NCBI GenBank assembly: GCA_017394885.1
Contig: JAFPWO010000013.1
Location: 62,001 to 126,000, forward strand
Source of the DNA: Lachnospiraceae bacterium
GTDB lineage: Bacteria; Bacillota; Clostridia; Lachnospirales; Lachnospiraceae
Length of the DNA: 64,000 nucleotides
Direction: 5' to 3'
Shown piece by piece: positions 1 through 64,000 of the stretch; the stretch's first letter is position 1; every line of letters starts with the position of its first letter. The notes under the pieces were generated by a model. The model was given only the letters and a program-made list of their open reading frames with translations, was not told the DNA's origin and did not search any database. The position numbers and the translations under genes were made by a program.

Positions 1-174
1 GCGGTGCGCCGCGATCATCGGAAGCGCGTCTTTTTCCTTGATGAAGGGATTCTTCTCCATGACCTTTTTCGGAGGGATCAGATTGATCGTCAGAAGGAAC
101 AGTCCCAGTACCAGGACGATGCCCAGAAAGATTTTCCCGCCTTTTTTCTTTTTCTTCCTTGATTTTTTCTCCAT
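1..174 (-). CDS. Membrane-anchored glycerophosphodiester phosphodiesterase-like protein, 5' part only
   Basis: Only the first 58 codons lie in the window; the gene runs off its left edge. A lysine-rich start (MEKKSRKKKKK) is followed by one hydrophobic segment at about residues 16-32, and the visible part ends in MIAAHR, which matches the start of the catalytic barrel of GDPD enzymes, where an AHRG motif carries an active-site His and Arg. The ATG at 174 is chosen because AGGAGG lies 6 nt upstream; another ATG at 180 touches that ribosome site and is unlikely. The call rests on one short motif, so the family is probable rather than certain. Confidence 0.6.
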   Translation of the reverse strand, partial: MEKKSRKKKKKGGKIFLGIVLVLGLFLLTINLIPPKKVMEKNPFIKEKDALPMIAAHR

Positions 175-345
175 CTTCATCCTCCTCCCTGCCCGGCACG
201 CTGCCCTTTTCATCGCTTCTTTTTTGTATCATAGCATATTCTTTTTCAAATCAGAACAGGTTTCTGCAGGGAAAAACGGAAAGAGCTTGTTCTTATCCCG
301 GGAAAATGATAGAAATAGAGAAGCTGGGATCAAGGAGGAAGCGGC

Positions 346-1530
346 ATGAAACGGCCGGAGAATTATAACCGTACAATCTATGCGAGCTACGTCGGCTATA
401 TCACGCAGGCCATTGTGAATAACTTTGCGCCGCTGCTGTTTCTGACTTTCTCCCGGGAGTTTGACCTCACGCTGGACCGGATCGCGCTGATCACCACCGT
501 TAATTTCGGCGTACAGCTCCTGGTCGATCTGATCTCTGCCCGGCTGGCGGACCGGATCGGCTACCGGGTCTGCATCATAGCCGCCCATATCTTTTCGGCC
601 GCCGGCCTTGTCGGGCTGGCGCTCCTGCTGGATCGTTTCGCAGATCCTTATACCGGCATTCTGCTCTCGGTCGTACTGTATGCCGTCGGCGGCGGGCTCA
701 TTGAGGTACTGATCAGCCCGATCGTGGAAGCCTGTCCCACCGAGAAGAAAGAGGCGGCCATGAGCCTGCTGCACTCTTTCTACTGCTGGGGCCATGTCGG
801 CGTCGTGATCCTTTCCACCCTCTTTTTCCGCCTTGCCGGAATCGGAAACTGGCGGATCCTGGCCGTCCTGTGGGCGCTTGTCCCGGCGCTCAACAGCTTC
901 TTCTTTGCCGCCGTCCCGCTCTACCCCATCGTGAGCGATGCGGAGCCCATGTCCATCCGGGCCCTGTTCAGAGAGAAGGTGTTCTGGCTCTTCATGATCA
1001 TCATGATCTGCGCCGGGGCCTCGGAACAGGCCATGAGCCAGTGGGCTTCCGCCTTCGCGGAGGCCGGGCTCGGGATCTCCAAGACGTTGGGCGATCTGGC
1101 CGGCCCCTGCGCCTTTGCCGTGCTCATGGGTACGGCCCGCGCGCTTTACGGCAAGTACGGCGACCGTCTCCCCTTAAAAAAAGCCATGATGCTCAGCGCT
1201 TTGCTTTGCATCATGACTTATCTGATGGCTTCTCTTTCTCACAACCCTGTCCTGGGGCTGGCCGGATGTGCGGTCTGCGGTTTCTCCGTGGGCATCTTCT
1301 GGCCGGGCACCTTCAGCCTGGCCGCGAAGCGCCTGCCCGCCGGCGGCACCGCGCTCTTTGCCTTTATGGCGCTGGCCGGGGATGTCGGCTGCTCGGGCGG
1401 GCCGACCCTGGTCGGCTTTGTCGCCAGCAGCTTTCAGGGTGAACTGAAGCATGGTCTGCTGGCCGCCATCGTCTTTCCCGTCCTGATCCTGCTCGGGATC
1501 GGCCGCATCCGTCAGGAAAGAAAATCATAA
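346..1530 (+). CDS. MFS transporter
   Basis: A 394-residue, strongly hydrophobic protein with about twelve membrane segments. The loop after the second segment reads DLISARLADRIGYR (about residues 64-77), an acceptable copy of the MFS motif A, so this is a secondary carrier of the major facilitator superfamily in the cytoplasmic membrane. The ATG follows AAGGAGG at good spacing. It stands alone on the plus strand and converges with the DUF1667 gene, whose stop is 3 nt away, so it is not part of the neighbouring carbohydrate operon. Nothing in the sequence defines the substrate. Confidence 0.85.
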   Translation: MKRPENYNRTIYASYVGYITQAIVNNFAPLLFLTFSREFDLTLDRIALITTVNFGVQLLVDLISARLADRIGYRVCIIAAHIFSAAGLVGLALLLDRFADPYTGILLSVVLYAVGGGLIEVLISPIVEACPTEKKEAAMSLLHSFYCWGHVGVVILSTLFFRLAGIGNWRILAVLWALVPALNSFFFAAVPLYPIVSDAEPMSIRALFREKVFWLFMIIMICAGASEQAMSQWASAFAEAGLGISKTLGDLAGPCAFAVLMGTARALYGKYGDRLPLKKAMMLSALLCIMTYLMASLSHNPVLGLAGCAVCGFSVGIFWPGTFSLAAKRLPAGGTALFAFMALAGDVGCSGGPTLVGFVASSFQGELKHGLLAAIVFPVLILLGIGRIRQERKS

Positions 1531-1533
1531 AAA

Positions 1534-1887
1534 TCAAAGGACATTTCTTGTTGCGACGACAGAGATTCCCAGTCCACAGAGATCCTCTACAACAACATCG
1601 CCCTCATGCACCGGCGCACTCGGGTGCGTAGCGTAGATCTGGTTCAGGCAGGAAAAAATCAGCTTTTTCGGTACCGGCGCCTGGGTTTTCACGCTAAGCG
1701 GCTCCTCGCGGTCAGCCAGCTTCATGAGGCAGGTGATGGTCCTTCTGGGTTCCTTCATCTCCTGGATGCCGTAGATTTCTCCCCGCTTGCAGGTATTGCC
1801 GGTAACGGACGGTTCGCCGCCTTCCTCCCAGGTAACGGTCAGATGGCAGCCCATGGGACAATTGATGCAGATCAGTTCTTTCTTCAT
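1534..1887 (-). CDS. DUF1667 small cysteine-rich protein
   Basis: A 117-residue protein starting MKKELICINCPMGC, with cysteines at 7, 10 and 14 and a fourth near residue 34 (GNTCKRG). This is the pattern of the DUF1667 family, which is usually encoded just after GlpA-like and NAD(FAD)-linked flavoproteins in Firmicutes and is thought to be an Fe-S or zinc subunit that takes the place of GlpC. The start at 1887 overlaps the stop of the upstream flavoprotein gene in an ATGA junction, so the two are translationally coupled. It is the last gene of the operon that begins with the cupin at 7268. The role as a redox subunit is inferred from the family context. Confidence 0.85.
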   Translation of the reverse strand: MKKELICINCPMGCHLTVTWEEGGEPSVTGNTCKRGEIYGIQEMKEPRRTITCLMKLADREEPLSVKTQAPVPKKLIFSCLNQIYATHPSAPVHEGDVVVEDLCGLGISVVATRNVL

Positions 1888-3161
1888 TCCTGTACCCCCT
1901 GGCCGACCGGGCGGATCTCCACGCGGAGCGCCTGCGCGTTTTTCAGTTTCGCCGCATCCACGCTCATCGTGCACATCTCGCCGGGTGTGAAGATCAGTTC
2001 CCGCTTCGCCGCGATCTTTTCGTCGCCGGATAAAAGCACCGCCTCCGATCCGGTATAGCGTCCGCGCGGGCGGAAACGGAATTCGATCTTTCCTTCCGCG
2101 GCCGAGAGGTCCACATACTGCGGGACCAGCGCGCCGACGCCCGGGCCTTCTTTCACTTCAATGCAGCGGTCAAAACCGCCCTGCCGCGCCGCGCCTTTTA
2201 AGTATCTGGCCGCGTTCCGGCCGGCAGCTTCTCCCTCCATGCTTACATAATCCACCAGATCGTGCACATGCAGGACGTTGCCGCAGGCAAAGACCCCGTC
2301 GATCGAGGTCTGCAGGTTCTGGTCCACGACCGCACCCTGCGTCGAACGGGACATGCGGATCCCGGCTGAGCGGCTCAGCTCATTCTCCGGGATCAGGCCC
2401 GCGGAGATCATCAGCGTATCGCAGGAGATCTCCCGCTCCGTTCCCGGAACAGGCTTCCGGTTCTCATCGACCTTTGCCACGACCACCCCGGTCACCCGGC
2501 TGCGGCCTTTGATCTCGATGACCGTGCTGGAAAGGCTGAGCGGGATATTGTAGTCGTTCAGGCACTGGACGATATTCCGCGTCAGGCCGCTCGAAAACGG
2601 CATCAGTTCCACGACTTCCTTGACTTTGATGCCTTCCAGCACCAGCTGCCTCGCCATGATCAGGCCGATATCGCCGGAGCCGAGGATGACGGCTTCCTTT
2701 CCGGGGAGATATCCCTGCAGGTTCAGATATTTCTGCGCCGCCCCGGCGGTAATGACGCCGGCCGGACGCGTCCCGGGGATCATCAGGGCGCCGCGGCTTC
2801 TTTCCCGGCAGCCCATCGCCAGAACGATGGCCTTCGCCTGGATCCGGAGCAGCCCGGTCTCGGGACTGACGACCGTAACGATGCGGTCCGCGGACGCCGA
2901 GATCGCAAACGCGTGCAGCAGGCAGGGAATATTCTTTTTCTCCACCTCTTCGATGCTGCGTCTCGCGTATTCCGGCCCGGTCAATTCTTCTTTATAGCGA
3001 TGCAGGCCGAAGCCATTGTGAATGCACTGGTGAAGGATGCCGCCCAGATAATCGGAGCGTTCCACGATCAGGATATCCCGAATGCCTTCGTCATAGGCGG
3101 CCGCTGCCGCGGCAAGCCCTGCACTGCCTCCGCCGATGATGAGCAAATCCACATTTTTCAT
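1884..3161 (-). CDS. NAD(FAD)-dependent dehydrogenase, GlpB-like position
   Basis: A 425-residue flavoprotein of the pyridine-nucleotide-disulfide oxidoreductase fold. The N terminus has the FAD-binding Rossmann motif LLIIGGGSAGLAAA (about residues 6-19), and a second dinucleotide motif (VILGSGDIG) at about residue 160 should bind NAD(H). Its start overlaps the stop of the GlpA-like gene and its stop overlaps DUF1667, both as ATGA junctions. In related operons the three proteins are treated as an anaerobic dehydrogenase complex that passes electrons from a polyol phosphate to NAD or quinone. Which electron acceptor is used here cannot be read from the sequence. Confidence 0.85.
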   Translation of the reverse strand: MKNVDLLIIGGGSAGLAAAAAAYDEGIRDILIVERSDYLGGILHQCIHNGFGLHRYKEELTGPEYARRSIEEVEKKNIPCLLHAFAISASADRIVTVVSPETGLLRIQAKAIVLAMGCRERSRGALMIPGTRPAGVITAGAAQKYLNLQGYLPGKEAVILGSGDIGLIMARQLVLEGIKVKEVVELMPFSSGLTRNIVQCLNDYNIPLSLSSTVIEIKGRSRVTGVVVAKVDENRKPVPGTEREISCDTLMISAGLIPENELSRSAGIRMSRSTQGAVVDQNLQTSIDGVFACGNVLHVHDLVDYVSMEGEAAGRNAARYLKGAARQGGFDRCIEVKEGPGVGALVPQYVDLSAAEGKIEFRFRPRGRYTGSEAVLLSGDEKIAAKRELIFTPGEMCTMSVDAAKLKNAQALRVEIRPVGQGVQE

Positions 3162-4666
3162 GCTTTCTCCTCCTCATCCGCTTCCGGAAAACTGTGTTCA
3201 CAGCAGCTGCCTGTCAGGATAAAGGACTCGCCCCCGCTCTGCGTGACCTCGAGCGGCGTCAGGCCGAGCTCCTCACAGAGGATCTCCACGACGCGGCTCT
3301 GACAGAATCCGCCCTGGCAGCGGCCCATGCCGGCCCGCGTACGCATCTTGACCGCACTCACGGTCCGTGCCCCGACCGGGCGGCGGATCGCGTCGCGGAT
3401 CTCCGCTTCGGTCACCTGTTCGCAGCGGCACACGATCCGGGCGTAGTCGCTGTTTTTCGCGATGGCGCGGCTCTTTTCCTCATCCGTCATGGTACGGAAG
3501 GTCGGAAGGACTTCTCGTCCCGGTTTATAATCCGCTTTTTTCTTCGCGGAGAGTCTTTCGGCGATCAGTTTGCCCAGGTGTTCCCCGATGGCCGGTCCGG
3601 CTGTCAGTCCCGGCGATTCGATCCCGGCCGCGTTGAAAAAATTCGCTGCGTCCGGCGCCTCGCCGATGATGAAATCATCTCGGTCCGGATGCGGGCGCAG
3701 GCCGCCGTAGGCCGTGATCACGCCTGAGACCGGAAACTCCGGATAGACCGCGCTGATCGGCAGATGCTTCCAGAAGGTCTTGAAATAATCCACGATGCGG
3801 TCGATGCTGCGCCTGGTCGTCGCGACGTCGTCCGGATCCGTATAATCCTCCGCATCGGTGCCGAGGATGACGGTACCGTCCACCGAGGGCATGATGCCCA
3901 TACCTTTGGTGTGGCCGCCGGAAGCCAGCTTCGTGGGCGTCTGCGTGATGGTCGTATCCACCCAGGGGATGAACTCCCGGTCCATCACGAGATGGCTGCC
4001 GAAGCGCGGAACGATTTTGAAACGGTCTTCGGAAACCTGATTGTTGAAGACGTCCGCGCAGGTCCCCGCGCAGTTGACCACGACGCGGGTATCAAAGACC
4101 TTCCCGTCTTTTGCGGTGACGCGCCAGAAATCCTCCACGCGTTCGACCTTCTCCGCTTCGCAGTTCAGGAAGAACTCCACCCCGTTGCGGGCGGCGTTCT
4201 CGCACATCGCGATCACGAGCGTATACGGGCAGACCATGCCGCCCGAGGGGCAAAAGAGCGCGCCGACCACGCCTTTTCCCATATCCGGCCAGCGCTCAAG
4301 CAGCGCCGGACGGTCCAGGACCAGGGTCTCGACCTCGTTGCGCAGGCCGCACTCATGCAGCCGGCGTACCTCTTCCATCTCTTCTTCATTCGTCGCAATG
4401 ACCATGGTCCCGCTGCGTTCGAACGGGACCTTCAGTTCGGCGCACAGATCGTCAAACATGCGGTTGCCCAGCACGTTGAAGATCGCCTTATTCGTGCCCG
4501 GATCCGGGTCGTACCCGCCGTGCACCATCGCGGAGTTCCCGCGGCTCGCCCCATAGCAGACGTCGCTCCCCTTTTCCAGCACCGCTATGGAAAGGTCATA
4601 GCGGGCCAGGGCACGGGCTGTTGCGGCGCCGCAGACACCGCTGCCGATAATCAATACATCCCACAT
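3158..4666 (-). CDS. GlpA-like FAD-dependent glycerol-3-phosphate dehydrogenase family protein with BFD [2Fe-2S] domain
   Basis: A 502-residue protein with an N-terminal DAO/GlpA FAD domain (VLIIGSGVCGAA at residues 4-15, then SRGNSAMVHGGYD) and a C-terminal BFD-like [2Fe-2S] domain. The latter has two cysteines in CRCEQVTEAEI near residue 410 and two more in GRCQGGFC near 445. This architecture is known for the anaerobic glycerol-3-phosphate dehydrogenase family. The partner kinase is of xylulokinase type rather than GlpK, and no glycerol facilitator is present, so the substrate may be a different phosphorylated polyol or ketose. Operon position is third from the end. Confidence 0.85.
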   Translation of the reverse strand: MWDVLIIGSGVCGAATARALARYDLSIAVLEKGSDVCYGASRGNSAMVHGGYDPDPGTNKAIFNVLGNRMFDDLCAELKVPFERSGTMVIATNEEEMEEVRRLHECGLRNEVETLVLDRPALLERWPDMGKGVVGALFCPSGGMVCPYTLVIAMCENAARNGVEFFLNCEAEKVERVEDFWRVTAKDGKVFDTRVVVNCAGTCADVFNNQVSEDRFKIVPRFGSHLVMDREFIPWVDTTITQTPTKLASGGHTKGMGIMPSVDGTVILGTDAEDYTDPDDVATTRRSIDRIVDYFKTFWKHLPISAVYPEFPVSGVITAYGGLRPHPDRDDFIIGEAPDAANFFNAAGIESPGLTAGPAIGEHLGKLIAERLSAKKKADYKPGREVLPTFRTMTDEEKSRAIAKNSDYARIVCRCEQVTEAEIRDAIRRPVGARTVSAVKMRTRAGMGRCQGGFCQSRVVEILCEELGLTPLEVTQSGGESFILTGSCCEHSFPEADEEEKA

Positions 4667-4699
4667 TCTTTTTTCACCATGTTTATGCGCCGCGCCGGC

Positions 4700-5374
4700 T
4701 CATAAATTGTTCATGTAGTCGCTGACTGCCTGCAGATTGGTTCTGAAATCTCCGTCGGGAACAAATTTCTTATCAAACAGCGCGCTGCCCATCGTGAAGC
4801 CCCAGGGATGGATCTCCTCCATGGTATCGATGCGGGCAAAGCTGTTGATGCTGCCGGCGATGCAGACCTTCGCGTCCACGTTCCGGCAGAAATACCGGGC
4901 CAGACCTTCTCCGTCCACCACATGGCGGTAGGCCAGCAGGTCGAACGCGCCGATGCCGGCTTCCATAAGGTTCTTCGCGTTTTCCACGATGCTCTCGAAG
5001 CTGCCCTCCAGAATGCTGGGGCTGCCGGAGACTTCGCCGACGAAGGGGGAATACTCCATATTGTTTTCTTTCAGATATTCGTGAACGGCGGGATAATAGA
5101 TCGTTCCCATCAGGACGTCGAAGCCCGCTTCGACCGCGGTGTGCGCGGCTTCCATGCAGGATTCTTCATCATAGGTGACCACTTCCAGATAGGTCGTCTT
5201 GCCAGCCGCCTTCATCGCGTCCACCAGCTGCTTCATCTCATCCTTCGGAAGGCCCACGTTCTTAAAGCCCCAGTTCTGCACCGGCAGATCCTTGCAGGAA
5301 TCAAACACTTCGTAAGCATTCCGTACCGTAACATCATTGTAAGTCAACATTACTACCAGCTGAACATCCGTCAT
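4700..5374 (-). CDS. TIM-barrel protein of unknown reaction in the kinase/dehydrogenase operon
   Basis: A 224-residue soluble protein with alternating beta strands and helices typical of a TIM barrel. Near the C terminus AKVCIAGSINSF followed by FTMGSALF resembles the phosphate-binding turns of HisA/TrpC-type and aldolase barrels, which fits a sugar-phosphate substrate. The ATG at 5374 is chosen because AAGGAG lies just upstream; a longer frame to 5446 would overlap the kinase gene and lacks a ribosome site. It lies between a sugar kinase and a GlpA-like dehydrogenase, so an isomerase, epimerase or aldolase acting on the phosphorylated sugar is plausible. I do not recognise the exact family. 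Confidence 0.7.
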   Translation of the reverse strand: MTDVQLVVMLTYNDVTVRNAYEVFDSCKDLPVQNWGFKNVGLPKDEMKQLVDAMKAAGKTTYLEVVTYDEESCMEAAHTAVEAGFDVLMGTIYYPAVHEYLKENNMEYSPFVGEVSGSPSILEGSFESIVENAKNLMEAGIGAFDLLAYRHVVDGEGLARYFCRNVDAKVCIAGSINSFARIDTMEEIHPWGFTMGSALFDKKFVPDGDFRTNLQAVSDYMNNL

Positions 5375-5411
5375 CGTTTTTTCTCCTTTATTCGTAAATA
5401 GGTTTTTGTGA

Positions 5412-6923
5412 TCAGTCCATTTCAAAGACCGGGCAGAGCGCTTCATAGAGGCTCACGTATTTTTCAAACTGTTCTTCGTACATCGCATGATTCTTTTCGT
5501 CCGGGATATAGCGCGCCGTGATCTTGACCATATGGTCCACGGCGTCCTCGATATCCTTGTACAGCCCGCAGCCGCTTCCGGCCACGACCGCTGCACCGAG
5601 GCATCCCGCATCGGGAGTGGAGGTCTGGCAGATCACCTTGCCGGTGATATCCGCCTTGATCTGGTTCCACAGCGGGCTGACCGACCCGCCGCCGAGCACG
5701 CGGATCTCATCGAATTCAAAGCCCATGCGTTCCAGCGTCTTCAGGTTCCGCTTCACGATATAGGCCACCGCTTCCATGATCGCGCGGGCAAAGTGCGCGC
5801 GGGTATGCTTCATCGTGATCCCGTAAAAGACGCCCTTCGCCTTCGGATTGGCTTCCGGCGCCATGGCGCCCTGCAGATGCGGGAGCATGATCAGGCCGTC
5901 CGATCCCGGCGGGACCTGTGCGGCTTCCTTATCGATCAGCTGGAAGGGGCTGGCGCCCATACATTCCGCTACGTCGATCTCCTGCTGGCAGAAATTGTCC
6001 TTATACCATTTCAGCACCATGCCGCCGCTGGTAAAGGTATGCGCCATATAGGTCTTCGGCATGCCGTGATAGTGGCAGGGCATCTGCTTCATTTCGTCCA
6101 TGAAGATCTCGTCCACCGTCGCGCAGATCCCGAGCGCCGCGCCGGTGCATTCGGAGAAGCAGCCCGGACGGATATTCCCGGCACCGATCGCGCCGGCCGC
6201 CTGATCCAGGACGCCCATGCAGACGACGGTCTTCGGCGACAGTCCCAGTTCCTCTGCGATATCCGTCAGCAGCTCGCCCACGGGCTCGCCGGAACGCCGG
6301 ATCTCGGGAAGCTGCCGCTCGGTGATCCCGATCGCTTCAAGCATTTCCGGCCACCATTTTTCCGTGCGGATATCCCAGTACCCGGTCGAGCAGATCAGGG
6401 AGGCTTCGCAGGTGAATTTGCCTGTCATGCGCCAGATAAAATAATCCTCGATCAGCAGGACCTTGTCGATTGCGGCGAATCGTTCCGGCTCGTGGCGGCG
6501 GATCCAGAGCACCTTCGCGGCCGGCCAGGTCGGCACGACGCTGACCTGTCCCGTATGCTCATAGAACTGCGGGAACTTTTCGTCCAGCTCCTGTGCTTCG
6601 TCCTGTGCGCGGTTGTCCATCCAGACGATGGCATTGCCAAGCTCGCGGCCGTCCTTATCCAGCAGCAGGATCGTTTCGCCCTGCGCGGAGATGCCCATGC
6701 AGACGATATCCTCCGGCGAGACGCCGCTCTCCGTAAGGACTTTCTTCACCCCGGCCTTGAAGTTCTCCCAGTAGGTCTCCGCCGGGAGCTCCACGGAGAG
6801 CACGTCCGGCGTCAAAAGCCGGTATTCCATGGTCGCAGAAGCACACATGGCGCCTTCCGCGTCGATCAGCGCGACCTTGATCGCGGTCGTCCCCAGGTCA
6901 AAAGCCAAAATATATTTTCCCAT
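5412..6923 (-). CDS. FGGY-family carbohydrate kinase (xylulokinase type)
   Basis: A 503-residue kinase with the two actin-like halves of the FGGY family. The N-terminal phosphate loop is AFDLGTTAIKVALID (residues 6-20), the sugar-side motif IVWMDNRAQDEA is like that of xylulokinases, and the C-terminal nucleotide motif is RVLGGGSVSPLWNQI. Length is normal for the family. It should phosphorylate a pentose, ketose or polyol before the downstream TIM-barrel protein and dehydrogenase act. The WMDNRA signature argues against a true glycerol kinase. The substrate is unassigned. Confidence 0.88.
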   Translation of the reverse strand: MGKYILAFDLGTTAIKVALIDAEGAMCASATMEYRLLTPDVLSVELPAETYWENFKAGVKKVLTESGVSPEDIVCMGISAQGETILLLDKDGRELGNAIVWMDNRAQDEAQELDEKFPQFYEHTGQVSVVPTWPAAKVLWIRRHEPERFAAIDKVLLIEDYFIWRMTGKFTCEASLICSTGYWDIRTEKWWPEMLEAIGITERQLPEIRRSGEPVGELLTDIAEELGLSPKTVVCMGVLDQAAGAIGAGNIRPGCFSECTGAALGICATVDEIFMDEMKQMPCHYHGMPKTYMAHTFTSGGMVLKWYKDNFCQQEIDVAECMGASPFQLIDKEAAQVPPGSDGLIMLPHLQGAMAPEANPKAKGVFYGITMKHTRAHFARAIMEAVAYIVKRNLKTLERMGFEFDEIRVLGGGSVSPLWNQIKADITGKVICQTSTPDAGCLGAAVVAGSGCGLYKDIEDAVDHMVKITARYIPDEKNHAMYEEQFEKYVSLYEALCPVFEMD

Positions 6924-6932
6924 GCTTCCTCC

Positions 6933-7268
6933 TCAGATCTCGCTCGGCGCCTTGCTCCAGCTGATCACGGCGGTCTCCTCACCGATATTGACCAGCGTGT
7001 GGGTCACGCCTTCCGGCATGAGGATCGCATCCTGCTCAAACAGTTCAAAGATTTTGTTTTCCTTTTCGCAAAGCAGCAGAACATGCCCTTTCACGACGAA
7101 AAAGACCTCATGGGAATCCGGGTGTCCGAGATCGATGTCCCCGCGCTGCCCGGGCAGAAGCGTTGACGTTCCGAATGTGATCTTCGGCGTGACGATATAC
7201 TCCCGGCAGACTTCCGGTCCTTCGAGAGACAGTTTTGCATCGTTTTTGCGCACTAATTGAATGTCCAT
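6933..7268 (-). CDS. Small single-domain cupin
   Basis: A 111-residue beta-barrel protein with a cupin core: GDIDLGHPDSHEVFFVVKG supplies His and Glu positions of motif 1, and LMPEGVTHTLVNIG gives the His of motif 2. It is the first gene of the six-gene carbohydrate operon, 9 nt before the FGGY kinase. Small cupins in such operons act as sugar-phosphate isomerases (for example lyxose isomerase relatives) or as mutarotases, and this is the likeliest role. A GGGAGG ribosome site precedes the ATG at 7268. Confidence 0.75.
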   Translation of the reverse strand: MDIQLVRKNDAKLSLEGPEVCREYIVTPKITFGTSTLLPGQRGDIDLGHPDSHEVFFVVKGHVLLLCEKENKIFELFEQDAILMPEGVTHTLVNIGEETAVISWSKAPSEI

Positions 7269-7315
7269 TTGTCCTCCCTTATTTCATAAAAAACAAAGTC
7301 CGGTAACAAAGTTAG

Positions 7316-7343
7316 TTTATACCAGGCGCGTGATTTTTGTCAA
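7316..7343 (-). promoter_or_regulatory. Sigma-A promoter of the cupin/FGGY/GlpA operon
   Basis: On the minus strand TTGACA (7338-7343) is followed after 16 bp by TATAAA (7316-7321), about 50 nt before the cupin start. Upstream of it a direct repeat ATCGGT-GAT-ATCGGT (about 7365-7381) could bind a regulator. No regulator gene is next to the operon in this window. Confidence 0.8.
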
Positions 7344-7412
7344 ACAAAACATCGCGATTATTCTGCTACCGATATCACCGATTCTGCAGTATTTATCAAT
7401 TGTTTATAATAT

Positions 7413-7440
7413 AAAAACCGGGGAGCCAACAGCTCCCCGG
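7413..7440 (-). terminator. Intrinsic terminator after the lipoprotein gene
   Basis: Minus-strand stem CCGGGGAGC/GCTCCCCGG with a 5-nt loop is followed by TTTTTATATT. It ends transcription of the lipoprotein gene at 7463. Confidence 0.85.
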
Positions 7441-7462
7441 CCCTTCATTTTTCTTTTTTCGG

Positions 7463-7858
7463 TCAGTGTGCGGATCCCAGTCCTTCCACGATAAAGGTCT
7501 TGCTGTTTTCTTTGATCCGGATGCCGGCATTTTTCGCCAGTTCCTTGTCATAAGAGGCGGTTATGGTCACTTTATCGCCGTTCTTCAGGTTCTTGTTGGG
7601 GCTGACCGTGATGACCATCGAGGTTTCAAAGCGGACGAGCTGCTTCAGATTGAATTCATCCGACTTGACTCCGTCGCGCACCGCTTCTTCAAAACCGATG
7701 AAGTCAAAATCTCCGCGCGCTTTTCCTGTTCCTTCCGTCCCGCTGTACAGCGCGTTCATGTACTCTGTGAGGTCAATGCCTGCGGTCTTTTTCCCGCAGC
7801 CGGTAAGCAGAGACAGACAGGCGGCCAATACCAGGATCGATACGATAACTTTCTTCAT
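7463..7858 (-). CDS. Small lipoprotein of unknown function
   Basis: A 131-residue protein with a lipoprotein signal: MKKVIVSILVLAACLSLLTGC, with the lipobox LTGC and lipid-modified Cys21. The remainder is a compact soluble domain; the segment NKNLKNGDKVTITASYDKELAKNAGI resembles the small calycin or beta-sandwich repeats found in Clostridial DUF4352/DUF5105-like lipoproteins, but I cannot name the family. The ATG at 7858 follows AAAAGGAG. It comes right after the fused sigma factor gene and could be a target or partner of it. Confidence 0.75.
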   Translation of the reverse strand: MKKVIVSILVLAACLSLLTGCGKKTAGIDLTEYMNALYSGTEGTGKARGDFDFIGFEEAVRDGVKSDEFNLKQLVRFETSMVITVSPNKNLKNGDKVTITASYDKELAKNAGIRIKENSKTFIVEGLGSAH

Positions 7859-7936
7859 GGTGAGCTTCTCCTTTTCGGGTGTTTTTTTGTTTTTACACCC
7901 TTTAGACGGAATCTCCCGCCAACAGGATTTATGGTT

Positions 7937-7962
7937 TAAAAACTTTTTCAAAAAAGTTTTAA
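7937..7962 (-). terminator. Possible A/T-only hairpin at the end of the sigma factor gene
   Basis: Perfect inverted repeat AAAACTTTTT/AAAAAGTTTT overlapping the sigma gene stop and followed by T residues. The stem has almost no G:C pairs, so termination would be weak. Confidence 0.45.
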
Positions 7963-9974
7963 TCTCCCGTGTACATCATGATGTTCCGGGCAGGATCTCC
8001 TGTTTCCCGGTCAACCATCGCAGCTGCCACCAGATTTCCGTTATGAAAAAACTCACAGTTGATAAGCCACATGTTGCCGACTTCCCAGTAAAAAGCTTCG
8101 TCCCAGCCGATCTTGTCTTCTGTCTCAAGATCTTCCGGGATCCCCAGCTGCGATTTGATATACGCGGTGAGTTCCGCAAGAGGATCCTCCTTCGCACTCA
8201 CCAAATCAGCGGACACCGGCTCGGAAAGACTGTACCAGGTGATCTCGGCGTCGTCCGGGATGTGTTCTGTCCAGAACTCATTTTTAGGAATCACTTCGAT
8301 CACACTGCCGTCCGGGGTGATATGGCGGTAAAAATCATTTCCTCCCCCTTCGGAAACCGGTTCAAAGACGTCTGTCTTTTCAACTACATATGTATTCTGC
8401 GGGAAGGAATAAAAAGTTACAGTATTGAATCCAGAGTTTCCCGATGTGATCCACATGGTACCGTCGGCTCCGATATAGAGCGATTCGTATTCTTTCAGGA
8501 TCTCGGGAAAAGGATGAAACGAGAATCTATTCACTTCATCATACGAATAGATCTCAAACGGGTTCCACCACATATTCTCTTCATCGTACAGCACCCTCAG
8601 CGCCAGAATCATTTCCGGGACTCCATCGGTATTGACGTCATACAGCCCGTACTGGATCTCCAGGCTTCCGTCTTTTGATTCTATTGCACTGCGGATGGCA
8701 CCGTAGCGAAGATACGGACTGCTTCCTTCCAACCCTTCGGCAAGGCAGCGGCGGTACCCTTCCAGAATCGCTTCATACTCTTCAACCCAAAACATATCAT
8801 CCGAAGACTCTTCTGTCGCTTCGGTTTCGATTTCGCTCATCGGCTCCGGTTCCGTGGGAATGGCAGACGTTTCTTCCGGCACTTCCGGTTCAGTCGGAGC
8901 CGGAGGTATATCCGGAACCGGAGGCGTTTCCGGGACGGGCCGCGTTTCCGGGATCTCCGTTTCTTCATACTGCGTCGTTGCTGCAGCGATCGCTTCCTGC
9001 TTTTTCTGCTGAATATGGCTGACCACGGCGGCTGTCCCGCCGCCAAGTACCGCCACACCGGCCAAAACAGCGATCAGTCTGGCCGCCGCCGCTTTTGCTG
9101 CCACGCGTGCCATGATTCCCTTCGCTGCGCCTTTTGCTGCTGTTTTCGCCGCGTATCCGGCCGCCTCTCTGGCGGCAGCTCCTGCGATATGACCAGCCGC
9201 TGTACCGACGGCCGCCTGATCGGCGGACTGAGCCAGGACAGTCTGAAGAACAGTCTGGGAAGGCAGTTCTCCTGCCTGAAAGTGCTGACGCAGAAGGAGC
9301 ATAAGGAGCGGGATCGGTGCCAGCCCGTACAGTTTGGTCCCCTTCTTCTCCAGTTCTTTCACTTGCGCTTCGATCTTTTTCCTGCCGTACTGCAGCCGGC
9401 TTTTGACCGTCGCTTCGGGGATTCCCAGTTCCGCGGCGATCTCTTTGACTGACAGCTGATCGTAGTAAAAAAGGGAAATGCAGGCGAGCTGCTCTTCCGG
9501 CAGAGAATCCAGGATCTCATTGATGAGCCGCGTTGTCTCACGGCGGTCGATCACCACCTCCGGAAGATTCTCCGGCCGCTCATCCTCAAACTCCAGCGCT
9601 TCCTCAGAATCATCCGATACCATATCGGAAAATACGATCGGCTTTGCCTGTCGAAGATAGTCCACTGCTTTATTGTGGGCAATACGTTTGATCCAAGGTT
9701 CAAATTTCCCGGCGTCCTGGAGCTGTTCCAGACTGGAAAACGCTTTTACATAACTGTCCTGCAGGATATCAAGCGCGGCGTCCTCATCCCTGACCAAAAA
9801 TTTAACCGTGTTATAAACGGCACTGTAGGTCCTGTTGTACAGATCGGACAAAGCAGACTGATCGCCGCCTTTTGCAGCATTAATCAGTTTCTCCGTCACG
9901 ATCTGGGCCCGCCCGCACTGCGGACAAAAAGACACTCCCTCCGGGATGATCGCTTTACAGTTGTAGCATTTCAT
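7959..9974 (-). CDS. ECF sigma factor with N-terminal zinc ribbon, membrane segment and extracytoplasmic C-terminal domain
   Basis: About 671 residues, more than three times a normal ECF sigma factor. It begins with a zinc ribbon (CYNC at 3-6, CPQC at 17-20), then sigma region 2 (about 28-110, with DILQDSYVKAF) and region 4 (about 155-210, with VKEIAAELGIPEATVKSRL). A short hydrophobic stretch and an Ala-rich region lead to one probable membrane helix (ARLIAVLAGVAVLGGGTAAVV). After it come a Pro/Thr/Glu-rich linker and a roughly 270-residue domain of unknown type. A membrane-tethered sigma factor whose outer domain senses a signal is my inference. The ATG at 9974 overlaps the small upstream gene; a TTG at 10007 is an alternative start. 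Confidence 0.85.
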   Translation of the reverse strand: MKCYNCKAIIPEGVSFCPQCGRAQIVTEKLINAAKGGDQSALSDLYNRTYSAVYNTVKFLVRDEDAALDILQDSYVKAFSSLEQLQDAGKFEPWIKRIAHNKAVDYLRQAKPIVFSDMVSDDSEEALEFEDERPENLPEVVIDRRETTRLINEILDSLPEEQLACISLFYYDQLSVKEIAAELGIPEATVKSRLQYGRKKIEAQVKELEKKGTKLYGLAPIPLLMLLLRQHFQAGELPSQTVLQTVLAQSADQAAVGTAAGHIAGAAAREAAGYAAKTAAKGAAKGIMARVAAKAAAARLIAVLAGVAVLGGGTAAVVSHIQQKKQEAIAAATTQYEETEIPETRPVPETPPVPDIPPAPTEPEVPEETSAIPTEPEPMSEIETEATEESSDDMFWVEEYEAILEGYRRCLAEGLEGSSPYLRYGAIRSAIESKDGSLEIQYGLYDVNTDGVPEMILALRVLYDEENMWWNPFEIYSYDEVNRFSFHPFPEILKEYESLYIGADGTMWITSGNSGFNTVTFYSFPQNTYVVEKTDVFEPVSEGGGNDFYRHITPDGSVIEVIPKNEFWTEHIPDDAEITWYSLSEPVSADLVSAKEDPLAELTAYIKSQLGIPEDLETEDKIGWDEAFYWEVGNMWLINCEFFHNGNLVAAAMVDRETGDPARNIMMYTGD

Positions 9975-10140
9975 CGGTCTTTGTCCGCCCCTCTTCCTTT
10001 TTCGCAAAACTGCCGCCTTCTTTCTTCAGCGACCGTAAAATCTCCAGAATCCTTCGCAGGAGCCGCCCGGCGACTCCCGGATCCAGCTCCTGAAACTCGA
10101 TCAAAATCCTGTACAGATAAGCAATATCGATCTGTCCCAC
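9955..10140 (-). CDS. Small protein encoded immediately upstream of the sigma factor
   Basis: A 61-residue frame starting GTG at 10140, with AGGAG 9 nt upstream, and overlapping the start of the sigma gene by 20 nt. The product (MGQIDIAYLYRILIEFQELD and on) is helical and charged, without cysteine or membrane segment. The overlap suggests translational coupling, and a small helical partner such as an anti-sigma or stabilising peptide is conceivable. I recognise no family; it could also be only a coupling frame. Confidence 0.5.
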   Translation of the reverse strand: MGQIDIAYLYRILIEFQELDPGVAGRLLRRILEILRSLKKEGGSFAKKEEGRTKTDEMLQL

Positions 10141-10233
10141 TGCCTTCACTCCTTTTTTTGTTTATCTGCTGATCAGACGAAAAGAAGAGGCGGCAGGATT
10201 TGTTTTGCCGTAAAAAACCTATATTTTACAGCT

Positions 10234-11367
10234 TTACTCGTCGTACTCCCCATACTCGCAGCCGATATGCGTGGCTTCGATCTCATCCACGATTTTCAGC
10301 CCGTCAGCTGTCTTGTCAAAGAGCTTTACGGTTCCTGTTCCGTTGCCGCCGTTCCAGAGGCGGTTATGTCTCTTGGAACCGTCCGGCGCTTCGTAATTCA
10401 CGAGAAGCATATCTTTTTTCAGACACTGCACTTCGGTCTCCATGACGGCATGGCTGTTCTCCTGCCGTACATGCCAGAACACAGCATCATCTGTCTCTTC
10501 AAAAGAGAACTCCGTTTTCACATTCAGCCAGAAGTGCGAGAAATTGAAATCGTATTCCTTACCCTCGTAGTAAAACACGCCCAGGAGCCGGCGGTCCAGC
10601 GGAACAAAATAAATCTTCGGCCGGCCGCCGCCGATATCAAATACACTGTTTTGCAGGATTTGCCTGGTCTTTTTGCTCTTCAGGCAGTTCGAAGAAAGCC
10701 ACACCCAGGGACTCGTGAAATCCCGGCCCCAGTTTTTATCGGCATAACCGTAGCATTTTTCAGGCGTCACGGTATAACTGCGGCCGCCATAGAGGATCGT
10801 TCCCTCGTAAACCGTTTTCATCCCCTCCGCATGCCAGTACATGGCAAAGGCTTCCGCATCGCGCAGCGGTCTGCTCGCACCGTATCCCACATTAAATGCG
10901 ATCTGCTTTTTCAACGTCAGATCCCAGGAAAACGTTCCGGCATCGCACATCCACTCGGGGTGGGCCGCGGCCTCTTCCGGAGTGACTGTGATATGCCCTT
11001 TCAGCGCAGTCTCGCAGGCCAGACAGTCTCCCGCCTCGATCCGGTACGGCGCTTCTCCGTGCAGCGTAACATCTTTCCAGGCAAAGAACCGATGCAGCTG
11101 CGCGTGATCCTCGCCCCAGGTCCCGGCCTTGACCATCAGATAGGAAGGACGCTTCCCGGCCGCTTTGTTCTCCGGCAGCTGCCCGAGAACCGGTTCTTCC
11201 TCCGCAAGCGCAGGGTTACAGACAAAAAACTCGATAAAGAACGCTTTATCCTCCCCGGTCTCCGCATCCTGCGCAGTAAAAGAATGCCACCACCAGTCAT
11301 AGCCGCAGGAGGCTAACGGCCCGTGCAGCATGCACGCATCACGCGAGATATCATGATGATCGATCAT
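10234..11367 (-). CDS. Tocopherol cyclase-like / AttH-type lipocalin-fold protein
   Basis: A 377-residue soluble protein rich in Trp and Tyr. YGYADKNWGRDFTSPWVWLSSNCL (opening at about residue 220) is the characteristic motif of the tocopherol cyclase-like family, with the DKNWG and W-x-W-x-x-N core. These proteins have a paired lipocalin-like barrel and bind or cyclise hydrophobic ligands; in anaerobic bacteria no tocopherol is made, so the ligand is unknown. There is no signal peptide. It follows the P-loop protein gene by 14 nt, with AAAGGAG before its ATG, and so is likely the last gene of the run that starts with corA. Confidence 0.7.
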   Translation of the reverse strand: MIDHHDISRDACMLHGPLASCGYDWWWHSFTAQDAETGEDKAFFIEFFVCNPALAEEEPVLGQLPENKAAGKRPSYLMVKAGTWGEDHAQLHRFFAWKDVTLHGEAPYRIEAGDCLACETALKGHITVTPEEAAAHPEWMCDAGTFSWDLTLKKQIAFNVGYGASRPLRDAEAFAMYWHAEGMKTVYEGTILYGGRSYTVTPEKCYGYADKNWGRDFTSPWVWLSSNCLKSKKTRQILQNSVFDIGGGRPKIYFVPLDRRLLGVFYYEGKEYDFNFSHFWLNVKTEFSFEETDDAVFWHVRQENSHAVMETEVQCLKKDMLLVNYEAPDGSKRHNRLWNGGNGTGTVKLFDKTADGLKIVDEIEATHIGCEYGEYDE

Positions 11368-11381
11368 GTAAATTTGCTCCT

Positions 11382-11933
11382 TTACAGCCCGAATGTATCT
11401 TTGATCCGCGCCGCCGCCTCCGCCGCGGGAAGGGCAGAATTATCGAGACGAAGGTAGTTTTCAAAGGGGATCTCACCCTCTAAACTTTCCAGGCGATGTT
11501 TGCTGTCTTCCCGCAGCAGCCGTTCCCGGGAAGCCTCCAGATCCTGCTTGGAGCGCTTGTTTTTCAGCCGGTTCTCCGTCCCGTTTCTTTCCAGACGGAT
11601 CGCCTGCGGCGCCTCCAGCTCCACATAATAGAACTGTGTCCCATACGGTTCAAAGATTTCCTTTACATGGGCGATATAATCCCAGTCCTCCTGCATATCG
11701 AAGGCCCACATGAAGGTAAAGATCATGCCGTACTGCCCGGATGCCGCAAAGTTCCGGAAGATCACGTCGCGCAGTTCGATCACCGTCTGGCCGTCCCGGT
11801 ACCCGAAAATATCGATGACCGGCTCGATCATCATATGGTTGTGAAATAGCCGTAGATCCGTGATCTTTGCCAGCTCCTGGCCGACCGTCATTTTTCCGAC
11901 GGCGCCGCTTCCGATAAGAAATACCAGTTTCAT
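11382..11933 (-). CDS. P-loop kinase-like ATPase
   Basis: A 183-residue protein beginning MKLVFLIGSGAVGKMTVGQ, with a Walker A loop GSGAVGKMT at residues 8-16. The rest resembles small nucleoside or shikimate kinase-type P-loop proteins: a putative lid region rich in Arg and Lys (RLERNGTENRLKNKRSKQD) lies at about 112-131. It is probably a phosphotransferase acting on a small molecule, but the substrate is not evident. It lies between a large secreted protein gene and the tocopherol cyclase-like gene on the same strand. Confidence 0.7.
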   Translation of the reverse strand: MKLVFLIGSGAVGKMTVGQELAKITDLRLFHNHMMIEPVIDIFGYRDGQTVIELRDVIFRNFAASGQYGMIFTFMWAFDMQEDWDYIAHVKEIFEPYGTQFYYVELEAPQAIRLERNGTENRLKNKRSKQDLEASRERLLREDSKHRLESLEGEIPFENYLRLDNSALPAAEAAARIKDTFGL

Positions 11934-11967
11934 AAAATGCCTCTTGCAGCAACGGAATTCCTTCCTG

Positions 11968-14900
11968 TCAGTTCTTCGTGATCCGGATGGTATAGTTGTC
12001 GATATTTATGACCAGGAAGCTGTAGCCGTCCGCGTCCTTCTGCAGGCTCTGGGTATTGAGATTCCCGGAAAGCTCTGTGATGATCCCCGCGGAAAGCCCC
12101 AGCAGCGGCGAATTCAGGATCGCGTCCTTGATCGCGATCCACTCTGCAGTCTGCGTCCAGGTGCCCGCGGTTGTCTCGATATAAACGATCGCGCCGGCGG
12201 GATCCGTATGGATCGACAGCTGCGCATTGTCATGCCCCGGCGCGGTATAGAGGATCTGATAACTGCCGTCGTCGCTCAGGTTCTCCCGTTCCATGGCAAA
12301 GCTGTAGCCGGTGGTTTTGGAGAGGTAGTCGATCTCCGCCCGGGCCGCCTTAACCGCCGGCTCGTTCTCGGCCTCTTCCAGTTTCCGCAGCTCTTCTTCC
12401 ACCTCCGCCTTGGCCAGCCGCTCCTTCTTATCGATCCGGGCCAGCTTCTCCTTGGCCCGCTCCCGGATGGCGACGTAGCCGTCTTCCAGCGCCTCGGCCA
12501 GCCAGGTCGCATCCTCCATCTGAATGTGAACGTTCTCATACTGGACCCGGTCAAAGATCAGATGGCAGATCTCTTCCCGGTAATCGCCGCCCAACGAGAA
12601 GATCGTATGGCGGATATCCATATCACGGGTGTGCATTATTTCATTGGCGTCGGCCCGGGGAAGCGCCTGGCCCCAGGAACCGCCGGCCACATAATCGAAG
12701 ACCAGCTTTCCGTCCTCCGGATGGAAAAGGGCGGTCTGGCTCGGGCCGTAGGTCGTATTGTCGTCCATGTGGGAATACCCGGCAAAATAGGTGACTTTAT
12801 CCCACTGGTACGCGACAATATCGACTGAACCGAAGCTGACCTCTTCCATGACCGCAGCCGTCACCGGCCCGTCGGCATGCACCACTTCTCCGTCCACCAG
12901 CTCATACAGGTCCAGATTGGCCGCCACACAGCTGCCGCTGGGAAAGACAAGGCTGCCGACCGTTCCAGCAATATCCTGCTCCGTGATCGTGACCGTCACC
13001 ATTTCGGGAGAGCCGTCCTTATCCAGATCGTCCACGAGCGCGCTCAGAAGGCCGGATCCTTTTCGGATATCTTTATTCTCAAGCTCCGTGACAAAGTCCG
13101 CGCCGTCGCACACCCCTATCTTCGGAACGACTTTGCTTCTCAGGTATTTATAGAACAGCTCGGCGAGGTCTTTCGTCATCGAAGTTCTGAAATAAACATA
13201 GTTTTCTTTCTCATTGATAAACGACTCCTCCGCCCACTCAGAACACTCCATATAATCCTGTCCGTCCTGATCCTTCGCATTGAATGTAAAGGTATAGTCG
13301 TACCGGTTGTCCAGCTTCAGCTCCCACTCGCCGTCCGCATTCGTGGAGGCAACGGCAAAAGGCGTCTCGGTATCTTTGCCCCGGTACACTTTGATCTCAG
13401 CGCCGGAGACCGGCTCCTTCGTCTCCTCATCATAGACCAGGCCGCCGATATAGCAGGTGCGCCAGATGCTTTCCCCGAATTCCTCCCGGACTTTTCCCGC
13501 TTCGATGCCGGTCTCTTTTCCTTCCGTCCGCGCGGAAAGCTGTTCGTCGTATCTGTCGCTCGATTCGATAAAGCAGATCTGGAACATATCATTCAGCATG
13601 ACCCGCTGCATCTGTTCCGCGGTTTCCGAATTCACAAAATCCGGATCCGCATTTTTATTCATGGAGAAAATATAGGCGATATTCCGCAGATTGATCTTCA
13701 GGTCGAAGATGGCCCAGGCCCGCAGCTCATCCAGCGTTTCCTGGCTGGCGAAGCCCTGCTCCGCGATCTCCTTTCTCGCATGGCTGTAGGCAATATCATA
13801 GCAGGTCTTGGATACGGTCTCGATATCCATCAGGCATTTGACCATATAGGTCTGCTCCCCGGTATCCATCCAGTCGTACGCCAGCATATCGGCGACCGTA
13901 AAGCCCAGCCCTAAAACAGCGACAAAAGGACCGACCGGGGAATGGGAAATCAGCACTTTTGCTACAATCTTGGCCATATCCACCGTATACGCAAAGGCTG
14001 CCGCAGCAAAAGGGTTATTCGCTTCCCCGATAACACTTTCCGCCGCTTTCTTTATCCGTTTGACACTCTCTTTGGAAGAAGAAAAAGGTTCGAGATCCGC
14101 ATCCGCCAGAAGGCCTAAACCCTCCACCATGTTTTCCTGCAGATCCTGGCTCCGGTAATAGACCTCATATAGATTGATGCCGGCCATATACATATCGGCG
14201 CCGACCCCGATATACTCGCCTACCTTATCCGCATCCTTGATCAGGCGGCTCAGGGTAAACCCTGTCTCCTGCGGAGCGTTGAGCAGCGGGAGCCGCACGA
14301 TCATCGCTTTCCAGGTCGCTTCATCAAGCTTTTCCAGGATATCCGCCAGTTCGAACGCATTATTGGGGAACTGGATCAGATCCGACATTTCACTGACCCA
14401 GGCAGGCGTCCACTGATAATTGAAAAAGCCCAGTTCCTCTTCGACCGCCTTGCCGGAAACGTCCAGCAGATACTCCTGATCGGAGGCGGCCAGCGTATAC
14501 AGCGCCTTCTTGTACTGGTCGTAGTCCATCCAGTCGGCGCCCCACATTCCCAGAAGGATGCGGGGATCAAAACCGTCATTGATGATCATGCCCAGCGTGA
14601 CCTGCGCCGTCGTCCCGATACCTCCGTACTGAATATTGAGGCGCTGTTTGGAAAGCCGGACGTTTTCCAGATACCCGGAGAAATCCTCCAGCGTGCTCAT
14701 CAGATCCATCGCTTCCGCCGGCAGCACCACCAGAACGTCCTGCCCGCTTTTGTCGTCAATATAGAAAGAAGCGCGCAGGAAATACAGAAGATAGATCAGG
14801 GAATACCAGCGGTTTCCCTCCTTGTCTTTATACGTTGGGATCTGAAAATCCATATGAGAACTCAGCCCTTCTTCGCTGATCCGCAGATCGAGCAGGGTCC

Positions 14901-15195
14901 AGATCTCTTCCCCTTCCCGGTAGAACTCCCAGCCGTCGTTGAGCTTCCCTGCCGTAAAGCCGGCCAGGGCGGCGCCGTCTTCGGCGCGGACATAGATTTT
15001 CTCATTATCAAAAAGCATGCCCTCCATGGTCTGGATGGCAGAGCTTCCCATCATGCGGTATTCAAATTCTCCGAGGATGGCTTCCGGCTTCTCCGGCTCC
15101 ATTTTAGCCAGGGCCTTCGGGCCGGGCAGGATTCCGAAAAGAAGCGAAAACGATAACAGGAAGCAGATCATTTTTTTACCCGACTGTTTCTTCAC
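11968..15195 (-). CDS. Large secreted protein with a carboxypeptidase-regulatory/CnaB-like domain
   Basis: A 1075-residue protein with a clear signal peptide (KKMICFLLSFSLLFGILPG, cleavage probably after ALA at residue 30). The first 550 residues are mostly helical and unlike any family I can name. From about residue 590 there is a beta-sandwich of the carboxypeptidase-regulatory/CnaB kind (GGLVYDEETKEPVSGAEIKVY). A charged, coiled-coil-like stretch lies at about 895-945. There is no LPxTG or lipobox, so it is secreted or held by other means. The start overlaps the end of the preceding lipoprotein gene by 20 nt, indicating coupling. Function unknown; a surface or periplasm-facing role is inferred. 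Confidence 0.7.
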   Translation of the reverse strand: MKKQSGKKMICFLLSFSLLFGILPGPKALAKMEPEKPEAILGEFEYRMMGSSAIQTMEGMLFDNEKIYVRAEDGAALAGFTAGKLNDGWEFYREGEEIWTLLDLRISEEGLSSHMDFQIPTYKDKEGNRWYSLIYLLYFLRASFYIDDKSGQDVLVVLPAEAMDLMSTLEDFSGYLENVRLSKQRLNIQYGGIGTTAQVTLGMIINDGFDPRILLGMWGADWMDYDQYKKALYTLAASDQEYLLDVSGKAVEEELGFFNYQWTPAWVSEMSDLIQFPNNAFELADILEKLDEATWKAMIVRLPLLNAPQETGFTLSRLIKDADKVGEYIGVGADMYMAGINLYEVYYRSQDLQENMVEGLGLLADADLEPFSSSKESVKRIKKAAESVIGEANNPFAAAAFAYTVDMAKIVAKVLISHSPVGPFVAVLGLGFTVADMLAYDWMDTGEQTYMVKCLMDIETVSKTCYDIAYSHARKEIAEQGFASQETLDELRAWAIFDLKINLRNIAYIFSMNKNADPDFVNSETAEQMQRVMLNDMFQICFIESSDRYDEQLSARTEGKETGIEAGKVREEFGESIWRTCYIGGLVYDEETKEPVSGAEIKVYRGKDTETPFAVASTNADGEWELKLDNRYDYTFTFNAKDQDGQDYMECSEWAEESFINEKENYVYFRTSMTKDLAELFYKYLRSKVVPKIGVCDGADFVTELENKDIRKGSGLLSALVDDLDKDGSPEMVTVTITEQDIAGTVGSLVFPSGSCVAANLDLYELVDGEVVHADGPVTAAVMEEVSFGSVDIVAYQWDKVTYFAGYSHMDDNTTYGPSQTALFHPEDGKLVFDYVAGGSWGQALPRADANEIMHTRDMDIRHTIFSLGGDYREEICHLIFDRVQYENVHIQMEDATWLAEALEDGYVAIRERAKEKLARIDKKERLAKAEVEEELRKLEEAENEPAVKAARAEIDYLSKTTGYSFAMERENLSDDGSYQILYTAPGHDNAQLSIHTDPAGAIVYIETTAGTWTQTAEWIAIKDAILNSPLLGLSAGIITELSGNLNTQSLQKDADGYSFLVINIDNYTIRITKN

Positions 15196-15883
15196 TGCTC
15201 TCTCCTTCCTCCAGCTGCTGCAGATAGCTCCGCAGACCGCCGGTCAGCGCGTCGGTCAGTTCCGGCGTCATGACGATCTCCTGCGACGTCACATAGTCCA
15301 GGACCATGACCTCGATCTCGAAGTGCATCTGCTCCGCGTCCGCCGATCCGAGCTTTTCTGTCAGCATTTTCAGCGCCTCTGCGGAGTCTGTTTTCTCCGT
15401 CAGTTCTTTTTCTACGGCTTCATAGGCGGCCTGAAAACCCGCACTATCAATGTCCACCTTCACAGCGGCATAGGCGGTCTCTCCGTCTTTTTGAACCAGC
15501 GAGGTCTCTCCGACGGTAAAGCGGATATTTTTGGCGATCTCCGCCTGAAGCGCCGGATAATCCAGCGTCGCCGCCTGATGCAGATACTGCGATGCCTGCG
15601 GATCGCAGCTGCGGTAGAGGCTTAAAAAGGCTTCCACGACCCGCGGCGCGCCTTCTTCCAGCGGCAGTGCGGCGATGGCTTCCTGCGGCAGGATGGCCGG
15701 CTCTTCCTCTGTACTCTCTGCGGTTTCTTCCGCCGTATCTGCCGGCTGCGCCGTGCTTTCGGCCGCAGATGCTTCTGCGAATCCTTCCGTCGTTGCGTCG
15801 ACCCGGCCGCAGCCGGCCGCGGCCCGGCAAACCAGGACGAGCGCGCTCAGAAAAGCGATTATTTTGATATGTCGGATATGCAT
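15176..15883 (-). CDS. Putative lipoprotein, DUF5105-like
   Basis: A 235-residue protein with an N-terminal hydrophobic segment and a weak lipobox (RAAAGC, Cys about 25), followed by a Glu/Thr/Ala-rich linker and a globular helical-plus-beta domain (EAFLSLYRSCDPQASQYLHQ onward) like the DUF5105 or DUF4878 lipoprotein domains of Clostridia. The ATG at 15883 is preferred because GGAGAGG stands 9 nt upstream; the ATG at 15892 abuts that site. It overlaps the large secreted protein gene, so the two products may work together at the cell surface. Confidence 0.65.
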   Translation of the reverse strand: MHIRHIKIIAFLSALVLVCRAAAGCGRVDATTEGFAEASAAESTAQPADTAEETAESTEEEPAILPQEAIAALPLEEGAPRVVEAFLSLYRSCDPQASQYLHQAATLDYPALQAEIAKNIRFTVGETSLVQKDGETAYAAVKVDIDSAGFQAAYEAVEKELTEKTDSAEALKMLTEKLGSADAEQMHFEIEVMVLDYVTSQEIVMTPELTDALTGGLRSYLQQLEEGESSEETVG

Positions 15884-15906
15884 CGATATCATCCTCTCCT
15901 TCCCGT

Positions 15907-16494
15907 TTATTCACTCCATTCCAGCCAGAAGCGGACGGTCACTTCCCCGTCCCCGAGAACGCGGAGCAGCTCCTCCTTCGTCACGTCTGCGATCCGGGCC
16001 AGCCGGGTAAATTCCCAGGTGTTTTCGTCATAATAAATGGTGATCTGATTGCCCTGATACAAGATGATATCGCCGGGCACGGTCGTGATTTTCCCGTCAT
16101 TTCGGGGCAGGTCCCAGGGAAGCGGGCCGACCTTCTCAAAACTGCCGTAATCGTGCATCACGATCTCGACCGATCCTTCTTTCAGCTTTTCAAAGAAAGC
16201 TTCCGCGGAGGAATTATTTTCCAGCCTCGGATAATAGGTTTTCCCGTTCACCTCCATGACCAGCGTTGCCGTCGGCCTGACAAAGGCATCATCCGATTCT
16301 TCCGGCCCGGCGCTGGTACTGCTTTCTCCCGCCGTCTGTTGTTCCTCCGTGGCTGTCAGCGACTCCTTTTCCGTCGGAGGATCACTCTCCGTGGTCCCGT
16401 CCCCCCCGGAACAGCCTGTCAGGAAAAAGACAGCCCCCGCCAACAGCCATATAAATAAACTTTTCTTCATCACCATCTTACTTCGCGTTTTCAT
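15907..16494 (-). CDS. Putative lipoprotein of unknown function
   Basis: A 195-residue protein with a positively charged start, a hydrophobic core and a strong lipobox (FFLTGC, Cys about 27), then a Thr/Glu/Ser-rich linker of some 45 residues and a globular C-terminal domain. The start at 16494 has GGAGAGG at 6 nt, although this overlaps the 3' end of the preceding gene by 17 nt; ATG codons at 16476 and 16470 lack such a site. I recognise no domain. It is one of two consecutive lipoproteins encoded before the large secreted protein. Confidence 0.65.
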   Translation of the reverse strand: MKTRSKMVMKKSLFIWLLAGAVFFLTGCSGGDGTTESDPPTEKESLTATEEQQTAGESSTSAGPEESDDAFVRPTATLVMEVNGKTYYPRLENNSSAEAFFEKLKEGSVEIVMHDYGSFEKVGPLPWDLPRNDGKITTVPGDIILYQGNQITIYYDENTWEFTRLARIADVTKEELLRVLGDGEVTVRFWLEWSE

Positions 16495-18346
16495 CGAATA
16501 CCTCTCCGTCCGAAACCCCGGCCGGACGATCCTGCGGGGCAGGGATATAAAGCGCTTCCTCCGGGAGATCAGCCAAGAGCGCAAGAAGTTCGGTAACTTC
16601 TTCCCGCAGCGTATCTCCGGCAAGGGCTTCATGGAACCAGCAGTACTGCGGCCAGCCGGCGACCAGCGAGATCCAGCTGTACCACACGTGCGCCTGCCGT
16701 TCTTCTTCCGAGGCGTGATAGATCGACAGCATACGGCTTTCGCCGCGGCGATGGCCCTCCAGCATGTGCGCCAGCCGGACCGAAGCGCCGATCGGTTCTT
16801 TGATCTCTTCATCATAGTACCCGCCGCCCAGATTGGCCAGCTGGTTGACGATCACTTCCGTCCCGGCCAGATTAAAATCGATAAGCCCGGCCAGATGTTG
16901 ATCCTGATCAAGCAGGATATTGCTCGGATTCTCATCCGCCTGAAAGACGCAGCGCGGCAGGTCCTTATAGACAGCAAATAGCCTGGCACGGATATCGTCA
17001 TGCCTTGCCTTCAGCTTCCCGGCTACATCTTCCATGCCGGCTTCCTTCAGGTCCCGGATCAGATTATTGAAGTTCTGCTGTTTTTCGTCGATCCCCACTT
17101 CTTTGTCATACGGACACAGATCAAACAGACTGTACAGTCCGCAGGTCCCGATCAGATCCACATTCCGGTAGGTTTCGGCAAAGCGGGCCACGCTGCCGTT
17201 CACTTCATCCCACAGGGCGTCTTCGTCCTGCACCTTCACTTCGCTCCAGAGAGGAAGATCGATATATTCGGCCAAATAGCACTGCAGCCCTTCCCATTCG
17301 TGGAAGAAGCGTCCCTGCGGATCCGGCAGGAAAGCCGGACACTGCAGGCCGAATTCCTTATATCTGGCGATCAGCCGGTTCAGGTCCGCCATCCGCCCTT
17401 CCGTCATCTCCGGCGCGTTGGTAAAGCGCAGGACCCATTTTTTATTGATGATGTAATTGAGCCGGATATCGTCCGCATCGTGCGTCGAATCGATCAGGCG
17501 GATCCTGCCTTTAGCGGTATATCCGAAACGGTTTAGTTCCCGCAGGACATCCGCGCTTTCCGGTGCTTTCTGGCCCTTCGGGAAGTGCTTTCCCGGCTGC
17601 AGGCCGGCCTTTTTCAGCGCATGGCTCAAGGCATTCGGCACGCTGCGCGGGCCCTGCACCGTCAGGACATGGAACTCCTCTTTGAGGCGCTTCAAAGGAA
17701 ATTCGTCCGCCTCAAACCGCTGCTCCAGCCGGATCTTCATCAGTGACCGGATCGTCAGATTTTTATCCTCATAATAATACGGGATATTCGTCTCCGTAAC
17801 TTTGCAGCGGTACAGGATGGCCGATACCGGCGCCGCCACATACAGAAAGACCGTATCCCCCGTTTTAATTCCGGCCCCCTGCTTCCAGTCGATGATCTCC
17901 CGCCGGTCAAAAGCCGCTTCCACATCGTAATACTTCGGATTGGCCGGCACGATCCATTCCTTAGCCGGACGGATCTTTTCTTTTTTTCTGGCCGAAGCGG
18001 TCGTCTGATAGCTCATATCGATCAGTTCAAATACCCGCTCCGCGGGGACTGTTCCGTCGAGGCGCACCGTGATCCAGTGCATCTTGTTCATATGGTAAGC
18101 CGGCAGGATCCCGCCCTGCTGAAAAAGGATCTGCCGGTACATCGGATCGTCGATCTTCAGATTGATGACCGGAATGCTCTCCTTTCCCTGCAGGCCGAGG
18201 CTCGCAGCCGCCACGTCCATGACCAGCGCGAACCATTTTTTATTGTCCCTGTGCCGGAAAACGGCGGAATCCGGGGACGTTCTCCAGGGAAAATCCGGTT
18301 CCGTCCGATACTTATCCAGAATATAATCCTTTACCTGCTGCCACAT
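16478..18346 (-). CDS. Fusion of MmcQ/YjbR-like, EVE/PUA-like and aminoglycoside phosphotransferase-like domains
   Basis: A 622-residue cytoplasmic protein with three parts. Residues 1-118 match the MmcQ/YjbR DNA-binding-like fold (WFALVMDV, VINLKIDDP, MNKMHWITVRLDG). Residues 129-245 match an EVE/PUA-like domain (KEWIVPANPKYYDV, GIKTGDTVFLYVA). Residues 265-600 match the APH/choline kinase-like fold, with a Brenner-type loop FQADENPSNILL, where Gln replaces the usual His but Asp and Asn remain, and LIDFNLAG as the metal-binding motif. It might phosphorylate a small molecule or modified nucleoside recognised by the EVE part. It starts 4 nt after corA. Confidence 0.75.
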   Translation of the reverse strand: MWQQVKDYILDKYRTEPDFPWRTSPDSAVFRHRDNKKWFALVMDVAAASLGLQGKESIPVINLKIDDPMYRQILFQQGGILPAYHMNKMHWITVRLDGTVPAERVFELIDMSYQTTASARKKEKIRPAKEWIVPANPKYYDVEAAFDRREIIDWKQGAGIKTGDTVFLYVAAPVSAILYRCKVTETNIPYYYEDKNLTIRSLMKIRLEQRFEADEFPLKRLKEEFHVLTVQGPRSVPNALSHALKKAGLQPGKHFPKGQKAPESADVLRELNRFGYTAKGRIRLIDSTHDADDIRLNYIINKKWVLRFTNAPEMTEGRMADLNRLIARYKEFGLQCPAFLPDPQGRFFHEWEGLQCYLAEYIDLPLWSEVKVQDEDALWDEVNGSVARFAETYRNVDLIGTCGLYSLFDLCPYDKEVGIDEKQQNFNNLIRDLKEAGMEDVAGKLKARHDDIRARLFAVYKDLPRCVFQADENPSNILLDQDQHLAGLIDFNLAGTEVIVNQLANLGGGYYDEEIKEPIGASVRLAHMLEGHRRGESRMLSIYHASEEERQAHVWYSWISLVAGWPQYCWFHEALAGDTLREEVTELLALLADLPEEALYIPAPQDRPAGVSDGEVFDENAK

Positions 18347-18350
18347 CTTT

Positions 18351-19268
18351 TTACATCCACTTTTTCTTTTTGAAATACAGAAGGCATCCGAGCGCGATGG
18401 CCAGGCTCACGGCGATGACCGCGGGGTATCCCCATCGGGATTCCAGCTCCGGCATGTAGCGGAAGTTCATGCCGTACCAGCCCGTGAGCAGAGTCAGGGG
18501 CGTGAAGATCGTCGTGATCACGGTAAGCAGCGTGATGATCCGGTTCTGCTTGACGTCGATGCGGGTCTGGATCAGATCCCTAAGCTGGACCGTGTACTCT
18601 CTCATATTGTTCACCATGTTCCGCAGCCGCTCTGCCCGGGCTGCGAACAGGCGGAAATAGCGAAGGTTCTCCTCTTCGAAGAAGCCGTTCTCGTTTTCTT
18701 CCAGTTCCTGCCCCAGATCGAGCAGCTGCCCGTAGTGCAGGTTCAGATCAAGCAGGTCGCCCCGGATATCATTCAGCCGGGAAAGAGCCGGCTCGGCGTC
18801 GCCTGCAAGGATCTCGTCCTCCATTCGCTCAAGCGTCTGCTCCAGCTGTTCCAGGCTGGCCAGATCCGGCGCGATGATCTGCTCCAGAAAATCATAGAGA
18901 AAGCGTTCCAGCCCGGGCATGCGCCAGCGTTTGCTCTCCGCCACAGCCCGGGTGATCTGTTCCGCCAGGCCGCTTTCATCAATAAAGACGACCCCTTTCT
19001 CGTCCAGCGCAAACGCGAACGAGCCGGTCACATGTTCCGTATAGCCCATGCGGGGAATGGCGATGCTGCCGGTGAGCGAATCGTAGTTGACGGCGGCGCG
19101 GGTCTGCGCCACGGCCGGCAGATCGGCTTCCATGTCGATCCCCAAGGAAAAGATCTCCCGGTTCTGCCGCCACTCCTCCGGAGTAAGGACGGCCACATAC
19201 GGGTCTTTGGCGCCGGGGATGGTGTCCGCCGTACAGTTTACCAGTGTTTCACGAATCAGATAATACAT
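18351..19268 (-). CDS. corA: CorA family magnesium/divalent cation transporter
   Basis: A 305-residue protein with the CorA layout: a long cytoplasmic domain, then two C-terminal membrane helices. The first helix ends in the diagnostic WYGMNF (GMN motif, near residue 270), and a basic tail KKKKWM closes the protein. It should form a pentameric Mg2+ channel. The ATG at 19268 follows AAGGAAG. It opens a run of seven closely spaced genes, of which the next starts 4 nt after its stop. Confidence 0.9.
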   Translation of the reverse strand: MYYLIRETLVNCTADTIPGAKDPYVAVLTPEEWRQNREIFSLGIDMEADLPAVAQTRAAVNYDSLTGSIAIPRMGYTEHVTGSFAFALDEKGVVFIDESGLAEQITRAVAESKRWRMPGLERFLYDFLEQIIAPDLASLEQLEQTLERMEDEILAGDAEPALSRLNDIRGDLLDLNLHYGQLLDLGQELEENENGFFEEENLRYFRLFAARAERLRNMVNNMREYTVQLRDLIQTRIDVKQNRIITLLTVITTIFTPLTLLTGWYGMNFRYMPELESRWGYPAVIAVSLAIALGCLLYFKKKKWM

Positions 19269-19419
19269 GGCGTTTTCTTCCTTTTTCCCTGCGCAGCCGC
19301 CCGGATCAAAAGCCCGTCCGGGGAGCAGCTGCCGCAGCAGGACAATCATATCATTTCCGGGAGGAATATTCAATTGCACAGAACTGTCTTTAAAAGCTTT
19401 AACGGTGCAGTTTTTACAT

Positions 19420-19460
19420 AAAAAAACAGGACAGTTCAGGGTCAGACCCCGGACTGTCCC
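19420..19460 (-). terminator. Terminator of the rhamnose operon
   Basis: On the minus strand GGACAGT and ACTGTCC pair around an inner GGGTCTGACCC hairpin, followed by TGTTTTTTTATG. It lies 20 nt after the rhaD stop. Confidence 0.85.
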
Positions 19461-19478
19461 GCTTTGTTCTGCAGCCGT

Positions 19479-20291
19479 TCAGTATAAGTATCCGTCTCTG
19501 GTTTTTACGCCGAAATGCGCTTCCAGCTGGTGCATCTGCTCGTCGGTGATGGTGTTTTTCCGCGGCAGGTGCGCAATCTTCATGTAGATCTCTGCGGCTT
19601 TTTCGGCGGTCTCGATAAGGCCGAAGGTCTCGTCCAGGTCCTTGCCGGCGCCGTAAATGCCGTGCTGCGCCCAGACGACCAGGCGGGCGGTCTTCATTTT
19701 CTCCGCGGTCGCTTCACCGATCTCGTTGGTGCCGCAGAGCATCCAGGGCAGGACATTCACGCCGTCCGGGAAGACCACGATGCACTCGGTGCACATCTGC
19801 CAGAGCGTGCGGGTAAAAGCGATCTCGTCGAGGTCGTGCACGTAGGTCATGGCGAGAAGGTTCCCCGGATGGCAGTGCATCACGACGCGGTTTGCCGGAT
19901 CGACGGCCAGGCGCGCGGCATGGCTCATCATGTGGGCCGGAAATTCTGAGGTGAAACGGCCCCCGTCGGTATAGCCCCAGAGAAGCTCGGCGGTCCTTCC
20001 TTCGTCGGTCAGGCGGACCAGGCCGAGGTTGGCAGACGGGTCGTACTGTACGTTTTTGAAGTACTTGCCGGTCCCAGTCACGAGGTAGTACCTGCCGTCC
20101 AGTTCCGGTGCGGAAAAGCCGGTCGGGATGGTGCGGAGGACGTTTGCCGGGTTAAGGTATTCCGCGATTTCCGCTTCGTCCAGCAGCAGGGAAATGTTGC
20201 CGCCGTTCCGCTCGTCCCAGCCGTGGGCGTACATATTGGTGCAGGTGCGGATCAGTTCAATAAGCCAGGGTGCCGTCAGAATGTCTTTCAT
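19479..20291 (-). CDS. rhaD: Rhamnulose-1-phosphate aldolase
   Basis: A 270-residue class II aldolase of the RhaD/FucA/AraD type. It cleaves L-rhamnulose 1-phosphate to dihydroxyacetone phosphate and L-lactaldehyde. The zinc ligands appear as VMHCHPGN (about residues 140-147) and a later His in VWAQHGIYG (about 210), and the Asn-Gly-Gly-Asn segment RNGGNISLL near residue 29 forms the phosphate side. Its ATG overlaps the rhaA stop (ATGA). It is the final gene of the operon. Confidence 0.95.
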   Translation of the reverse strand: MKDILTAPWLIELIRTCTNMYAHGWDERNGGNISLLLDEAEIAEYLNPANVLRTIPTGFSAPELDGRYYLVTGTGKYFKNVQYDPSANLGLVRLTDEGRTAELLWGYTDGGRFTSEFPAHMMSHAARLAVDPANRVVMHCHPGNLLAMTYVHDLDEIAFTRTLWQMCTECIVVFPDGVNVLPWMLCGTNEIGEATAEKMKTARLVVWAQHGIYGAGKDLDETFGLIETAEKAAEIYMKIAHLPRKNTITDEQMHQLEAHFGVKTRDGYLY

Positions 20292-21544
20292 TTTCTTGCC
20301 TCCAGCACTTCCTTTTCGTAGGCCGCGATCAGGGGGAACCATTCGCCGTCGGCCGGTTTGCCGCAGCGGCGGCAGTATTCGTCAAAGATCTCGCCGAAGG
20401 GCAGAGTCTTTAATTCTTCCTGTGCGACCATCAGCTTTGTGAAATCGCCGCCGTCCTGCAGAGCCTTCAGCGTGTCATTCGGCTGCAGCAGGGCATAAAG
20501 CAGGGCTTTCTGGAGGTTCCGGTAACCGGTCACCCAAGCGCTGATGCGATTGATCGAGGCGTCGAAATAGTCGAGCGCGATGTCCACTCTGCCGTCCAGG
20601 CCGCCGCAGCAGACGATCTCGCGGGCGATCTCCTTCGTCTCGTCGTCAAAGAGCACCACGTGGTCAGAGTCCCAGCGGATCGGGCGCGTCACGTGCAGGG
20701 CAATCTCCGGGAAGAAGGCCAAGAGAGCCGGGATCTTGTCGCTTACGACCTCGGTCGGATGGTAGTGGCCGTTGTCCATGAGCGGGATGCATTTGTCACG
20801 GTTGAACGCCGCGTAGGACAGGGCAAATTCCGCACTGCCGACGGTGTAGGCTTCCACGCCGATGCCGAAGACCTTCGACTCGATGCAGGGCTTTACCTTC
20901 TCGAAATCGTAGGGTTCGGAAAGGATCGCGTCGATGCTCTCACGGTATCGCTTACGCGGGCCGAGGCGGTCGGCCGGGATGTCTTTAAAGCCGTCGCCGG
21001 TCCAGATGTTCATCACGCACTTTTCACCTAATTCTTCCGCCAGGTAGGAGGAAATGCGGATGCAGGCCTTGCCGTGCTCGATCCAGAAGCGGCGGGTCGC
21101 CTCATCCGGAGAAGCCAGGGTCAGCGGATCGCATTTCGGATGGCTGAAAAAGGTCGGGTTAAAGTCGCAGCCAAGACCGCGTTCCTTGCAGAATTCGACC
21201 CATTTGGCAAAATGCTTCGGCTCCAGCTTATCGCGGTCGGCCCACTCACCGTTTTCGAAGATCGCATAGCTTGCGTGGAGGTTCATCTTCGGGCGGCCCG
21301 GGATGAGGGACAGGACCTTGTCCAGGTCAGCCATCAGTTCTTCGGGGGTCCGGGCACGGCCGGGGTAGTTCCCGGTCGTCTGGATGCCGCCGGTGAGCGG
21401 TGCGTTCGGATCGGTGTCAAAACCGCGCACGTCGTCGCCCTGCCAGCAGTGCAGGGAGACCGGAACGGTCTTCAGTTTCTCGATGGCCGCTTCGGTGTCC
21501 ACGCCGAGCGCCGCGTATCTTGCCTTTGCTTCCTGATAGCTCAT
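20288..21544 (-). CDS. rhaA: L-rhamnose isomerase
   Basis: A 418-residue protein of normal RhaA length. It converts L-rhamnose to L-rhamnulose with a Mn2+/Zn2+ centre in a TIM barrel. Recognisable stretches are LHCWQGDDVRGF (residues 31-42), CDFNPTFFSHPKCDPLTLASPD and PLMDNGHYHPTEVVSDKIPA, which carry metal-binding His and Asp residues. It overlaps rhaB upstream and rhaD downstream by 4 nt each, so the three catabolic enzymes are made as one coupled set. Confidence 0.96.
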   Translation of the reverse strand: MSYQEAKARYAALGVDTEAAIEKLKTVPVSLHCWQGDDVRGFDTDPNAPLTGGIQTTGNYPGRARTPEELMADLDKVLSLIPGRPKMNLHASYAIFENGEWADRDKLEPKHFAKWVEFCKERGLGCDFNPTFFSHPKCDPLTLASPDEATRRFWIEHGKACIRISSYLAEELGEKCVMNIWTGDGFKDIPADRLGPRKRYRESIDAILSEPYDFEKVKPCIESKVFGIGVEAYTVGSAEFALSYAAFNRDKCIPLMDNGHYHPTEVVSDKIPALLAFFPEIALHVTRPIRWDSDHVVLFDDETKEIAREIVCCGGLDGRVDIALDYFDASINRISAWVTGYRNLQKALLYALLQPNDTLKALQDGGDFTKLMVAQEELKTLPFGEIFDEYCRRCGKPADGEWFPLIAAYEKEVLEARK

Positions 21545-22848
21545 TTTGCTGCCTCCATCTGTATCTTAAGATTCCCGAGCGCCGTTGCCTCGATCGGCAG
21601 GGCGATCACTTTTTTGCCTATGGTTTCTTCGGTCAGGCGGTTCAGGAACGCGTTCTTCGCGCCGCCGCCCACGATGTAAAGCCTGTCGTAGGTTCTGCCG
21701 GTATTTTGTTCCAGTTCGCGGAGCGCTTCGCCGTAGCTTGCCGCGAGACTCCTATAAGCACAGCGGAAATACCCTGCCGTGCATTTCGGCGGATGCGGCA
21801 ACGCCTGATCAAAGGCCGCCTTCATGCTTGCTGGCGCGAGAAAAGCTTCGTCATTTGCATCCACCAGATGATCGAAATGCCTTGATTCGGCCTCGGCGAC
21901 GATCTCACTCCAGAGCTTCTCCGGGCAGAGCTCATCCCGCAGGCGGTTTACCAGCCACATCCCCATGATGTTCTTCTGGTAACGGTTGTAGCCGACGCCG
22001 CCTTCGTTTGACCAGTTTCCGCCACGGGAATCCTCATCCGTAAGCGGCCTCTTCGTTTTCACGCCGAGCAGGCTCCAGGTCCCGGAGGAAATGTACGGCG
22101 CGTCTGTTTCCATCGGAATGCCCTCGACAGCGCTGCCGGTGTCGTGGGTTGCACAGAGGACGACCTTGATGCCCTCGTAATATCCGAGTAAGGTCCCGGG
22201 CTGCGCGAGCTGTACCGCCTTGCCGTCCGGCAGTTCATAGGCCCGGAACAGCTGCTCCGGCAGGCCGAGTGCGCAGATGATTTCCGGGTCGAAGGTCCCC
22301 GTCTCGGCACTCACCATGCCGCCGGTCGTAGCATTCGTGTACTCGTGGGCCTTCACACCGCAGAGCTTATACATCAGATATTCCGGGATCATCAGGTAAT
22401 CCGTGACGCCTTCCAGCCGGCCGGCAAGCTTGTCGGCATACAGTTGGTAAACGGTATTAAAGGGCTGGAACTGGATGCCGGTGCGGCGGTAAAGTTCCGC
22501 AAAAGGTATCTTCTCATGTACTGCGGGAATTGCTGCTTCGGTGCGGCTGTCGCGGTAGGCATAGACCGGAAGGACTTCTTTTTCGCCTTTCAGCAGCACA
22601 TAGTCAACACCCCAGGTGTCGACCGAAAGGCTCTCGATCAGCCCGAACCTTTCCTTCGCCGCCGCGATCCCGGCTTTTACGTGGCCGAGCATGGCGCCGA
22701 TGTCCCAGGTCAGATGTCCTTCCGCCTCCGTCACACCGTTCGGAAAGCGGTACACCTCTTCTGTCTTCAGTTGGCCGTTCTCCGTCCAGCCGGCGATGTG
22801 CCGCCCGGATGACGCCCCGATATCGATTGCCAGAAAGTATTTCGGCAT
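21541..22848 (-). CDS. rhaB: Rhamnulokinase
   Basis: A 435-residue FGGY kinase phosphorylating L-rhamnulose at C1. The phosphate loop AIDIGASSGRHI (about 7-18) and SVDTWGVDYVLL are typical of RhaB, and IVGGGAKNAFLNRL near the C terminus is the nucleotide motif. The ATG at 22848 is taken as start because GGAGGA lies 6 nt upstream; a GTG two codons earlier touches the ribosome site. It starts 2 nt after the rhamnosidase gene. Confidence 0.95.
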   Translation of the reverse strand: MPKYFLAIDIGASSGRHIAGWTENGQLKTEEVYRFPNGVTEAEGHLTWDIGAMLGHVKAGIAAAKERFGLIESLSVDTWGVDYVLLKGEKEVLPVYAYRDSRTEAAIPAVHEKIPFAELYRRTGIQFQPFNTVYQLYADKLAGRLEGVTDYLMIPEYLMYKLCGVKAHEYTNATTGGMVSAETGTFDPEIICALGLPEQLFRAYELPDGKAVQLAQPGTLLGYYEGIKVVLCATHDTGSAVEGIPMETDAPYISSGTWSLLGVKTKRPLTDEDSRGGNWSNEGGVGYNRYQKNIMGMWLVNRLRDELCPEKLWSEIVAEAESRHFDHLVDANDEAFLAPASMKAAFDQALPHPPKCTAGYFRCAYRSLAASYGEALRELEQNTGRTYDRLYIVGGGAKNAFLNRLTEETIGKKVIALPIEATALGNLKIQMEAAK

Positions 22849-22850
22849 GG

Positions 22851-25415
22851 TCACTCCTCCGTAAAGACGTGCGTTCCGGCACCGACGGTCTGCTCAGTGC
22901 CGCCGGGGAGGCGGACAAGTGCCGTGCAGTTGGTCGGGACGGTGACGATGCAAATCGTTTTCATCCCTTTGCCATGTTCGTCAAGCTCGCGTTTCCAGCG
23001 GCTTTCGATGCGGCCGAAAATGCTTGTATAGCCGGCTTCCGCATGGGTAAAGCTTCCGCCCGGCTGCGGGGCCACAGTGAAATGGTTCTCTCCGTCCACG
23101 CGGATGCCGCACATCACGGAGAAGAGCCATTCGATGACGGCGCCTTTGGAATAGTGATTGAGGCTTCCGATGCCGCCGCTGGTCGAAGCAGGGCCCTCCC
23201 AGGCTTCCCATATGGTCGTTGCGCCGGCCTTCGGCATCGAAAGCCAGCCGGGGATCTCTTCGTTTTCCAGCAGTTTATAGGCTGCCTCAATGTCATACGA
23301 AGCCAGCACATAAAGGATAAGCGGGGTGGATAAAAAGCCCGTGCCGAGCCGCCAGTTATAGTTTTCCAACGCCTTGATCAGGCGCTTCTTCGCGAATTCT
23401 GTATCCGCTTCATCCAGCAGTCCCAGATACAGCGGCCGGACCAGGCGGGCCTGCCGGTCGGTATCCAGCGGGAACTTATCGGTATGGACCAGTTCCTGAT
23501 AGGCTTTCCGGCAGCCGTCGCTGTAGGACTGGAACTCCTCCGCGTCTTCCGCGTGTCCGAGCCGCCGGGCGATCTGCGCCATCAGTCCAAGAACGTACGC
23601 GGTGTAAGCCGTCGAGACTTCCGGATGCGGGGCTACGAAATCCTGCCAGTGGAAGCCGCCGTCCACATCGGCCGGCTCGGCCCATTCGCCGTAGCTCTGG
23701 CCTTTATTGACAAAGAATTTCTGCGCTTCCTTGGAAAGCTTTACCTTCTCCGCAAAGAGCGGCATCTTCTGCCCGCAGCGCTTTTCCATGAATCGGGCGT
23801 ACTTCGCCATGCCGTCATAGTACTCCCGCAGGATCGCTTCATCCTGATAGATCTCCGCATAGCGCCAGGGGATGAGGACCCCCACGTCGGACCAGCCGAC
23901 CGAGCCGTTCATGGTCCACATGTAGAAGTCCGCGCCGCCGTCCGGAGCAATGTGCGGGAGGCGGCCATCCTTCTTCTGCCAATCGAAGACGTCGTGCAGG
24001 TATTTGCGCGCGAACGGCGCGAAATCAAAGAGATAGGCCGCGCTGGTAAAGAAAAGCTGCGCGTCGCCGGTCCAGCCGTGACGCTCTCTTGTCGGGCAGT
24101 CGGTCGGGATGTCCAGATGGTTGCCCTTCGCCGACCAGAGCGTCGCCTGAAACAGCTGATCCACCAGCGGGTGGGAGGAGGAAAAATCGCCTGTCCTCTC
24201 CAGGTCGGAGTAGACCGCGACCGAGCAGATCTTCTCCGGATCCAGTTCCACGTCGGTCTCGACCTCGGCATACTGAAAACCAAAGACCGCGAAGGTCGTT
24301 TTATATTCGTTCGGGCCTTCCCCGCAAGTGTACTCGATTTTCTGCAGCGGCGTGGTCACCCCTTTGCGGGAGAGCTGGATGTTCTTCTGCGTGAGGTTTC
24401 CTTCCTCGTCCAGCATCTCGCCAAAGCGCCAGACCATGCGCTGCCCCACATGCGCCTTCACGGAAAACTGCACATAACCGGCGATGTTTTGGCCGAAATC
24501 CAGGAGTTTCCGGCCGTTCGGCGCGGTCGTCATGACCGGTTTGAAGCGTTCGTGCTCCGTGACCGGGACGTTGTTTGACGCTGAAGGGATGACCTTATGG
24601 GAGGTTTCCTTCGCCTGTCCGGTGTACAGGGGCGTGCGGAAGGCTTCCACGATCTCGCCGTCCTTGTTATCGGCAAAGCGGATCGGGCCGTCGTTCGACC
24701 ACTGCCAGGTAGCATCCGTCGAAACGGTCTCCTGCGAACCGTCTTCATAAACGATCTCCAGCTGCGCGAGGAGCTTCGTTTCCGTACCGTACTGGTTCTT
24801 CCGGCCCCAGGCGCCGCAGCTGCCGCGGTACCAGCCGTCGGCGAGCTGTACGGTCAGCTCGTTCTCACCTTCCGCCAGCAGATCTGCCACATCATAGGTC
24901 TGGTACTGGACGCGCCTGCGGTAATCGGTATAACCCGGCGCCATCACGAAATCACCGACTTTTTTGCCGCCCAGCCGCGCCTCATACAGCCCGCAGGCCG
25001 TGATATACAGCCGCGCGGAACGGACCGGCTTCCCGATGGCAAACGCCTTCCGGAAGCAGTCGACGGGATAGCGTTCTTTCTTGTTCACACTGTAATTGCC
25101 CGTGATCCACGTGGCTTTCCAGTCCATCGCGAAGAGCAGGCCCATCTCGAAGAAGGCTTCGCTCCACTCACCGGGCTCGCCGTTCTCATCCCACAGCCGT
25201 ACCTTCCAATTAACGCGCTCCCGGGAACGAAGCGGCAGCGGATACTCCGCGTGCATCGCGCTGCTCTCCACTTTGCCGCTCTGCCACTTTTCAGTGACGA
25301 TCTCGTAGGCCGTCTGCTTCACGCCGCCCTCGCAGTTCCACATGAGGCGCGGCTTTAAGATATCGATCCCCAGAGGGTTAAAAAGATGTTCGGTTTTCAG
25401 CCTGATCGCTTTCAT
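22851..25415 (-). CDS. Alpha-L-rhamnosidase, GH78
   Basis: An 854-residue glycoside hydrolase of family 78, with N-terminal beta-sandwich domains, an (alpha/alpha)6 catalytic barrel and a C-terminal beta-sandwich. DCPTRERHGWTGDAQ (about residues 430-444) carries the acidic residues that act in GH78. No signal peptide is present, so the enzyme is cytoplasmic and should release L-rhamnose from small rhamnosides taken up by the GPH transporter of the same operon. It overlaps the GH3 gene by 4 nt. Confidence 0.93.
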   Translation of the reverse strand: MKAIRLKTEHLFNPLGIDILKPRLMWNCEGGVKQTAYEIVTEKWQSGKVESSAMHAEYPLPLRSRERVNWKVRLWDENGEPGEWSEAFFEMGLLFAMDWKATWITGNYSVNKKERYPVDCFRKAFAIGKPVRSARLYITACGLYEARLGGKKVGDFVMAPGYTDYRRRVQYQTYDVADLLAEGENELTVQLADGWYRGSCGAWGRKNQYGTETKLLAQLEIVYEDGSQETVSTDATWQWSNDGPIRFADNKDGEIVEAFRTPLYTGQAKETSHKVIPSASNNVPVTEHERFKPVMTTAPNGRKLLDFGQNIAGYVQFSVKAHVGQRMVWRFGEMLDEEGNLTQKNIQLSRKGVTTPLQKIEYTCGEGPNEYKTTFAVFGFQYAEVETDVELDPEKICSVAVYSDLERTGDFSSSHPLVDQLFQATLWSAKGNHLDIPTDCPTRERHGWTGDAQLFFTSAAYLFDFAPFARKYLHDVFDWQKKDGRLPHIAPDGGADFYMWTMNGSVGWSDVGVLIPWRYAEIYQDEAILREYYDGMAKYARFMEKRCGQKMPLFAEKVKLSKEAQKFFVNKGQSYGEWAEPADVDGGFHWQDFVAPHPEVSTAYTAYVLGLMAQIARRLGHAEDAEEFQSYSDGCRKAYQELVHTDKFPLDTDRQARLVRPLYLGLLDEADTEFAKKRLIKALENYNWRLGTGFLSTPLILYVLASYDIEAAYKLLENEEIPGWLSMPKAGATTIWEAWEGPASTSGGIGSLNHYSKGAVIEWLFSVMCGIRVDGENHFTVAPQPGGSFTHAEAGYTSIFGRIESRWKRELDEHGKGMKTICIVTVPTNCTALVRLPGGTEQTVGAGTHVFTEE

Positions 25416-27829
25416 GCTTTTTCCTCTGTCAGTTTCTTCGCCATCCGGTACACGCGGGTCGCGTTGACCATCAGTTGGCGGCGGCTTACCGTGCCGTCCG
25501 AAAGCCCTTTCACCATGGCCTTGAAGTCGCCTTTGCCGCCCGGCATGGTCAGATCATTTCCCGCCGCTGCGATCTTTGCCGCATTCGGGACCGGATATTT
25601 CTTTTTGCCGAAGTTTAGGGCGCCGATGATCCAGTCGGTCATCACGATGCCCTCAAAGCCGAATTCCGCGCGCAGGACGTCCTGCAGCAGGTCGCGCCGC
25701 TCGGAAGTATGAATGCCGTTTAAGAGATTGTAGGACGTCATCAACGCATGCGGCTGGCTCTCTTTCACAGCGATTTCAAAGCCTTTGAGATAGATCTCAC
25801 GCATGGCCCGCTCGCTGACCAGGCTGTTGCTGCCGTAGCGGTTGGTTTCCTGGTTGTTCGCGGCAAAGTGCTTGATCGTCGTGCCGCAGCCGGGGTGCTT
25901 CTGCACACCGCAGGTGATCGCAGCGGCAAACCGGCCGGAGATCAGCGGATCCTCGGAATAGTATTCGAAATTGCGGCCGCAGCGGATATCCCGGTGGATA
26001 TTGAGGGCCGGCGCCAGCCACAGATGCACGCCGAAGCGCTCCATCTCGTCGCCCACCAGATCGCCGCAGGCCTTATCAAAGGCCAGGTTCCAGCTCTGCG
26101 CCAGCGCGGTACCGATCGGGATCGCGCTGCAGTACTGCTCAAAGACCTCTCCCTTCACCTCGCTGCCGCCCATGAAATGTTTCATGAAGAAGGCGGAAGG
26201 CGCGGGCATCAGCTCCATCACGCTCTCCGGCATGGTCTCGCCGACGGCGTGCGCGCCGTTTTCGTCACGGGTATACTGCCGGGAAAGGCGCAGGCCCGCG
26301 GGGCCGTCCGCCATGATCAGGGAAGGGATCCCTTTCTTCTTCAGGCCGACCGTTTCTCCGGCTGCGCCAGCCACGGAGCTCGAAGCTTCTCCCACCACGC
26401 TCACCGTGCCTTTTGTCTGAAACGCGCCGATGTTCAGCAGGCAGAGTTCCTCCTCGCTCAGCGTTTCGAGCAGCGGATCGATCTCTTCGGGAAGCGCATC
26501 GTTCACGGTCTCCGTTTCAAAAGAAGCCGCGCTGACCGCAAGCACCGGAACGTCGCCCGGCACTTCTTCCGGGAGTTTTTCCGGCTTCCAGTCGGCAAAG
26601 TCCGGTTTGCCGAGGCAGTTTTTCACCTGCCTGACAACGGCTTCGCCATCCAGACGGACGACGGCGGCCGCTTTCGTATCGCGGCTCGAAGTGCCGGCAC
26701 GCAGTACATAATCACCGCCTTCCAGGATCCACGCCGCACGCACCGCATCGTAAGAAGCGATCTCGCGCAGATCGAACGACAGCGTCAGACTCTGCTCTTC
26801 ATCCGGGGCCAGTTCATCCGTCTTTTCAAACGCCGCCAGGACCTGATACGGCTTGTCCAGCTTTCCCTGCGGCTGGGAAACATACAGCTGGACAACTTCT
26901 TTACCGCGGCGGCAGCCGGTATTCTTCACGGAAACGTCCAGACTCACTTTTCCGCCCTCTTCCCGGGCTTCCCCGGTTTTCAGGGCAAAACTGGTATAGC
27001 CAAGGCCGTACCCGAAAGGAAACAGCGGCTTTTTGCCGACGCTGTCAAAGTAACGGTACCCGACGTAGATGCCTTCTTTATAGCGTGTATCGTAGCGGTC
27101 GCCGAAATCTCCGACGGCCGGATAGTCCCCCCAGGTGCTCCAGGTGGTTGCCAGCCGGCCGGAAGGCGCGCTCTTGCCGAGGATGATATCCGCCAGGATA
27201 TTGCCGGTCTCGCCGCCCAGCTGGCTGAGCAGCAGGATGTTTTTCACCCCCGTGACCGGCGTCAGATCGACCGGGCCGCCCACATTCAGCACCAGCAGGA
27301 AGCGTTCAAACTGCCTGTTCAGCAAGCGGATATCGCGCTTTTCCGTCTCGGTCAGCAGGATATCGCCGGGTACGGGTCTGCGGTCCGAGCCTTCGCCGGA
27401 GATGCGGGAGAGCACATAGACCGCGGCGTCACCTTCCGCCTCCAGCGGAAGATCGTATTCGGGTTCGGGCATCACGGCGCCCATGCAGTCGATGACGGCG
27501 AGCGTGCCGCGCTTTAGGGCGTCGCGCTTCAGATTTTTGATAAACACCTTCTTAGCCGCATCGCGGACGCCTTCATAAGCATCCATCCAGGCCTTGGTGG
27601 TGAGGGTAAAACCGGCGGCTTCGAGCCCTTCTTCCGCGGTCACGAAACTGCGGGAATTGACTTCTCCCGAGCCAGTCCCGCCTTTTATCGTGCGGCGGGC
27701 GCCGCTGCCGTAGAGCGCCAGTTTTCCGGGCGCATCCAGCGGGAAAGTCCCGTCACTTTTGAGCAATACCGCGCACTCCGCGCCGAAGCGCCGCAGGATC
27801 TCATTATGTTCTCTTTCGTAATCGTACAT
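25412..27829 (-). CDS. GH3 beta-glucosidase with swapped domain order
   Basis: An 805-residue GH3 enzyme whose domains are in reverse order. The (alpha/beta)6 C-terminal-type domain comes first (LALYGSGARRTIKGGTGSGE near residues 36-55), then the fibronectin III-like domain (about 290-380), and the catalytic barrel last (about 460-800), with KHFAANNQETNR and the nucleophile Asp in GIVMTDW. Similar swapped GH3 enzymes are known from Ruminococcus and Butyrivibrio. Without a signal peptide it acts inside the cell, probably removing glucose from rhamnosyl-glucosides such as flavonoid sugars. An AAAGGAG site precedes the ATG. Confidence 0.92.
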   Translation of the reverse strand: MYDYEREHNEILRRFGAECAVLLKSDGTFPLDAPGKLALYGSGARRTIKGGTGSGEVNSRSFVTAEEGLEAAGFTLTTKAWMDAYEGVRDAAKKVFIKNLKRDALKRGTLAVIDCMGAVMPEPEYDLPLEAEGDAAVYVLSRISGEGSDRRPVPGDILLTETEKRDIRLLNRQFERFLLVLNVGGPVDLTPVTGVKNILLLSQLGGETGNILADIILGKSAPSGRLATTWSTWGDYPAVGDFGDRYDTRYKEGIYVGYRYFDSVGKKPLFPFGYGLGYTSFALKTGEAREEGGKVSLDVSVKNTGCRRGKEVVQLYVSQPQGKLDKPYQVLAAFEKTDELAPDEEQSLTLSFDLREIASYDAVRAAWILEGGDYVLRAGTSSRDTKAAAVVRLDGEAVVRQVKNCLGKPDFADWKPEKLPEEVPGDVPVLAVSAASFETETVNDALPEEIDPLLETLSEEELCLLNIGAFQTKGTVSVVGEASSSVAGAAGETVGLKKKGIPSLIMADGPAGLRLSRQYTRDENGAHAVGETMPESVMELMPAPSAFFMKHFMGGSEVKGEVFEQYCSAIPIGTALAQSWNLAFDKACGDLVGDEMERFGVHLWLAPALNIHRDIRCGRNFEYYSEDPLISGRFAAAITCGVQKHPGCGTTIKHFAANNQETNRYGSNSLVSERAMREIYLKGFEIAVKESQPHALMTSYNLLNGIHTSERRDLLQDVLRAEFGFEGIVMTDWIIGALNFGKKKYPVPNAAKIAAAGNDLTMPGGKGDFKAMVKGLSDGTVSRRQLMVNATRVYRMAKKLTEEKA

Positions 27830-27859
27830 TTCGGTAACTCCTTTCTTGCTGCCCTTTTC

Positions 27860-29383
27860 TTACTCTTCCGTTCTCTCATGCCGCGCTTTGATCTCAGCCT
27901 GCTCTTTCGGAAGGTTCTTTTCGACCGTCAGGAAGAACAGAAGGACAAAGGCGATAAGGCTTGTGAATACCTCCAGCCCGACAAAAGCGAAGGTAATGAC
28001 CCAGCTGACACTGTGCGGCTGTGCCAGCGCCACAGTATAAATGCCGTCCGCCGCGGGTTTCAGCGCATCCAGCGCGACCTGTGCGGTCCAGCTGTTTGCT
28101 GCCAGTGTCTGACCCGCTTCCGCAAGGCTCCCCGCCGTAAACGGCGCCAGATACCCGGCTCTTGCCAGCATCCAGTTGAAGACGCCGGTCATAACGCCGA
28201 TCATGGCCACCGCGATGATGTTGTAGATGGACATCGCCGTACCGTCGATGCGGTTATTTGTTTTCCATTCGATATGATCCAGGCAGTCCGCAAAGAGAGC
28301 CATGAACACATACGAACCGGGAAGGCCGCCCATGTTTTTGATGAACTGCCCGATCAGGACCGTCACCATATTGGTCGGGAACAGCCAGCAGATCGTTGAA
28401 CCGATCGCGATCAGCGCGCAGCCGACCATCGTTACCTTCCGCTTGCCGAACTTCTTCGCGAGCGGCCAGACCGCGAAGATGCCGATGCCCATCGGGATGC
28501 CGCCGATGACTGAGACCAGCATCTGTGTCACGCCGTCGTTATAGGTGCCCAGTACGTAGTTGCAGTAATAGACAAGGCCGAGGTTCTTGATCACCGTCCC
28601 GATCGTGGTGACGAAGAAATAGCCGTAGATGAGCAGCATATATTTGTCAGTAAACAGTTCCCGCAGCTGCTCCCCGAAAGGCTTCTTCTCCGTTTCGCCG
28701 GCGGCCTGGGCTTCTTCGGTGATGCGCTCCTTGGTGAAGAAGTATTCCATCAGGGTGAGCGGCAGGGCAAGGATCGACAGGATCGACATCAGGAAGATCC
28801 ATTTCGACTTGTCCGCACCGATCGCCGGCATGACGAGCATCGGGAAGACCAGGGCGACCAGGATGCCGCTCATCATGATCGTGGTGATCTGATTGAAAAC
28901 GGAAAGGCCGCCGCGCGCGGTCGAGTCACGGGTGGAAAGCGGGACCATCAGGCCGTGGCTCATGTTGAAAATCGTATAAGCAAAGGAATAGAACAGGTTA
29001 TAGGAAAGCATGACCCAGATCACCTGCACCGTCTCGTTCGCGCTCGGCACGGTAAACAGCAGGATGCCGGTCACCGGCAGCAGAAAGGCCGAAAGAAGCA
29101 GCCACGGTCGGGCTTTGCCTTCTTTGGTCCTCGTGCGGTCGATGACCTGTCCCATGATGATATTGGTGATCGCGTCGATAACCTTCGAAATGATCGGGAA
29201 GATCGCGAGGAACAGGCCGTTCCAGAGAGGCGTCAGATTCAGCACGTCCGTATAATAGACGTTCAGGTAGGTGGCCAGCACCGCGTTTAACAGCAGCGCG
29301 CCAGCGGGACCGAGCAGGTAGCCCAGCCACTTTTCTTTTTTGGTTACTTCCGGGGATTTGATCAGACTCGCGGGCAGCCGCAT
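27860..29383 (-). CDS. GPH-family glycoside/cation symporter
   Basis: A 507-residue membrane protein with about twelve helices of the glycoside-pentoside-hexuronide:cation symporter family (MelB/XynB type), with characteristic [20 protein letters not shown] at the first helix and [20 protein letters not shown] at about 80-99. It is the first gene of the rhamnose operon, so the substrate is most likely rhamnose or a rhamnoside disaccharide. GAGGAGG precedes the ATG. Promoter and regulator lie just upstream. Confidence 0.92.
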
Positions 29384-29441
29384 ACCAGTATTCCTCCTCA
29401 GGCAGATCGGATTCTATCTCATCTGCCTTTTTCTCATGATT

Positions 29442-29447
29442 ATTATA
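29442..29447 (-). promoter_or_regulatory. Probable -10 box of the rhamnose operon
   Basis: TATAAT on the minus strand about 60 nt before the transporter start, without a good -35 at 16-18 bp. A weak -35 is what one expects of a promoter that needs its AraC-type activator, encoded divergently next door. Confidence 0.55.
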
Positions 29448-29468
29448 GCAGGACCGCCGCGGATTGTA

Positions 29469-29497
29469 TTGTATAATTGTAATGTTTCAGATATAAT
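29469..29497 (+). promoter_or_regulatory. Promoter of the AraC-type regulator
   Basis: TTGTAT (29469-29474), 17 bp, TATAAT (29492-29497) on the plus strand, about 50 nt before the regulator start. It overlaps the upstream part of the divergent operon promoter, so binding of the regulator here could control both directions. Confidence 0.7.
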
Positions 29498-29548
29498 GGT
29501 AATGAAATTTAAGAGGTCGATTTCTGTTTCGTACGGAAAGGAATCAAG

Positions 29549-30748
29549 ATGGGAACCGTCAGCTACGAATATCTGGCCCACGCCATGGCCCGGCTCTCCG
29601 GGATCCCCGTGCGGATCTATGAAAGCAGCGAAGAACGCTGCCGTTTCTTCCCGGCCGCGCTGCCGAAGGATCCGCTGGAACTCTGCCGTGAGGAAGTGCT
29701 GGCTATCCGCGAACATGTCGGCTACTTTGCCACGCCGCTCTTCCACTACTACGGCGTGCTGAACAGCGGGAACGTCAAGATCGTGATCGGCCCGACCGCG
29801 CAGATCATGGGAGACGAGCAGCAGCTGCGTGAGCTGGCCTTTCGGTTAGACGTCCCGGCCGAGCAGGTGTCCGTTTTTACGGAAGGCATGAACGCGATCA
29901 TGCGCCTGCCCGTGGAAACGCTCCTTCAGATGCTCTGCACGCTAAACCATTTTCTGAACGGCGGGGAAATGCTCACGCTTTCCGACATCGCGATCCATGA
30001 GGCGGAGCAGATGCAGATCAAGACCGGTGTGGAGCAGCACCGCACGTCCCGGGTCTACGAAGAGGACACGTCCGCCGCACAGCCGCATAATACCCTGGCC
30101 ATTGAAGAAGCGCTGATGGGGATCGTCCGCCGCGGGGACAGCGTCGCCCTGCGTCGCTGGCTCTCTTCCGCCCCGGCCGTACAGGGCGGCACCATTGCCG
30201 GCGACCAGCTGCGGCAGCTGCGGAACCTCTTCATCGTGACCGCGACGCTGACCTCGCGTGCCGCCATCCGCGGCGGCATGCGGGAGGACGATGCTTTTTC
30301 TCTTTCCGATGCGTACATTCGCCGGGCGGAACTCCTCACGAGCCACAGCAAGATCCAGAACCTGCAGTACAATATGCTGCTGGAATTCACGGAGCAGGTC
30401 GAAAAGCTCCGCCGCAGCGGGTACGCCACCAAGCTCTCGCTGGACGTAGCCAACTATGTGCGCCATCATCTGTCCGAGCCGGTCAGCGTGGAGAAGATGG
30501 CGGAGACGTTCTTCTTAAGCCGGCCCTATCTTTCGAGCAAATTCCGGCAGGAAACCGGCCAGACCCTGACCGATTTCATCTTGAACGAGAAAACGGAGGA
30601 AGCCAAGCGCCTCCTCCGCTATTCCGACAAGCCGCTTTCGGCGATCAGCGCCTATCTCGGCTTCTCTTCCCACGGTCACTTTTCACGGGTATTCAAACGC
30701 TGCGCCGGCGTAACTCCCGGGGAATACCGGGAAAAGTACCGCATGTAG
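29549..30748 (+). CDS. AraC-family transcriptional regulator of the rhamnose operon
   Basis: A 399-residue protein. The C-terminal 100 residues form the paired helix-turn-helix of the AraC/XylS family (VSVEKMAETFFLSRPYLSSKFRQ and PLSAISAYLGFSSHGHFSRVFKR). The N-terminal 250 residues have no double-stranded beta-helix cupin; they resemble the sensor part of the YSIRK-type AraC regulators of Firmicutes. It is transcribed away from the rhamnose operon from a 165-bp intergenic region, so activation of that operon in response to rhamnose or a rhamnoside is the natural inference. GGAAAGGA precedes the ATG. Confidence 0.9.
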   Translation: MGTVSYEYLAHAMARLSGIPVRIYESSEERCRFFPAALPKDPLELCREEVLAIREHVGYFATPLFHYYGVLNSGNVKIVIGPTAQIMGDEQQLRELAFRLDVPAEQVSVFTEGMNAIMRLPVETLLQMLCTLNHFLNGGEMLTLSDIAIHEAEQMQIKTGVEQHRTSRVYEEDTSAAQPHNTLAIEEALMGIVRRGDSVALRRWLSSAPAVQGGTIAGDQLRQLRNLFIVTATLTSRAAIRGGMREDDAFSLSDAYIRRAELLTSHSKIQNLQYNMLLEFTEQVEKLRRSGYATKLSLDVANYVRHHLSEPVSVEKMAETFFLSRPYLSSKFRQETGQTLTDFILNEKTEEAKRLLRYSDKPLSAISAYLGFSSHGHFSRVFKRCAGVTPGEYREKYRM

Positions 30749-30764
30749 TTTTTCGCAGCTTTCT

Positions 30765-32357
30765 CTAGTCCGGGAAGAAATCATCCTTCCGCTTTTTCGC
30801 GGCCTTGATCCATTTGGAAATTTCTTTCTTTTTCGCGTAATTCTTCTCATTCTCCATACTGAGCGACTGATAAAGCCGCAGCCTTTCGGGAGACAGCATT
30901 CCGCTTTCCAGCGCTGCTTTCACCGCGCACCCGGGTTCTGTATCATGGCGGCAGTTGCGGAAGCGGCACCGCCTCTCCAGGGCAATGACGTCCGAAAACG
31001 TATCGTCGATCCCGCTTTCCGCGCCGGCCAAACCGACTTCCCGCATGCCGGGCGTATCGATAATACTGACGCCGCCTTCCAGCTGAATCAGCTGGCGGTG
31101 GGTCGTCGTATGCCTTCCCGTGGAGTCGGACGAGCGGACCGCGGCAGTCTTCATGAGGGCTTCGCCGGCGAGCACATTGAGCAGTGTGGATTTCCCCACG
31201 CCGGAAGAACCGAGCAGGCAGATCGTGTTTCCGGGCTGCAGATAAAAGTCTAACGCTTCCATTCCGATCCCCGTGAGGGCCGAAACAACATGGACTCTCA
31301 CGTTTTCGGCGACGCGCACTTCCTCCGCGTACCGCTCCGGATCGCCGCACAAATCGGCCTTTGTCAGGACCACGACCGGCACACAGCCGCCCTGCAGCAC
31401 CAGGCCCGCGTACCTTGCGATCCGGTTATAGCTGTAGTCCTCGTTCAGGGACGTGATGATAAAAGCATAGTCCGCATTGGCGGCCATATACTGCATCACA
31501 CCGGTTTTCGCCTGATCGGGCCGCTGCAGGAAGCTGGTACGTTCACAGACGGAGAGGATCACCGAATCCCCTGCCGGATTATACCGGAAGGTCACATAAT
31601 CGCCCACGACCGGCCATGCTTCCGCCTCCGCTTCATAAAAGCTTCCCTTCAGCTTCGCCGGCAGTTCTTTCTCCCAGAAACGGATAAAAAAGCTCCCCTT
31701 GTGCACCGCGCTGATGCGGCCGAGCCGCTCTTTATGAAGCCACTGGCACCGAAGAGCGAGCGGCTTATAATACGGGAATCGGCCGGTAAACAGCCGCAGT
31801 TCTTCTTCGTCTTCGCACTGTTCAAATACCGCGGCTTCGCTAAAACTTCCGTGGACCTCAGCAAACGCTTCGCATAAGGGATATGCCATAAAAGCAGGGA
31901 AATTCCCGAGCTGCGCATGGGTTATGCCAAAGTGATCGCAGGTCACGAAACCGTGCCGCGGGTAATAATCGGGTTCCCCACAGATGACGATTCCCGAATA
32001 GCCGGCGGCCCGTCCCAGATTGATGACCGCCTGAAGCAGCGCGCTCCCGATGCCCTCGCTGAAACAGGTCGGTTCCACCGCCAGCGGCCCGAAGGTCAGG
32101 ACTTCATGGACCACTTCCCGATCCGCCTTCTGCTCCGTGACCTTCGCTTTCGAGGCGAAGATCGCGCCGACGATCTTTCCGTCCTTTTCCGCAACCCGGC
32201 TGAGATGCGGCAGATACGCCCCATCGTCCCGCAGCTTATGTACGAGCAGGTGTTCATTGCAGCCCGGCCCGTGAATATTCCAGAACGCACGCATCACCAT
32301 GTGTTCCGTATTGTACCAGTCTTCTTTTCTTTCTTCTCTGATAAGGATTCCGTTCAT
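30765..32357 (-). CDS. GNAT acetyltransferase fused to ribosome-assembly GTPase RsgA
   Basis: A 530-residue two-domain protein. Residues 1-165 are a GNAT N-acetyltransferase with the acetyl-CoA loop near EGIGSALLQA (101-110). Residues 200-530 are RsgA: an OB-like part, a circularly permuted GTPase with TKAD (332-335), GSSGVGKS (383-390) and DTPG (434-437), and a zinc knuckle with C464, C469, H471 and C477. RsgA acts in late 30S maturation. The ATG at 32357 has GGAG at 6 nt, but this site is buried in a 10-bp hairpin, and a leader peptide and a terminator lie upstream, so expression is probably induced by stalled ribosomes. Confidence 0.88.
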   Translation of the reverse strand: MNGILIREERKEDWYNTEHMVMRAFWNIHGPGCNEHLLVHKLRDDGAYLPHLSRVAEKDGKIVGAIFASKAKVTEQKADREVVHEVLTFGPLAVEPTCFSEGIGSALLQAVINLGRAAGYSGIVICGEPDYYPRHGFVTCDHFGITHAQLGNFPAFMAYPLCEAFAEVHGSFSEAAVFEQCEDEEELRLFTGRFPYYKPLALRCQWLHKERLGRISAVHKGSFFIRFWEKELPAKLKGSFYEAEAEAWPVVGDYVTFRYNPAGDSVILSVCERTSFLQRPDQAKTGVMQYMAANADYAFIITSLNEDYSYNRIARYAGLVLQGGCVPVVVLTKADLCGDPERYAEEVRVAENVRVHVVSALTGIGMEALDFYLQPGNTICLLGSSGVGKSTLLNVLAGEALMKTAAVRSSDSTGRHTTTHRQLIQLEGGVSIIDTPGMREVGLAGAESGIDDTFSDVIALERRCRFRNCRHDTEPGCAVKAALESGMLSPERLRLYQSLSMENEKNYAKKKEISKWIKAAKKRKDDFFPD

Positions 32358-32361
32358 TTTC

Positions 32362-32403
32362 AGCTCCATACATTATTCGTTTTATATTGTTCAGTATGGA
32401 GCT
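32362..32403 (-). promoter_or_regulatory. Hairpin that hides the GNAT-RsgA ribosome site
   Basis: A perfect 10-bp inverted repeat, AGCTCCATAC and GTATGGAGCT on the minus strand, with a 22-nt loop. The 3' arm contains the GGAG used for the ATG at 32357, so the folded mRNA should block initiation. Confidence 0.7.
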
Positions 32404-32410
32404 TCGGATA

Positions 32411-32442
32411 CAGAAAAGACCGCGGCCGGGAGCCGCGGTCTT
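32411..32442 (-). terminator. Intrinsic terminator between leader peptide and GNAT-RsgA (attenuator)
   Basis: Minus strand AAGACCGCGG and CCGCGGTCTT form a perfect 10-bp stem with a 7-nt loop, followed by TTTTCTG. No promoter is visible between this terminator and the gene at 32357, so the gene must be read through it. Confidence 0.8.
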
Positions 32443-32451
32443 ATGAAAAGC

Positions 32452-32478
32452 AGTGTTTTGTCAGACGATCAAAACACT
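32452..32478 (-). promoter_or_regulatory. Hairpin overlapping the leader peptide stop codon
   Basis: AGTGTTTTG and CAAAACACT pair perfectly over 9 bp with a 9-nt loop that contains the TGA stop of the leader frame. A ribosome finishing or stalling on the leader would open or preserve this stem, as in known attenuators of antibiotic-inducible genes. Confidence 0.6.
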
Positions 32479-32535
32479 CAAAACCGAGGTCACCATACTG
32501 TTCTTGCCAACCGATTTTGTATTCATTGCAGTCAT
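32461..32535 (-). CDS. Leader peptide, 24 residues, upstream of GNAT-RsgA
   Basis: ATG at 32535 follows GAGGT at 7 nt and the frame ends with TGA at 32461. The peptide has a polar first half (MTAMNTKSVGKNS) and a hydrophobic end (VTSVLSVLIV). It lies about 30 nt after the predicted start of a transcript from a near-consensus promoter, and is followed by two hairpins. The layout is that of a regulatory leader, not of a functional small protein, though a membrane peptide cannot be excluded. Confidence 0.65.
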   Translation of the reverse strand: MTAMNTKSVGKNSMVTSVLSVLIV

Positions 32536-32573
32536 CAGGTATACCTCGCTTTCTTTCAGATTAATCTTGTCAG

Positions 32574-32602
32574 AGTATATCAGGAAACAACAGGCATTTC
32601 AA
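32574..32602 (-). promoter_or_regulatory. Promoter of the leader/GNAT-RsgA transcript
   Basis: TTGAAA (32597-32602), 17 bp, TATACT (32574-32579) on the minus strand, about 40 nt before the leader peptide start. Confidence 0.75.
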
Positions 32603-32657
32603 GTGTTTTTTCAGATCGAAAACCGCGTTCTGAGGGACGTTTATTTCCTCTCCGCCT

Positions 32658-33296
32658 TTATTCTCCTCTTTTTCCGCTCTCAAGGACCCAGGCAAACGCC
32701 TTCGCGGTCCTCAGCCCGGCATCCTTAAAATGATTTCCCGGATTCCATTCCAGCGTTGTTTCCACGGATTGCTCCCGCAGCAGCTCCTGCGCCTCCCGGA
32801 TCCGGGTTCCGACGCTGGCCATAATCGGATTGCGCGTCCTTTCTTCTTTATCGCCGAGGCTCAGATAGACGCGCTTCGTCCGGATCTTCTGTTCCCTCAT
32901 GAAATCCACAAATTCCGGGAACCAGATGGACGGCGAAGCGGCTGCCACCCCTTCAAACAGATCTGTCTGATATGCCGCCCACAGCGCAAAGAGCCCGGCC
33001 AGAGAATATCCGCCGATATAATAGGTCCTGCTCCGGTCTGTACAGCAGGTCATGACCTCCGCGAGCGTCGCTGCGGCACCGTCTCCGAAGTCCTCGTTTC
33101 CGAAGACGGCAGAGGCTTTCCAGGGGGACAGATCCCTGTTCCAGTCATTAACTTTCACCGCAAGCAGCCGGATTTTTCCGGGAAAGCTTTCCCGGATGGC
33201 TGCAAATTCGCCCTCTATTTCTTTCAGATCATGGTCGTCGACCATCTGGACCAGGACCACCTCTGCCGACGGGTCCCCGAATTCAAATGTTTGCAT
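32658..33296 (-). CDS. Alpha/beta-hydrolase, esterase-like
   Basis: A 212-residue alpha/beta-hydrolase. The nucleophile elbow is GGYSLAGL (about 94-101, Ser in GYSLAG), an acid probably lies in LSLGDKEE, and the catalytic His is in WNPGNHFKD near the C terminus. This matches the compact Fes/EsterD-like putative esterases. There is no signal peptide. GGGGAG lies before the ATG. Substrate unknown; it is the neighbour of a ybaK-like gene on the same strand, about 80 nt away. Confidence 0.8.
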   Translation of the reverse strand: MQTFEFGDPSAEVVLVQMVDDHDLKEIEGEFAAIRESFPGKIRLLAVKVNDWNRDLSPWKASAVFGNEDFGDGAAATLAEVMTCCTDRSRTYYIGGYSLAGLFALWAAYQTDLFEGVAAASPSIWFPEFVDFMREQKIRTKRVYLSLGDKEERTRNPIMASVGTRIREAQELLREQSVETTLEWNPGNHFKDAGLRTAKAFAWVLESGKRGE

Positions 33297-33379
33297 GCCG
33301 TTTTCTCCCCGAAATTCTGCTTTTCCTTGCGCAGCGTTCCTGTACCTTTCCTGTGCCGTGCAGGCGTTTCCGCCGCGCT

Positions 33380-33856
33380 CTACACCAGATCCGCAACCCG
33401 GCAGCCAGCGGCCCCGGCCAGCTCCTCCGGAGACAATTCGATCTGGAAGCCGACCTTCCCGGCACTGACAAACACGGTCTCCTGCTGCTGCGCGGTCTCG
33501 TGGATAAAGGTCGGAAACGGCTTTTTCATCCCGATGGGGGAACAGCCTCCGTGAATATATCCGGTCAGCGGAAGCAGCTCTTTCTGTCTGATCATGGCGA
33601 CGGCTTTTTCCCCGGAGGCGGCGGCCGCTTTCTTCAGATTCAGTTCAGCCGTGACCGGAATAACGAAGACGTAGTGCTGTCCGGACCGTCCTGCCGTCAC
33701 CAGCGTTTTGAAGACCTTGTCGGGGTCTTCCCCCAGCAGCGCGGCGATCTCCGTCCCGCTCATCGAGGCATCCGGCCGATAGGTATGCGCCTTGTAGGGG
33801 ATCTTCTTTGCGTCCAGGATCCGCATCACATTGGTTTTGTCAGTATGGGAGCTCAT
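33380..33856 (-). CDS. ybaK: YbaK/EbsC-type aminoacyl-tRNA deacylase (Cys-tRNA(Pro) deacylase)
   Basis: A 158-residue protein of the YbaK family, which hydrolyses mischarged Cys-tRNA(Pro). Typical stretches are KVFKTLVTAGRSGQHYVFVIPV (opening Lys invariant) and GYIHGGCSPIGMKKPFPTFI, which carries the conserved G-x-SP-x-G substrate loop. Length is normal. It precedes the ADP-ribosylglycohydrolase gene's 3' end by 14 nt, so it may be read from the same transcript. Confidence 0.92.
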   Translation of the reverse strand: MSSHTDKTNVMRILDAKKIPYKAHTYRPDASMSGTEIAALLGEDPDKVFKTLVTAGRSGQHYVFVIPVTAELNLKKAAAASGEKAVAMIRQKELLPLTGYIHGGCSPIGMKKPFPTFIHETAQQQETVFVSAGKVGFQIELSPEELAGAAGCRVADLV

Positions 33857-33870
33857 CGCCTGCCTGCCTT

Positions 33871-34689
33871 TTATTTATTCTTCCACGGAATGATTCTGCC
33901 CTGAACGATGTCAAACATAAATAGAACCTCCTGCATATCCCCGGGCAGGCGCTTCCGGCACTCGTCCGTCAGCGCTTCCGGGACGCCGTAGAACGCTTCC
34001 GCGATGCTGCCCGCGATGCAGGTCAGCGTATCGCAGTCCCCGCCGAGCGAGACTGCCGTACGGATCACATCCTCAAAATCCTGCCCTTCCAGAAAGGCTG
34101 TGATCGCTTCCGGCACGGTTTCCTGACAGGATTCCACATGAGAATACGCCGGGCGGATCTCGTCGCAGGTCCGGGAAAGGTCGTACGAGAATTCGCGCAC
34201 GATATAGTTTCGGATCTCTTCTTTGCTGCTGCCGTTTCGGGCCAGCCAGATGGCCGAAGCCACTGCTTCCGCGCCTTTGATCCCCTCCGGGTGGTTATGC
34301 GTGACCTGCGCGCTGAGCACCGCCAGATGCCTTGCCCGCTCCAGGGTATCACCCAGCCAGCCGGCCGAAGAAACCCGCATCGCAGAGCCGTTTCCATAGC
34401 TTCCGTACGCCTTCATCTCGTCCGAGAACAGCCATTCCCGGAACCGCACGCCGTAGCCGGCATAGGGATACCGGCGGCCCCATTTCCGCATCGAACGTTC
34501 CAGTTCGTCGCAGATCTTCTCATCACTCAGGTCCCGGGTGTAGATCAGCGCCTGGGCTACTGCGATCGTCATCACGGTATCGTCCGTATACCCGCTCTGT
34601 TTGCTGAAAAGCGGAAAATCCTTGGTTTTCTCTCCCCGGTCAAACTCATAGGGAGCGCCGATCATATCGCCTAAAATCGCGCCGACCAT
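33871..34689 (-). CDS. ADP-ribosylglycohydrolase (DraG/ARH family)
   Basis: A 272-residue all-helical hydrolase removing ADP-ribose from proteins or nucleic acids. The two magnesium-binding motifs are visible: GDMIGAPYEF near residue 8, SGYTDDTVMT near 32, and SLGGDCDT at about 225. Its ATG overlaps the stop of the VWA gene (TGATG). With a macro-domain protein two genes upstream this forms a small ADP-ribose-handling cluster. Confidence 0.92.
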   Translation of the reverse strand: MVGAILGDMIGAPYEFDRGEKTKDFPLFSKQSGYTDDTVMTIAVAQALIYTRDLSDEKICDELERSMRKWGRRYPYAGYGVRFREWLFSDEMKAYGSYGNGSAMRVSSAGWLGDTLERARHLAVLSAQVTHNHPEGIKGAEAVASAIWLARNGSSKEEIRNYIVREFSYDLSRTCDEIRPAYSHVESCQETVPEAITAFLEGQDFEDVIRTAVSLGGDCDTLTCIAGSIAEAFYGVPEALTDECRKRLPGDMQEVLFMFDIVQGRIIPWKNK

Positions 34690-35354
34690 CAGGCATCCTC
34701 TCCCTTCTTTCCTCTCTTCTTATAGTCTTCGTCGATGCGCTTCTTCCAGCCCGCCCCGATCGGCGCCGCCGATACGCGCATCTCGCAGACGGTTTCCGCC
34801 AGGACTTCGTAATTCAGCCCCGTCCCTGCGCGGTCACTGTGGTAATTCGCGGCACGGTCGGCCCGGATCCCGAAGCGTCCCGCCGTCTCAACGGCGTCGA
34901 TATTGGCGCCGAGGAACAAAAACTCCCAGCCGTATTTTTCCTTCTGCTGCTCCACCATCTGCTTCACGCGGCTGTAGGTGTACTCCCGGCTCGCGTTTTC
35001 CAGGCCGTCCGTGGTGATCACGAAGATCGTCTTTTCCGGGCGGTCCTCCTCCCGCGCGTACCGGTGAACGTTTGCGATGTGCCGGATCGCTCCGCCGACC
35101 GCATCCAGCAGCGCCGTGCAGCCGCGCACATAATAATCCTTTTCGGTCATCTGCGGCATCTGATCCAGCGGCACGCGGTCATACAGCACCTCGGTCCGGT
35201 CGTCAAACAGTACGGTGGATACCAGGACCTCCCCTTCTGTCTCTCGCTGCTTCTTCAGCATGCCGTTGTATCCGCCGATCGTATCGCTTTCCAGCCCGCC
35301 CATGGAACCGCTCCGGTCCAGGATCATTACCAGTTCTGTACAATTCTTTTTCAT
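34689..35354 (-). CDS. VWA domain protein
   Basis: A 221-residue von Willebrand factor A domain protein. LVMILDRSGSMGG (about residues 9-21) holds a complete MIDAS D-x-S-x-S motif (Asp13, Ser15, Ser17), followed by ALLDAVGGA with a conserved later MIDAS residue region and TTDGLENAS. No membrane segment is present. The ATG at 35354 is chosen because AGGAGG lies 9 nt upstream. Its product is likely a metal-dependent protein-binding module working with the ADP-ribosylglycohydrolase to which its gene is coupled. Confidence 0.85.
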   Translation of the reverse strand: MKKNCTELVMILDRSGSMGGLESDTIGGYNGMLKKQRETEGEVLVSTVLFDDRTEVLYDRVPLDQMPQMTEKDYYVRGCTALLDAVGGAIRHIANVHRYAREEDRPEKTIFVITTDGLENASREYTYSRVKQMVEQQKEKYGWEFLFLGANIDAVETAGRFGIRADRAANYHSDRAGTGLNYEVLAETVCEMRVSAAPIGAGWKKRIDEDYKKRGKKGEDA

Positions 35355-35436
35355 TGCTTCAGGCCTCCTTGCCATCTTTGATGAGCCAAGTATAGCCTGA
35401 TCCCGCCGGGATGTGGTCGCCTGCGAAGCGACATCG

Positions 35437-36501
35437 TCAGCCGAGGATCGGCTGACGGAACTGAAACAGCAGCGCGTTCACTTCATAGATATCATAAATA
35501 CCGTTCTCGATACAGAAGCTCACGATCAGATCGGACCGGCTGTTGTTGGTGAGGGCATAGCCCGCGCTGGCCAGCAGATCCTTCGCGTCGTCCAGATTGA
35601 GCCGCAGGGCGATCGCGAGCGCGATGATCGTCCGCTTTTTGGGAATATAGTCCTCGCTGCAGCGGATCTTGGAAAAGAGCTTCCGGTCGACGTTGGCCCG
35701 CTTGTAGACCTCCGGATCGGTCATGCCGCGCTCATCGATCATGCGGAGAAGCCGCTGCTGAAAGCTTTCGCCGAGATTGTTCACGACGTCTTCCAGGGAC
35801 GGTTTTTTCGGCTTCGGTTTTGCATAAGCCGCCGCGGACGGTGCCGCCATCTCGAAGGAGACGGAACTGAGTTCTTCTCTGTAATAAAACGGCGACTCTT
35901 CCGACAGCGGGCGGCGCTCCGCCCTGCCGGGCCGGCCGGACAGCGCGCCGTATTCTTCCCTGGCCTTCGCCGCGGCATAGTTCTCATCGATGTATTCTTC
36001 GATCTGCTCCGTGAGGCCCCGGGCCGTCTGATAGGCGTCGTCGCTGAACACGACCAGGGTCACCGTTAGTTCGGATTCTTCCAGATGCTCCCGGATGACG
36101 GCCAGCGCAGTCTCCAGCGCTTTGTCCTTCGGAAAGCCGTATACCCCGGTCGCGATCAGCGGGAAAGCAATACTTTCACAGCCGAGCTGATCGGCCAGCA
36201 GCAGCGATTTCCGGTAGCAGGAGCGCAGGATCGCGAACTCTCCGTGCAGCCCGTCGGTCCAGGCCGGGCCGACCGTATGAATGATATACTTCGCCGGCAG
36301 CGCGAAAGCCGGCGTTACCGCCGCCTCCCCGGGGGCGATCCGGCCGATCTTCTTTCGCTCCGCGAGCAGCACCTCCGCTCCCGCCGCATTATAGATCGCT
36401 GCGTCCGTACCGCTCGCAAAACGCGGCTCCGGATTCGCGGTATTTACGATCGCATCCGCTTTGACTTTGGTGATATCGTTGCGAATAATACGAAAAGGCA
36501 T
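35437..36501 (-). CDS. Macro domain protein with C-terminal HTH-like domain
   Basis: A 354-residue protein. Residues 1-165 form a macro domain (IVNTANPEPRFASGTDAAIYNAAG for the ADP-ribose pocket, and FPLIATGVYGFPKDKAL for the phosphate loop). Residues 240-354 form a helical domain of the kind found in phage-like or XRE repressor tails (VYKRANVDRKLFSKIRCSEDYIPKK). The last codons overlap a hairpin (35436-35456) with an 8-bp stem, and a second stem follows, but no T-run. The protein may read or remove ADP-ribose and bind a partner or DNA. Confidence 0.88.
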   Translation of the reverse strand: MPFRIIRNDITKVKADAIVNTANPEPRFASGTDAAIYNAAGAEVLLAERKKIGRIAPGEAAVTPAFALPAKYIIHTVGPAWTDGLHGEFAILRSCYRKSLLLADQLGCESIAFPLIATGVYGFPKDKALETALAVIREHLEESELTVTLVVFSDDAYQTARGLTEQIEEYIDENYAAAKAREEYGALSGRPGRAERRPLSEESPFYYREELSSVSFEMAAPSAAAYAKPKPKKPSLEDVVNNLGESFQQRLLRMIDERGMTDPEVYKRANVDRKLFSKIRCSEDYIPKKRTIIALAIALRLNLDDAKDLLASAGYALTNNSRSDLIVSFCIENGIYDIYEVNALLFQFRQPILG

Positions 36502-36559
36502 CTGATCCCTCCGTTAGGATAAAAGCTGAAAGATTTTTCCCAGGTGTCTCATTCTGTTG

Positions 36560-36955
36560 TTACCGGCAATAGATCTCTATTGCCGCTGCGGCAAAGGCGG
36601 CCGTGCCTTCGCCGCCGGCTTTGTCGATATTCTCCGTGAACTCGCCGCCGGCGGCATACGCCCTGCCCAGTCCGCTTAAGATTTCTTTTGTGCAGGTATA
36701 GTAGTTCTCTGTAATAAAATCCTGCAGCTTTCCGGCCAGCGCCTGTGCCTCATCGGATTCGGGATCCGTATTCTTAACGACTCCGAATTCTGCGAAGATC
36801 CCCATTATCTGTCCGGCAAGAGAAGCCTCCTCTTCCCGGCTGCGGGCCCCCGCTTTCTGCTCAAACTCTTTGTAGGCAGCCGTTTCTCCCCACGAGGCTT
36901 TCGCCTGCGCGGCATACGCATCCAGCTTCTTTGTATCAAATGCATCAAAACTCAT
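36560..36955 (-). CDS. TipAS-type antibiotic-recognition domain, stand-alone
   Basis: A 131-residue globin-like helical protein matching the TipAS domain that in TipA binds thiopeptides: W-G-x-T-xx-Y-xx-F near the start (SWGETAAYKEFEQ), then the Q-D/L-I-x-x-Y-Y-x-C region (DFITENYYTCTKEILSGLGRAY). In TipA a Cys can attach to the drug; a Cys is present in YYTCTKEI. The MerR HTH half is absent, but an XRE regulator gene ends 17 nt upstream. The ATG at 36955 has GGGAG at 8 nt. Confidence 0.82.
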   Translation of the reverse strand: MSFDAFDTKKLDAYAAQAKASWGETAAYKEFEQKAGARSREEEASLAGQIMGIFAEFGVVKNTDPESDEAQALAGKLQDFITENYYTCTKEILSGLGRAYAAGGEFTENIDKAGGEGTAAFAAAAIEIYCR

Positions 36956-36972
36956 CTTGGCATCTCCCATCT

Positions 36973-37749
36973 TCAGGAATGATCGTTTTCTCTTTTTTTA
37001 TACAGCACGAGTTCCGGATCGGTACCGCCCTCCGCGTAGGTGGAGACGAGGATGAAATCGACATTGGCGACCACCCCGAAGCAGCGCGGATTTCCCGGCA
37101 CTTCCAGCTGCGTCCCCAGATAGGTCGTTCCGTCGTCCAGGAACTTGACCTTCGCGCCGCCGGGCATGGGGTAGGCGAGATTGACGTAGCCGCCGACCAG
37201 CGCATTCAGCGACTCCACCCGGGGCATGCCGTCGACAGCAAGGGCGTTGATCTCCCCGATCAGCTGTTTTTTGAAGGCATCAAATTTGCCGCCGTCGCTG
37301 AGCTCGCCGTGCCGTTTCCAGTAATCCAGCTCGGGAAGGCGCTGCTTTAAGTAAGCGCGGGCCTGGTTTTCGGAAAAGTTCTCATTTACCATATTGCGGA
37401 CGCAGACCTCGATCAGCTCGTCCAGATCGTTATACGTATAGGTCCCGTCGGCAAAGCACCATTTGCAGTAATCCTCATTGAGCGTCCCGTCCGCGTTTCT
37501 GCCGATGATCTCGTCATCGAGCGGCATGCCGCAGCACTGGCAGAAAAGCTGGCGCGGCGAGCCGAGCAGGGTATTGATCGAAACATTGAAAAGCTTCGAA
37601 AGGAGCTTTAAGGTCTCTGTATTCGGGACGGTCTCGCCGTTTTCCCAGCGGGAAACAGCCTGCCTGGTCACGAAGACCTTTTCCGCCAGGCTGTCCTGCG
37701 ACAAGCCGTTCCTGGTCCGGAGATCATATATTACTTCCTGTGTACTCAT
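36973..37749 (-). CDS. XRE-family regulator with zinc ribbon
   Basis: A 258-residue protein: helix-turn-helix of the XRE family at 1-62 (LSQDSLAEKVFVTRQAVSRWENGE), a zinc-ribbon with CQCCGMPL (about 69-76) and YCKWC (about 93-97), and a helical C-terminal part ending in a 90-residue domain (VNLAYPMPGGAKVKFLDDGT). Regulators of this type are common in Lachnospiraceae, and the zinc part is often annotated as a DUF. The TipAS gene follows at once, which suggests a two-protein ligand sensor. Confidence 0.85.
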   Translation of the reverse strand: MSTQEVIYDLRTRNGLSQDSLAEKVFVTRQAVSRWENGETVPNTETLKLLSKLFNVSINTLLGSPRQLFCQCCGMPLDDEIIGRNADGTLNEDYCKWCFADGTYTYNDLDELIEVCVRNMVNENFSENQARAYLKQRLPELDYWKRHGELSDGGKFDAFKKQLIGEINALAVDGMPRVESLNALVGGYVNLAYPMPGGAKVKFLDDGTTYLGTQLEVPGNPRCFGVVANVDFILVSTYAEGGTDPELVLYKKRENDHS

Positions 37750-37869
37750 GCGAATACCACCTGTCTGATTCGTTCAGGCCCATCGTAATACGAAACGCTG
37801 CGCCGCGCAAGCAACCCGCTGTTGCGGGAGAGACATCCCCTACTCTTGCTGAAAAACACCGCACTTTCT

Positions 37870-38541
37870 TTAACGGAGGCTCTTCAGATATTCCTTGTGC
37901 GCCTCGGTGACCCGGTAGCTTTCCACGGCCTTCTGGATGGCTTTCCGGTGTACCCATTCGTCGAGCCTGCGGTTTTCGAAATACGGGACGGTCTCTTCAT
38001 AGCGCTTCGCGATCGCTGTCGCAAAGTACCACGCGATCATCATCTTCAGATAATAGTCTTCTCCCTTTTTGCCCGCGACAAGCTCCGGATACTCTTCCCG
38101 GAAATCCTCGCCCAGGAATTCATTCATCAGCATGCGGATCCCGAATCTGGCCGTATAGACATGCTCCGAAGCGATCCATTTCCTGATATAGGGCAGAAGC
38201 TTCTGATGATTCCTGGCAAATGCTTTCGGGGTCGCCTGATCCGATACCGGCCAGCAGTCGACATAGGGCAGGAAGGCTTCCACCTCCTGCATGCACGCAT
38301 CAAAATCCCGGATCATCGCGATCACAAAGAAATGGATCAGATTCTCTTCGTAGTAACGGTGCGGCAGATCGTTCAGGAACGCCTCGCGGTCCGGGCTTTC
38401 AAAGACTTCTTTTGCGATTTTCCTCATCGCAGGCGTTCTCACGCCCAGGATGGTCTCCGGCGGGACATTCGGCACCAGTCTGGCCTGAAATTCCCGGTAT
38501 GCGTCGTCTTTTTCTTCCAAAAGCCGCTCGTATAAAGTCAC
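37870..38541 (-). CDS. DNA alkylation repair protein, AlkD-like
   Basis: A 223-residue HEAT-repeat protein of the AlkD glycosylase family, acting on N3- and N7-alkylated purines. ILGVRTPAMRKIAKEVF (about 29-45), NLIHFFVIAMIRDFD and KMMIAWYFATAIAK are characteristic. A GTG at 38541, 6 nt after GGAGAGGAGG, is the best start. It stands alone between the XRE regulator and a divergent protease gene. Confidence 0.88.
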   Translation of the reverse strand: MTLYERLLEEKDDAYREFQARLVPNVPPETILGVRTPAMRKIAKEVFESPDREAFLNDLPHRYYEENLIHFFVIAMIRDFDACMQEVEAFLPYVDCWPVSDQATPKAFARNHQKLLPYIRKWIASEHVYTARFGIRMLMNEFLGEDFREEYPELVAGKKGEDYYLKMMIAWYFATAIAKRYEETVPYFENRRLDEWVHRKAIQKAVESYRVTEAHKEYLKSLR

Positions 38542-38656
38542 GTTCCGCCTCCTCTCCTGCAATACACATATCGTTGCTTTGCTCTGACAGCTTGTTTTCT
38601 AAAAGAGTTATATCATATGGCCGGCTGTTTCGGAAGACTTTTCCCTCAATTGCATA

Positions 38657-38685
38657 TAGACAGGCCGGCGATAGTTCAGTATAAT
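38657..38685 (+). promoter_or_regulatory. Promoter of the M48 metalloprotease gene
   Basis: TAGACA (38657-38662), 17 bp, TATAAT (38680-38685) on the plus strand, about 65 nt before the start codon. Confidence 0.7.
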
Positions 38686-38750
38686 TGTTTTTTGATCACT
38701 GATACTTATCCATGATTGAATACAGATTTTTTCCAGAGAGGATAATGACT

Positions 38751-40391
38751 ATGAGAAAAATACTGTTTGGCGTCTCAGCCGCAACACTTGCCCTCTTGTA
38801 CGGGCTGCTGGTCCTGATCCTGCTGATCGTATTTGAGGTGGCCGGCGTACCGCTGATCACGGCCCTGATCGTCTCCGCCGCGGTCCTGCTCTTCCAGTTC
38901 CTGATCTCGCCATTTTTGACGGATCTTACGCAGCGCTTGTTCTACAAGACCCGTTTCGGCGCGGAGATCCCGGATTATCTGCGGGAGTTTATCGAACAGG
39001 TCTGCCGGGAACAGAACATGAAATATCCGAAGATCGGCCTGATCGATGACGGCGCGCCGAACGCTTTTACCTACGGCCATACGAAAAACGACGCCCGCAT
39101 CGTGCTGACACGGGGAATTTTCGACCTCCTCACTGAGGAAGAAGTCAAAGCGGTCACCGCGCACGAACTGGGGCATGCCGTGCATTACGATATGCTGCTG
39201 ATGACGGTGGCCGAACTGGTGCCGATGGTCCTGTACGCGGTGTTCCGGGTTATGATCAACAGTCTGCAGGTCAGCAAAGTCAGCGACGATGACGACAGCA
39301 AGTCGGCGGTGGCGCAGGTCGCGCTGGCCGCGATCGCCTACGTTCTTTATATCGTGGCGCAGTATATCGTGCTCTGGTTCTCCCGGACAAGGGAATACTT
39401 TGCGGACCAGTTTTCCGTGGACGCGACCGGGGATCCGGAAGCACTCTCCCGCGCGCTGATCCAGATCGGCTTCGGCCTGAGCACCCACGCCGAGACTGTG
39501 GAGAAAGGCAAAAAGATCGCGCTGAACGCAAACTCCACGAATGCGCTCGGCATCTTCGACTCCAAGGCGTCCAAGTCCCTGACGGTCAGCTGCTTTGTTA
39601 ACGGCGAGATCGACAAGGCCCATATCAAGAACGCGATGAAATGGGAGCTCTGGAACACCTGGGCCAAGTGGTACGAACTGAATTCCACGCATCCGCTCAT
39701 CTCGAAGCGTCTGCAGGCCATCGACAAGCTGGCGCCGCAGTACGGGAAGCTGCCGTTCGTCGAATTTGACCTGCAGAAGCCGGAATCCTATCTGGACGAC
39801 TTTGTCCGCGAGATCATCATCAGCCTCCTGCCGGGCATTGCCTTCCTCGGCGCGCTGGTGTGCGGCGCCATATTCTGGTACACGGATAAGACGGATAAGC
39901 TCTTTATCGCCGCGGCCCTGCTGATCCTTTCCGCGATCCTCTCCCTGTTCAAATTCCGCTTCACGCATCCGAACAAGGAATATCACGAAGCCAATACGGC
40001 GGGCCTTTTGGGAGAGCCCAAGGTCTCCGGCATCCGCAGCATTCCCTGCGAGCTGGAAGGCGTAGTCATCGGGCGCGGAGATCCCGGCTGCATCTTCAAC
40101 GAAGACTATGTGCTGCAGGATGAGACGGGCATCATCTTCCTGGATTACAACCAGCCTCTGTTCATCCTGAACAAGATCTTCGCGCTGTTCAAGTCGGAAA
40201 AGAACATCGACCGGCACGCGGTCGTGAAGGGCTGGTACCGCCGGAGCCCGGTCCCGTATGTCGAAATGTATACGATGGAGGTAGACGGCCGGACCGTCAA
40301 GTGCTTCACCTACGGCTTCGGCCGTGTGATCCGCTGGATCTGGCTGGGCCTGACCGTGGCCGCCCTCGTTGCGGCGTTCATCCTGCTGTAA
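38751..40391 (+). CDS. M48-family membrane zinc metalloprotease
   Basis: A 546-residue protein with two N-terminal membrane helices, then the peptidase core with TAHELGHAVHYD (HExxH zinc motif, near residue 140) and EYFADQFSVDATGD holding the third ligand Glu. This is the HtpX/Ste24 class, which degrades damaged membrane proteins. The C-terminal third has two more helices and a soluble beta-rich domain (about 430-520) not found in HtpX. The ATG at 38751 follows AGAGG at 9 nt. It is transcribed alone from its own promoter and ends at a two-way terminator. Confidence 0.9.
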   Translation: MRKILFGVSAATLALLYGLLVLILLIVFEVAGVPLITALIVSAAVLLFQFLISPFLTDLTQRLFYKTRFGAEIPDYLREFIEQVCREQNMKYPKIGLIDDGAPNAFTYGHTKNDARIVLTRGIFDLLTEEEVKAVTAHELGHAVHYDMLLMTVAELVPMVLYAVFRVMINSLQVSKVSDDDDSKSAVAQVALAAIAYVLYIVAQYIVLWFSRTREYFADQFSVDATGDPEALSRALIQIGFGLSTHAETVEKGKKIALNANSTNALGIFDSKASKSLTVSCFVNGEIDKAHIKNAMKWELWNTWAKWYELNSTHPLISKRLQAIDKLAPQYGKLPFVEFDLQKPESYLDDFVREIIISLLPGIAFLGALVCGAIFWYTDKTDKLFIAAALLILSAILSLFKFRFTHPNKEYHEANTAGLLGEPKVSGIRSIPCELEGVVIGRGDPGCIFNEDYVLQDETGIIFLDYNQPLFILNKIFALFKSEKNIDRHAVVKGWYRRSPVPYVEMYTMEVDGRTVKCFTYGFGRVIRWIWLGLTVAALVAAFILL

Positions 40392-40424
40392 CCGGCTTCG
40401 CAGCGGGCTCAACTATTATGAAAG

Positions 40425-40453
40425 AAAAACCACCGGCCCGCCCGGTGGTTTTT
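40425..40453. terminator. Bidirectional terminator
   Basis: AAAAACCACCGG and CCGGTGGTTTTT form a 12-bp stem with a 5-nt loop between two convergent genes, with T-runs on both strands. Confidence 0.9.
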
Positions 40454-40469
40454 CCTTTGTTTTTGCGTG

Positions 40470-41156
40470 TTACTGTTTATTCAGCTTCTTTCCGATCCAA
40501 CCCGCCAGCGCCAGATAGCCCAGCCCCACAAGGATCAGGAAGATGAGCAGGATCAGGATCCACCATACACAGCCCATATAAGGCAGCTTATCGGTAAAGC
40601 CGAACGCTCCGGCGGGGCTCCCCCAGTTCAGGAAAAAGTAGGGGTAATTCTGTCCTCTCGCGAACTCCCATCCGTTCACAAACGCGATCCCGGCGTAGAT
40701 GACATACAGGAGCGGCGGGATGAGGACACAGACGACGCTTCTTTTTCTGATCCCGGCGCCGGAAGCAGCCACGAAAAAATCGGCGGCTGCCGCCAGGGGA
40801 ACGACAAGATGCGTCAGCGTATTCTGCAGATTCCATGCCGCTTTTCCCAGCAGGGGAGCAAGCAGTACGGCAAACACGACGCCGGTCAGTGTGATGGAAA
40901 CGGTGCCCACCAGCTTGACCACGTACCACGCGCCGCTGATCGCCCGGCCCCGCATCAGAAGGATCCCGCCTGCCAGGCAGATGACTGCGATCAGAATATT
41001 GGACTGGATCGTAAAGTACATGAACACCCGGCTGCCGCCCATGAACGCATTTCTGCCGCCAAAGGCGCTCAGGATGATCCCCGCAGCAGCGGAAGCGATC
41101 ACGATCAGCTTGAGCACACAGCTGATGACCTTTCTTTTCGGTGAAATCTGTCTCAT
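40470..41156 (-). CDS. Pr6Pr-type membrane protein
   Basis: A 228-residue protein with six predicted helices. FMYFTIQSNILIAVICL (near residue 46), NTLTHLVVPLAAAADFF with a membrane His, and the loop GQNYPYFFLNW are the marks of the Pr6Pr family, related to the FAR-17a/AIG1 membrane esterases. In AIG1-type enzymes a Thr and a His act together; a Thr/His pair is present here (FTIQSN and LTHLVVP). A role in lipid ester hydrolysis is possible but unproven for the bacterial family. Confidence 0.75.
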   Translation of the reverse strand: MRQISPKRKVISCVLKLIVIASAAAGIILSAFGGRNAFMGGSRVFMYFTIQSNILIAVICLAGGILLMRGRAISGAWYVVKLVGTVSITLTGVVFAVLLAPLLGKAAWNLQNTLTHLVVPLAAAADFFVAASGAGIRKRSVVCVLIPPLLYVIYAGIAFVNGWEFARGQNYPYFFLNWGSPAGAFGFTDKLPYMGCVWWILILLIFLILVGLGYLALAGWIGKKLNKQ

Positions 41157-41165
41157 ACCGTCCCT

Positions 41166-41579
41166 TTATTCATTGGTGTTGTACATCGTGAACTGGCCGG
41201 TCACAAGGTGGTTGCCGAGCTCGTCGTAAACGTCCGACTGGACCACATTGATCTTCCGCCCGGCCCGGATCACCCGGCCTTCCGCGCGCAGCATTTTCGC
41301 GTCGGGGTTCGCGTACAGAAAGCTGATATTGCTCCCCGCAGTCACGATATGCATGCCTTTGCGGGCGGAATCCGCCGCGATGCCGGCGGCTACGTCGGCC
41401 ACCGCAAAGAGGATCCCGCCGTGCGGCAGACCCCAGATATTCTTATGTTCCGGAAGAAGCGCCACCTCCACGACGGATCGTCCCTCCTCTAACGTTACGG
41501 TACGGATCCCGTTGGCCTCATTATACGGATCATCATGATTGATCTCTTCGATCAGGCTGTCCAGATATTCGTTCTTCAT
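41166..41579 (-). CDS. PaaI-like hotdog thioesterase
   Basis: A 137-residue single hotdog domain. HKNIWGLPHGGILFAVADVAAGIAAD holds the HGG turn of the PaaI/YbgC type, followed by SFLYANPDAK for the strand that closes the acyl-CoA tunnel. It should hydrolyse an acyl-CoA, probably as a tetramer. The ATG is coupled to the stop of the flavodoxin gene (4-nt overlap). Confidence 0.9.
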   Translation of the reverse strand: MKNEYLDSLIEEINHDDPYNEANGIRTVTLEEGRSVVEVALLPEHKNIWGLPHGGILFAVADVAAGIAADSARKGMHIVTAGSNISFLYANPDAKMLRAEGRVIRAGRKINVVQSDVYDELGNHLVTGQFTMYNTNE

Positions 41580-42025
41580 AAGATATCTTCCGTGACCTTT
41601 TCCCTGAGAAGCCGGCCTTTCAGGATATTCAGATGCGGATATTTCGCCTGCAGATCCCGCACGGCTTTATCGATGGTGCTGCCGCCGGAAGTGGCAAACA
41701 GCACGATCGTCTTCCCGCTCAGATCGAAGGTCTCCAGGAAGGTATTGATGATGGTCGGCGCCGTGTACCACCAGATCGGGAAGCCGATATAGATCTCGTC
41801 AAAGGCACTGAAATCATGTTCCGTTTCCGCCAGCGCCGGACGGGAGCTTGGATCTTTCATTTCCACGCTGCTGCGGCTCTTTTTATCCATCCAGTTCAGA
41901 TCCGCGCGGGTATACCGCACCGCCGGAGCGATCTCATAAAGCTCCGCACCGGTGATCTGGGCCAGCTGTTTTGCCCTGGCTTCGGTCCTGCCGGAAGCCG
42001 AAAAATATGCGACCAGTTTACTCAT
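41576..42025 (-). CDS. Flavodoxin-like protein
   Basis: A 149-residue flavodoxin fold. The FMN phosphate loop is YFSASGRTEARA (7-18), and IGFPIWWYTAPTIINTFLE (about 85-103) holds the aromatic flavin contact. This is the flavodoxin type often annotated as BilS or WrbA-like and used with nitroreductases. The ATG at 42025 follows AAGGAG. It lies between the glutathione peroxidase and the thioesterase genes on the same strand. Confidence 0.9.
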   Translation of the reverse strand: MSKLVAYFSASGRTEARAKQLAQITGAELYEIAPAVRYTRADLNWMDKKSRSSVEMKDPSSRPALAETEHDFSAFDEIYIGFPIWWYTAPTIINTFLETFDLSGKTIVLFATSGGSTIDKAVRDLQAKYPHLNILKGRLLREKVTEDIL

Positions 42026-42054
42026 AAAAACTCCTTCCTCTTTGCCGTGCATCC

Positions 42055-42600
42055 TTACAATGCCGCGAGCACCGCATCTTTTACCGCCTGCATATCCGCG
42101 GTGGGCTCGAATCTGGCAATTACCCTGCCTTGTCTGTCGACCAGAAATTTCGTGAAATTCCATTTGATATAGGCTTTATCGCCGAATTGCCGGTTGTTCA
42201 TGTCCGCGAACTTGTTCAGTGCCGCGTTCTTCAGGCCTTTTCCAAAGCCCGCAAAGGGCTTTTCTGCGGCAAGGAAAGCATAAAGCGGATCTGCGTTTTC
42301 GCCGTTGACGTCGATCTTCTTAAACTGCGGGAACTCGGTCCCGAACTTCAGCGTGCAGAATTGATGGATCTCTTCATCGCTGCCCGGGGCTTGATTGGCA
42401 AACTGATTACAGGGGAAATCCAGAATTTCAAAACCCTGATCCTTCAGTTCCTTATACATGGCTTCCAGCGGGTCATAGTGCGGCGTGAAACCGCAGCCGG
42501 TCGCGGTATTGACGATCAGCAGCACCTTGCCCTGATACTCTGACAGGCTGACATCACGGCCTTCTCTGTCTTTTACGGTGAAATCATAAACTGTCTGCAT
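42055..42600 (-). CDS. Glutathione/thioredoxin peroxidase, Cys type
   Basis: A 181-residue thioredoxin-fold peroxidase. NTATGCGFTPHY (31-42) holds the peroxidatic Cys36 in place of selenocysteine, and LDFPCNQFANQAPGS (about 60-74) carries the Gln and the possible resolving Cys; KWNFTKFLVDRQG near residue 150 supplies the Trp-Asn part of the tetrad. Bacterial members usually use thioredoxin. A TATACT -10 box lies about 35 nt upstream of the ATG at 42600. Confidence 0.93.
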   Translation of the reverse strand: MQTVYDFTVKDREGRDVSLSEYQGKVLLIVNTATGCGFTPHYDPLEAMYKELKDQGFEILDFPCNQFANQAPGSDEEIHQFCTLKFGTEFPQFKKIDVNGENADPLYAFLAAEKPFAGFGKGLKNAALNKFADMNNRQFGDKAYIKWNFTKFLVDRQGRVIARFEPTADMQAVKDAVLAAL

Positions 42601-42854
42601 GGCAGATCTCCTATCTCAGTTTCTGTGAGTATAACACAAGGAAGCGGCAATGAAAAGCGGACATTGGTTTGAATGATAGCAAACCCTTCCGTGCACTTTG
42701 TGAATGCTTTTTGCGATATAATAGCAACCGTGGATCATCTCACGGGTTCTTTATTCGGTCACTTTTTCGGACAATGTCACTTAAACCGTCTCGCTTTCCT
42801 GCCGCAGGCAACGCGACGGTTTTGCCCAGCCCCGCTGCCGGGCCGGATTCGTCG
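42601..42854. other. Intergenic stretch between the peroxidase gene and the small XRE gene
   Basis: Apart from a -10 box (TATACT near 42633, minus strand) for the peroxidase gene, I see an isolated TATAAT near 42718 on the plus strand without a gene behind it, and an imperfect inverted repeat AACCGTC/GACGGTT (about 42786-42824) after the XRE stop that may act as a weak terminator. Confidence 0.4.
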
Positions 42855-43076
42855 TCATACGATCTGTACGACGACGATGTCATCGATCCTGCATTTCCAG
42901 ATTGCAGCCAGAATGATCATGTTATCGATGGTCGGAATGCACCGGCCGCTCTGCCACTTGCAGACTGCCGCTGCACTGACGCCGCAGGCATTTGTCACGT
43001 CTGCCACCGTCATGCCGGCTTTGATTCTCATATCTTTGATGTTGCGGCCGGTCGCCGCCATATCGATGGTAGGCAT
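42855..43076 (-). CDS. Small XRE-family DNA-binding protein behind the divergent tRNA pair
   Basis: A 73-residue protein that is little more than a helix-turn-helix (NIKDMRIKAGMTVADVTNACG, then VSAAAVCKWQSGRCIPTIDN). AGGAGG lies 8 nt before the ATG at 43076, and the gene begins 40 nt after the tRNA-Tyr-like gene with no promoter between, so it is likely part of the same transcript. It is a candidate binder of the 13-bp palindrome found before this unit and before rtcB. That link is inferred from position only. Confidence 0.82.
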   Translation of the reverse strand: MPTIDMAATGRNIKDMRIKAGMTVADVTNACGVSAAAVCKWQSGRCIPTIDNMIILAAIWKCRIDDIVVVQIV

Positions 43077-43116
43077 CTTAGCCACCTCCTTCCTTATTTT
43101 GCGCCGATAAGGCGCG

Positions 43117-43200
43117 TCCCCCTAAGAAGAATCGAACTTCTCTGAGCCTTAAGCTGACGGTTTTACAGACCGCCCCACCTCCATAGTGGTCTATAAGGGG
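43117..43200 (-). tRNA. Divergent tRNA-Tyr (GUA)
   Basis: An 84-nt cloverleaf. Acceptor CCCCTTA pairs with TAGGGGG, the anticodon loop CTGTAAA gives GUA, the variable arm is long (AGC-TTAA-GGCT region) as required for bacterial tRNA-Tyr, and the T arm AGAAG-TTCGATT-CTTCT is canonical. Odd points: C1-G72 instead of the usual G1-C72 of bacterial tRNA-Tyr, a short D loop (ACTATGGA) with only three sure D-stem pairs and one extra base before the anticodon stem, and no encoded CCA. It lies 3 nt after the tRNA-Glu-like gene and behind an intrinsic terminator. Confidence 0.8.
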
Positions 43201-43203
43201 TTA

Positions 43204-43276
43204 TCACACCAGCCGGGTATGATCCGGCATCTCCGCCTTGAAAGGGCGGTATCCTCACCGATTAAACGATGGTGCG
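43204..43276 (-). tRNA. Divergent tRNA-Glu (UUC)
   Basis: A 73-nt cloverleaf. Acceptor CGCACCA pairs with TGGTGTG (one wobble), the D loop has A14, G18, G19 and A21 but a D stem of weak pairs (GTTT/GGAT), the anticodon arm is CCGCC-CTTTCAA-GGCGG giving UUC, and the T stem is GCCGG/CCGGC. The T loop is ATCATAC, lacking U54 and A58 of almost all tRNAs, and the acceptor has C1-G72 where bacterial tRNA-Glu has G1. No CCA is encoded. The 5' end is only 4 nt after a terminator T-run, so no promoter of its own fits. Confidence 0.75.
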
Positions 43277-43280
43277 GCAT

Positions 43281-43320
43281 AGAAAAAGGGCGCCTCCCGG
43301 AAATCCCGAGAAGCGCCCTT
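43281..43320 (-). terminator. Intrinsic terminator between the Tyr/Glu leader and the tRNA pair (attenuator)
   Basis: AAGGGCGC and GCGCCCTT form the base of a long stem (43286-43320) continued by TTCTCGG/CCGGGAG, followed by TTTTTCT. The upper 3' arm contains CGGGAGGC (43292-43299). The same 8 nt occur in the leader frame at 43360-43367 and can pair with GCTTCTCG of the 5' arm (43307-43314), which would break the terminator. Confidence 0.85.
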
Positions 43321-43342
43321 GGCTGATATCTGCTATCTGAAC

Positions 43343-43456
43343 CTACTGATCCATTCGCAGCCTCCCGTAATTTCCGCACGAAAACGAGCCCTGTTCAAAG
43401 TACAGGGATTCGAGCTCGAACGAATATAACAAAATGGCTATGGTCATGGTGTTCAT
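43343..43456 (-). CDS. Leader peptide rich in Tyr and Glu codons, 37 residues
   Basis: ATG at 43456 follows AGGAAG, about 30 nt after the start point expected from the promoter upstream; the frame ends in TAG at 43343. Residues 11-21 read YSFELESLYFE, with two Tyr and three Glu codons in eleven, and another Tyr follows at residue 30. The two tRNAs after the terminator are tRNA-Glu and tRNA-Tyr. The frame also contains a stem-loop CCCTGT/ACAGGG (43389-43407), whose loop region covers the Tyr19-Phe-Glu21 codons, and a 12-bp palindrome TTCGAGCTCGAA. A regulatory leader is the best reading; a small membrane peptide is possible. Confidence 0.65.
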   Translation of the reverse strand: MNTMTIAILLYSFELESLYFEQGSFSCGNYGRLRMDQ

Positions 43457-43484
43457 GGTAGTAGTTTCTTCCTTTCCAGGGCTT

Positions 43485-43526
43485 ATTATAGCAGGCTGAA
43501 GCAGGTTGTCAATCAACCGGCAGTTA
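43485..43526 (-). promoter_or_regulatory. Promoter and 13-bp palindromic operator of the leader/tRNA unit
   Basis: TTGACA (43507-43512), 16 bp, TATAAT (43485-43490) on the minus strand. One base upstream of the -35 box lies TAACTGCCGGTTG (43514-43526). The rtcB promoter has CAACTGCCGGTTG in the same place with the same 16-bp spacer. Confidence 0.82.
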
Positions 43527-43530
43527 ATTC

Positions 43531-43598
43531 TCAAACGGTAAAGATTCCTTTCATGGATTTCCGGTACTTCGCCATGCTGAGATTCTTCCCGGCCGCCC
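43531..43598 (-). pseudogene. Remnant of an rtcB copy
   Basis: The minus strand encodes KNLSMAKYRKSMKGIFTV and then a stop. The intact RtcB of this window has KNLSMAEYRESMKGIFTT at 47.3 kb. At DNA level about 50 of 65 positions agree by eye. The similarity ends at the operator on one side and just after the stop of the peptidase gene on the other. It shows that a second rtcB once ended directly before the leader/tRNA unit. Confidence 0.8.
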
Positions 43599-43611
43599 TC
43601 CGTCAGTTTGC

Positions 43612-46600
43612 CTAATTATTATAATGGATCGTGGCTGCGTTGATGATATCTTTGTTATACCGCTCGATCTCAATCTCCTTCCAGTTCTCTTCTGATCCGG
43701 CATAGTTGATATCTTTCAAAGCAGTGCAGTTTATCAAAGCGCTCATTCCGATCTTCTTCAGGCTGAGCGGCAGGGAGAGAACGGCCAGCTGTGTACAGTT
43801 GCTGAAGGCACTTTCGCCAAGGCTTACCACGCCCTCCGGAACGATCACTGCTGTCAGCCCTGTGCAATAGGCAAAAGCTTTGCCCCCGATCTCCTCCACA
43901 CTGCCGGGAATGCTCACTTCCGTCAGGCCTGAGCAGTACCAGAACGCATAGGCACCGATACTGCAGATACCATCCGGTATAACGAGACTGGTCAGGCCCC
44001 GGCAGTCGGCAAAGGCACGTTCACTGATGACGGTCAGCCTGTCAGGAATATCCAGGCTGGTCAGCTTCTGGCAGGATGCAAAGGCCTCCTTACCCATAAA
44101 GATCACGCTGTCCGGAAGAATGAGTTCTTCCATGTCGGTGCAGCCAGAGAAGGCTTCATTTCCGATATAGGTCACGCCCTCCGGGATCGTCACCTTCTTC
44201 AGCCGGAAGCAGGTCTTGAACGCGCCGTCGCCGATGCTGGTCACGCTGTCCGGTATGGAAACACTGGTAGCCCAGATGAAATCAAAGGCGTGGCTCCCGA
44301 TATGCGTGATGCCGTCTTCAATAACGATCGTGGTGATCGTGTTCCCCATACTGTACCAGGGAGCGAACAGCGTCTCCCCGTCATAGTCCTCCATGGCGCC
44401 GGTTCCCGATATCGTCAGCACGTGGCCTTCCACTTTCCAGCTGGTGTGGCCCTTGATCGTCTGATATTCCGACGTCTCCAGATCGAGCCACAGGGCAGGG
44501 CGGACAGCCCAGTAAATGACGTTGACGTTGGCACCGCTGATCGTACGGATGGAGCCGTTCGGCATGACGTCCACCGCATATTTCGTCGTTCCGCCGGGCG
44601 AGCGCAGCCACCACCAGCAGCCGCCGTTTTCCACCGGCATTTTAGGCTGCTGCTTCAGCGCATATCTGGAAGGCAGGCACATCCTGGCAGCATCGGAGTC
44701 GAAATAGGCTTCCGCCTCCGTAATACTGAGCAGGAAGACCTTGTCCGTCGTATCATTGCCGCCCGGTTTATGGGACTGCGGGTTGTCGTCGTTTTTCACA
44801 CAAGACAGGATGATGTCTTCCTGTTCTTCTGCGCTGAACGCCTCTTTCAGGAAATCTTCATTCAGCCATTTCCGGAGCGTACACTGTTCCCAGGTGATAT
44901 CGGTATAGACCTCATTGTACGGCTGTGCCGCAAGGCAGGTCCGGCTGACCAGCAGCGCTTTGCCGTCCACCACGTCCAGCACCCGCCACTGGATGACCTC
45001 CGGCCCGTTCTCCGGGTCGTTGTCCTGCTCATAGTGGCCGAATTCAACCAGGTCGCCGACCTCCGGCCGCAATTGCGAGCCTTCTTTTATCATTTCCACC
45101 GGGTCAGGAAGTTCCGTGAGCTTGTCGTATTCGATGAGGAGATCATCAACTTTAACCGTTTTGTAGCCTTCGAGAGAAAACTCCAGACTGTAATGCCCCT
45201 CTTTAAGATCCTGAACGAAGATCCGGCCGTTTTCGTCGCTTTCTGCGGCAACGATTTCTCCGTTATGAATCAGGGTCAGCGTGACGCCGGACAGCGGCAC
45301 CCCTCCTGCGCTTTTATCCAACACGCAGCATTCCAGTTCTCCCAGTCTGGTCAGGGTCACTTCCAGACAATTAGCCAGCATGTCTTCCGGTACCTGAACA
45401 ACCATCTCTTCTTTCAGATAGTGTTCCGCTGTGACAGTGATGGCATATTCCCCCATTGGGACATACGTTTCAAAATACGGTATAGAATTGATGAATACCG
45501 CATCGGCCTGATACACATCCCAGGAATCCGTTTTCAGCAGATTCACGGACGCCTCAGGAACAGGATCTCCGTTCTTGTCCCTGACAGAAACCCTGACACG
45601 CGGATCAAAATGGAAATCCAGGTCACCTTTGATCTGAAGCCTTGTTGTAAGAAGATGTTCCGGATCGTTCTTGAACACAAGATCTCCACATTTATCAACA
45701 GCAAGATCATATGCTTCTCCGGCGGTGGCCCCATCCAGTGTCATGGCCCGGACAACCTCATTGAGTGTATTCTTGCAATAGGGGAAACCTACGACGTTGT
45801 TATACCCGAAAATAACGGAAGCGCCTTTACTGATCAGGACATCCGTTATAGAGTCATTTTTGACACAGTGACAGCAACCGAGGAAGATAAACGCGTTTTT
45901 AAGATCTCCCGCCGCATAATAATCATCAAAAAACTTCGCGCCTACGCAGACAGCCCGTGTGGAAGCATGAACGAGGATCCGTTTTGCCTGCCAGTCGGCT
46001 TGTGAAGTTTCATCATACCGCATCGATTCCCCGATAACGAGATATAACTCATTATCCGAATAGTTGTCGTCCCATTTCAGACTTTTCTTCAGCCCTTTCG
46101 CAGTGATCCCGTGAGAATCAAACAAAATAATGCCGTAACCCGCAAAGCTTTTCATGACACTCCGGTTTGCAAAAGCATTATCGAAATGATCGACAGAACC
46201 GCCCAAGCGACGTGCTATATCGTTCCCCCTGTCCAAAAAATCATCATAATCAAATTTCGGATCTCCGTGTCTATACGGTCTGATTACAAGAATGTCACGC
46301 TTGAGTTCTGTCTGGACGATACTTGCCGCCTTTGTTTCATCTTCTGAAGCCGCATCAGAGCCCGGGACGTCAGCTGTTCCGCCGCCTTTGCTGTTTTCGT
46401 CCCATTTATCCCATACTCCCGTGATCCCTGCTGTGGTCGTAAAGGTGATGCTTCCGTTTTCCTCATCCTCTCCAACCCACTCAATATCAGGGCAGTCTGA
46501 AAGGTACGACGCGATCTGGCTGAACTCATTCATTTCATCGATGCGGTCCAGCACAGACTCCATCTGGTCGAAGTCCTTCTGTGTCAGATCGCGGTAGAAG

Positions 46601-47082
46601 CAGATCTGGACCGCGTCACTGTGATCGCTCTGACAGGCCGCCCGGTAATACTCGTTCTTGCGGTCCGCCGACTGCAGGTCGATGGCGGCCGTGAACACCC
46701 TGTCACCGGCCGTCTGATCCGGCTTCACACCGTCATCCTTCAGTTCCGCGATGACGCCGTCCGTCTCACATTCAATCACGATGGCATCACCGACGAGGCT
46801 GTTTTCCGTGACCTCGGCAAAAAACGTGACCCTTGCCGGCTGATCCACGTGGATCTCGGTCGTATCCGCCCGGAAGCTGACAAATTCAACCAGCCCGGCG
46901 GCGCTTTCCGTCGTTCCGGGCTCTTCCGCCCCGGCTGTTGAAGATTCCGCTGTCACAGGGACCGTCGGGTGGGGAACGGACGGATCCTCTCCCCCGGTGG
47001 ACAGCGCGGCGGTGCCGCAGGCACTCATCAGGAACAGGCATGCCACGGTTAAAAAGAGTACGATCAGTCTTCTGTAAGTCAT
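43612..47082 (-). CDS. Large lipoprotein: caspase-like (clan CD) peptidase, carboxypeptidase-regulatory repeats, DUF6273 and BspA-type leucine-rich repeats
   Basis: An 1156-residue lipoprotein (signal with LMSAC, Cys22). After a Thr/Glu linker and a beta-domain (65-165), residues 260-460 look like a caspase/gingipain fold: ILFDSHG gives a His-Gly at 324-325 and IFLGCCHC a Cys at 403-404, the spacing and context of the clan CD dyad. Two carboxypeptidase-regulatory sandwiches follow (about 515-670), then a DUF6273 domain (about 690-880, CWWWLRSPGG) and about nine BspA-type 23-residue repeats (IPDSVTSIGDGAF and so on) to the end. The start at 47082 follows an AGGTAG site, 61 nt after the rtcB stop. 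It may be a surface peptidase; which of its targets matter is unknown. Confidence 0.75.
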   Translation of the reverse strand: MTYRRLIVLFLTVACLFLMSACGTAALSTGGEDPSVPHPTVPVTAESSTAGAEEPGTTESAAGLVEFVSFRADTTEIHVDQPARVTFFAEVTENSLVGDAIVIECETDGVIAELKDDGVKPDQTAGDRVFTAAIDLQSADRKNEYYRAACQSDHSDAVQICFYRDLTQKDFDQMESVLDRIDEMNEFSQIASYLSDCPDIEWVGEDEENGSITFTTTAGITGVWDKWDENSKGGGTADVPGSDAASEDETKAASIVQTELKRDILVIRPYRHGDPKFDYDDFLDRGNDIARRLGGSVDHFDNAFANRSVMKSFAGYGIILFDSHGITAKGLKKSLKWDDNYSDNELYLVIGESMRYDETSQADWQAKRILVHASTRAVCVGAKFFDDYYAAGDLKNAFIFLGCCHCVKNDSITDVLISKGASVIFGYNNVVGFPYCKNTLNEVVRAMTLDGATAGEAYDLAVDKCGDLVFKNDPEHLLTTRLQIKGDLDFHFDPRVRVSVRDKNGDPVPEASVNLLKTDSWDVYQADAVFINSIPYFETYVPMGEYAITVTAEHYLKEEMVVQVPEDMLANCLEVTLTRLGELECCVLDKSAGGVPLSGVTLTLIHNGEIVAAESDENGRIFVQDLKEGHYSLEFSLEGYKTVKVDDLLIEYDKLTELPDPVEMIKEGSQLRPEVGDLVEFGHYEQDNDPENGPEVIQWRVLDVVDGKALLVSRTCLAAQPYNEVYTDITWEQCTLRKWLNEDFLKEAFSAEEQEDIILSCVKNDDNPQSHKPGGNDTTDKVFLLSITEAEAYFDSDAARMCLPSRYALKQQPKMPVENGGCWWWLRSPGGTTKYAVDVMPNGSIRTISGANVNVIYWAVRPALWLDLETSEYQTIKGHTSWKVEGHVLTISGTGAMEDYDGETLFAPWYSMGNTITTIVIEDGITHIGSHAFDFIWATSVSIPDSVTSIGDGAFKTCFRLKKVTIPEGVTYIGNEAFSGCTDMEELILPDSVIFMGKEAFASCQKLTSLDIPDRLTVISERAFADCRGLTSLVIPDGICSIGAYAFWYCSGLTEVSIPGSVEEIGGKAFAYCTGLTAVIVPEGVVSLGESAFSNCTQLAVLSLPLSLKKIGMSALINCTALKDINYAGSEENWKEIEIERYNKDIINAATIHYNN

Positions 47083-47143
47083 GTATACTACCTGCTTTTC
47101 TGTTTTTCCTATATCACGTCCGGGCTTCATTCCCATGATAATA

Positions 47144-48391
47144 TTAAATACCCGACCCGGGTCCTTTCTTCCACGGCAGCTGGTCGTCGGAGGCCTTGAA
47201 GTTGTAGACCGGCTTCATGACCTCGATGATGTCCACGGAGTCGCGGATCACATCGATGATGTCCTCCAGGGACTTGTACGCCATCGGCGCCTCGTCCAGC
47301 GTCTCCGCGCTGACGGAGGTGGTGAAGATGCCTTTCATGGACTCCCGGTACTCGGCCATGCTGAGGTTCTTTTTGGCCGCGGAACGGGACATGATCCGGC
47401 CGGCGCCGTGCGGCGCGGAGTAGTTCCATTCCGGGTTCCCGCGGCCGACTGCCAGGACGGAGCCGTCCCGCATGTTGATGGGGATCAGCACCTTCTCTCC
47501 TTCATGTGCCGCGATCGCGCCTTTCCGCAGGATCATCTCCTCCGTATCAATATAGTTGTGGATCGTGTGGAACGCCTCCAGGGCTTTCATCCCGGTACGC
47601 TCCAGAATGATCTCCGCCATCTTCTCGCGGCTGCGGCGCGCAAAGCGCTGGCAGATCTCCACGTCGTGCAGATAGTCCGCCAGATACTCGCCCCACAGCC
47701 AGCAGATGTCCTTCGGCGTGTCCAGATCCTGTGTCTTATACTCGTGATCCAGCTGCTTTAACGCTGCCTGGATCTCGCTGCGGCGGCCTTCTTCCTTGTA
47801 TGCGCGGATGATCTCCTCGCGCTGCCGGAAATACTCTTCCTTTCCCATATGCAGGTCGATGGCCAGCTGCTGGTAGATCTCCGCCACCTGCTTGCCCAGG
47901 TTCCGGCTGCCGGAGTGAATGATCAGATAAAACGTGCCGTCGGAGGCCTTCTCCACTTCAATGAAGTGATTCCCGCCGCCCAGCGTCCCCAGGGAACGCT
48001 CCAGCCGTTTGGTATCCTTCAGTTCGCGGTAGCACCTCAGATCCGTCAGGTCAAAGTGCTCCGTCCGCCCCTCCCAGACGTTCATCCCGGAGGGGATATA
48101 GTGGCAGACCGCATCGATCAGCTTGAAGTCCGGCTCCGTGACGTCCAGCTTCACGGTATACATGCCGCAGCCGATGTCCACGCCGACGATGTTCGGGCAG
48201 GCCTTATCGATAACGGTCATGGTGGTCCCGATGGTGCAGCCCTTCCCGGCGTGCACGTCGGGCATGATGCGCACGCGGCTTCCCTCTGTCAGGGCATAGT
48301 CGCACATATTGCGGATCTGCTCGATCGCCTCCTCTTCGATCACCTTGGCAAAGCAGATGGCGGTGGTGACTTTTCCTTTGATCTCAAACAT
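47144..48391 (-). CDS. rtcB: RtcB-type RNA ligase
   Basis: A 415-residue RtcB protein, joining 2',3'-cyclic phosphate or 3'-phosphate ends to 5'-OH ends with GTP and Mn2+. Metal-binding motifs are PDVHAGKG (44-51) and VDIGCGM (71-77, Cys75), then GTLGGGNHFIEV near 148, and SGSRNLGKQ. The guanylylated His should lie near the C terminus in the APHGAGR stretch. It is of the shorter bacterial type. The start at 48391, with AAAGGA 9 nt upstream, agrees with the promoter at 48418-48445; an ATG at 48415 would lie at or before the transcription start. No archease or PrfH gene adjoins it. Confidence 0.94.
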   Translation of the reverse strand: MFEIKGKVTTAICFAKVIEEEAIEQIRNMCDYALTEGSRVRIMPDVHAGKGCTIGTTMTVIDKACPNIVGVDIGCGMYTVKLDVTEPDFKLIDAVCHYIPSGMNVWEGRTEHFDLTDLRCYRELKDTKRLERSLGTLGGGNHFIEVEKASDGTFYLIIHSGSRNLGKQVAEIYQQLAIDLHMGKEEYFRQREEIIRAYKEEGRRSEIQAALKQLDHEYKTQDLDTPKDICWLWGEYLADYLHDVEICQRFARRSREKMAEIILERTGMKALEAFHTIHNYIDTEEMILRKGAIAAHEGEKVLIPINMRDGSVLAVGRGNPEWNYSAPHGAGRIMSRSAAKKNLSMAEYRESMKGIFTTSVSAETLDEAPMAYKSLEDIIDVIRDSVDIIEVMKPVYNFKASDDQLPWKKGPGSGI

Positions 48392-48417
48392 GGCTTTCCA
48401 TCCTTTCCCTGCCATAC

Positions 48418-48459
48418 AGGATAGCAGGATGCATCACGCTGTCAACCAACCGGCAGTTG
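48418..48459 (-). promoter_or_regulatory. rtcB promoter with the same palindromic operator as the tRNA unit
   Basis: TTGACA (48440-48445), 16 bp, TATCCT (48418-48423) on the minus strand, with the complete palindrome CAACTGCCGGTTG (48447-48459) one base upstream of the -35 box. Position next to -35 suits an activator, though repression is possible. Confidence 0.8.
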
Positions 48460-48485
48460 AATACCGGCGCCGTCCTCCTCTCTGC

Positions 48486-49424
48486 CTAGTCTTCCTCAAA
48501 AAGGTTCCTGTTTCCGGCGAAGAGATCGTAATATATCTTCACGTTTTCCAGTTCCCACCAGTTCCGGATCTCTGCCGGCGAAGCGTCCAGATCATAGATC
48601 CGCGCGCCTTCCATCGAGAGCAGGAACGGGGAGTGCGTAGCAATGATAAACTGGCAGCCGCAGTATCTTTCCATTTCCTCCAGCATTTTCATGAGTTCCA
48701 TCTGCATCCGGGGCGACATACTGTTCTCCGGTTCGTCCAGGCAGTACAGCGTGTCGTTCTGAAGCTTCTGTTCAAAATAGGCGAGGGCTGTCTCACCGTT
48801 GCTGCTTAGTTTTACCTGCGTACCGGCTGTCTGCCGCAGGAATCTGCGCCGGGTCATGGTTCTTTGTCTGGCCAACAACTGCAGCCGCAGTTCGTCATAA
48901 TCCTCCAACCCGTTGAATTTGACGGTGTCACCATATTTCAGCCGCGCGTACTCCGCTTTTCCCTGCTCCGTTTCCTCTTTGATGTCTTCGTTGTTTGCCC
49001 GCACCGCGAGCATATAGTCAAAGATATCGTCGCTGGTAATGATCCGGCTGCCGTCGGGAATGCGATATTGGGATCCCTCATCATCGTATCCCAATGTATA
49101 CTGGCAGGCCTCCGCATAGTCATCAAACAATTCACTGGAATTGAAAGGCGCGATCCGTTTCAGATCCAGCTTCGCCGCGATCAGATTGAGGATCGTACTT
49201 TTCCCCGAGCCGTTCCCTCCGTAAAAGATCGTGACTTTTCGGAAACGGATCTCATCCAGCCCCTTCGGCGCAAAGATACCGCAGGGGTATTCGTTATCGA
49301 TATACCCGTATTTCACCACTTCCGGCCAGGTGTACGAAGGCGCCAGGCCGGCATTCTTCGCCATACGTTTTATGATCAATTCTTCTTCCCTTTTAACGGG
49401 AAGGGTAAACGATTCCAGATACAT
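48486..49424 (-). CDS. AAA-type ATPase (SMC/RecF-like, ATP-binding cassette fold)
   Basis: A 312-residue ATPase with Walker A GGNGSGKST (69-77), a signature-like SSNGETALAYF, Walker B TLYCLDEPENSMS near residue 240, and the switch ATHSPFLL. This is the AAA_21/AAA_23 group of stand-alone ABC-fold ATPases, found with nucleases and repair systems. It starts 16 nt after the kptA stop with GGAG before its ATG, so the two form an operon. The partner and substrate are not evident; a guard or clamp role for nucleic-acid repair is conceivable. Confidence 0.85.
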   Translation of the reverse strand: MYLESFTLPVKREEELIIKRMAKNAGLAPSYTWPEVVKYGYIDNEYPCGIFAPKGLDEIRFRKVTIFYGGNGSGKSTILNLIAAKLDLKRIAPFNSSELFDDYAEACQYTLGYDDEGSQYRIPDGSRIITSDDIFDYMLAVRANNEDIKEETEQGKAEYARLKYGDTVKFNGLEDYDELRLQLLARQRTMTRRRFLRQTAGTQVKLSSNGETALAYFEQKLQNDTLYCLDEPENSMSPRMQMELMKMLEEMERYCGCQFIIATHSPFLLSMEGARIYDLDASPAEIRNWWELENVKIYYDLFAGNRNLFEED

Positions 49425-49440
49425 GTTTTCTCCACATTCA

Positions 49441-49995
49441 TCATTTCTCTTCCCGCTTCCGCAGATACGCCGCCGGGACGCGCTTCGTCAGCCATACCTT
49501 GTTCACGGAGAGATAGAACACATATCCGTCCGCCGCCATCTTCGCGCAGTCGACTTCATATACCACGGGCCGCCCGTGACGGCTGCCCACCTTTACTGCC
49601 GTCTCCACGTCCGAGGACAAGTGCACGTACAGACGGCTCTTCGGGATCAGGCCTTCGCGGTCGATTGAGGACGCGAACTTCTCCCCGGTGCCGTGATACA
49701 GCACGTCCGGCGGCGCCTTTTGCTCCAACTCCACGTCCACCGGGATGGAATGCCCCTGGTTGGCGCGGATCAGGCTGTGATCCGCATTGAATGAGTATCG
49801 CTGCTTGTTGTTGCTGCGGACGATCTCCTCCAGCGTCTCCCGGTCCAGGTGATAATTTCCTGTACGGTTCACGCCACCTATCAATGCGTCCACTTCCGCC
49901 CAGCCGTGCTCATCCAGCGAGATGCCCGCGGCTTCCGGATGGTGCCGCAGGATCAGGGAAAGAAACTTACCGGTTTTGACAAGATCGACTGCCAT
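49441..49995 (-). CDS. kptA: RNA 2'-phosphotransferase KptA/Tpt1
   Basis: A 184-residue protein of the KptA/Tpt1 family, which moves an internal RNA 2'-phosphate to NAD+, giving ADP-ribose 1'',2''-cyclic phosphate. Typical motifs are FLSLILRHHPEAAGI (11-25), IRANQGHSI with the conserved His, PDVLYHGTG, and the Arg/His residues in LYVHLSSD and VGSRHGRPVV. Bacterial KptA normally has no known ligation pathway that leaves a 2'-phosphate. The start at 49995 lacks an ideal ribosome site; ATG at 50013 is the alternative. Confidence 0.93.
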   Translation of the reverse strand: MAVDLVKTGKFLSLILRHHPEAAGISLDEHGWAEVDALIGGVNRTGNYHLDRETLEEIVRSNNKQRYSFNADHSLIRANQGHSIPVDVELEQKAPPDVLYHGTGEKFASSIDREGLIPKSRLYVHLSSDVETAVKVGSRHGRPVVYEVDCAKMAADGYVFYLSVNKVWLTKRVPAAYLRKREEK

Positions 49996-50032
49996 GGTGT
50001 GGATCATCTCCATCAAGTGCTGCAAATAATGC

Positions 50033-50072
50033 AAGAGTTGCCGGGAAAGGTTTCCAGGCAACTCTTATGATA
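50033..50072 (-). promoter_or_regulatory. Extended -10 element and inverted repeat before kptA
   Basis: TGCTATCAT (-10 box TATCAT at 50067-50072, with extended TG) is followed directly by AAGAGTTGCC, 14 nt, GGCAACTCTT (50033-50066), a perfect 10-bp inverted repeat. If transcription starts near 50060 the repeat would cover the start site and could be an operator; if it starts earlier it would be an RNA hairpin. Confidence 0.5.
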
Positions 50073-50131
50073 GCATAAAACTGTGTGATTCGGGAAGGGA
50101 TACGCACAATTATATGTACAGTATTTCCGCT

Positions 50132-50449
50132 TCATCCCTCCGCTTTCTTCGTGCCGGTGGCGACCGCGAATACCACGATCAGTACGATCCCGCACATGGT
50201 CATCACGCGCTTCGTATCGCCGCCCAGGCCGCCCACCATCAGCAGTGCACCCGCGCAGCAGGCCGCGGTCAGAAGCAGCAGGCGTACGACGCGCACCTTC
50301 CACACAAGGGAAATGAGTTTGCCGATCGCCTTCACCATCAGTATGAACGGCGAAGCTGCGAGAGTCACCAGAAAGACAACGATATTGAAGGCGGAGCCGA
50401 TCAGTCCGACCAGAACTAAAATAGCCAGGCATACAAAGAACTCAACCAT
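50132..50449 (-). CDS. Small membrane protein
   Basis: A 105-residue hydrophobic protein with three to four probable membrane helices (VEFFVCLAILVLVGLIGSAF at the start, VVRLLLLTAACCAGALLMVG and MCGIVLIVVFAVA near the end). The ATG at 50449 has GGAGG in the preceding spacer, right after the stop of an 18-residue frame. It ends about 140 nt before kptA on the same strand. I recognise no family. Confidence 0.7.
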   Translation of the reverse strand: MVEFFVCLAILVLVGLIGSAFNIVVFLVTLAASPFILMVKAIGKLISLVWKVRVVRLLLLTAACCAGALLMVGGLGGDTKRVMTMCGIVLIVVFAVATGTKKAEG

Positions 50450-50460
50450 TTTCCGCCTCC

Positions 50461-50517
50461 TTAGCCCTGGAACAGGTCAAACAGATTCAGGGGCTCCGTC
50501 TTTTTTTGACGTTTCAT
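50461..50517 (-). CDS. 18-residue peptide gene with a clamp-motif-like tail
   Basis: The frame MKRQKKTEPLNLFDLFQG begins at 50517 with GGAGGT 6 nt upstream, overlaps the stop of the 46-residue gene as TGATG, and ends 11 nt before the next start. A basic head and the tail LNLFDLF resemble the QL-x-LF signature of peptides that bind the DNA polymerase sliding clamp. It may also serve only for translational coupling. Confidence 0.5.
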   Translation of the reverse strand: MKRQKKTEPLNLFDLFQG

Positions 50518-50657
50518 CAATACCTCCGGACACCTTGTTCCTTGGCACGGTTCTTGTTATAAATCCTTTTGATAAGCGTCAGGATGATAAACACGATGAA
50601 CGAATCCGTGACAAAGAGTCCGTCATGCTTCTCTGTCTTCGGAATAATGATCTGCAT
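50517..50657 (-). CDS. 46-residue single-helix membrane protein
   Basis: ATG at 50657 has GGGAGGT at 5 nt. The protein has a polar start (MQIIIPKTEKHDGLFVTD), one short membrane helix (SFIVFIILTLI) and a basic tail (KRIYNKNRAKEQGVRRY). It heads a three-gene run of small genes. A TATACT -10 box lies about 50 nt upstream, with a poor -35. No family recognised. Confidence 0.6.
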   Translation of the reverse strand: MQIIIPKTEKHDGLFVTDSFIVFIILTLIKRIYNKNRAKEQGVRRY

Positions 50658-50771
50658 CGATGACCTCCCTTCCGTGATGCAACAACTGTTAGTATCAGTA
50701 TATCCATAAACTGGTAAGAATCCATAACGGGTCCGGAAGAATACCCGGGTCTATTGCGCGGCGGCAGCAAA

Positions 50772-51206
50772 TTAAGCGATCGTACTCATGGATTCGATCA
50801 GTTTCAACACGTTGCGGATCGCCCACCGATCTTCTCTTTCCTTCGCCTTCCGCTTTTCCGCGCGATATCGCTTAGTGCCTTTCCTGGGCTTTGATTTATG
50901 CTTCTTCTTCGGCTTTTCCAAGGGGTTCTCGATACGATACTCCACATGTGCAGCCACATATTCAAAGTAGGCTGCGAAGGAGTACAGCTGCACCGACTGG
51001 CGGTGGAATCCACGAATCAGACTATCCTCTTTGCTCCGGTGCGTATTCTTGTGATAGAGGTAAAAGCGTTTTCTGTTCTCACTCGGAATGATCCTCCATT
51101 CCTCCTGCGTCGTTGCTAGTTCCACGGTTCCGTCCTCTTTCCGGAAAGAATAAGTAATACCGTATTCCTGCACCAGCTGCTGAAGAACATCCTCTTCTTT
51201 CTTCAA
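50772..51206 (-). CDS. Basic protein of unknown function
   Basis: A 144-residue soluble protein. The first 100 residues form a mixed alpha/beta domain (EYGITYSFRKEDGTVELATT), the end is strongly basic (about 97-128, KPKKKHKSKPRKGTKRYR) and suggests nucleic-acid binding. The start is a TTG at 51206, 4 nt after AGGAAG. It follows a 31-residue frame by 63 nt. I recognise no family. In an RNA-repair neighbourhood an RNA-binding role is tempting but is inference. Confidence 0.65.
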   Translation of the reverse strand: MKKEEDVLQQLVQEYGITYSFRKEDGTVELATTQEEWRIIPSENRKRFYLYHKNTHRSKEDSLIRGFHRQSVQLYSFAAYFEYVAAHVEYRIENPLEKPKKKHKSKPRKGTKRYRAEKRKAKEREDRWAIRNVLKLIESMSTIA

Positions 51207-51269
51207 TCTTCTTCCTACCGGCGAACACCGGGGGCAGAAGCAATATCCCGCGGCGACCGCATCAGATTC

Positions 51270-51365
51270 CTAGCTGAAAGTATATGTGTTTTCCGCGTTG
51301 ATCTGACGCCTGACCAGACAATTCGGTCCGTGGAAATAGCTTCCGTTTTTGCCTGCAAAATACAT
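51270..51365 (-). CDS. 31-residue peptide gene
   Basis: ATG at 51365 follows GAGAGGAGG at 5 nt, one of the best ribosome sites in the region, and the frame ends in TAG at 51270. The peptide starts MYFAGKNGSYFHGPNCLVRR and is polar and aromatic, with one Cys and no membrane segment. It may be a functional small protein made with the 144-residue protein downstream; no terminator separates them. Confidence 0.6.
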   Translation of the reverse strand: MYFAGKNGSYFHGPNCLVRRQINAENTYTFS

Positions 51366-51469
51366 ACGAACCTCCTCTCTTATGTATGAACAGTAACATT
51401 TGCCAGGCCTTCCTTCAACAGGAAATGCGCCTCCTGCTGATGCCTGCAGCCCTCACCTCCGTCCCCACA

Positions 51470-51506
51470 TAAAATAGAGCGCCTCCCGAACCTCCGGGAA
51501 GCGCTC
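51470..51506 (-). terminator. Terminator of the ABC exporter operon
   Basis: GAGCGC-T-TCCCG pairs with CGGGA-G-GCGCTC around a short loop, followed by TATTTTAT on the minus strand, about 75 nt after the exporter stop. Confidence 0.85.
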
Positions 51507-51582
51507 CATTGCAAGGTAAAGCGGAAACTTTTTCCAAATTCAGAAAAGTTTCCGCCTTAACTGATCGTTTTCTCTTTCGGCG

Positions 51583-53328
51583 TCAGATGCTCCACCCCGC
51601 GCTGGCGCTCTGGAGTTGTATCATACGTCTGAAGATACCGTTTTCCATTGCGAGCAGTTCCTCGGGACTGCCTTCCTCGGCGACCCTGCCGTCAGCAAGG
51701 ACCACGATCTTATCCGCCGCCTCCACGGTACGCATACGGTGGGCGATGACCAGAACGGTCTTTCCCTGAAGAAGCCGCGACAACGCACCCTGGACCTTTG
51801 TTTCGTTCTCCACATCAAGAGAGGCTGTTGCTTCGTCCAGCAGGACGATCGGCGCGTTTTTCAGTAGTGCCCGGGCGATCGAGATGCGCTGGCACTCGCC
51901 GCCAGAGAGCTTCGCGCCGTTTTTACCGATGGGCGTCGCATAGCCCTGCGGCAGTTTTTCTACGAACTCATCGCAGTTCGCTGCTGCAGCCGCCGCCAGT
52001 ACCTCCTCGTCCGTCGCGCCGTGCCTGCCGAGGCGGATATTCTCCATCACCGTATCGTCAAAGAGAACGACGTCCTGGAAGACCATGGAATAGTCCGTGA
52101 GCAGCACCTCGGGATCGACCGAGCTGATATCGATGCCGCCGACTTTGATGCTGCCCTCGCTGATGTCCCACAGCCTGGCGGCCAGTTTTGCGCAGGTACT
52201 CTTACCGGAGCCGGACGGGCCGACCAGGGCCGTTACCTCGCCCTCTCTGGCCGTAAAGCTGACGCCCTTCAGCACCTGTTCGTCCTGCCGGTATTCGAAG
52301 CCGACGTTCTCAAATACGATATCATGCCCGGCCGGGGCGAATGTCTCGCTGCCTTCCGCCGTCTTCGTGTCGTGGATCTCCATCAGGCGGCCCGCGGAGA
52401 TCTGAGACATGAACATCTCCGCGATCAGGGCCAGCGCCTGGTCGAACGGTGCGTAGATTCGCGTGATCACCATCAGGAAGGCAAAGAGCGGCATGAATTC
52501 GATCTTCCCGGCAAGGATCAGCTTTGCACCGGTGAGGATCGTGGTCGCAACGCCGAGGCGCATGATCACGCTGGCCGCATTGACGAATATGCCTGTGGAC
52601 AGCTCGCCCATACGCATCGCTTTTTCCAAATGATCGATCTTGCCGTTCAGGGTTTCCAGGAAGTGGTCCTCCTGATTGGTCGCACGGATCTCCCGGATAT
52701 TCTCCAGCGTTTCCTGGATCCCGTCGGCCACCTGTACGCCGGCCGCCTTGGTGAGCTCGGACTGACGTTTGGCGAGCTTCCGGCTCCCGAAAAGCAGGGC
52801 AAAGGCCACCGGGACGCCCCAGAGGCAAGCCAGCGCCATCCGCCAGTCATAGAGGAAGACGAAGACCGCGATGATCGCGGTGGAAATATAAGAGCCGTAC
52901 AGATAGCCCAGGCAATGGGACCAGACGTGCTCCAGGCGGTTCACGTCGCCCATGATCGTTTCCGTAAGATCCGCGATGTCCCGTTTGCCGAAGTAGCCGA
53001 GCGGGAGCTTCCGGAGGCGCTCCGCCAGGCCGATGCGTACGGCCCTCACTTCTCCGTAGACGAGGCCGTAGGTCGCCGTGTACTGCTGCAGATGGGTCAC
53101 AAGAGACAGAATGACAAAACCCAGAACGAGCAGGAGGAAGACCCAGGCCTTCGGGAGAGGCGCCCCATCCGTCAGCGTATCCATATATTTGCTCATCAGG
53201 AGGTAAAGGATGCCCATGCCGCCCATGACGATCAGGTTCACGACGACCGTCCAGAAGGTTCCCTTTTTGGTGTTTTTGATGCCCTGATCCGTCAGGGCGT
53301 ATTTGCGCTGAAATTCTTTTCCGAACAT
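51583..53328 (-). CDS. ABC exporter half-transporter, membrane plus ATPase
   Basis: A 581-residue protein with six membrane helices (1-320) and an ATPase domain (about 335-570): Walker A GPSGSGKST, signature LSGGECQRIS, Walker B IVLLDEATASLD and the switch AHRM. It starts immediately after the preceding half-transporter gene and the two should pair into a heterodimeric exporter of the multidrug/lipid/siderophore type. The partner gene is frameshifted, which may leave this half without its normal partner. Confidence 0.92.
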   Translation of the reverse strand: MFGKEFQRKYALTDQGIKNTKKGTFWTVVVNLIVMGGMGILYLLMSKYMDTLTDGAPLPKAWVFLLLVLGFVILSLVTHLQQYTATYGLVYGEVRAVRIGLAERLRKLPLGYFGKRDIADLTETIMGDVNRLEHVWSHCLGYLYGSYISTAIIAVFVFLYDWRMALACLWGVPVAFALLFGSRKLAKRQSELTKAAGVQVADGIQETLENIREIRATNQEDHFLETLNGKIDHLEKAMRMGELSTGIFVNAASVIMRLGVATTILTGAKLILAGKIEFMPLFAFLMVITRIYAPFDQALALIAEMFMSQISAGRLMEIHDTKTAEGSETFAPAGHDIVFENVGFEYRQDEQVLKGVSFTAREGEVTALVGPSGSGKSTCAKLAARLWDISEGSIKVGGIDISSVDPEVLLTDYSMVFQDVVLFDDTVMENIRLGRHGATDEEVLAAAAAANCDEFVEKLPQGYATPIGKNGAKLSGGECQRISIARALLKNAPIVLLDEATASLDVENETKVQGALSRLLQGKTVLVIAHRMRTVEAADKIVVLADGRVAEEGSPEELLAMENGIFRRMIQLQSASAGWSI

Positions 53329-53329
53329 G

Positions 53330-55131
53330 TTACCGCACCTCCTCTCCTGCCGTGATCCGCCATTGCACGGCCTTGTTGTAATCCTCCCACATCCGGGAAT
53401 ACAGGCCGCCGGCCTGTACCAGCTCCGCGTGGGTCCCCTCTTCTTCTACACGGCCGCCGTCCAGTACGATGATCCTGTCTGCCCCGATAACGGTCGATAA
53501 GCGGTGCGCGATCATAATGACGGTGCGATCTTTTGTCAGCACGGCAAATGCCTTCTGGATCAGGGCTTCGTTCTCCGGGTCCGCAAAGGCGGTGGCCTCA
53601 TCCAGTACCACAATCGGCGCATCCTTCAGGATCGCCCTGGCCAGCGCCACGCGCTGCTGCTCGCCGCCGGAAAGGTAAGTACCTTCCGTACCGATGACCG
53701 TATCCATCCCGTCCGGGAGCTTGGTTAAAATATCATCGCACTGGGCGGCGGAAAGCGCGGCCTGCACTTCTTCGCGCGTGGCATCCGGCCTGGCTGCCCG
53801 TACATTTTCCAGGATGCTTGCCTTGAACAGCCGGTCGTTCTGGAAAACAAAGGCCACCTGGTCCATCAGGACGTGCGGATCGGTCTCGCGGACGTCCACG
53901 CCGCCGACTTCCACGGATCCGGAAGAAACATCCCAGAATCGCGGGATCAGGCTGGCTGCGGTCGTCTTGCCGCCTCCCGAAGGACCGACCAATGCCGCCG
54001 TCTGTCCGGGTGCGACCCTGAATGAAACATGGTCCAGCGCCGGAATGTCTGCGCCTTCATAGGTAAAGCTCACATCCTTAAATTCCACACTGTTATCCTT
54101 CGGCGCCTGCGGCGTCTTAGTGACCGTGAGCGTCGGTGCATTCATGACCTGGGCGATGCGGGCCAGCGCCGTGCTCGCCAGCATCATGCCGGCTACGGCA
54201 AACATGATCTTGGCCAGCGCCGTGGAAATGATCGCGGAGAACACCGCGTAGAAGGCAAAATTCGTCACGAAGCCCGCGAAGTTTCCGGACTTTATGGCGC
54301 CCGGTGCAAGAAGCAGCGCCACGGGGACCAGGAAGATAAAACGCCCTCCGTACAGGTCAGATTGACAGCCTGCGGCATGCGGCAGACATCCCCCTGGTAA
54401 TGTTCCGCCTTTGCGCTGTAATCTTCAATAGCCTGCTTGAAAGCCCGGAACGAATAGACGGTCTGCTGAAACACTTTGACTACCGGGATCCCCCGAACGT
54501 ACTCGGTCCCGGCTTTGCTCATTACATCCTGCGCCGTCTGGTATTCCATCATGAGCTTCGCATTTTTTCCGCCCATCATGATGAACATCGTCACACCGGA
54601 CACCACGGCCGCCAGCAGGCAGGCCGCGCCCATCCGCCAGTCAAAGACAAACATCAGGATGACCATGGCGATCACCATGGCGATGCTCCCTACGATATCC
54701 GCAAGGTTGTGCGCGAGCAGAGTCTCTGTCTCGGAGGCAGCCCCGTCCAGACGGTTGCGGATGAAGCCCGAGGCGTTGGCATCGAAGAAGCCGAGCGGCG
54801 TCTTCATCAGATGCGCCATGCCCTGCTTGCGGATATTGGATGCCGTGCGGAAGGCCGCGAGATGCGTGCACATCAGCGCCGCAAAATAGACCGCGATCCC
54901 GGCTACGGCAAAGGCGAAAGCCATCCAGCCGTACCGGGCGACGCCGGCAGCTTCAGTCCAGTTCGGGGCAACGGCGATCAGGTCCCGCGCCACCAGCCAG
55001 ATGCAGATATACGGCGCCATCCCGAGGATCATGGCGACTGCGGACAGTCCCAGCCCCAGAAATGTCAGCCCCTTGTAATTGCCGGCATATCCGAGCAGGA
55101 CCGCTACATCGCTTTGTTTCTTTTCTTTCAT
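53330..55131 (-). pseudogene. ABC exporter half-transporter, frameshifted
   Basis: Two frames together encode one normal half-transporter. The first (from 55131, GGAGG before ATG) gives the membrane part up to NLTCTEG; then the frame breaks near 54340-54352, within GAGGGCGTTTT. The second frame continues with FIFLVPVALLLAPGA and includes Walker A GPSGGGKTT, signature LSGGEQQRV and Walker B VVLDEATAFAD, ending at 53330. A single missing base would restore the protein. Either the gene is recently broken or this is a sequence error. It is the partner of the gene at 51583. Confidence 0.85.
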
Positions 55132-55199
55132 CTGTCAGCCTCCTTTTCAGCAGTCAATAACAGGTACATCATCCTTCCTCCTTTTTACTGCGGTTTTTA

Positions 55200-55216
55200 G
55201 TTAGTCATCGCTAACC
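55200..55216. promoter_or_regulatory. Operator-like palindrome before the ABC exporter operon
   Basis: GTTAG-TCATC-GCTAAC, 16 bp plus one C, has the same arms and spacing as the palindrome at 58282-58299. It lies about 70 nt before the exporter start. A TetR-type repressor is a likely reader, encoded elsewhere. Confidence 0.6.
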
Positions 55217-55261
55217 ATCAGGTCTTTTAAAAGCTCCGCATAAAGCGAAGCGGAATATATC

Positions 55262-55870
55262 TCATTGCTTTCTGATGCAGAAATCACAGCGGTCGGCTCC
55301 CTTGCCAAGGGTCCCCGTCCGTTCAAACTGAAGGCCGGACAGGTTTCCGTAGCAGCGGTCATCATTTTCGCAAAAGATTCTTGTCAGCTCCGGGCAGCCC
55401 AGTTCAGTGAAATACCGGCAGTACGGGCAGGCCGTAACATCCATCCGGTATTCGCCTTTCTTTTTCGGATAGAACACGTTCTGAAAGCCGTTGCCCGGTC
55501 CGAACACTTTTTTGACCAGCGGATTCCAGATTGCAACGAACAGGCCCGGCATCCCCGGGAGCTTCAACATTTTCTGAAGCTTCTTTGCCACCTCTGCACA
55601 GCCCTTTACAGCGGCGTCCTCGATGATCCGGTACGCGTTCTCCTGACCTACTGCATCCTTCACCGTCATATAAACTGCCGCAGAAGGAAAGATCCTGCTG
55701 TCCGTATGGATATGGACTCCTTTCGGGAGCGAACAGTAACGGGTCATATACCCGTCAAGCTTTGCCGTCGCCTCCCGCCACAGGGCTTCGCTCTGCGTTT
55801 TGGGCAGGCCTTTGTCCATCTCCGCCTTGATAACGGCTTTCTTTTTCATGATCTTCTCTGCCGTTTTCAT
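55262..55870 (-). CDS. L-2-amino-thiazoline-4-carboxylate hydrolase family protein
   Basis: A 202-residue protein of the ATC hydrolase-like family, which is often encoded with regulators and MBL enzymes in Firmicutes. The Cys-rich C-terminal half (ACPYCRYFTELGCPELTRIFC, then RCDFCIRKQ) has the typical metal-ligand-like pattern. The founding member opens the thiazoline ring to give N-carbamoyl- or free cysteine, but most members are untested. The start overlaps the stop of the upstream gene by 4 nt. Confidence 0.75.
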   Translation of the reverse strand: MKTAEKIMKKKAVIKAEMDKGLPKTQSEALWREATAKLDGYMTRYCSLPKGVHIHTDSRIFPSAAVYMTVKDAVGQENAYRIIEDAAVKGCAEVAKKLQKMLKLPGMPGLFVAIWNPLVKKVFGPGNGFQNVFYPKKKGEYRMDVTACPYCRYFTELGCPELTRIFCENDDRCYGNLSGLQFERTGTLGKGADRCDFCIRKQ

Positions 55871-56529
55871 AATCGACCTCCGATCAGGCAGGCGGTCCCT
55901 GCCATCAGTGCTGCAACAAAGGGGAACAGAATGATACGGGTCAATTGCTCTTTCCGGTTGAAGCCGAACTGATGATAGCCGGCGCAGCCTTCCGTTTCCG
56001 GGTAATAGTACTGAAAAAAATGCGATCTCGTGAGGAGCAGCCAGTCCAGACAGATGATGTCAAACGCCTTCCACAGGTAGAGCATGACGATGAAACGTAG
56101 GAAGAACTGCCAAAAGGAAAAGCCTCTTTTGAGTATATCTTTACGGTCCCTGTTTCCGGACTTTCGGAACACTTTATCGATCAGCCGCATGTGGGACGGG
56201 CGGTTCAGATCAAAGAACTTCCCGAGCTTTGTAAAAGGACCCATGAACAGGTTCTGTACAAAGTCCTGCAGCTCGGAAACCGGCGGCTGATCCGGCAGCG
56301 CCGTATAGAGTGCGAAGATCAGAAGGCCGCCGTAGATCGCCTTCGCGTGGCTGTTTTTGCTTCCGCCGTAGTCCGGCAGGTCCGGGAGATAGTTCTGATA
56401 GTTCTTCTGTGTCTGCTCCCAGATCCTATTTGCTTCAGTCTCTCCATAGCGGTCTTTCAGCCAGTCCCGGGCCGGTTTTCCGTAAGGAAGCTGCTTAATC
56501 GTCATATGACGGACTCTTCTGCATTTCAT
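55867..56529 (-). CDS. Protein of unknown function with C-terminal membrane segments
   Basis: A 220-residue protein. The first half (LPDYGGSKNSHAKAIYGGLL near residue 50) resembles the N-terminal half of ATC hydrolase-like proteins; the second half has two hydrophobic stretches (FFLRFIVMLYLWKAFDIICL and ILFPFVAALMAGTACLIGG). GGAGG lies 7 nt before the ATG at 56529. It overlaps both neighbours by 4 nt, so it belongs to the same coupled four-gene operon and probably to the same pathway. Confidence 0.65.
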   Translation of the reverse strand: MKCRRVRHMTIKQLPYGKPARDWLKDRYGETEANRIWEQTQKNYQNYLPDLPDYGGSKNSHAKAIYGGLLIFALYTALPDQPPVSELQDFVQNLFMGPFTKLGKFFDLNRPSHMRLIDKVFRKSGNRDRKDILKRGFSFWQFFLRFIVMLYLWKAFDIICLDWLLLTRSHFFQYYYPETEGCAGYHQFGFNRKEQLTRIILFPFVAALMAGTACLIGGRL

Positions 56530-57260
56530 GCCGGCTCCTCCGTCTTATCCTGCTCCTGCATGGCCTGAAGGACGAGCTTTCTGCCGCCCAGGAACATCAC
56601 GATCCAGCCGAAGCTCTCAAAGCCGGACACAAAATCGTTGAAGGGCCAGGGAATCAGCAGTTCCAGCAGATACCCGATCCCGGCGACGATGAGCGGAGCA
56701 GCCAGGATCCACACTTTCTTCAGTTTAAAGCTTCCTTTCCAGATCAACGCGATCCAGCTGAACAGGATCGAAAGCTCAAAGGCAAAGAACGTGGCCCAGT
56801 AAGGCACGATCTGGACCATATATGAGCGGTTCCACATGTTCACCGCAAGCTCCGTATTGCCGCCGGCAGCTTCATAGAGCAGATTGAAATTGTAGATCAG
56901 TGTCCCGCATTCCAGATGGAAGTACAGGAAGCACATGACACCCAGGATCAATCCGATAATATAGACTTTCAGAAGCCGGCGTTCCCCTTTACTTTTACAG
57001 TCGGGAAGCAGCGTCTGCAAAAAGGCCGCAAACGGCAGCGCCGCGACGGAATAGCAGGCAGTACCGAGCAGGCCGCCGATATTGGATACCGCGATCCGCC
57101 AGTCGGCGATCGTAAGCCAGCCCGAAGAGATCATTCCGCTGATGGCATAACTGTCCTTCGGTTCGATCCCCATGCAATAGTCGCCGATCATCGCCAGCAG
57201 CATGCCGGGGATGATCCAGAGCATCCGTCGGTATACTTTTTTCAACTGATCTGTCGTCAA
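56526..57260 (-). CDS. DUF6796-like multi-pass membrane protein
   Basis: A 244-residue protein with seven probable helices. An early GDYCMGI with an acidic residue in the first helix, a conserved FHLECGTLIYNFN in the middle and IPWPFNDFVSGFESFGW at the end are like the DUF6796 family of Clostridia, whose role is unknown. It overlaps the MBL-fold gene upstream and the next gene downstream by 4 nt each. Confidence 0.65.
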   Translation of the reverse strand: MTTDQLKKVYRRMLWIIPGMLLAMIGDYCMGIEPKDSYAISGMISSGWLTIADWRIAVSNIGGLLGTACYSVAALPFAAFLQTLLPDCKSKGERRLLKVYIIGLILGVMCFLYFHLECGTLIYNFNLLYEAAGGNTELAVNMWNRSYMVQIVPYWATFFAFELSILFSWIALIWKGSFKLKKVWILAAPLIVAGIGYLLELLIPWPFNDFVSGFESFGWIVMFLGGRKLVLQAMQEQDKTEEPA

Positions 57261-58162
57261 GGAGCGCCTCCCTTTCTTCCGTTTTGCCAGGCAGAGCCAT
57301 CGGTTCTTACCTTGGCAAGCGGTGTGTTTCTCGCACTCTCTTCGGTATCGTCATCTTCCACATAGCCGTCATATGGGGCGGCCGGATCGGTGTATTTCTT
57401 CGCAAACGGCTTGCAGAGCTCTTCTCTGTGGAGGAAAGCGAAATCGAGATCGTCTGTCCATCCGGTGTGACCGGTGATGATCTTTATGGGCCGCTTTCTC
57501 GCACGGAGATTCTGTTCCAGTTTTTCCAGCGACCGGACGGCCAGCTTGTTGTCTTCCGCTAAGGTGGACAGGAAACTGTAGCCGCCGTCAGCGCCGAACC
57601 AGATCGAATCCCCGGTGAACAGATACTCGTCGTCAATGAGATAGACCATATGCCCCCAGGTGTGGCCGGGAACCAGAATACATTCAACTTTGATATCGCC
57701 GACGGTGACGATCTCTCCGTCTTTCAGAAGGATCTTCCGGTTATCCATCCTGACCAGCGGAAGCTTATACAGCCCGTAAATGACCTTCCTTCGTGCCTCT
57801 CCGGTCAGGTACCTGTTCTCGATCTCACCAATATATACCGTCGCGTCTTTGAACAGCAGCTCGCTGTCCCGCTCCAGCGCACCGACGTGATCGGTGTCCT
57901 GGTGCGTGATGAAGATCTGCTGAATGGAAGCCGGATCAATGTCCAGCCAGCCCATCTTCTCTCTCAGCCTTTCATAGTTGTAACCCGCGTCGATCATGAT
58001 CGTGGTGCCGTTCTTCGTGTAGAAGAAAATGTTGGCGATCCACTCCCGCACACAGGTGACCCGCTCGTCGATCCGGCCAGTATTGAGAGGCTTGAAGATC
58101 GCCTTGCCGCGAAACAGTTTGCTCATCGACTTCTTCTGGTTTTCCGAATCTTTCCGTGCCAT
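57257..58162 (-). CDS. MBL-fold metallo-hydrolase
   Basis: A 301-residue metallo-beta-lactamase-fold enzyme. ITHQDTDHVGA (about 85-95) is the H-x-D-x-DH variant of the metal motif, VPGHTWGHMVYLID gives the next His, and FTGDSIWF the bridging Asp; TGHTGWTDD supplies the last His. Members hydrolyse thioesters, lactones or phosphodiesters. It is the first gene of the operon controlled by the palindrome at 58282. Confidence 0.88.
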   Translation of the reverse strand: MARKDSENQKKSMSKLFRGKAIFKPLNTGRIDERVTCVREWIANIFFYTKNGTTIMIDAGYNYERLREKMGWLDIDPASIQQIFITHQDTDHVGALERDSELLFKDATVYIGEIENRYLTGEARRKVIYGLYKLPLVRMDNRKILLKDGEIVTVGDIKVECILVPGHTWGHMVYLIDDEYLFTGDSIWFGADGGYSFLSTLAEDNKLAVRSLEKLEQNLRARKRPIKIITGHTGWTDDLDFAFLHREELCKPFAKKYTDPAAPYDGYVEDDDTEESARNTPLAKVRTDGSAWQNGRKGGAP

Positions 58163-58181
58163 ATGATTCGCTCCTTACCTG

Positions 58182-58238
58182 TCATTTCAGGATCCGGCTC
58201 ATGATTCCGGACAGGATCGCGCTTACGATCGCAAACAT
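58182..58238 (-). CDS. Possible 18-residue membrane peptide in the MBL operon leader
   Basis: The frame MFAIVSAILSGIMSRILK starts at 58238 and ends 20 nt before the MBL gene. It is amphipathic and would insert in a membrane. The ribosome site is poor, so it may be chance. Confidence 0.3.
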   Translation of the reverse strand: MFAIVSAILSGIMSRILK

Positions 58239-58281
58239 CTGCCAGAAACCATCTAAAAGATGGACCTCCAGCGCCGCTTAA

Positions 58282-58335
58282 GGTTAGCAACTGCTAACCA
58301 TTTGCTATTATATTCACTTTCGATCAAAATCTCAA
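58282..58335 (-). promoter_or_regulatory. Promoter and operator of the MBL/ATC-hydrolase operon
   Basis: TTGAGA (58330-58335), 17 bp, TATAAT (58307-58312), followed at once by the palindrome GGTTAGC-AACT-GCTAACC (58282-58299). The site covers the predicted transcription start, as expected for a repressor. Confidence 0.8.
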
Positions 58336-58424
58336 TGCTTTTTCGGGAAAATGTGCAGATTTCTGCGAAGATTTTTCAGGTATTACATTATATCAAATAC
58401 CATTGCCGGGATTCCCTCTGTATG

Positions 58425-59120
58425 TCATTCTGCCGCTTGCTTCAGTCCAAAGGCCAGCCATCTGCCGTCGATATCCTCAACGACAAATTCCCGGTTCCGA
58501 TAGTCCGTTACAGAGAGCGGCCTGACCACCCTGACTCCTTTTGAAACGAGTCTTTCTTCTAAAGAATCCTGCTCATCCGAGTACAGATAGGCGTCATATC
58601 CGTATCCATAGAGTTCTCTGTTCGGCAGAACTTTGTCTTTATCCGCCTGAAGCAGGATGATCTCGGCTTTATCCAGATATAAGCAGACATGCGGCTCTTT
58701 GCAGTTCAGGTACGGAACAGCCGAAAAGCCGAGCTTTCGCACGTAATACTCCGTGGTTTTTCTGATATCCGGCACAGGGAAGATACAGCTTAATCCTCTC
58801 ATGCGAATTCCGTCTTTCTGCAGGCCTGTTCCCGAGGGCAGTTTGTTCCATCCTTCCAGAATCACCAGATGTCCCTCCACATATTTATCGCGGAACAAAT
58901 CTGCGGTCTTCCGGTCCGCACTTATCTCCTTCGGATAATCCTGATTGATCTCGTCGTACTCATCCCGGCTGATCTCGACAGTCGTAATAAAGTCGTCATT
59001 TCGGTCCGGATATCCATGCCATGCGAAAAACTCTTTTTCTCCGTTGACCGTTCTGTACCCGCAGCCGAAGCGCACCTGATTGGATATGATGCGCAGGTCG
59101 AAACTTTTGTCGTTATCCAT
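58425..59120 (-). CDS. VOC-fold (glyoxalase/bleomycin-resistance) protein with an N-terminal extension
   Basis: A 231-residue protein. Residues 105-228 form a VOC domain (SCIFPVPDIRKTTEYYVRKLGF, then AYLYSDEQDSLEERLVSKG and FVVEDIDGRWLAFG), which usually binds a metal through His and Glu residues. The first 100 residues are a separate small domain (VRFGCGYRTVNGEKEFFAWHGYPD). Substrate unknown. The ATG is 5 nt from the PrsW-like gene stop, so it is the second gene of that transcript. Confidence 0.78.
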   Translation of the reverse strand: MDNDKSFDLRIISNQVRFGCGYRTVNGEKEFFAWHGYPDRNDDFITTVEISRDEYDEINQDYPKEISADRKTADLFRDKYVEGHLVILEGWNKLPSGTGLQKDGIRMRGLSCIFPVPDIRKTTEYYVRKLGFSAVPYLNCKEPHVCLYLDKAEIILLQADKDKVLPNRELYGYGYDAYLYSDEQDSLEERLVSKGVRVVRPLSVTDYRNREFVVEDIDGRWLAFGLKQAAE

Positions 59121-59125
59121 AGCAC

Positions 59126-59890
59126 TTACCTTTCGATATCTGAATTACTTATTACCATCCCGCAGTATTTCTCTGTATTTCTTTTTAATCTGACCAGTAC
59201 AACGATCTGCACTATGAACAGGGCGACCGTAACGGCCAGGGCGATCGCTATGCCGATCAGTTCCGCGTCTTCATCACCGCTGTTCATATAGACGTTGGTC
59301 GCCGTGCCGGCATCATATAATGTATGGAGCAGAATAGGAACAAGGAAAGCCAGGACATATTCACCCGTTACGGATCCACTGCCTTTTATTCTGTTGTATT
59401 TTGCTGTTCCGAGGTGCTTGGCCATAATGATTCCAAACACCATATGGCTCGCAATGGTTATCAGTCTTGCGATTGCGGTTACCACCGAATCGGAGCCGTA
59501 AAAGAATTCTTCCAGAAGCGTGAATCCAAGGCCAACGGCAGCGCCGATCAGAATATATTCATAGACATTCCGGAGCCTGCTGTGAAACACCAGCAGTGCA
59601 AGCAGGATCATCAGGAACTTGGTGATCTCCTCTGGCAGGCCCGCTGAGATAAATGCCGCGATCACAGAACGGATAAAAGCGGGGAGATGCTGCGAGGAAA
59701 AGCCGGCTTTATCGAGCGAAAAGCCTATGGCAAGAAACAGGAGAAAAGAAAGGACTGTAGAGACCGCGCCAAGGATGACCGGAACGATTGCCTGCGTTTT
59801 TGCTATCGGTCCCGGGCTCTCTCTGCGAATCATTCTTGAATACAGAATCCCCAGTACGATCAAAGAGATTATCAATTGAACAACAGGCAT
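59126..59890 (-). CDS. PrsW-family intramembrane metalloprotease
   Basis: A 254-residue protein with about seven membrane helices. The pair of glutamates in AGLPEEITKFLMI (about residue 85) and EEFFYGSD, with a His in IASHMVFGIIMAKHLG and LHTLYDAG, are the marks of the PrsW/CAAX-type glutamic membrane proteases. In Bacillus PrsW cleaves an anti-sigma factor. The ATG at 59890 has AAGGAGG at 7 nt. A target might be a membrane-bound signal protein; none adjacent is evident. Confidence 0.85.
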   Translation of the reverse strand: MPVVQLIISLIVLGILYSRMIRRESPGPIAKTQAIVPVILGAVSTVLSFLLFLAIGFSLDKAGFSSQHLPAFIRSVIAAFISAGLPEEITKFLMILLALLVFHSRLRNVYEYILIGAAVGLGFTLLEEFFYGSDSVVTAIARLITIASHMVFGIIMAKHLGTAKYNRIKGSGSVTGEYVLAFLVPILLHTLYDAGTATNVYMNSGDEDAELIGIAIALAVTVALFIVQIVVLVRLKRNTEKYCGMVISNSDIER

Positions 59891-59930
59891 GCAGATACCT
59901 CCTTGCGAACAAACCAAGATGCGTGGCGAA

Positions 59931-61838
59931 TCAGCTTTGGGTGTCGACCATCGTCACCATTCCATCCGTCACCTCGAACACGAAAAGCTCGCAGGCACCC
60001 TCGCTGAAAACCCATTCATAATAGCCAATCATATCCGAAAAAGAAGCCCAGTTGGAATCTCTGACTGCCGGCGAAATGGGAACCCGGATCAGCTCTCCGT
60101 CCTGGTTGCAGCAATGCGAAAAACCGCCGTTCTCAAGGCAGTCAAGCATGAATGTCGTTTCGATGTAATCCTTTGTAAACTTAATATACCGTCCACTGGA
60201 TTTCATGGTAAACGTCACTTCCTGACCTTCCGTATAAGCCTCCTCAAATACGTCTAAATTGTCCCCTTTGCCAGCATACTTAATATCCCTGACTTCTTGC
60301 ATGGCGTTCCATAAAGCATACTCTCCGTCTCCCAGTCCCGCGTCGGCCGCGGCCTTCGGATTCAGGGAAATACTCTCTATAGTAAAGCCCAGTTCATTTT
60401 CCGCCGGAATGAGGGTAATGACGAGCCAATCGGTCGGGACGTTGTTAAAGGGCTCAAAAACATCGGCATAAAGCAGCGCTTTTCCCTCTGTAAACTCCAG
60501 ATCCTTGTATACCGCCCCGGGGGCTTCCCCCATCATCGGCAGACAAAGATAAAGACCGTTCTGATTCCAGATGCACCGGGGGCTTTCGTGGCTGTCATAA
60601 ACCTCGGGGAAATCCTTTTTGAGCAGTTCCAGACCAAGAAGTGCGTTCAGCGTACGCATGATCTTGTTCTGATCGGTCTGACAGTATTTCACGTTGTTCT
60701 CTGCATCATAAGTTCCCCCGAAAACAGGATCCAGCAGCAGGTCAGTGTTCCGATAGCTGTATTCAAACAAAGCTTTGTCCATATCAAGCCGGAAGCAGGC
60801 CGCCGCCTCGCTCCGGGTCATTTCCATGCTGCCGGACAGGCTGTATTCTGATCCTCTCTGCAGTACGGCATAGGCCAGATTGGTTACATATTCATTATAC
60901 GGCGCTATGTTCTCTTCCGTGAAAGCCGGCAACGCTCCGGAGAGTTTGACCCATAAAGCAGGACGAACAGCTTCCGTGCCGATATAGGGAGTATTGCCGT
61001 AGTTGTTCACGACGCCGTTGTCGTCGACATCCTGCGTGCGGTCACCAAAGGCGCCGGGCGAGCGCAGCCACCACCAGCACGCCCCGGAACTGTATGCATG
61101 CGCCCCCTGCGCTTTGGCATACTCCGTCGGATAACAGATCCGTTCATTGTCAGAAGAGAAATACTTTTCCGCTTCGATGTGGTTCAACAAAAAGAGCTTA
61201 TCCTCCGTATCATTTCCCGGATCCGTCGAAGAGCTCGGATTCTTATATGCCGTGACGGTACTGGTTATGATCTGCTTCTGTTCTTTCGCACTGAACGCCT
61301 TGTTCAGGAACGTCCCGTTCAACCATGTCCGCAGGCTGCAGGTCTCCCAGGTCACATCGCCATAGGTCGTATTGTACAGCTGAGCATCCAGCGCGCAGCA
61401 GCTGATCAACAGGGCCTCTGTTCCGTTCTTCGACAACACCAGCCACTCGATCGGTTCGGTGCCGTTGAAGATGTTGTTATCCTGCTCGTAATGACCGAAG
61501 GTGACAACATCCCCCACATTAATCAGGAATGACAGAGCCGATGCCTCGGCAGCTGCGGCTTCCGTAGTCGGCTCCTCGGTAGTTTCCGCTTCCGTAGTCG
61601 GCTCCTCGGTAGCGGCCGCTTCAGTAGCCGACTCCTCGGTAGTTGCCGTTTCCGTAGTTGGTTCCGCAGATTCGGCAGGCGCGATCGTCGTCGGAGATGC
61701 GGCGGTCGTCGGTGCTTTCGTTGCCGGTGCTTCCGTCCTTGCCTCTGTAGAAGTACTGCTCACGGGGATGTTGGAGCTGCAGCCCACCAGACCAAGTGCC
61801 AAAAGCAACACGATAAAAACAGATGCCAGTTTCTTCAT
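59931..61838 (-). CDS. DUF6273 lipoprotein
   Basis: A 635-residue lipoprotein (LGLVGC, Cys20) with a Thr/Glu/Ala-rich linker (about 28-98) made by a 30-nt repeat, a DUF6273 domain (about 108-300, FGHYEQDNNIFNGTEPIEWL, CWWWLRSPGAFGD), and a C-terminal 330-residue part of unknown fold. The DUF6273 domain is clearly related to that of the peptidase lipoprotein at 43.6-47.1 kb. In known formylglycine-like or lectin-like relatives the W-W-L-R-S motif is structural. It is presumably a surface-exposed binding protein. Confidence 0.78.
   Translation of the reverse strand: MKKLASVFIVLLLALGLVGCSSNIPVSSTSTEARTEAPATKAPTTAASPTTIAPAESAEPTTETATTEESATEAAATEEPTTEAETTEEPTTEAAAAEASALSFLINVGDVVTFGHYEQDNNIFNGTEPIEWLVLSKNGTEALLISCCALDAQLYNTTYGDVTWETCSLRTWLNGTFLNKAFSAKEQKQIITSTVTAYKNPSSSTDPGNDTEDKLFLLNHIEAEKYFSSDNERICYPTEYAKAQGAHAYSSGACWWWLRSPGAFGDRTQDVDDNGVVNNYGNTPYIGTEAVRPALWVKLSGALPAFTEENIAPYNEYVTNLAYAVLQRGSEYSLSGSMEMTRSEAAACFRLDMDKALFEYSYRNTDLLLDPVFGGTYDAENNVKYCQTDQNKIMRTLNALLGLELLKKDFPEVYDSHESPRCIWNQNGLYLCLPMMGEAPGAVYKDLEFTEGKALLYADVFEPFNNVPTDWLVITLIPAENELGFTIESISLNPKAAADAGLGDGEYALWNAMQEVRDIKYAGKGDNLDVFEEAYTEGQEVTFTMKSSGRYIKFTKDYIETTFMLDCLENGGFSHCCNQDGELIRVPISPAVRDSNWASFSDMIGYYEWVFSEGACELFVFEVTDGMVTMVDTQS
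61558..61670. repeat. Four 30-nt tandem repeats in the DUF6273 lipoprotein linker
   Basis: Units start at about 61558, 61588, 61618 and 61648. The first two share 25 identical bases (GCTTCCGTAGTCGGCTCCTC and five more); the last two are drifted. They encode the Thr-Glu-rich linker and could change in number by slippage without breaking the frame. Confidence 0.8.
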
Positions 61839-61990
61839 ACAAACTCCTTTCGGGCCGCTCCTGTGTGCCTGTAAAGATAATCAGCAATCTTTTGTATTAT
61901 AACATATTTATGAGCGTCCTGAGATGTTTTGTTTCTCAACAATTCGTATCATACCATAACTTTTGTCTCGGAAGATGCCACCTGTGAAGA

Positions 61991-62017
61991 AAAAAGCAGG
62001 CTTAACGCCTGCTTTTC
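61991..62017 (-). terminator. Terminator after tRNA-Ser
   Basis: AAGCAGGC-GTTAA-GCCTGCTT followed by TTTT on the minus strand. Confidence 0.85.
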
Positions 62018-62022
62018 AAGTG

Positions 62023-62108
62023 CGCAGCGGGAGGGATTCGAACCCCCGTGCGGTTGCCCGCAAACTGATTTCGAGTCAGCCCCGTTATGACCACTTCGAT
62101 ACCGCTGC
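62023..62108 (-). tRNA. tRNA-Ser (CGA)
   Basis: An 86-nt class II tRNA with acceptor GCAGCGG/CCGCTGC, anticodon loop CTCGAAA, long variable arm (GCGGGCAACCGC region) and T arm GGGGG-TTCGAAT. No CCA is encoded. It has its own probable -10 (TATATT) between it and the upstream terminator. Confidence 0.93.
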
Positions 62109-62174
62109 AGATCCGCATCTTTCGGTGCGGAATATATAAGATCGGGCCGGTTCTCAGTACCGGTTCCCGGAATG

Positions 62175-62198
62175 AAAAAGAACAGCTTTTGCTGTTCC
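62175..62198 (-). terminator. Terminator after tRNA-Glu
   Basis: GAACAGC-AAAA-GCTGTTC followed by TTTTTC on the minus strand, between tRNA-Glu and tRNA-Ser. Confidence 0.8.
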
Positions 62199-62205
62199 TT
62201 CCACG

Positions 62206-62277
62206 CAGTCCGTAGGGGAATCGAACCCCTGTTTCCGCCGTGAGAGGGCGGCGTCTTAACCGCTTGACCAACGGACC
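62206..62277 (-). tRNA. tRNA-Glu (CUC)
   Basis: A 72-nt tRNA with normal bacterial D arm (GGTCAAGCGGTTAAGAC), anticodon stem GCCGCC-CTCTCAC giving CUC, and T arm AGGGG-TTCGATT-CCCCT. G1 is present. It is a useful contrast with the divergent tRNA-Glu at 43204. Confidence 0.93.
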
Positions 62278-62284
62278 ATAGATA

Positions 62285-62358
62285 TCGAGGCGACAGGATT
62301 TGAACCTGCGACCTCTGCGTCCCGAACGCAGCGCTCTACCAAGCTGAGCCACGCCTCG
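62285..62358 (-). tRNA. tRNA-Pro (CGG)
   Basis: A 74-nt tRNA: acceptor CGAGGCG/CGCCTCG, anticodon loop TTCGGGA giving CGG, T arm GCAGG-TTCAAAT-CCTGT. It is the first of the three tRNA genes. Confidence 0.94.
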
Positions 62359-62368
62359 ATGCCATGAC

Positions 62369-62397
62369 AGTATATCCCCTTGCCCCCTGTTTGTCAA
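62369..62397 (-). promoter_or_regulatory. Promoter of the tRNA-Pro/Glu genes
   Basis: TTGACA (62392-62397), 17 bp, TATACT (62369-62374) on the minus strand, 11 nt before tRNA-Pro. Confidence 0.88.
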
Positions 62398-62455
62398 CCG
62401 TTTTTTTGAAATTTTTTGACAGTCTTCCCGGGGGATACGGCATCGGAGCGGCGGC

Positions 62456-63631
62456 TCATTTTTTCTCTTTCTCCCGGCCCTTTACGGCCTTGATCTGCTC
62501 CTGCAAAGTGGGGTGGATCGCACGGCGGGTGATCTCCACCAGCCCGAGCGGCGTCATATCCACCACCAGGGTCTGCACCGGATCCTTGAGGGCCAGATCG
62601 ACCAGACGCTCCATGAGCTCCTCTTCCGCTTTCTGGCTCTTCATGCTGATGAAGTCCGCCACGATGATCCCGCTCAGGTTCCGCAAGCGCAGCTGGCGCA
62701 TCAGTTCATCGGCAGCTTCCATGTTGACCTTCATCAGGGTCTCTTCCATCTTCTTCGGCATATCAGCCTTGCCGGTGTTGACGTCCACCACGGTCATGGC
62801 TTCCGTGGGATCGATCACCAGATACCCGCCGGAGGGCAGCCATACGTGCCTGGCCAGCGCCTTCTCCAGCACCGTTTCCAGGGAATACAGCTTTTCAAGT
62901 GAAAGGACCGGATCATTGTACAGCCGCAGCGCCGAAGTCGCATCCGGCAGATCCCGCTGCAAAAAGCGATCCAGCCGCTCATACAGGCCCGGATCATCCG
63001 TGATGATCTCCTCGGGCTCTCCCGCCGGCATATCCTGCAGGAGCGCGAGCTGCTCCGGCAGAGCCTTGTGCAGCAGCTGATACGAAGCGACGTGCTCCGA
63101 CTGCCTCCGGATCTTCTCCGCCTCGGCCAGCAGGGCGTCCCGTTCCACCATAAGCTGCTCCTTCGAAGCGTAGGGAGCATTGGTGCGGACAATAAAGCCG
63201 TCCGGACACGTTTCATCTTCGATCAGCACGCGGATCCCGGCTTCCCACTCCTCGCGCTTCCCGAGTTTCTTCGAAAAATGGATGCCCGGCTGGTTAAAGG
63301 TCAGGACAAAATAGCGGCCGGGGAGCGTGATGCTTTCGGATACGGAAGGCAGCTTGGACTTATGCGCCTCCTGCGTGATCTGCACCGTCACCTCCTGCTG
63401 CGCCTTCGGGGCATTGCCTTCCTGATAGGGCAGATAGGCATTTTTCGCCCCGTCCAGGCATACGAAAGCGGCCCGGATATTTGTATTGAGTTTAAGGACA
63501 CGTCCGCGGTAGATATCGCCGGCGCAGTATTCGCGCTGCTCCGGATACAGGCTCAGCTGTACGGCCTGCTGCCCTTCCATCAAGGCGCAGAGCAGCCCGC
63601 CGCTGTAACGCGTAAGGATCAGTTTACTCAT
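62456..63631 (-). CDS. rng: Ribonuclease E/G family protein
   Basis: A 391-residue endoribonuclease of the RNase G kind. An S1-like domain lies at about 37-105 (GDIYRGRVLKLNTNIRAAFV), and the DNase I-like catalytic part holds DPTEAMTVVDVNTGKAD and GIIVADFISM with the metal-binding Asp residues. The C-terminal CPxCxG zinc-link of RNase G is not present; the protein ends in a Lys/Arg-rich tail shortly after VVDMTPLGLVEITRR. It overlaps the recU-like gene by 4 nt. Confidence 0.92.
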   Translation of the reverse strand: MSKLILTRYSGGLLCALMEGQQAVQLSLYPEQREYCAGDIYRGRVLKLNTNIRAAFVCLDGAKNAYLPYQEGNAPKAQQEVTVQITQEAHKSKLPSVSESITLPGRYFVLTFNQPGIHFSKKLGKREEWEAGIRVLIEDETCPDGFIVRTNAPYASKEQLMVERDALLAEAEKIRRQSEHVASYQLLHKALPEQLALLQDMPAGEPEEIITDDPGLYERLDRFLQRDLPDATSALRLYNDPVLSLEKLYSLETVLEKALARHVWLPSGGYLVIDPTEAMTVVDVNTGKADMPKKMEETLMKVNMEAADELMRQLRLRNLSGIIVADFISMKSQKAEEELMERLVDLALKDPVQTLVVDMTPLGLVEITRRAIHPTLQEQIKAVKGREKEKK

Positions 63632-64000
63632 GTTTTTTGTCCCCTTTCGTCCAGATCCTTCTGCAGCATTTTCAGGAACGGGACCGGATTGCCCTCCCCG
63701 GGCTCCACAAGATAGCTTTTATCCAGTTCTTCATAGGTGAAGCTCTTCCGGCCGCCCGCTTCGGCGCGGTCCCAGTACGTTTTCAGGTCCCGGAAAGGGA
63801 CGTAATAGCACTCGTCGCGGCTCGTGAACATCAGCAGAATAAAGGCGACGCCGTCCTGCTTCTCGAAATCTTCCATAAAGCGGACCTGATGCTCGTGGAC
63901 GTTGTGCAGGGGCACCGTATCCACCTTGCATTCCTTCGCGTCGAAACACACCGGGATCCCCTGCACCGCGCCGATATAGTCCACGGTGCTTTTCGCATCG
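63628..64000 (-). CDS. recU: Holliday junction resolvase RecU, N terminus outside the window
   Basis: The visible 123 codons run off the right edge of the window. KSTVDYIGAVQGIPVCFDAKE is the RecU catalytic region, with the metal-binding Asp and Glu-x-Lys; FILLMFTSRDECYYVPF and FTYEELDKSYLV follow as in the family. RecU resolves Holliday junctions and limits RecA. A GTG at 63984 is an internal codon, not the start: the frame stays open upstream with the conserved D-A-K-S-T. Confidence 0.9.
   Translation of the reverse strand, partial: DAKSTVDYIGAVQGIPVCFDAKECKVDTVPLHNVHEHQVRFMEDFEKQDGVAFILLMFTSRDECYYVPFRDLKTYWDRAEAGGRKSFTYEELDKSYLVEPGEGNPVPFLKMLQKDLDERGQKT

Follow-up and report, generated by a model that had tools for sequence, protein, structure and literature searches.

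A probable ribosome-mediated attenuator controlling backup tRNA genes tied to an RtcB RNA-repair locus in Lachnospiraceae

There is no consensus on what the spare tRNA arrays of bacteria and phages are for, and their control is poorly understood. The locus considered here raises the question of what role a short open reading frame and a strong terminator play directly ahead of two tRNA genes, both of which have a second copy elsewhere in the same genome. The window, i.e., the whole stretch of DNA analysed, is a 64-kb section of a 267-kb contig from a Lachnospiraceae genome of 2.2 Mb; it is chromosomal, and the majority of its genes are chromosomal in appearance. On the minus strand a promoter is followed by a 37-codon ORF, a strong terminator, tRNA-Glu and tRNA-Tyr, with a spacing of 4 nt between the T-run and tRNA-Glu. 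The original prediction, which placed all these elements correctly, interpreted them as an attenuator in which a ribosome reading Tyr and Glu codons controls the two tRNA genes, and it proposed folding of the leader and comparison of homologues as checks. The features of the locus are as follows.

43485..43512, minus strand: sigma-70 promoter TTGACA-16-TATAAT, matching the consensus at 12/12 positions
43507..43527, minus strand: imperfect repeat TTAACTGCCGGTTGA, which resembles an operator and overlaps with the -35 box TTGACA
43468..43475, minus strand: ribosome-binding site AAAGGAAG, assigned by sequence; GAAAGGA is kept ahead of the leaders of other genera
43343..43456, minus strand: leader ORF of 37 codons, MNTMTIAILLYSFELESLYFEQGSFSCGNYGRLRMDQ, alignable with leaders of other genera
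43391..43432, minus strand: sensor codons 9-22, LLYSFELESLYFEQ, with Glu, Tyr, Leu or Phe at 11/14 residues (p=0.001); antitermination predicted upon stalling
43419..43456, minus strand: region 1, predicted to pair with region 2 when no ribosome is present (-25.6 kcal/mol); co-evolution across leaders
43356..43374, minus strand: region 2, the antiterminator strand GAAATTACGGGAGGCTGCG, predicted to pair with the terminator 5' arm and loop (-17.1 kcal/mol)
43286..43320, minus strand: regions 3 and 4, forming the intrinsic terminator (-28.5 kcal/mol), with the T-run after it
43204..43276, minus strand: tRNA-Glu(UUC), supernumerary; second tRNA-Glu(UUC) elsewhere in the genome
43116..43200, minus strand: tRNA-Tyr(GUA), supernumerary; second tRNA-Tyr elsewhere in the genome
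42855..43085, minus strand: small Cro/C1-type HTH gene downstream of the tRNAs (Pfam HTH_26/HTH_3, just under the cut-offs)
47144..48415, minus strand: rtcB RNA ligase gene, upstream (Pfam RtcB, 1.8e-57)
48440..48460, minus strand: second operator/promoter copy ahead of rtcB, TCAACTGCCGGTTGGTTGACA, with 2 mismatches
49441..50061, minus strand: upstream gene for a Tpt1/KptA RNA 2'-phosphotransferase, an RNA-repair neighbour (Pfam PTS_2-RNA, 3.3e-47)

In attenuation of the trp/his type, a leader ORF contains regulatory codons, the RNA can form mutually exclusive 1:2, 2:3 and 3:4 pairings, and a stalled ribosome prevents formation of an intrinsic terminator. The present leaders share these features as judged from sequence and folding, i.e., a translatable ORF with a ribosome site (translation itself is inferred only), the alternative pairings, which are supported by pairing tests and folds, and an intrinsic terminator before the regulated genes. 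In the window, leader codons 30-33 contain CGGGAGGC, a copy of part of the terminator 3' arm that pairs with GCUUCUCG. This copy was part of the original prediction, and the full antiterminator duplex, composed of GAAAUUACGGGAGGCUGCG and GGCGCUUCUCGGGAUUU, is longer than had been claimed. The proposed folding of the leader gave z = -5.0 compared with shuffled sequences, with the antiterminator and terminator energies given above.

From this architecture a mechanism can be outlined. Without translation, region 1 (codons 1-13) would pair with region 2 (approximately codons 27-38) and the terminator could form. A ribosome that completes the leader would cover region 2, again allowing the terminator to form. 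When the needed tRNA is missing, cleaved or uncharged, a ribosome would stall on the sensor codons (approximately 8-26) and open region 1, such that the free region 2 would capture the terminator 5' arm and the tRNA genes would be transcribed. With sensor codons being those of the tRNAs encoded next, each array segment would be induced by a shortage of its own products. A simple folding model is consistent with this scheme: a stall at window codons 2-26 gives a probability of 0.83 that upstream RNA captures the terminator arm, as compared to about 0.2-0.5 for a stall from codon 27 on, and the mean over 44 leaders displays the same fall in predicted capture near codons 28-32. In the absence of a ribosome the model yields an antiterminator pairing of 0.56 in the window, which indicates that basal termination may be leaky.

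In the homologue comparison the leader frame is conserved across genera, and 34 related leaders exhibit the co-evolving pairing of a trp/his-type attenuator. Predicted pairing energies were compared for 31 non-redundant leaders, each combined with its own or with foreign partners. For region 2 (ORF nt ~80-125) and the terminator 5' arm and loop, the energy was -13.1 kcal/mol with own partners and -10.7 kcal/mol with foreign partners (0/20,000 shuffles), while the pairing of region 1 (nt 0-35) with region 2 gave -14.3 and -9.6 kcal/mol, respectively (0/5,000 shuffles). Both preferences persisted when the window genus was left out, and most other leader segments had no preference for their own partner. 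A preference was likewise seen between ORF nt 0-40 and the terminator arm (p below 0.001), which remains unexplained and may reflect lineage effects. The leaders share descent; hence the shuffle p-values are not exact probabilities. Explicit duplexes were derived for twelve leaders.

The leader family was found by a search for RtcB over Lachnospiraceae, followed by inspection of the upstream DNA. The leader diverges too fast to serve as a query, and searches were therefore anchored on rtcB, the operator and the HTH protein. Diverged leaders were identified in about 30 other Lachnospiraceae genomes ahead of rtcB and tRNA arrays. They share, in many genera, a module that starts from a palindrome, TTATACYASNRGTATAATGACA, at the -35 box and a GAAAGGA ribosome site, continues with a reading frame of some 37-56 codons and a strong terminator, and then has tRNA genes and/or rtcB and the HTH gene, and the leader peptides, including that of the window, can be aligned across genera. 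Many of the leaders stand before rtcB without any tRNA, which implies that the leader belongs, as a module, to a regulon for RNA repair and the replacement of tRNAs. The earlier view of a device private to two tRNA genes is corrected in this respect, while its core, an attenuating leader ahead of both genes, holds.

At Rfam gathering scores only the tRNAs of the window and its relatives were recognized, the leaders being covered by no family. When the leader was compared, both as DNA and translated, with phage and plasmid collections, and a strict leader pattern with IMG/VR, nothing useful emerged. RtcB relatives in other families of the order had no convincing leader, and the open-access literature contained no report of tRNA genes under the control of a leader peptide (subscription papers were outside the search). 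The leader family is absent from Rfam and from the open papers searched, and its novelty is provisional.

Within the window genus the leader is present in only 3/16 genomes, and the complete module of leader, operator and terminator is conserved in the two relatives, G011 and G013. The leader-bearing records of this genus are Lachnospiraceae metagenome-assembled genomes from goat omasum. A large LRR-protein gene separates rtcB from the leader in the window; in G013 rtcB lies directly before the leader and in G011 it is one ORF away. In G011 the leader is followed by a run of 14 tRNA genes that also includes the HTH gene, while in G013 an array of 17 tRNAs, starting with Glu, Tyr, Leu, Leu and Phe, is found on a contig other than that of the leader, apparently split from it by an insertion. 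The window retains only two tRNAs.

This difference in array length bears on what the window leader reads. Residues Y11, E14, E16, Y19 and E21 are all present, as originally noted, but the proposed specificity for Tyr and Glu is not borne out by the window alone, where these two amino acids make up 5/24 residues (p=0.35) or, within codons 9-22, 5/14 residues (p=0.06). Codons 9-22, a range picked after inspection of the data, are mostly Leu, Tyr, Phe and Glu and match the first five tRNAs of the G013 array at 11/14 positions (p=0.001). Judged from these codons, the window leader is not Tyr/Glu-specific and fits the fuller array of G013. The simplest reading is that the window locus is the attenuator of a formerly longer array, now shortened. 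The idea that the leaders are simply enriched in the codons of one or two amino acids was also considered and dropped; overall, Glu was found at 0.98x as compared to rtcB.

Short ORFs and strong hairpins are common, and with the weak Tyr/Glu enrichment in the window one may ask whether a chance ORF merely lies beside the ordinary terminator of an upstream gene, without any regulatory role. This explanation is barely credible; the leader has its own promoter, the ORF is conserved across genera, the pairing co-evolves, and none of the other tRNA clusters of the genome has such a leader, at least within the loci examined. It is already contradicted by the pairing tests and by the codon-match tests, to which we now turn.

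The operator search also yielded separate arrays with their own leaders. For example, the L224 leader, MRSTMMMREMNMRRL..., stands ahead of Met, Met, Arg, Arg; that of L217, ...LSSSYVLYLSLLLYGS..., ahead of Tyr, four Leu and two Ser; that of L270, ...FNQISQQSALFCKSQQGFKF..., ahead of Phe, Ile, Ser, Lys, Cys, Gln, Gln; and that of L127, ...NKQFNNKQFKQFCKKQK..., ahead of Gln, Cys, Phe, Lys, Lys, Gln, Asn. Over 18 non-redundant leader-array pairs the fraction of matching residues at codons 4-27 was 0.347, compared to 0.227 for shuffled arrays (0/50,000 permutations), with no excess at later codons (p=0.42) and with p=0.0007 after removal of the six most striking pairs. Because the hypothesis was formed on part of these data, more pairs were collected. 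Seven added pairs, from arrays found via the HTH protein or re-read in earlier loci, gave an exact p=0.0002 and no match at later codons. Eight leaders on IMG/VR contigs gave an exact p=0.00005 (controls, p=0.90); this set is not wholly independent, as L341a, L341b and L338 resemble cellular leaders already seen. For the 25 cellular pairs combined, 38% of residues matched as compared to 24% for shuffled arrays (0/100,000; z=7.8). No excess is seen from codon 29 on; it is confined to codons 8-27, the part of the leader at which, according to the folding model, a stall sets region 2 free. Several leaders are found in long arrays, most of which fit the next segment (L341, L353); mismatching leaders also exist (L338, L277 and, when the whole array is considered, L221). 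The fit of regulatory codons to regulated genes is thus seen for the family and is weak in the window alone.

These data also bear on a less specific reading, namely that any slowing of the ribosome, by antibiotics or ribosome damage, leads to read-through irrespective of codon identity. The same leader family is found before rtcB without tRNAs, the residues of the leader peptide are partly dictated by RNA pairing, and the trn operon and rtcB of Anabaena are induced by translation inhibitors (PMC10272220). However, such a general sensor does not account for codon-to-tRNA matching in three sets at the sensor codons only, or for successive leaders of one array that fit their own segments (L341, L353), and we regard it as unlikely. 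In its pure form it was favored early, since leaders also stand before rtcB without tRNAs, but the codon-match tests led to its rejection.

We consider it very probable that the leader acts as a transcription attenuator, operated by the ribosome, for a backup tRNA array tied to an RtcB RNA-repair locus; with the co-evolving pairings and the codon matching, the central claim of the original prediction, a leader that reads the amino acids of its tRNA genes, is upheld. Architecture, pairing and codon matching are established at the level of sequence. That ribosome stalling is the signal is inferred from established knowledge of attenuation, as there are no data on transcripts, termination, tRNA charging or expression. 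The signal sensed is probably, again by inference, the loss of usable tRNA. Its usual cause is inferred to be damage to tRNA (from anticodon nucleases or similar stress) and not a lack of amino acids, because an extra tRNA is useless without its amino acid and because RtcB and Tpt1/KptA act on broken RNA.

A further explanation is that the operator and the HTH protein constitute the true switch, where the leader and terminator merely reduce basal expression. The family operator is conserved and found mostly at these loci, in 68/397 Lachnospiraceae genomes with a reversed-pattern control near zero, and two arrays have the operator without a leader (L219, L246). We find this explanation very improbable, as neither the codon matching nor the co-evolution of the 1:2 and 2:3 pairings follows from it. 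The window operator is invariant across the genus' three leader-bearing genomes, except for two central bases, and exactly two sites of the genus-specific operator are found in the window genome, before the leader and before rtcB. Homologues of the HTH gene reside inside arrays in other genera. We infer that the small HTH protein represses the promoter; TTATACYASNRGTATAA and TTAACYNCCGGTTGA are putative sites for this protein.

The window genus operator, TTAACYNCCGGTTGA, differs from that of other genera, and its HTH protein shares no more than 42-52% identity with those of the other genera, as would be expected if the two had changed together. In L219 and L246 the operator is located directly before tRNA-Arg and tRNA-Tyr without a leader, i.e., the promoter element can occur without the attenuator.

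Arrays with leaders of this kind are not restricted to cellular chromosomes. Among the virus contigs with matching leaders, L354 (IMG/VR, 253 kb) harbors endolysin, head and head-tail adaptor genes and L353 (IMG/VR, 55 kb) a match to the terminase large subunit (both by PHROGs), which places at least some arrays on phages; with Pfam, no TerL was recognized on the virus contigs. Some of these contigs are jumbo phage. L353 and L354 contain about 26 tRNA genes, segmented, with separate matching leaders and the same small HTH gene; three leaders were found on L353 and one on L354.

It is likely that backup arrays of Lachnospiraceae and jumbo phages are organized in segments, each under a leader that lists its own isotypes, such that lost tRNAs are detected and exactly replaced while RtcB repair is turned on. 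A leader that reads the same tRNAs as it releases would give such arrays the role of replacing unusable tRNAs and would bring the supply of tRNAs and the repair of RNA within the scope of classical attenuation. From the codons of a leader one can predict the tRNAs whose loss should induce its array, and the leader signature can be searched for in other tRNA arrays.

Several known systems resemble the present one in part. In classical trp/his attenuation the regulated genes make the sensed amino acid, which is not the case here, where tRNA genes, rtcB and the small HTH gene are downstream and RNA repair rather than amino-acid biosynthesis is controlled. Amino-acid synthesis typifies the classical examples and is not part of the attenuation mechanism itself. 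A second difference is that the present sensor carries codons of several amino acids matching a tRNA set. T-box riboswitches, which are common in Firmicutes, also adjust transcription read-through to the state of tRNA, but they sense uncharged tRNA by direct RNA binding, without translation, and neither the window nor its relatives matched the T-box covariance model at Rfam gathering scores.

In Anabaena, a long operon of supernumerary tRNAs, trn, is silent until translation is disturbed and is repressed together with rtcB by TrcR (PMC10272220). The likeness lies in a supernumerary tRNA operon linked to rtcB, which in Anabaena is co-regulated with rtcB and induced by translation inhibitors; G011 and G013 have 14 and 17 tRNAs, and the window only two, each with a second copy elsewhere. 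The Anabaena repressor, TrcR, is an RHH protein, whereas a leader attenuator and a Cro/C1-type HTH protein are found here, and the word stems attenuat- and leader are absent from the paper (PMC10272220). The rsr-yrlBA-rtcBA operon of Salmonella is an RNA-repair operon that, as is inferred here, is turned on by damaged tRNA, via RtcR (PMC7790460). In contrast to the present leaders, the sensor is a CARF-domain activator that binds tRNA fragments, not a leader ORF, and the abstract describes no tRNA array. In neither system is a leader ORF in use, as far as the accessible text of the two sources describes (PMC10272220, PMC7790460).

Further observations were made in passing. Operators ending TTCAATGACA mostly have no array downstream. 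A related operator class, TTATACTACAAGTTCAATGACA, occurs in L225, L228, L230, L234, L239 and others, sometimes several times per contig, and is mostly not followed by a tRNA array. In L319 (minus strand), L317 (near 3521) and L266 the gene immediately after a leader of this type is the small HTH gene, and no tRNA was found; Asn, His and Tyr are highly abundant in the leader of L319. In the window, positions 33871-36501 contain adjacent genes that resemble those for an ADP-ribosylglycohydrolase (judged by eye), a VWA protein and a macro-domain protein, and similar ADP-ribosylglycohydrolase-like and VWA genes are found about 14 kb beyond the array in G013. A DUF2828/DUF7788 protein, the role of which is unknown, is repeatedly located beside rtcB and tRNA arrays (L019:16185-17723, L226:3384-4850, L217:1374-2843).
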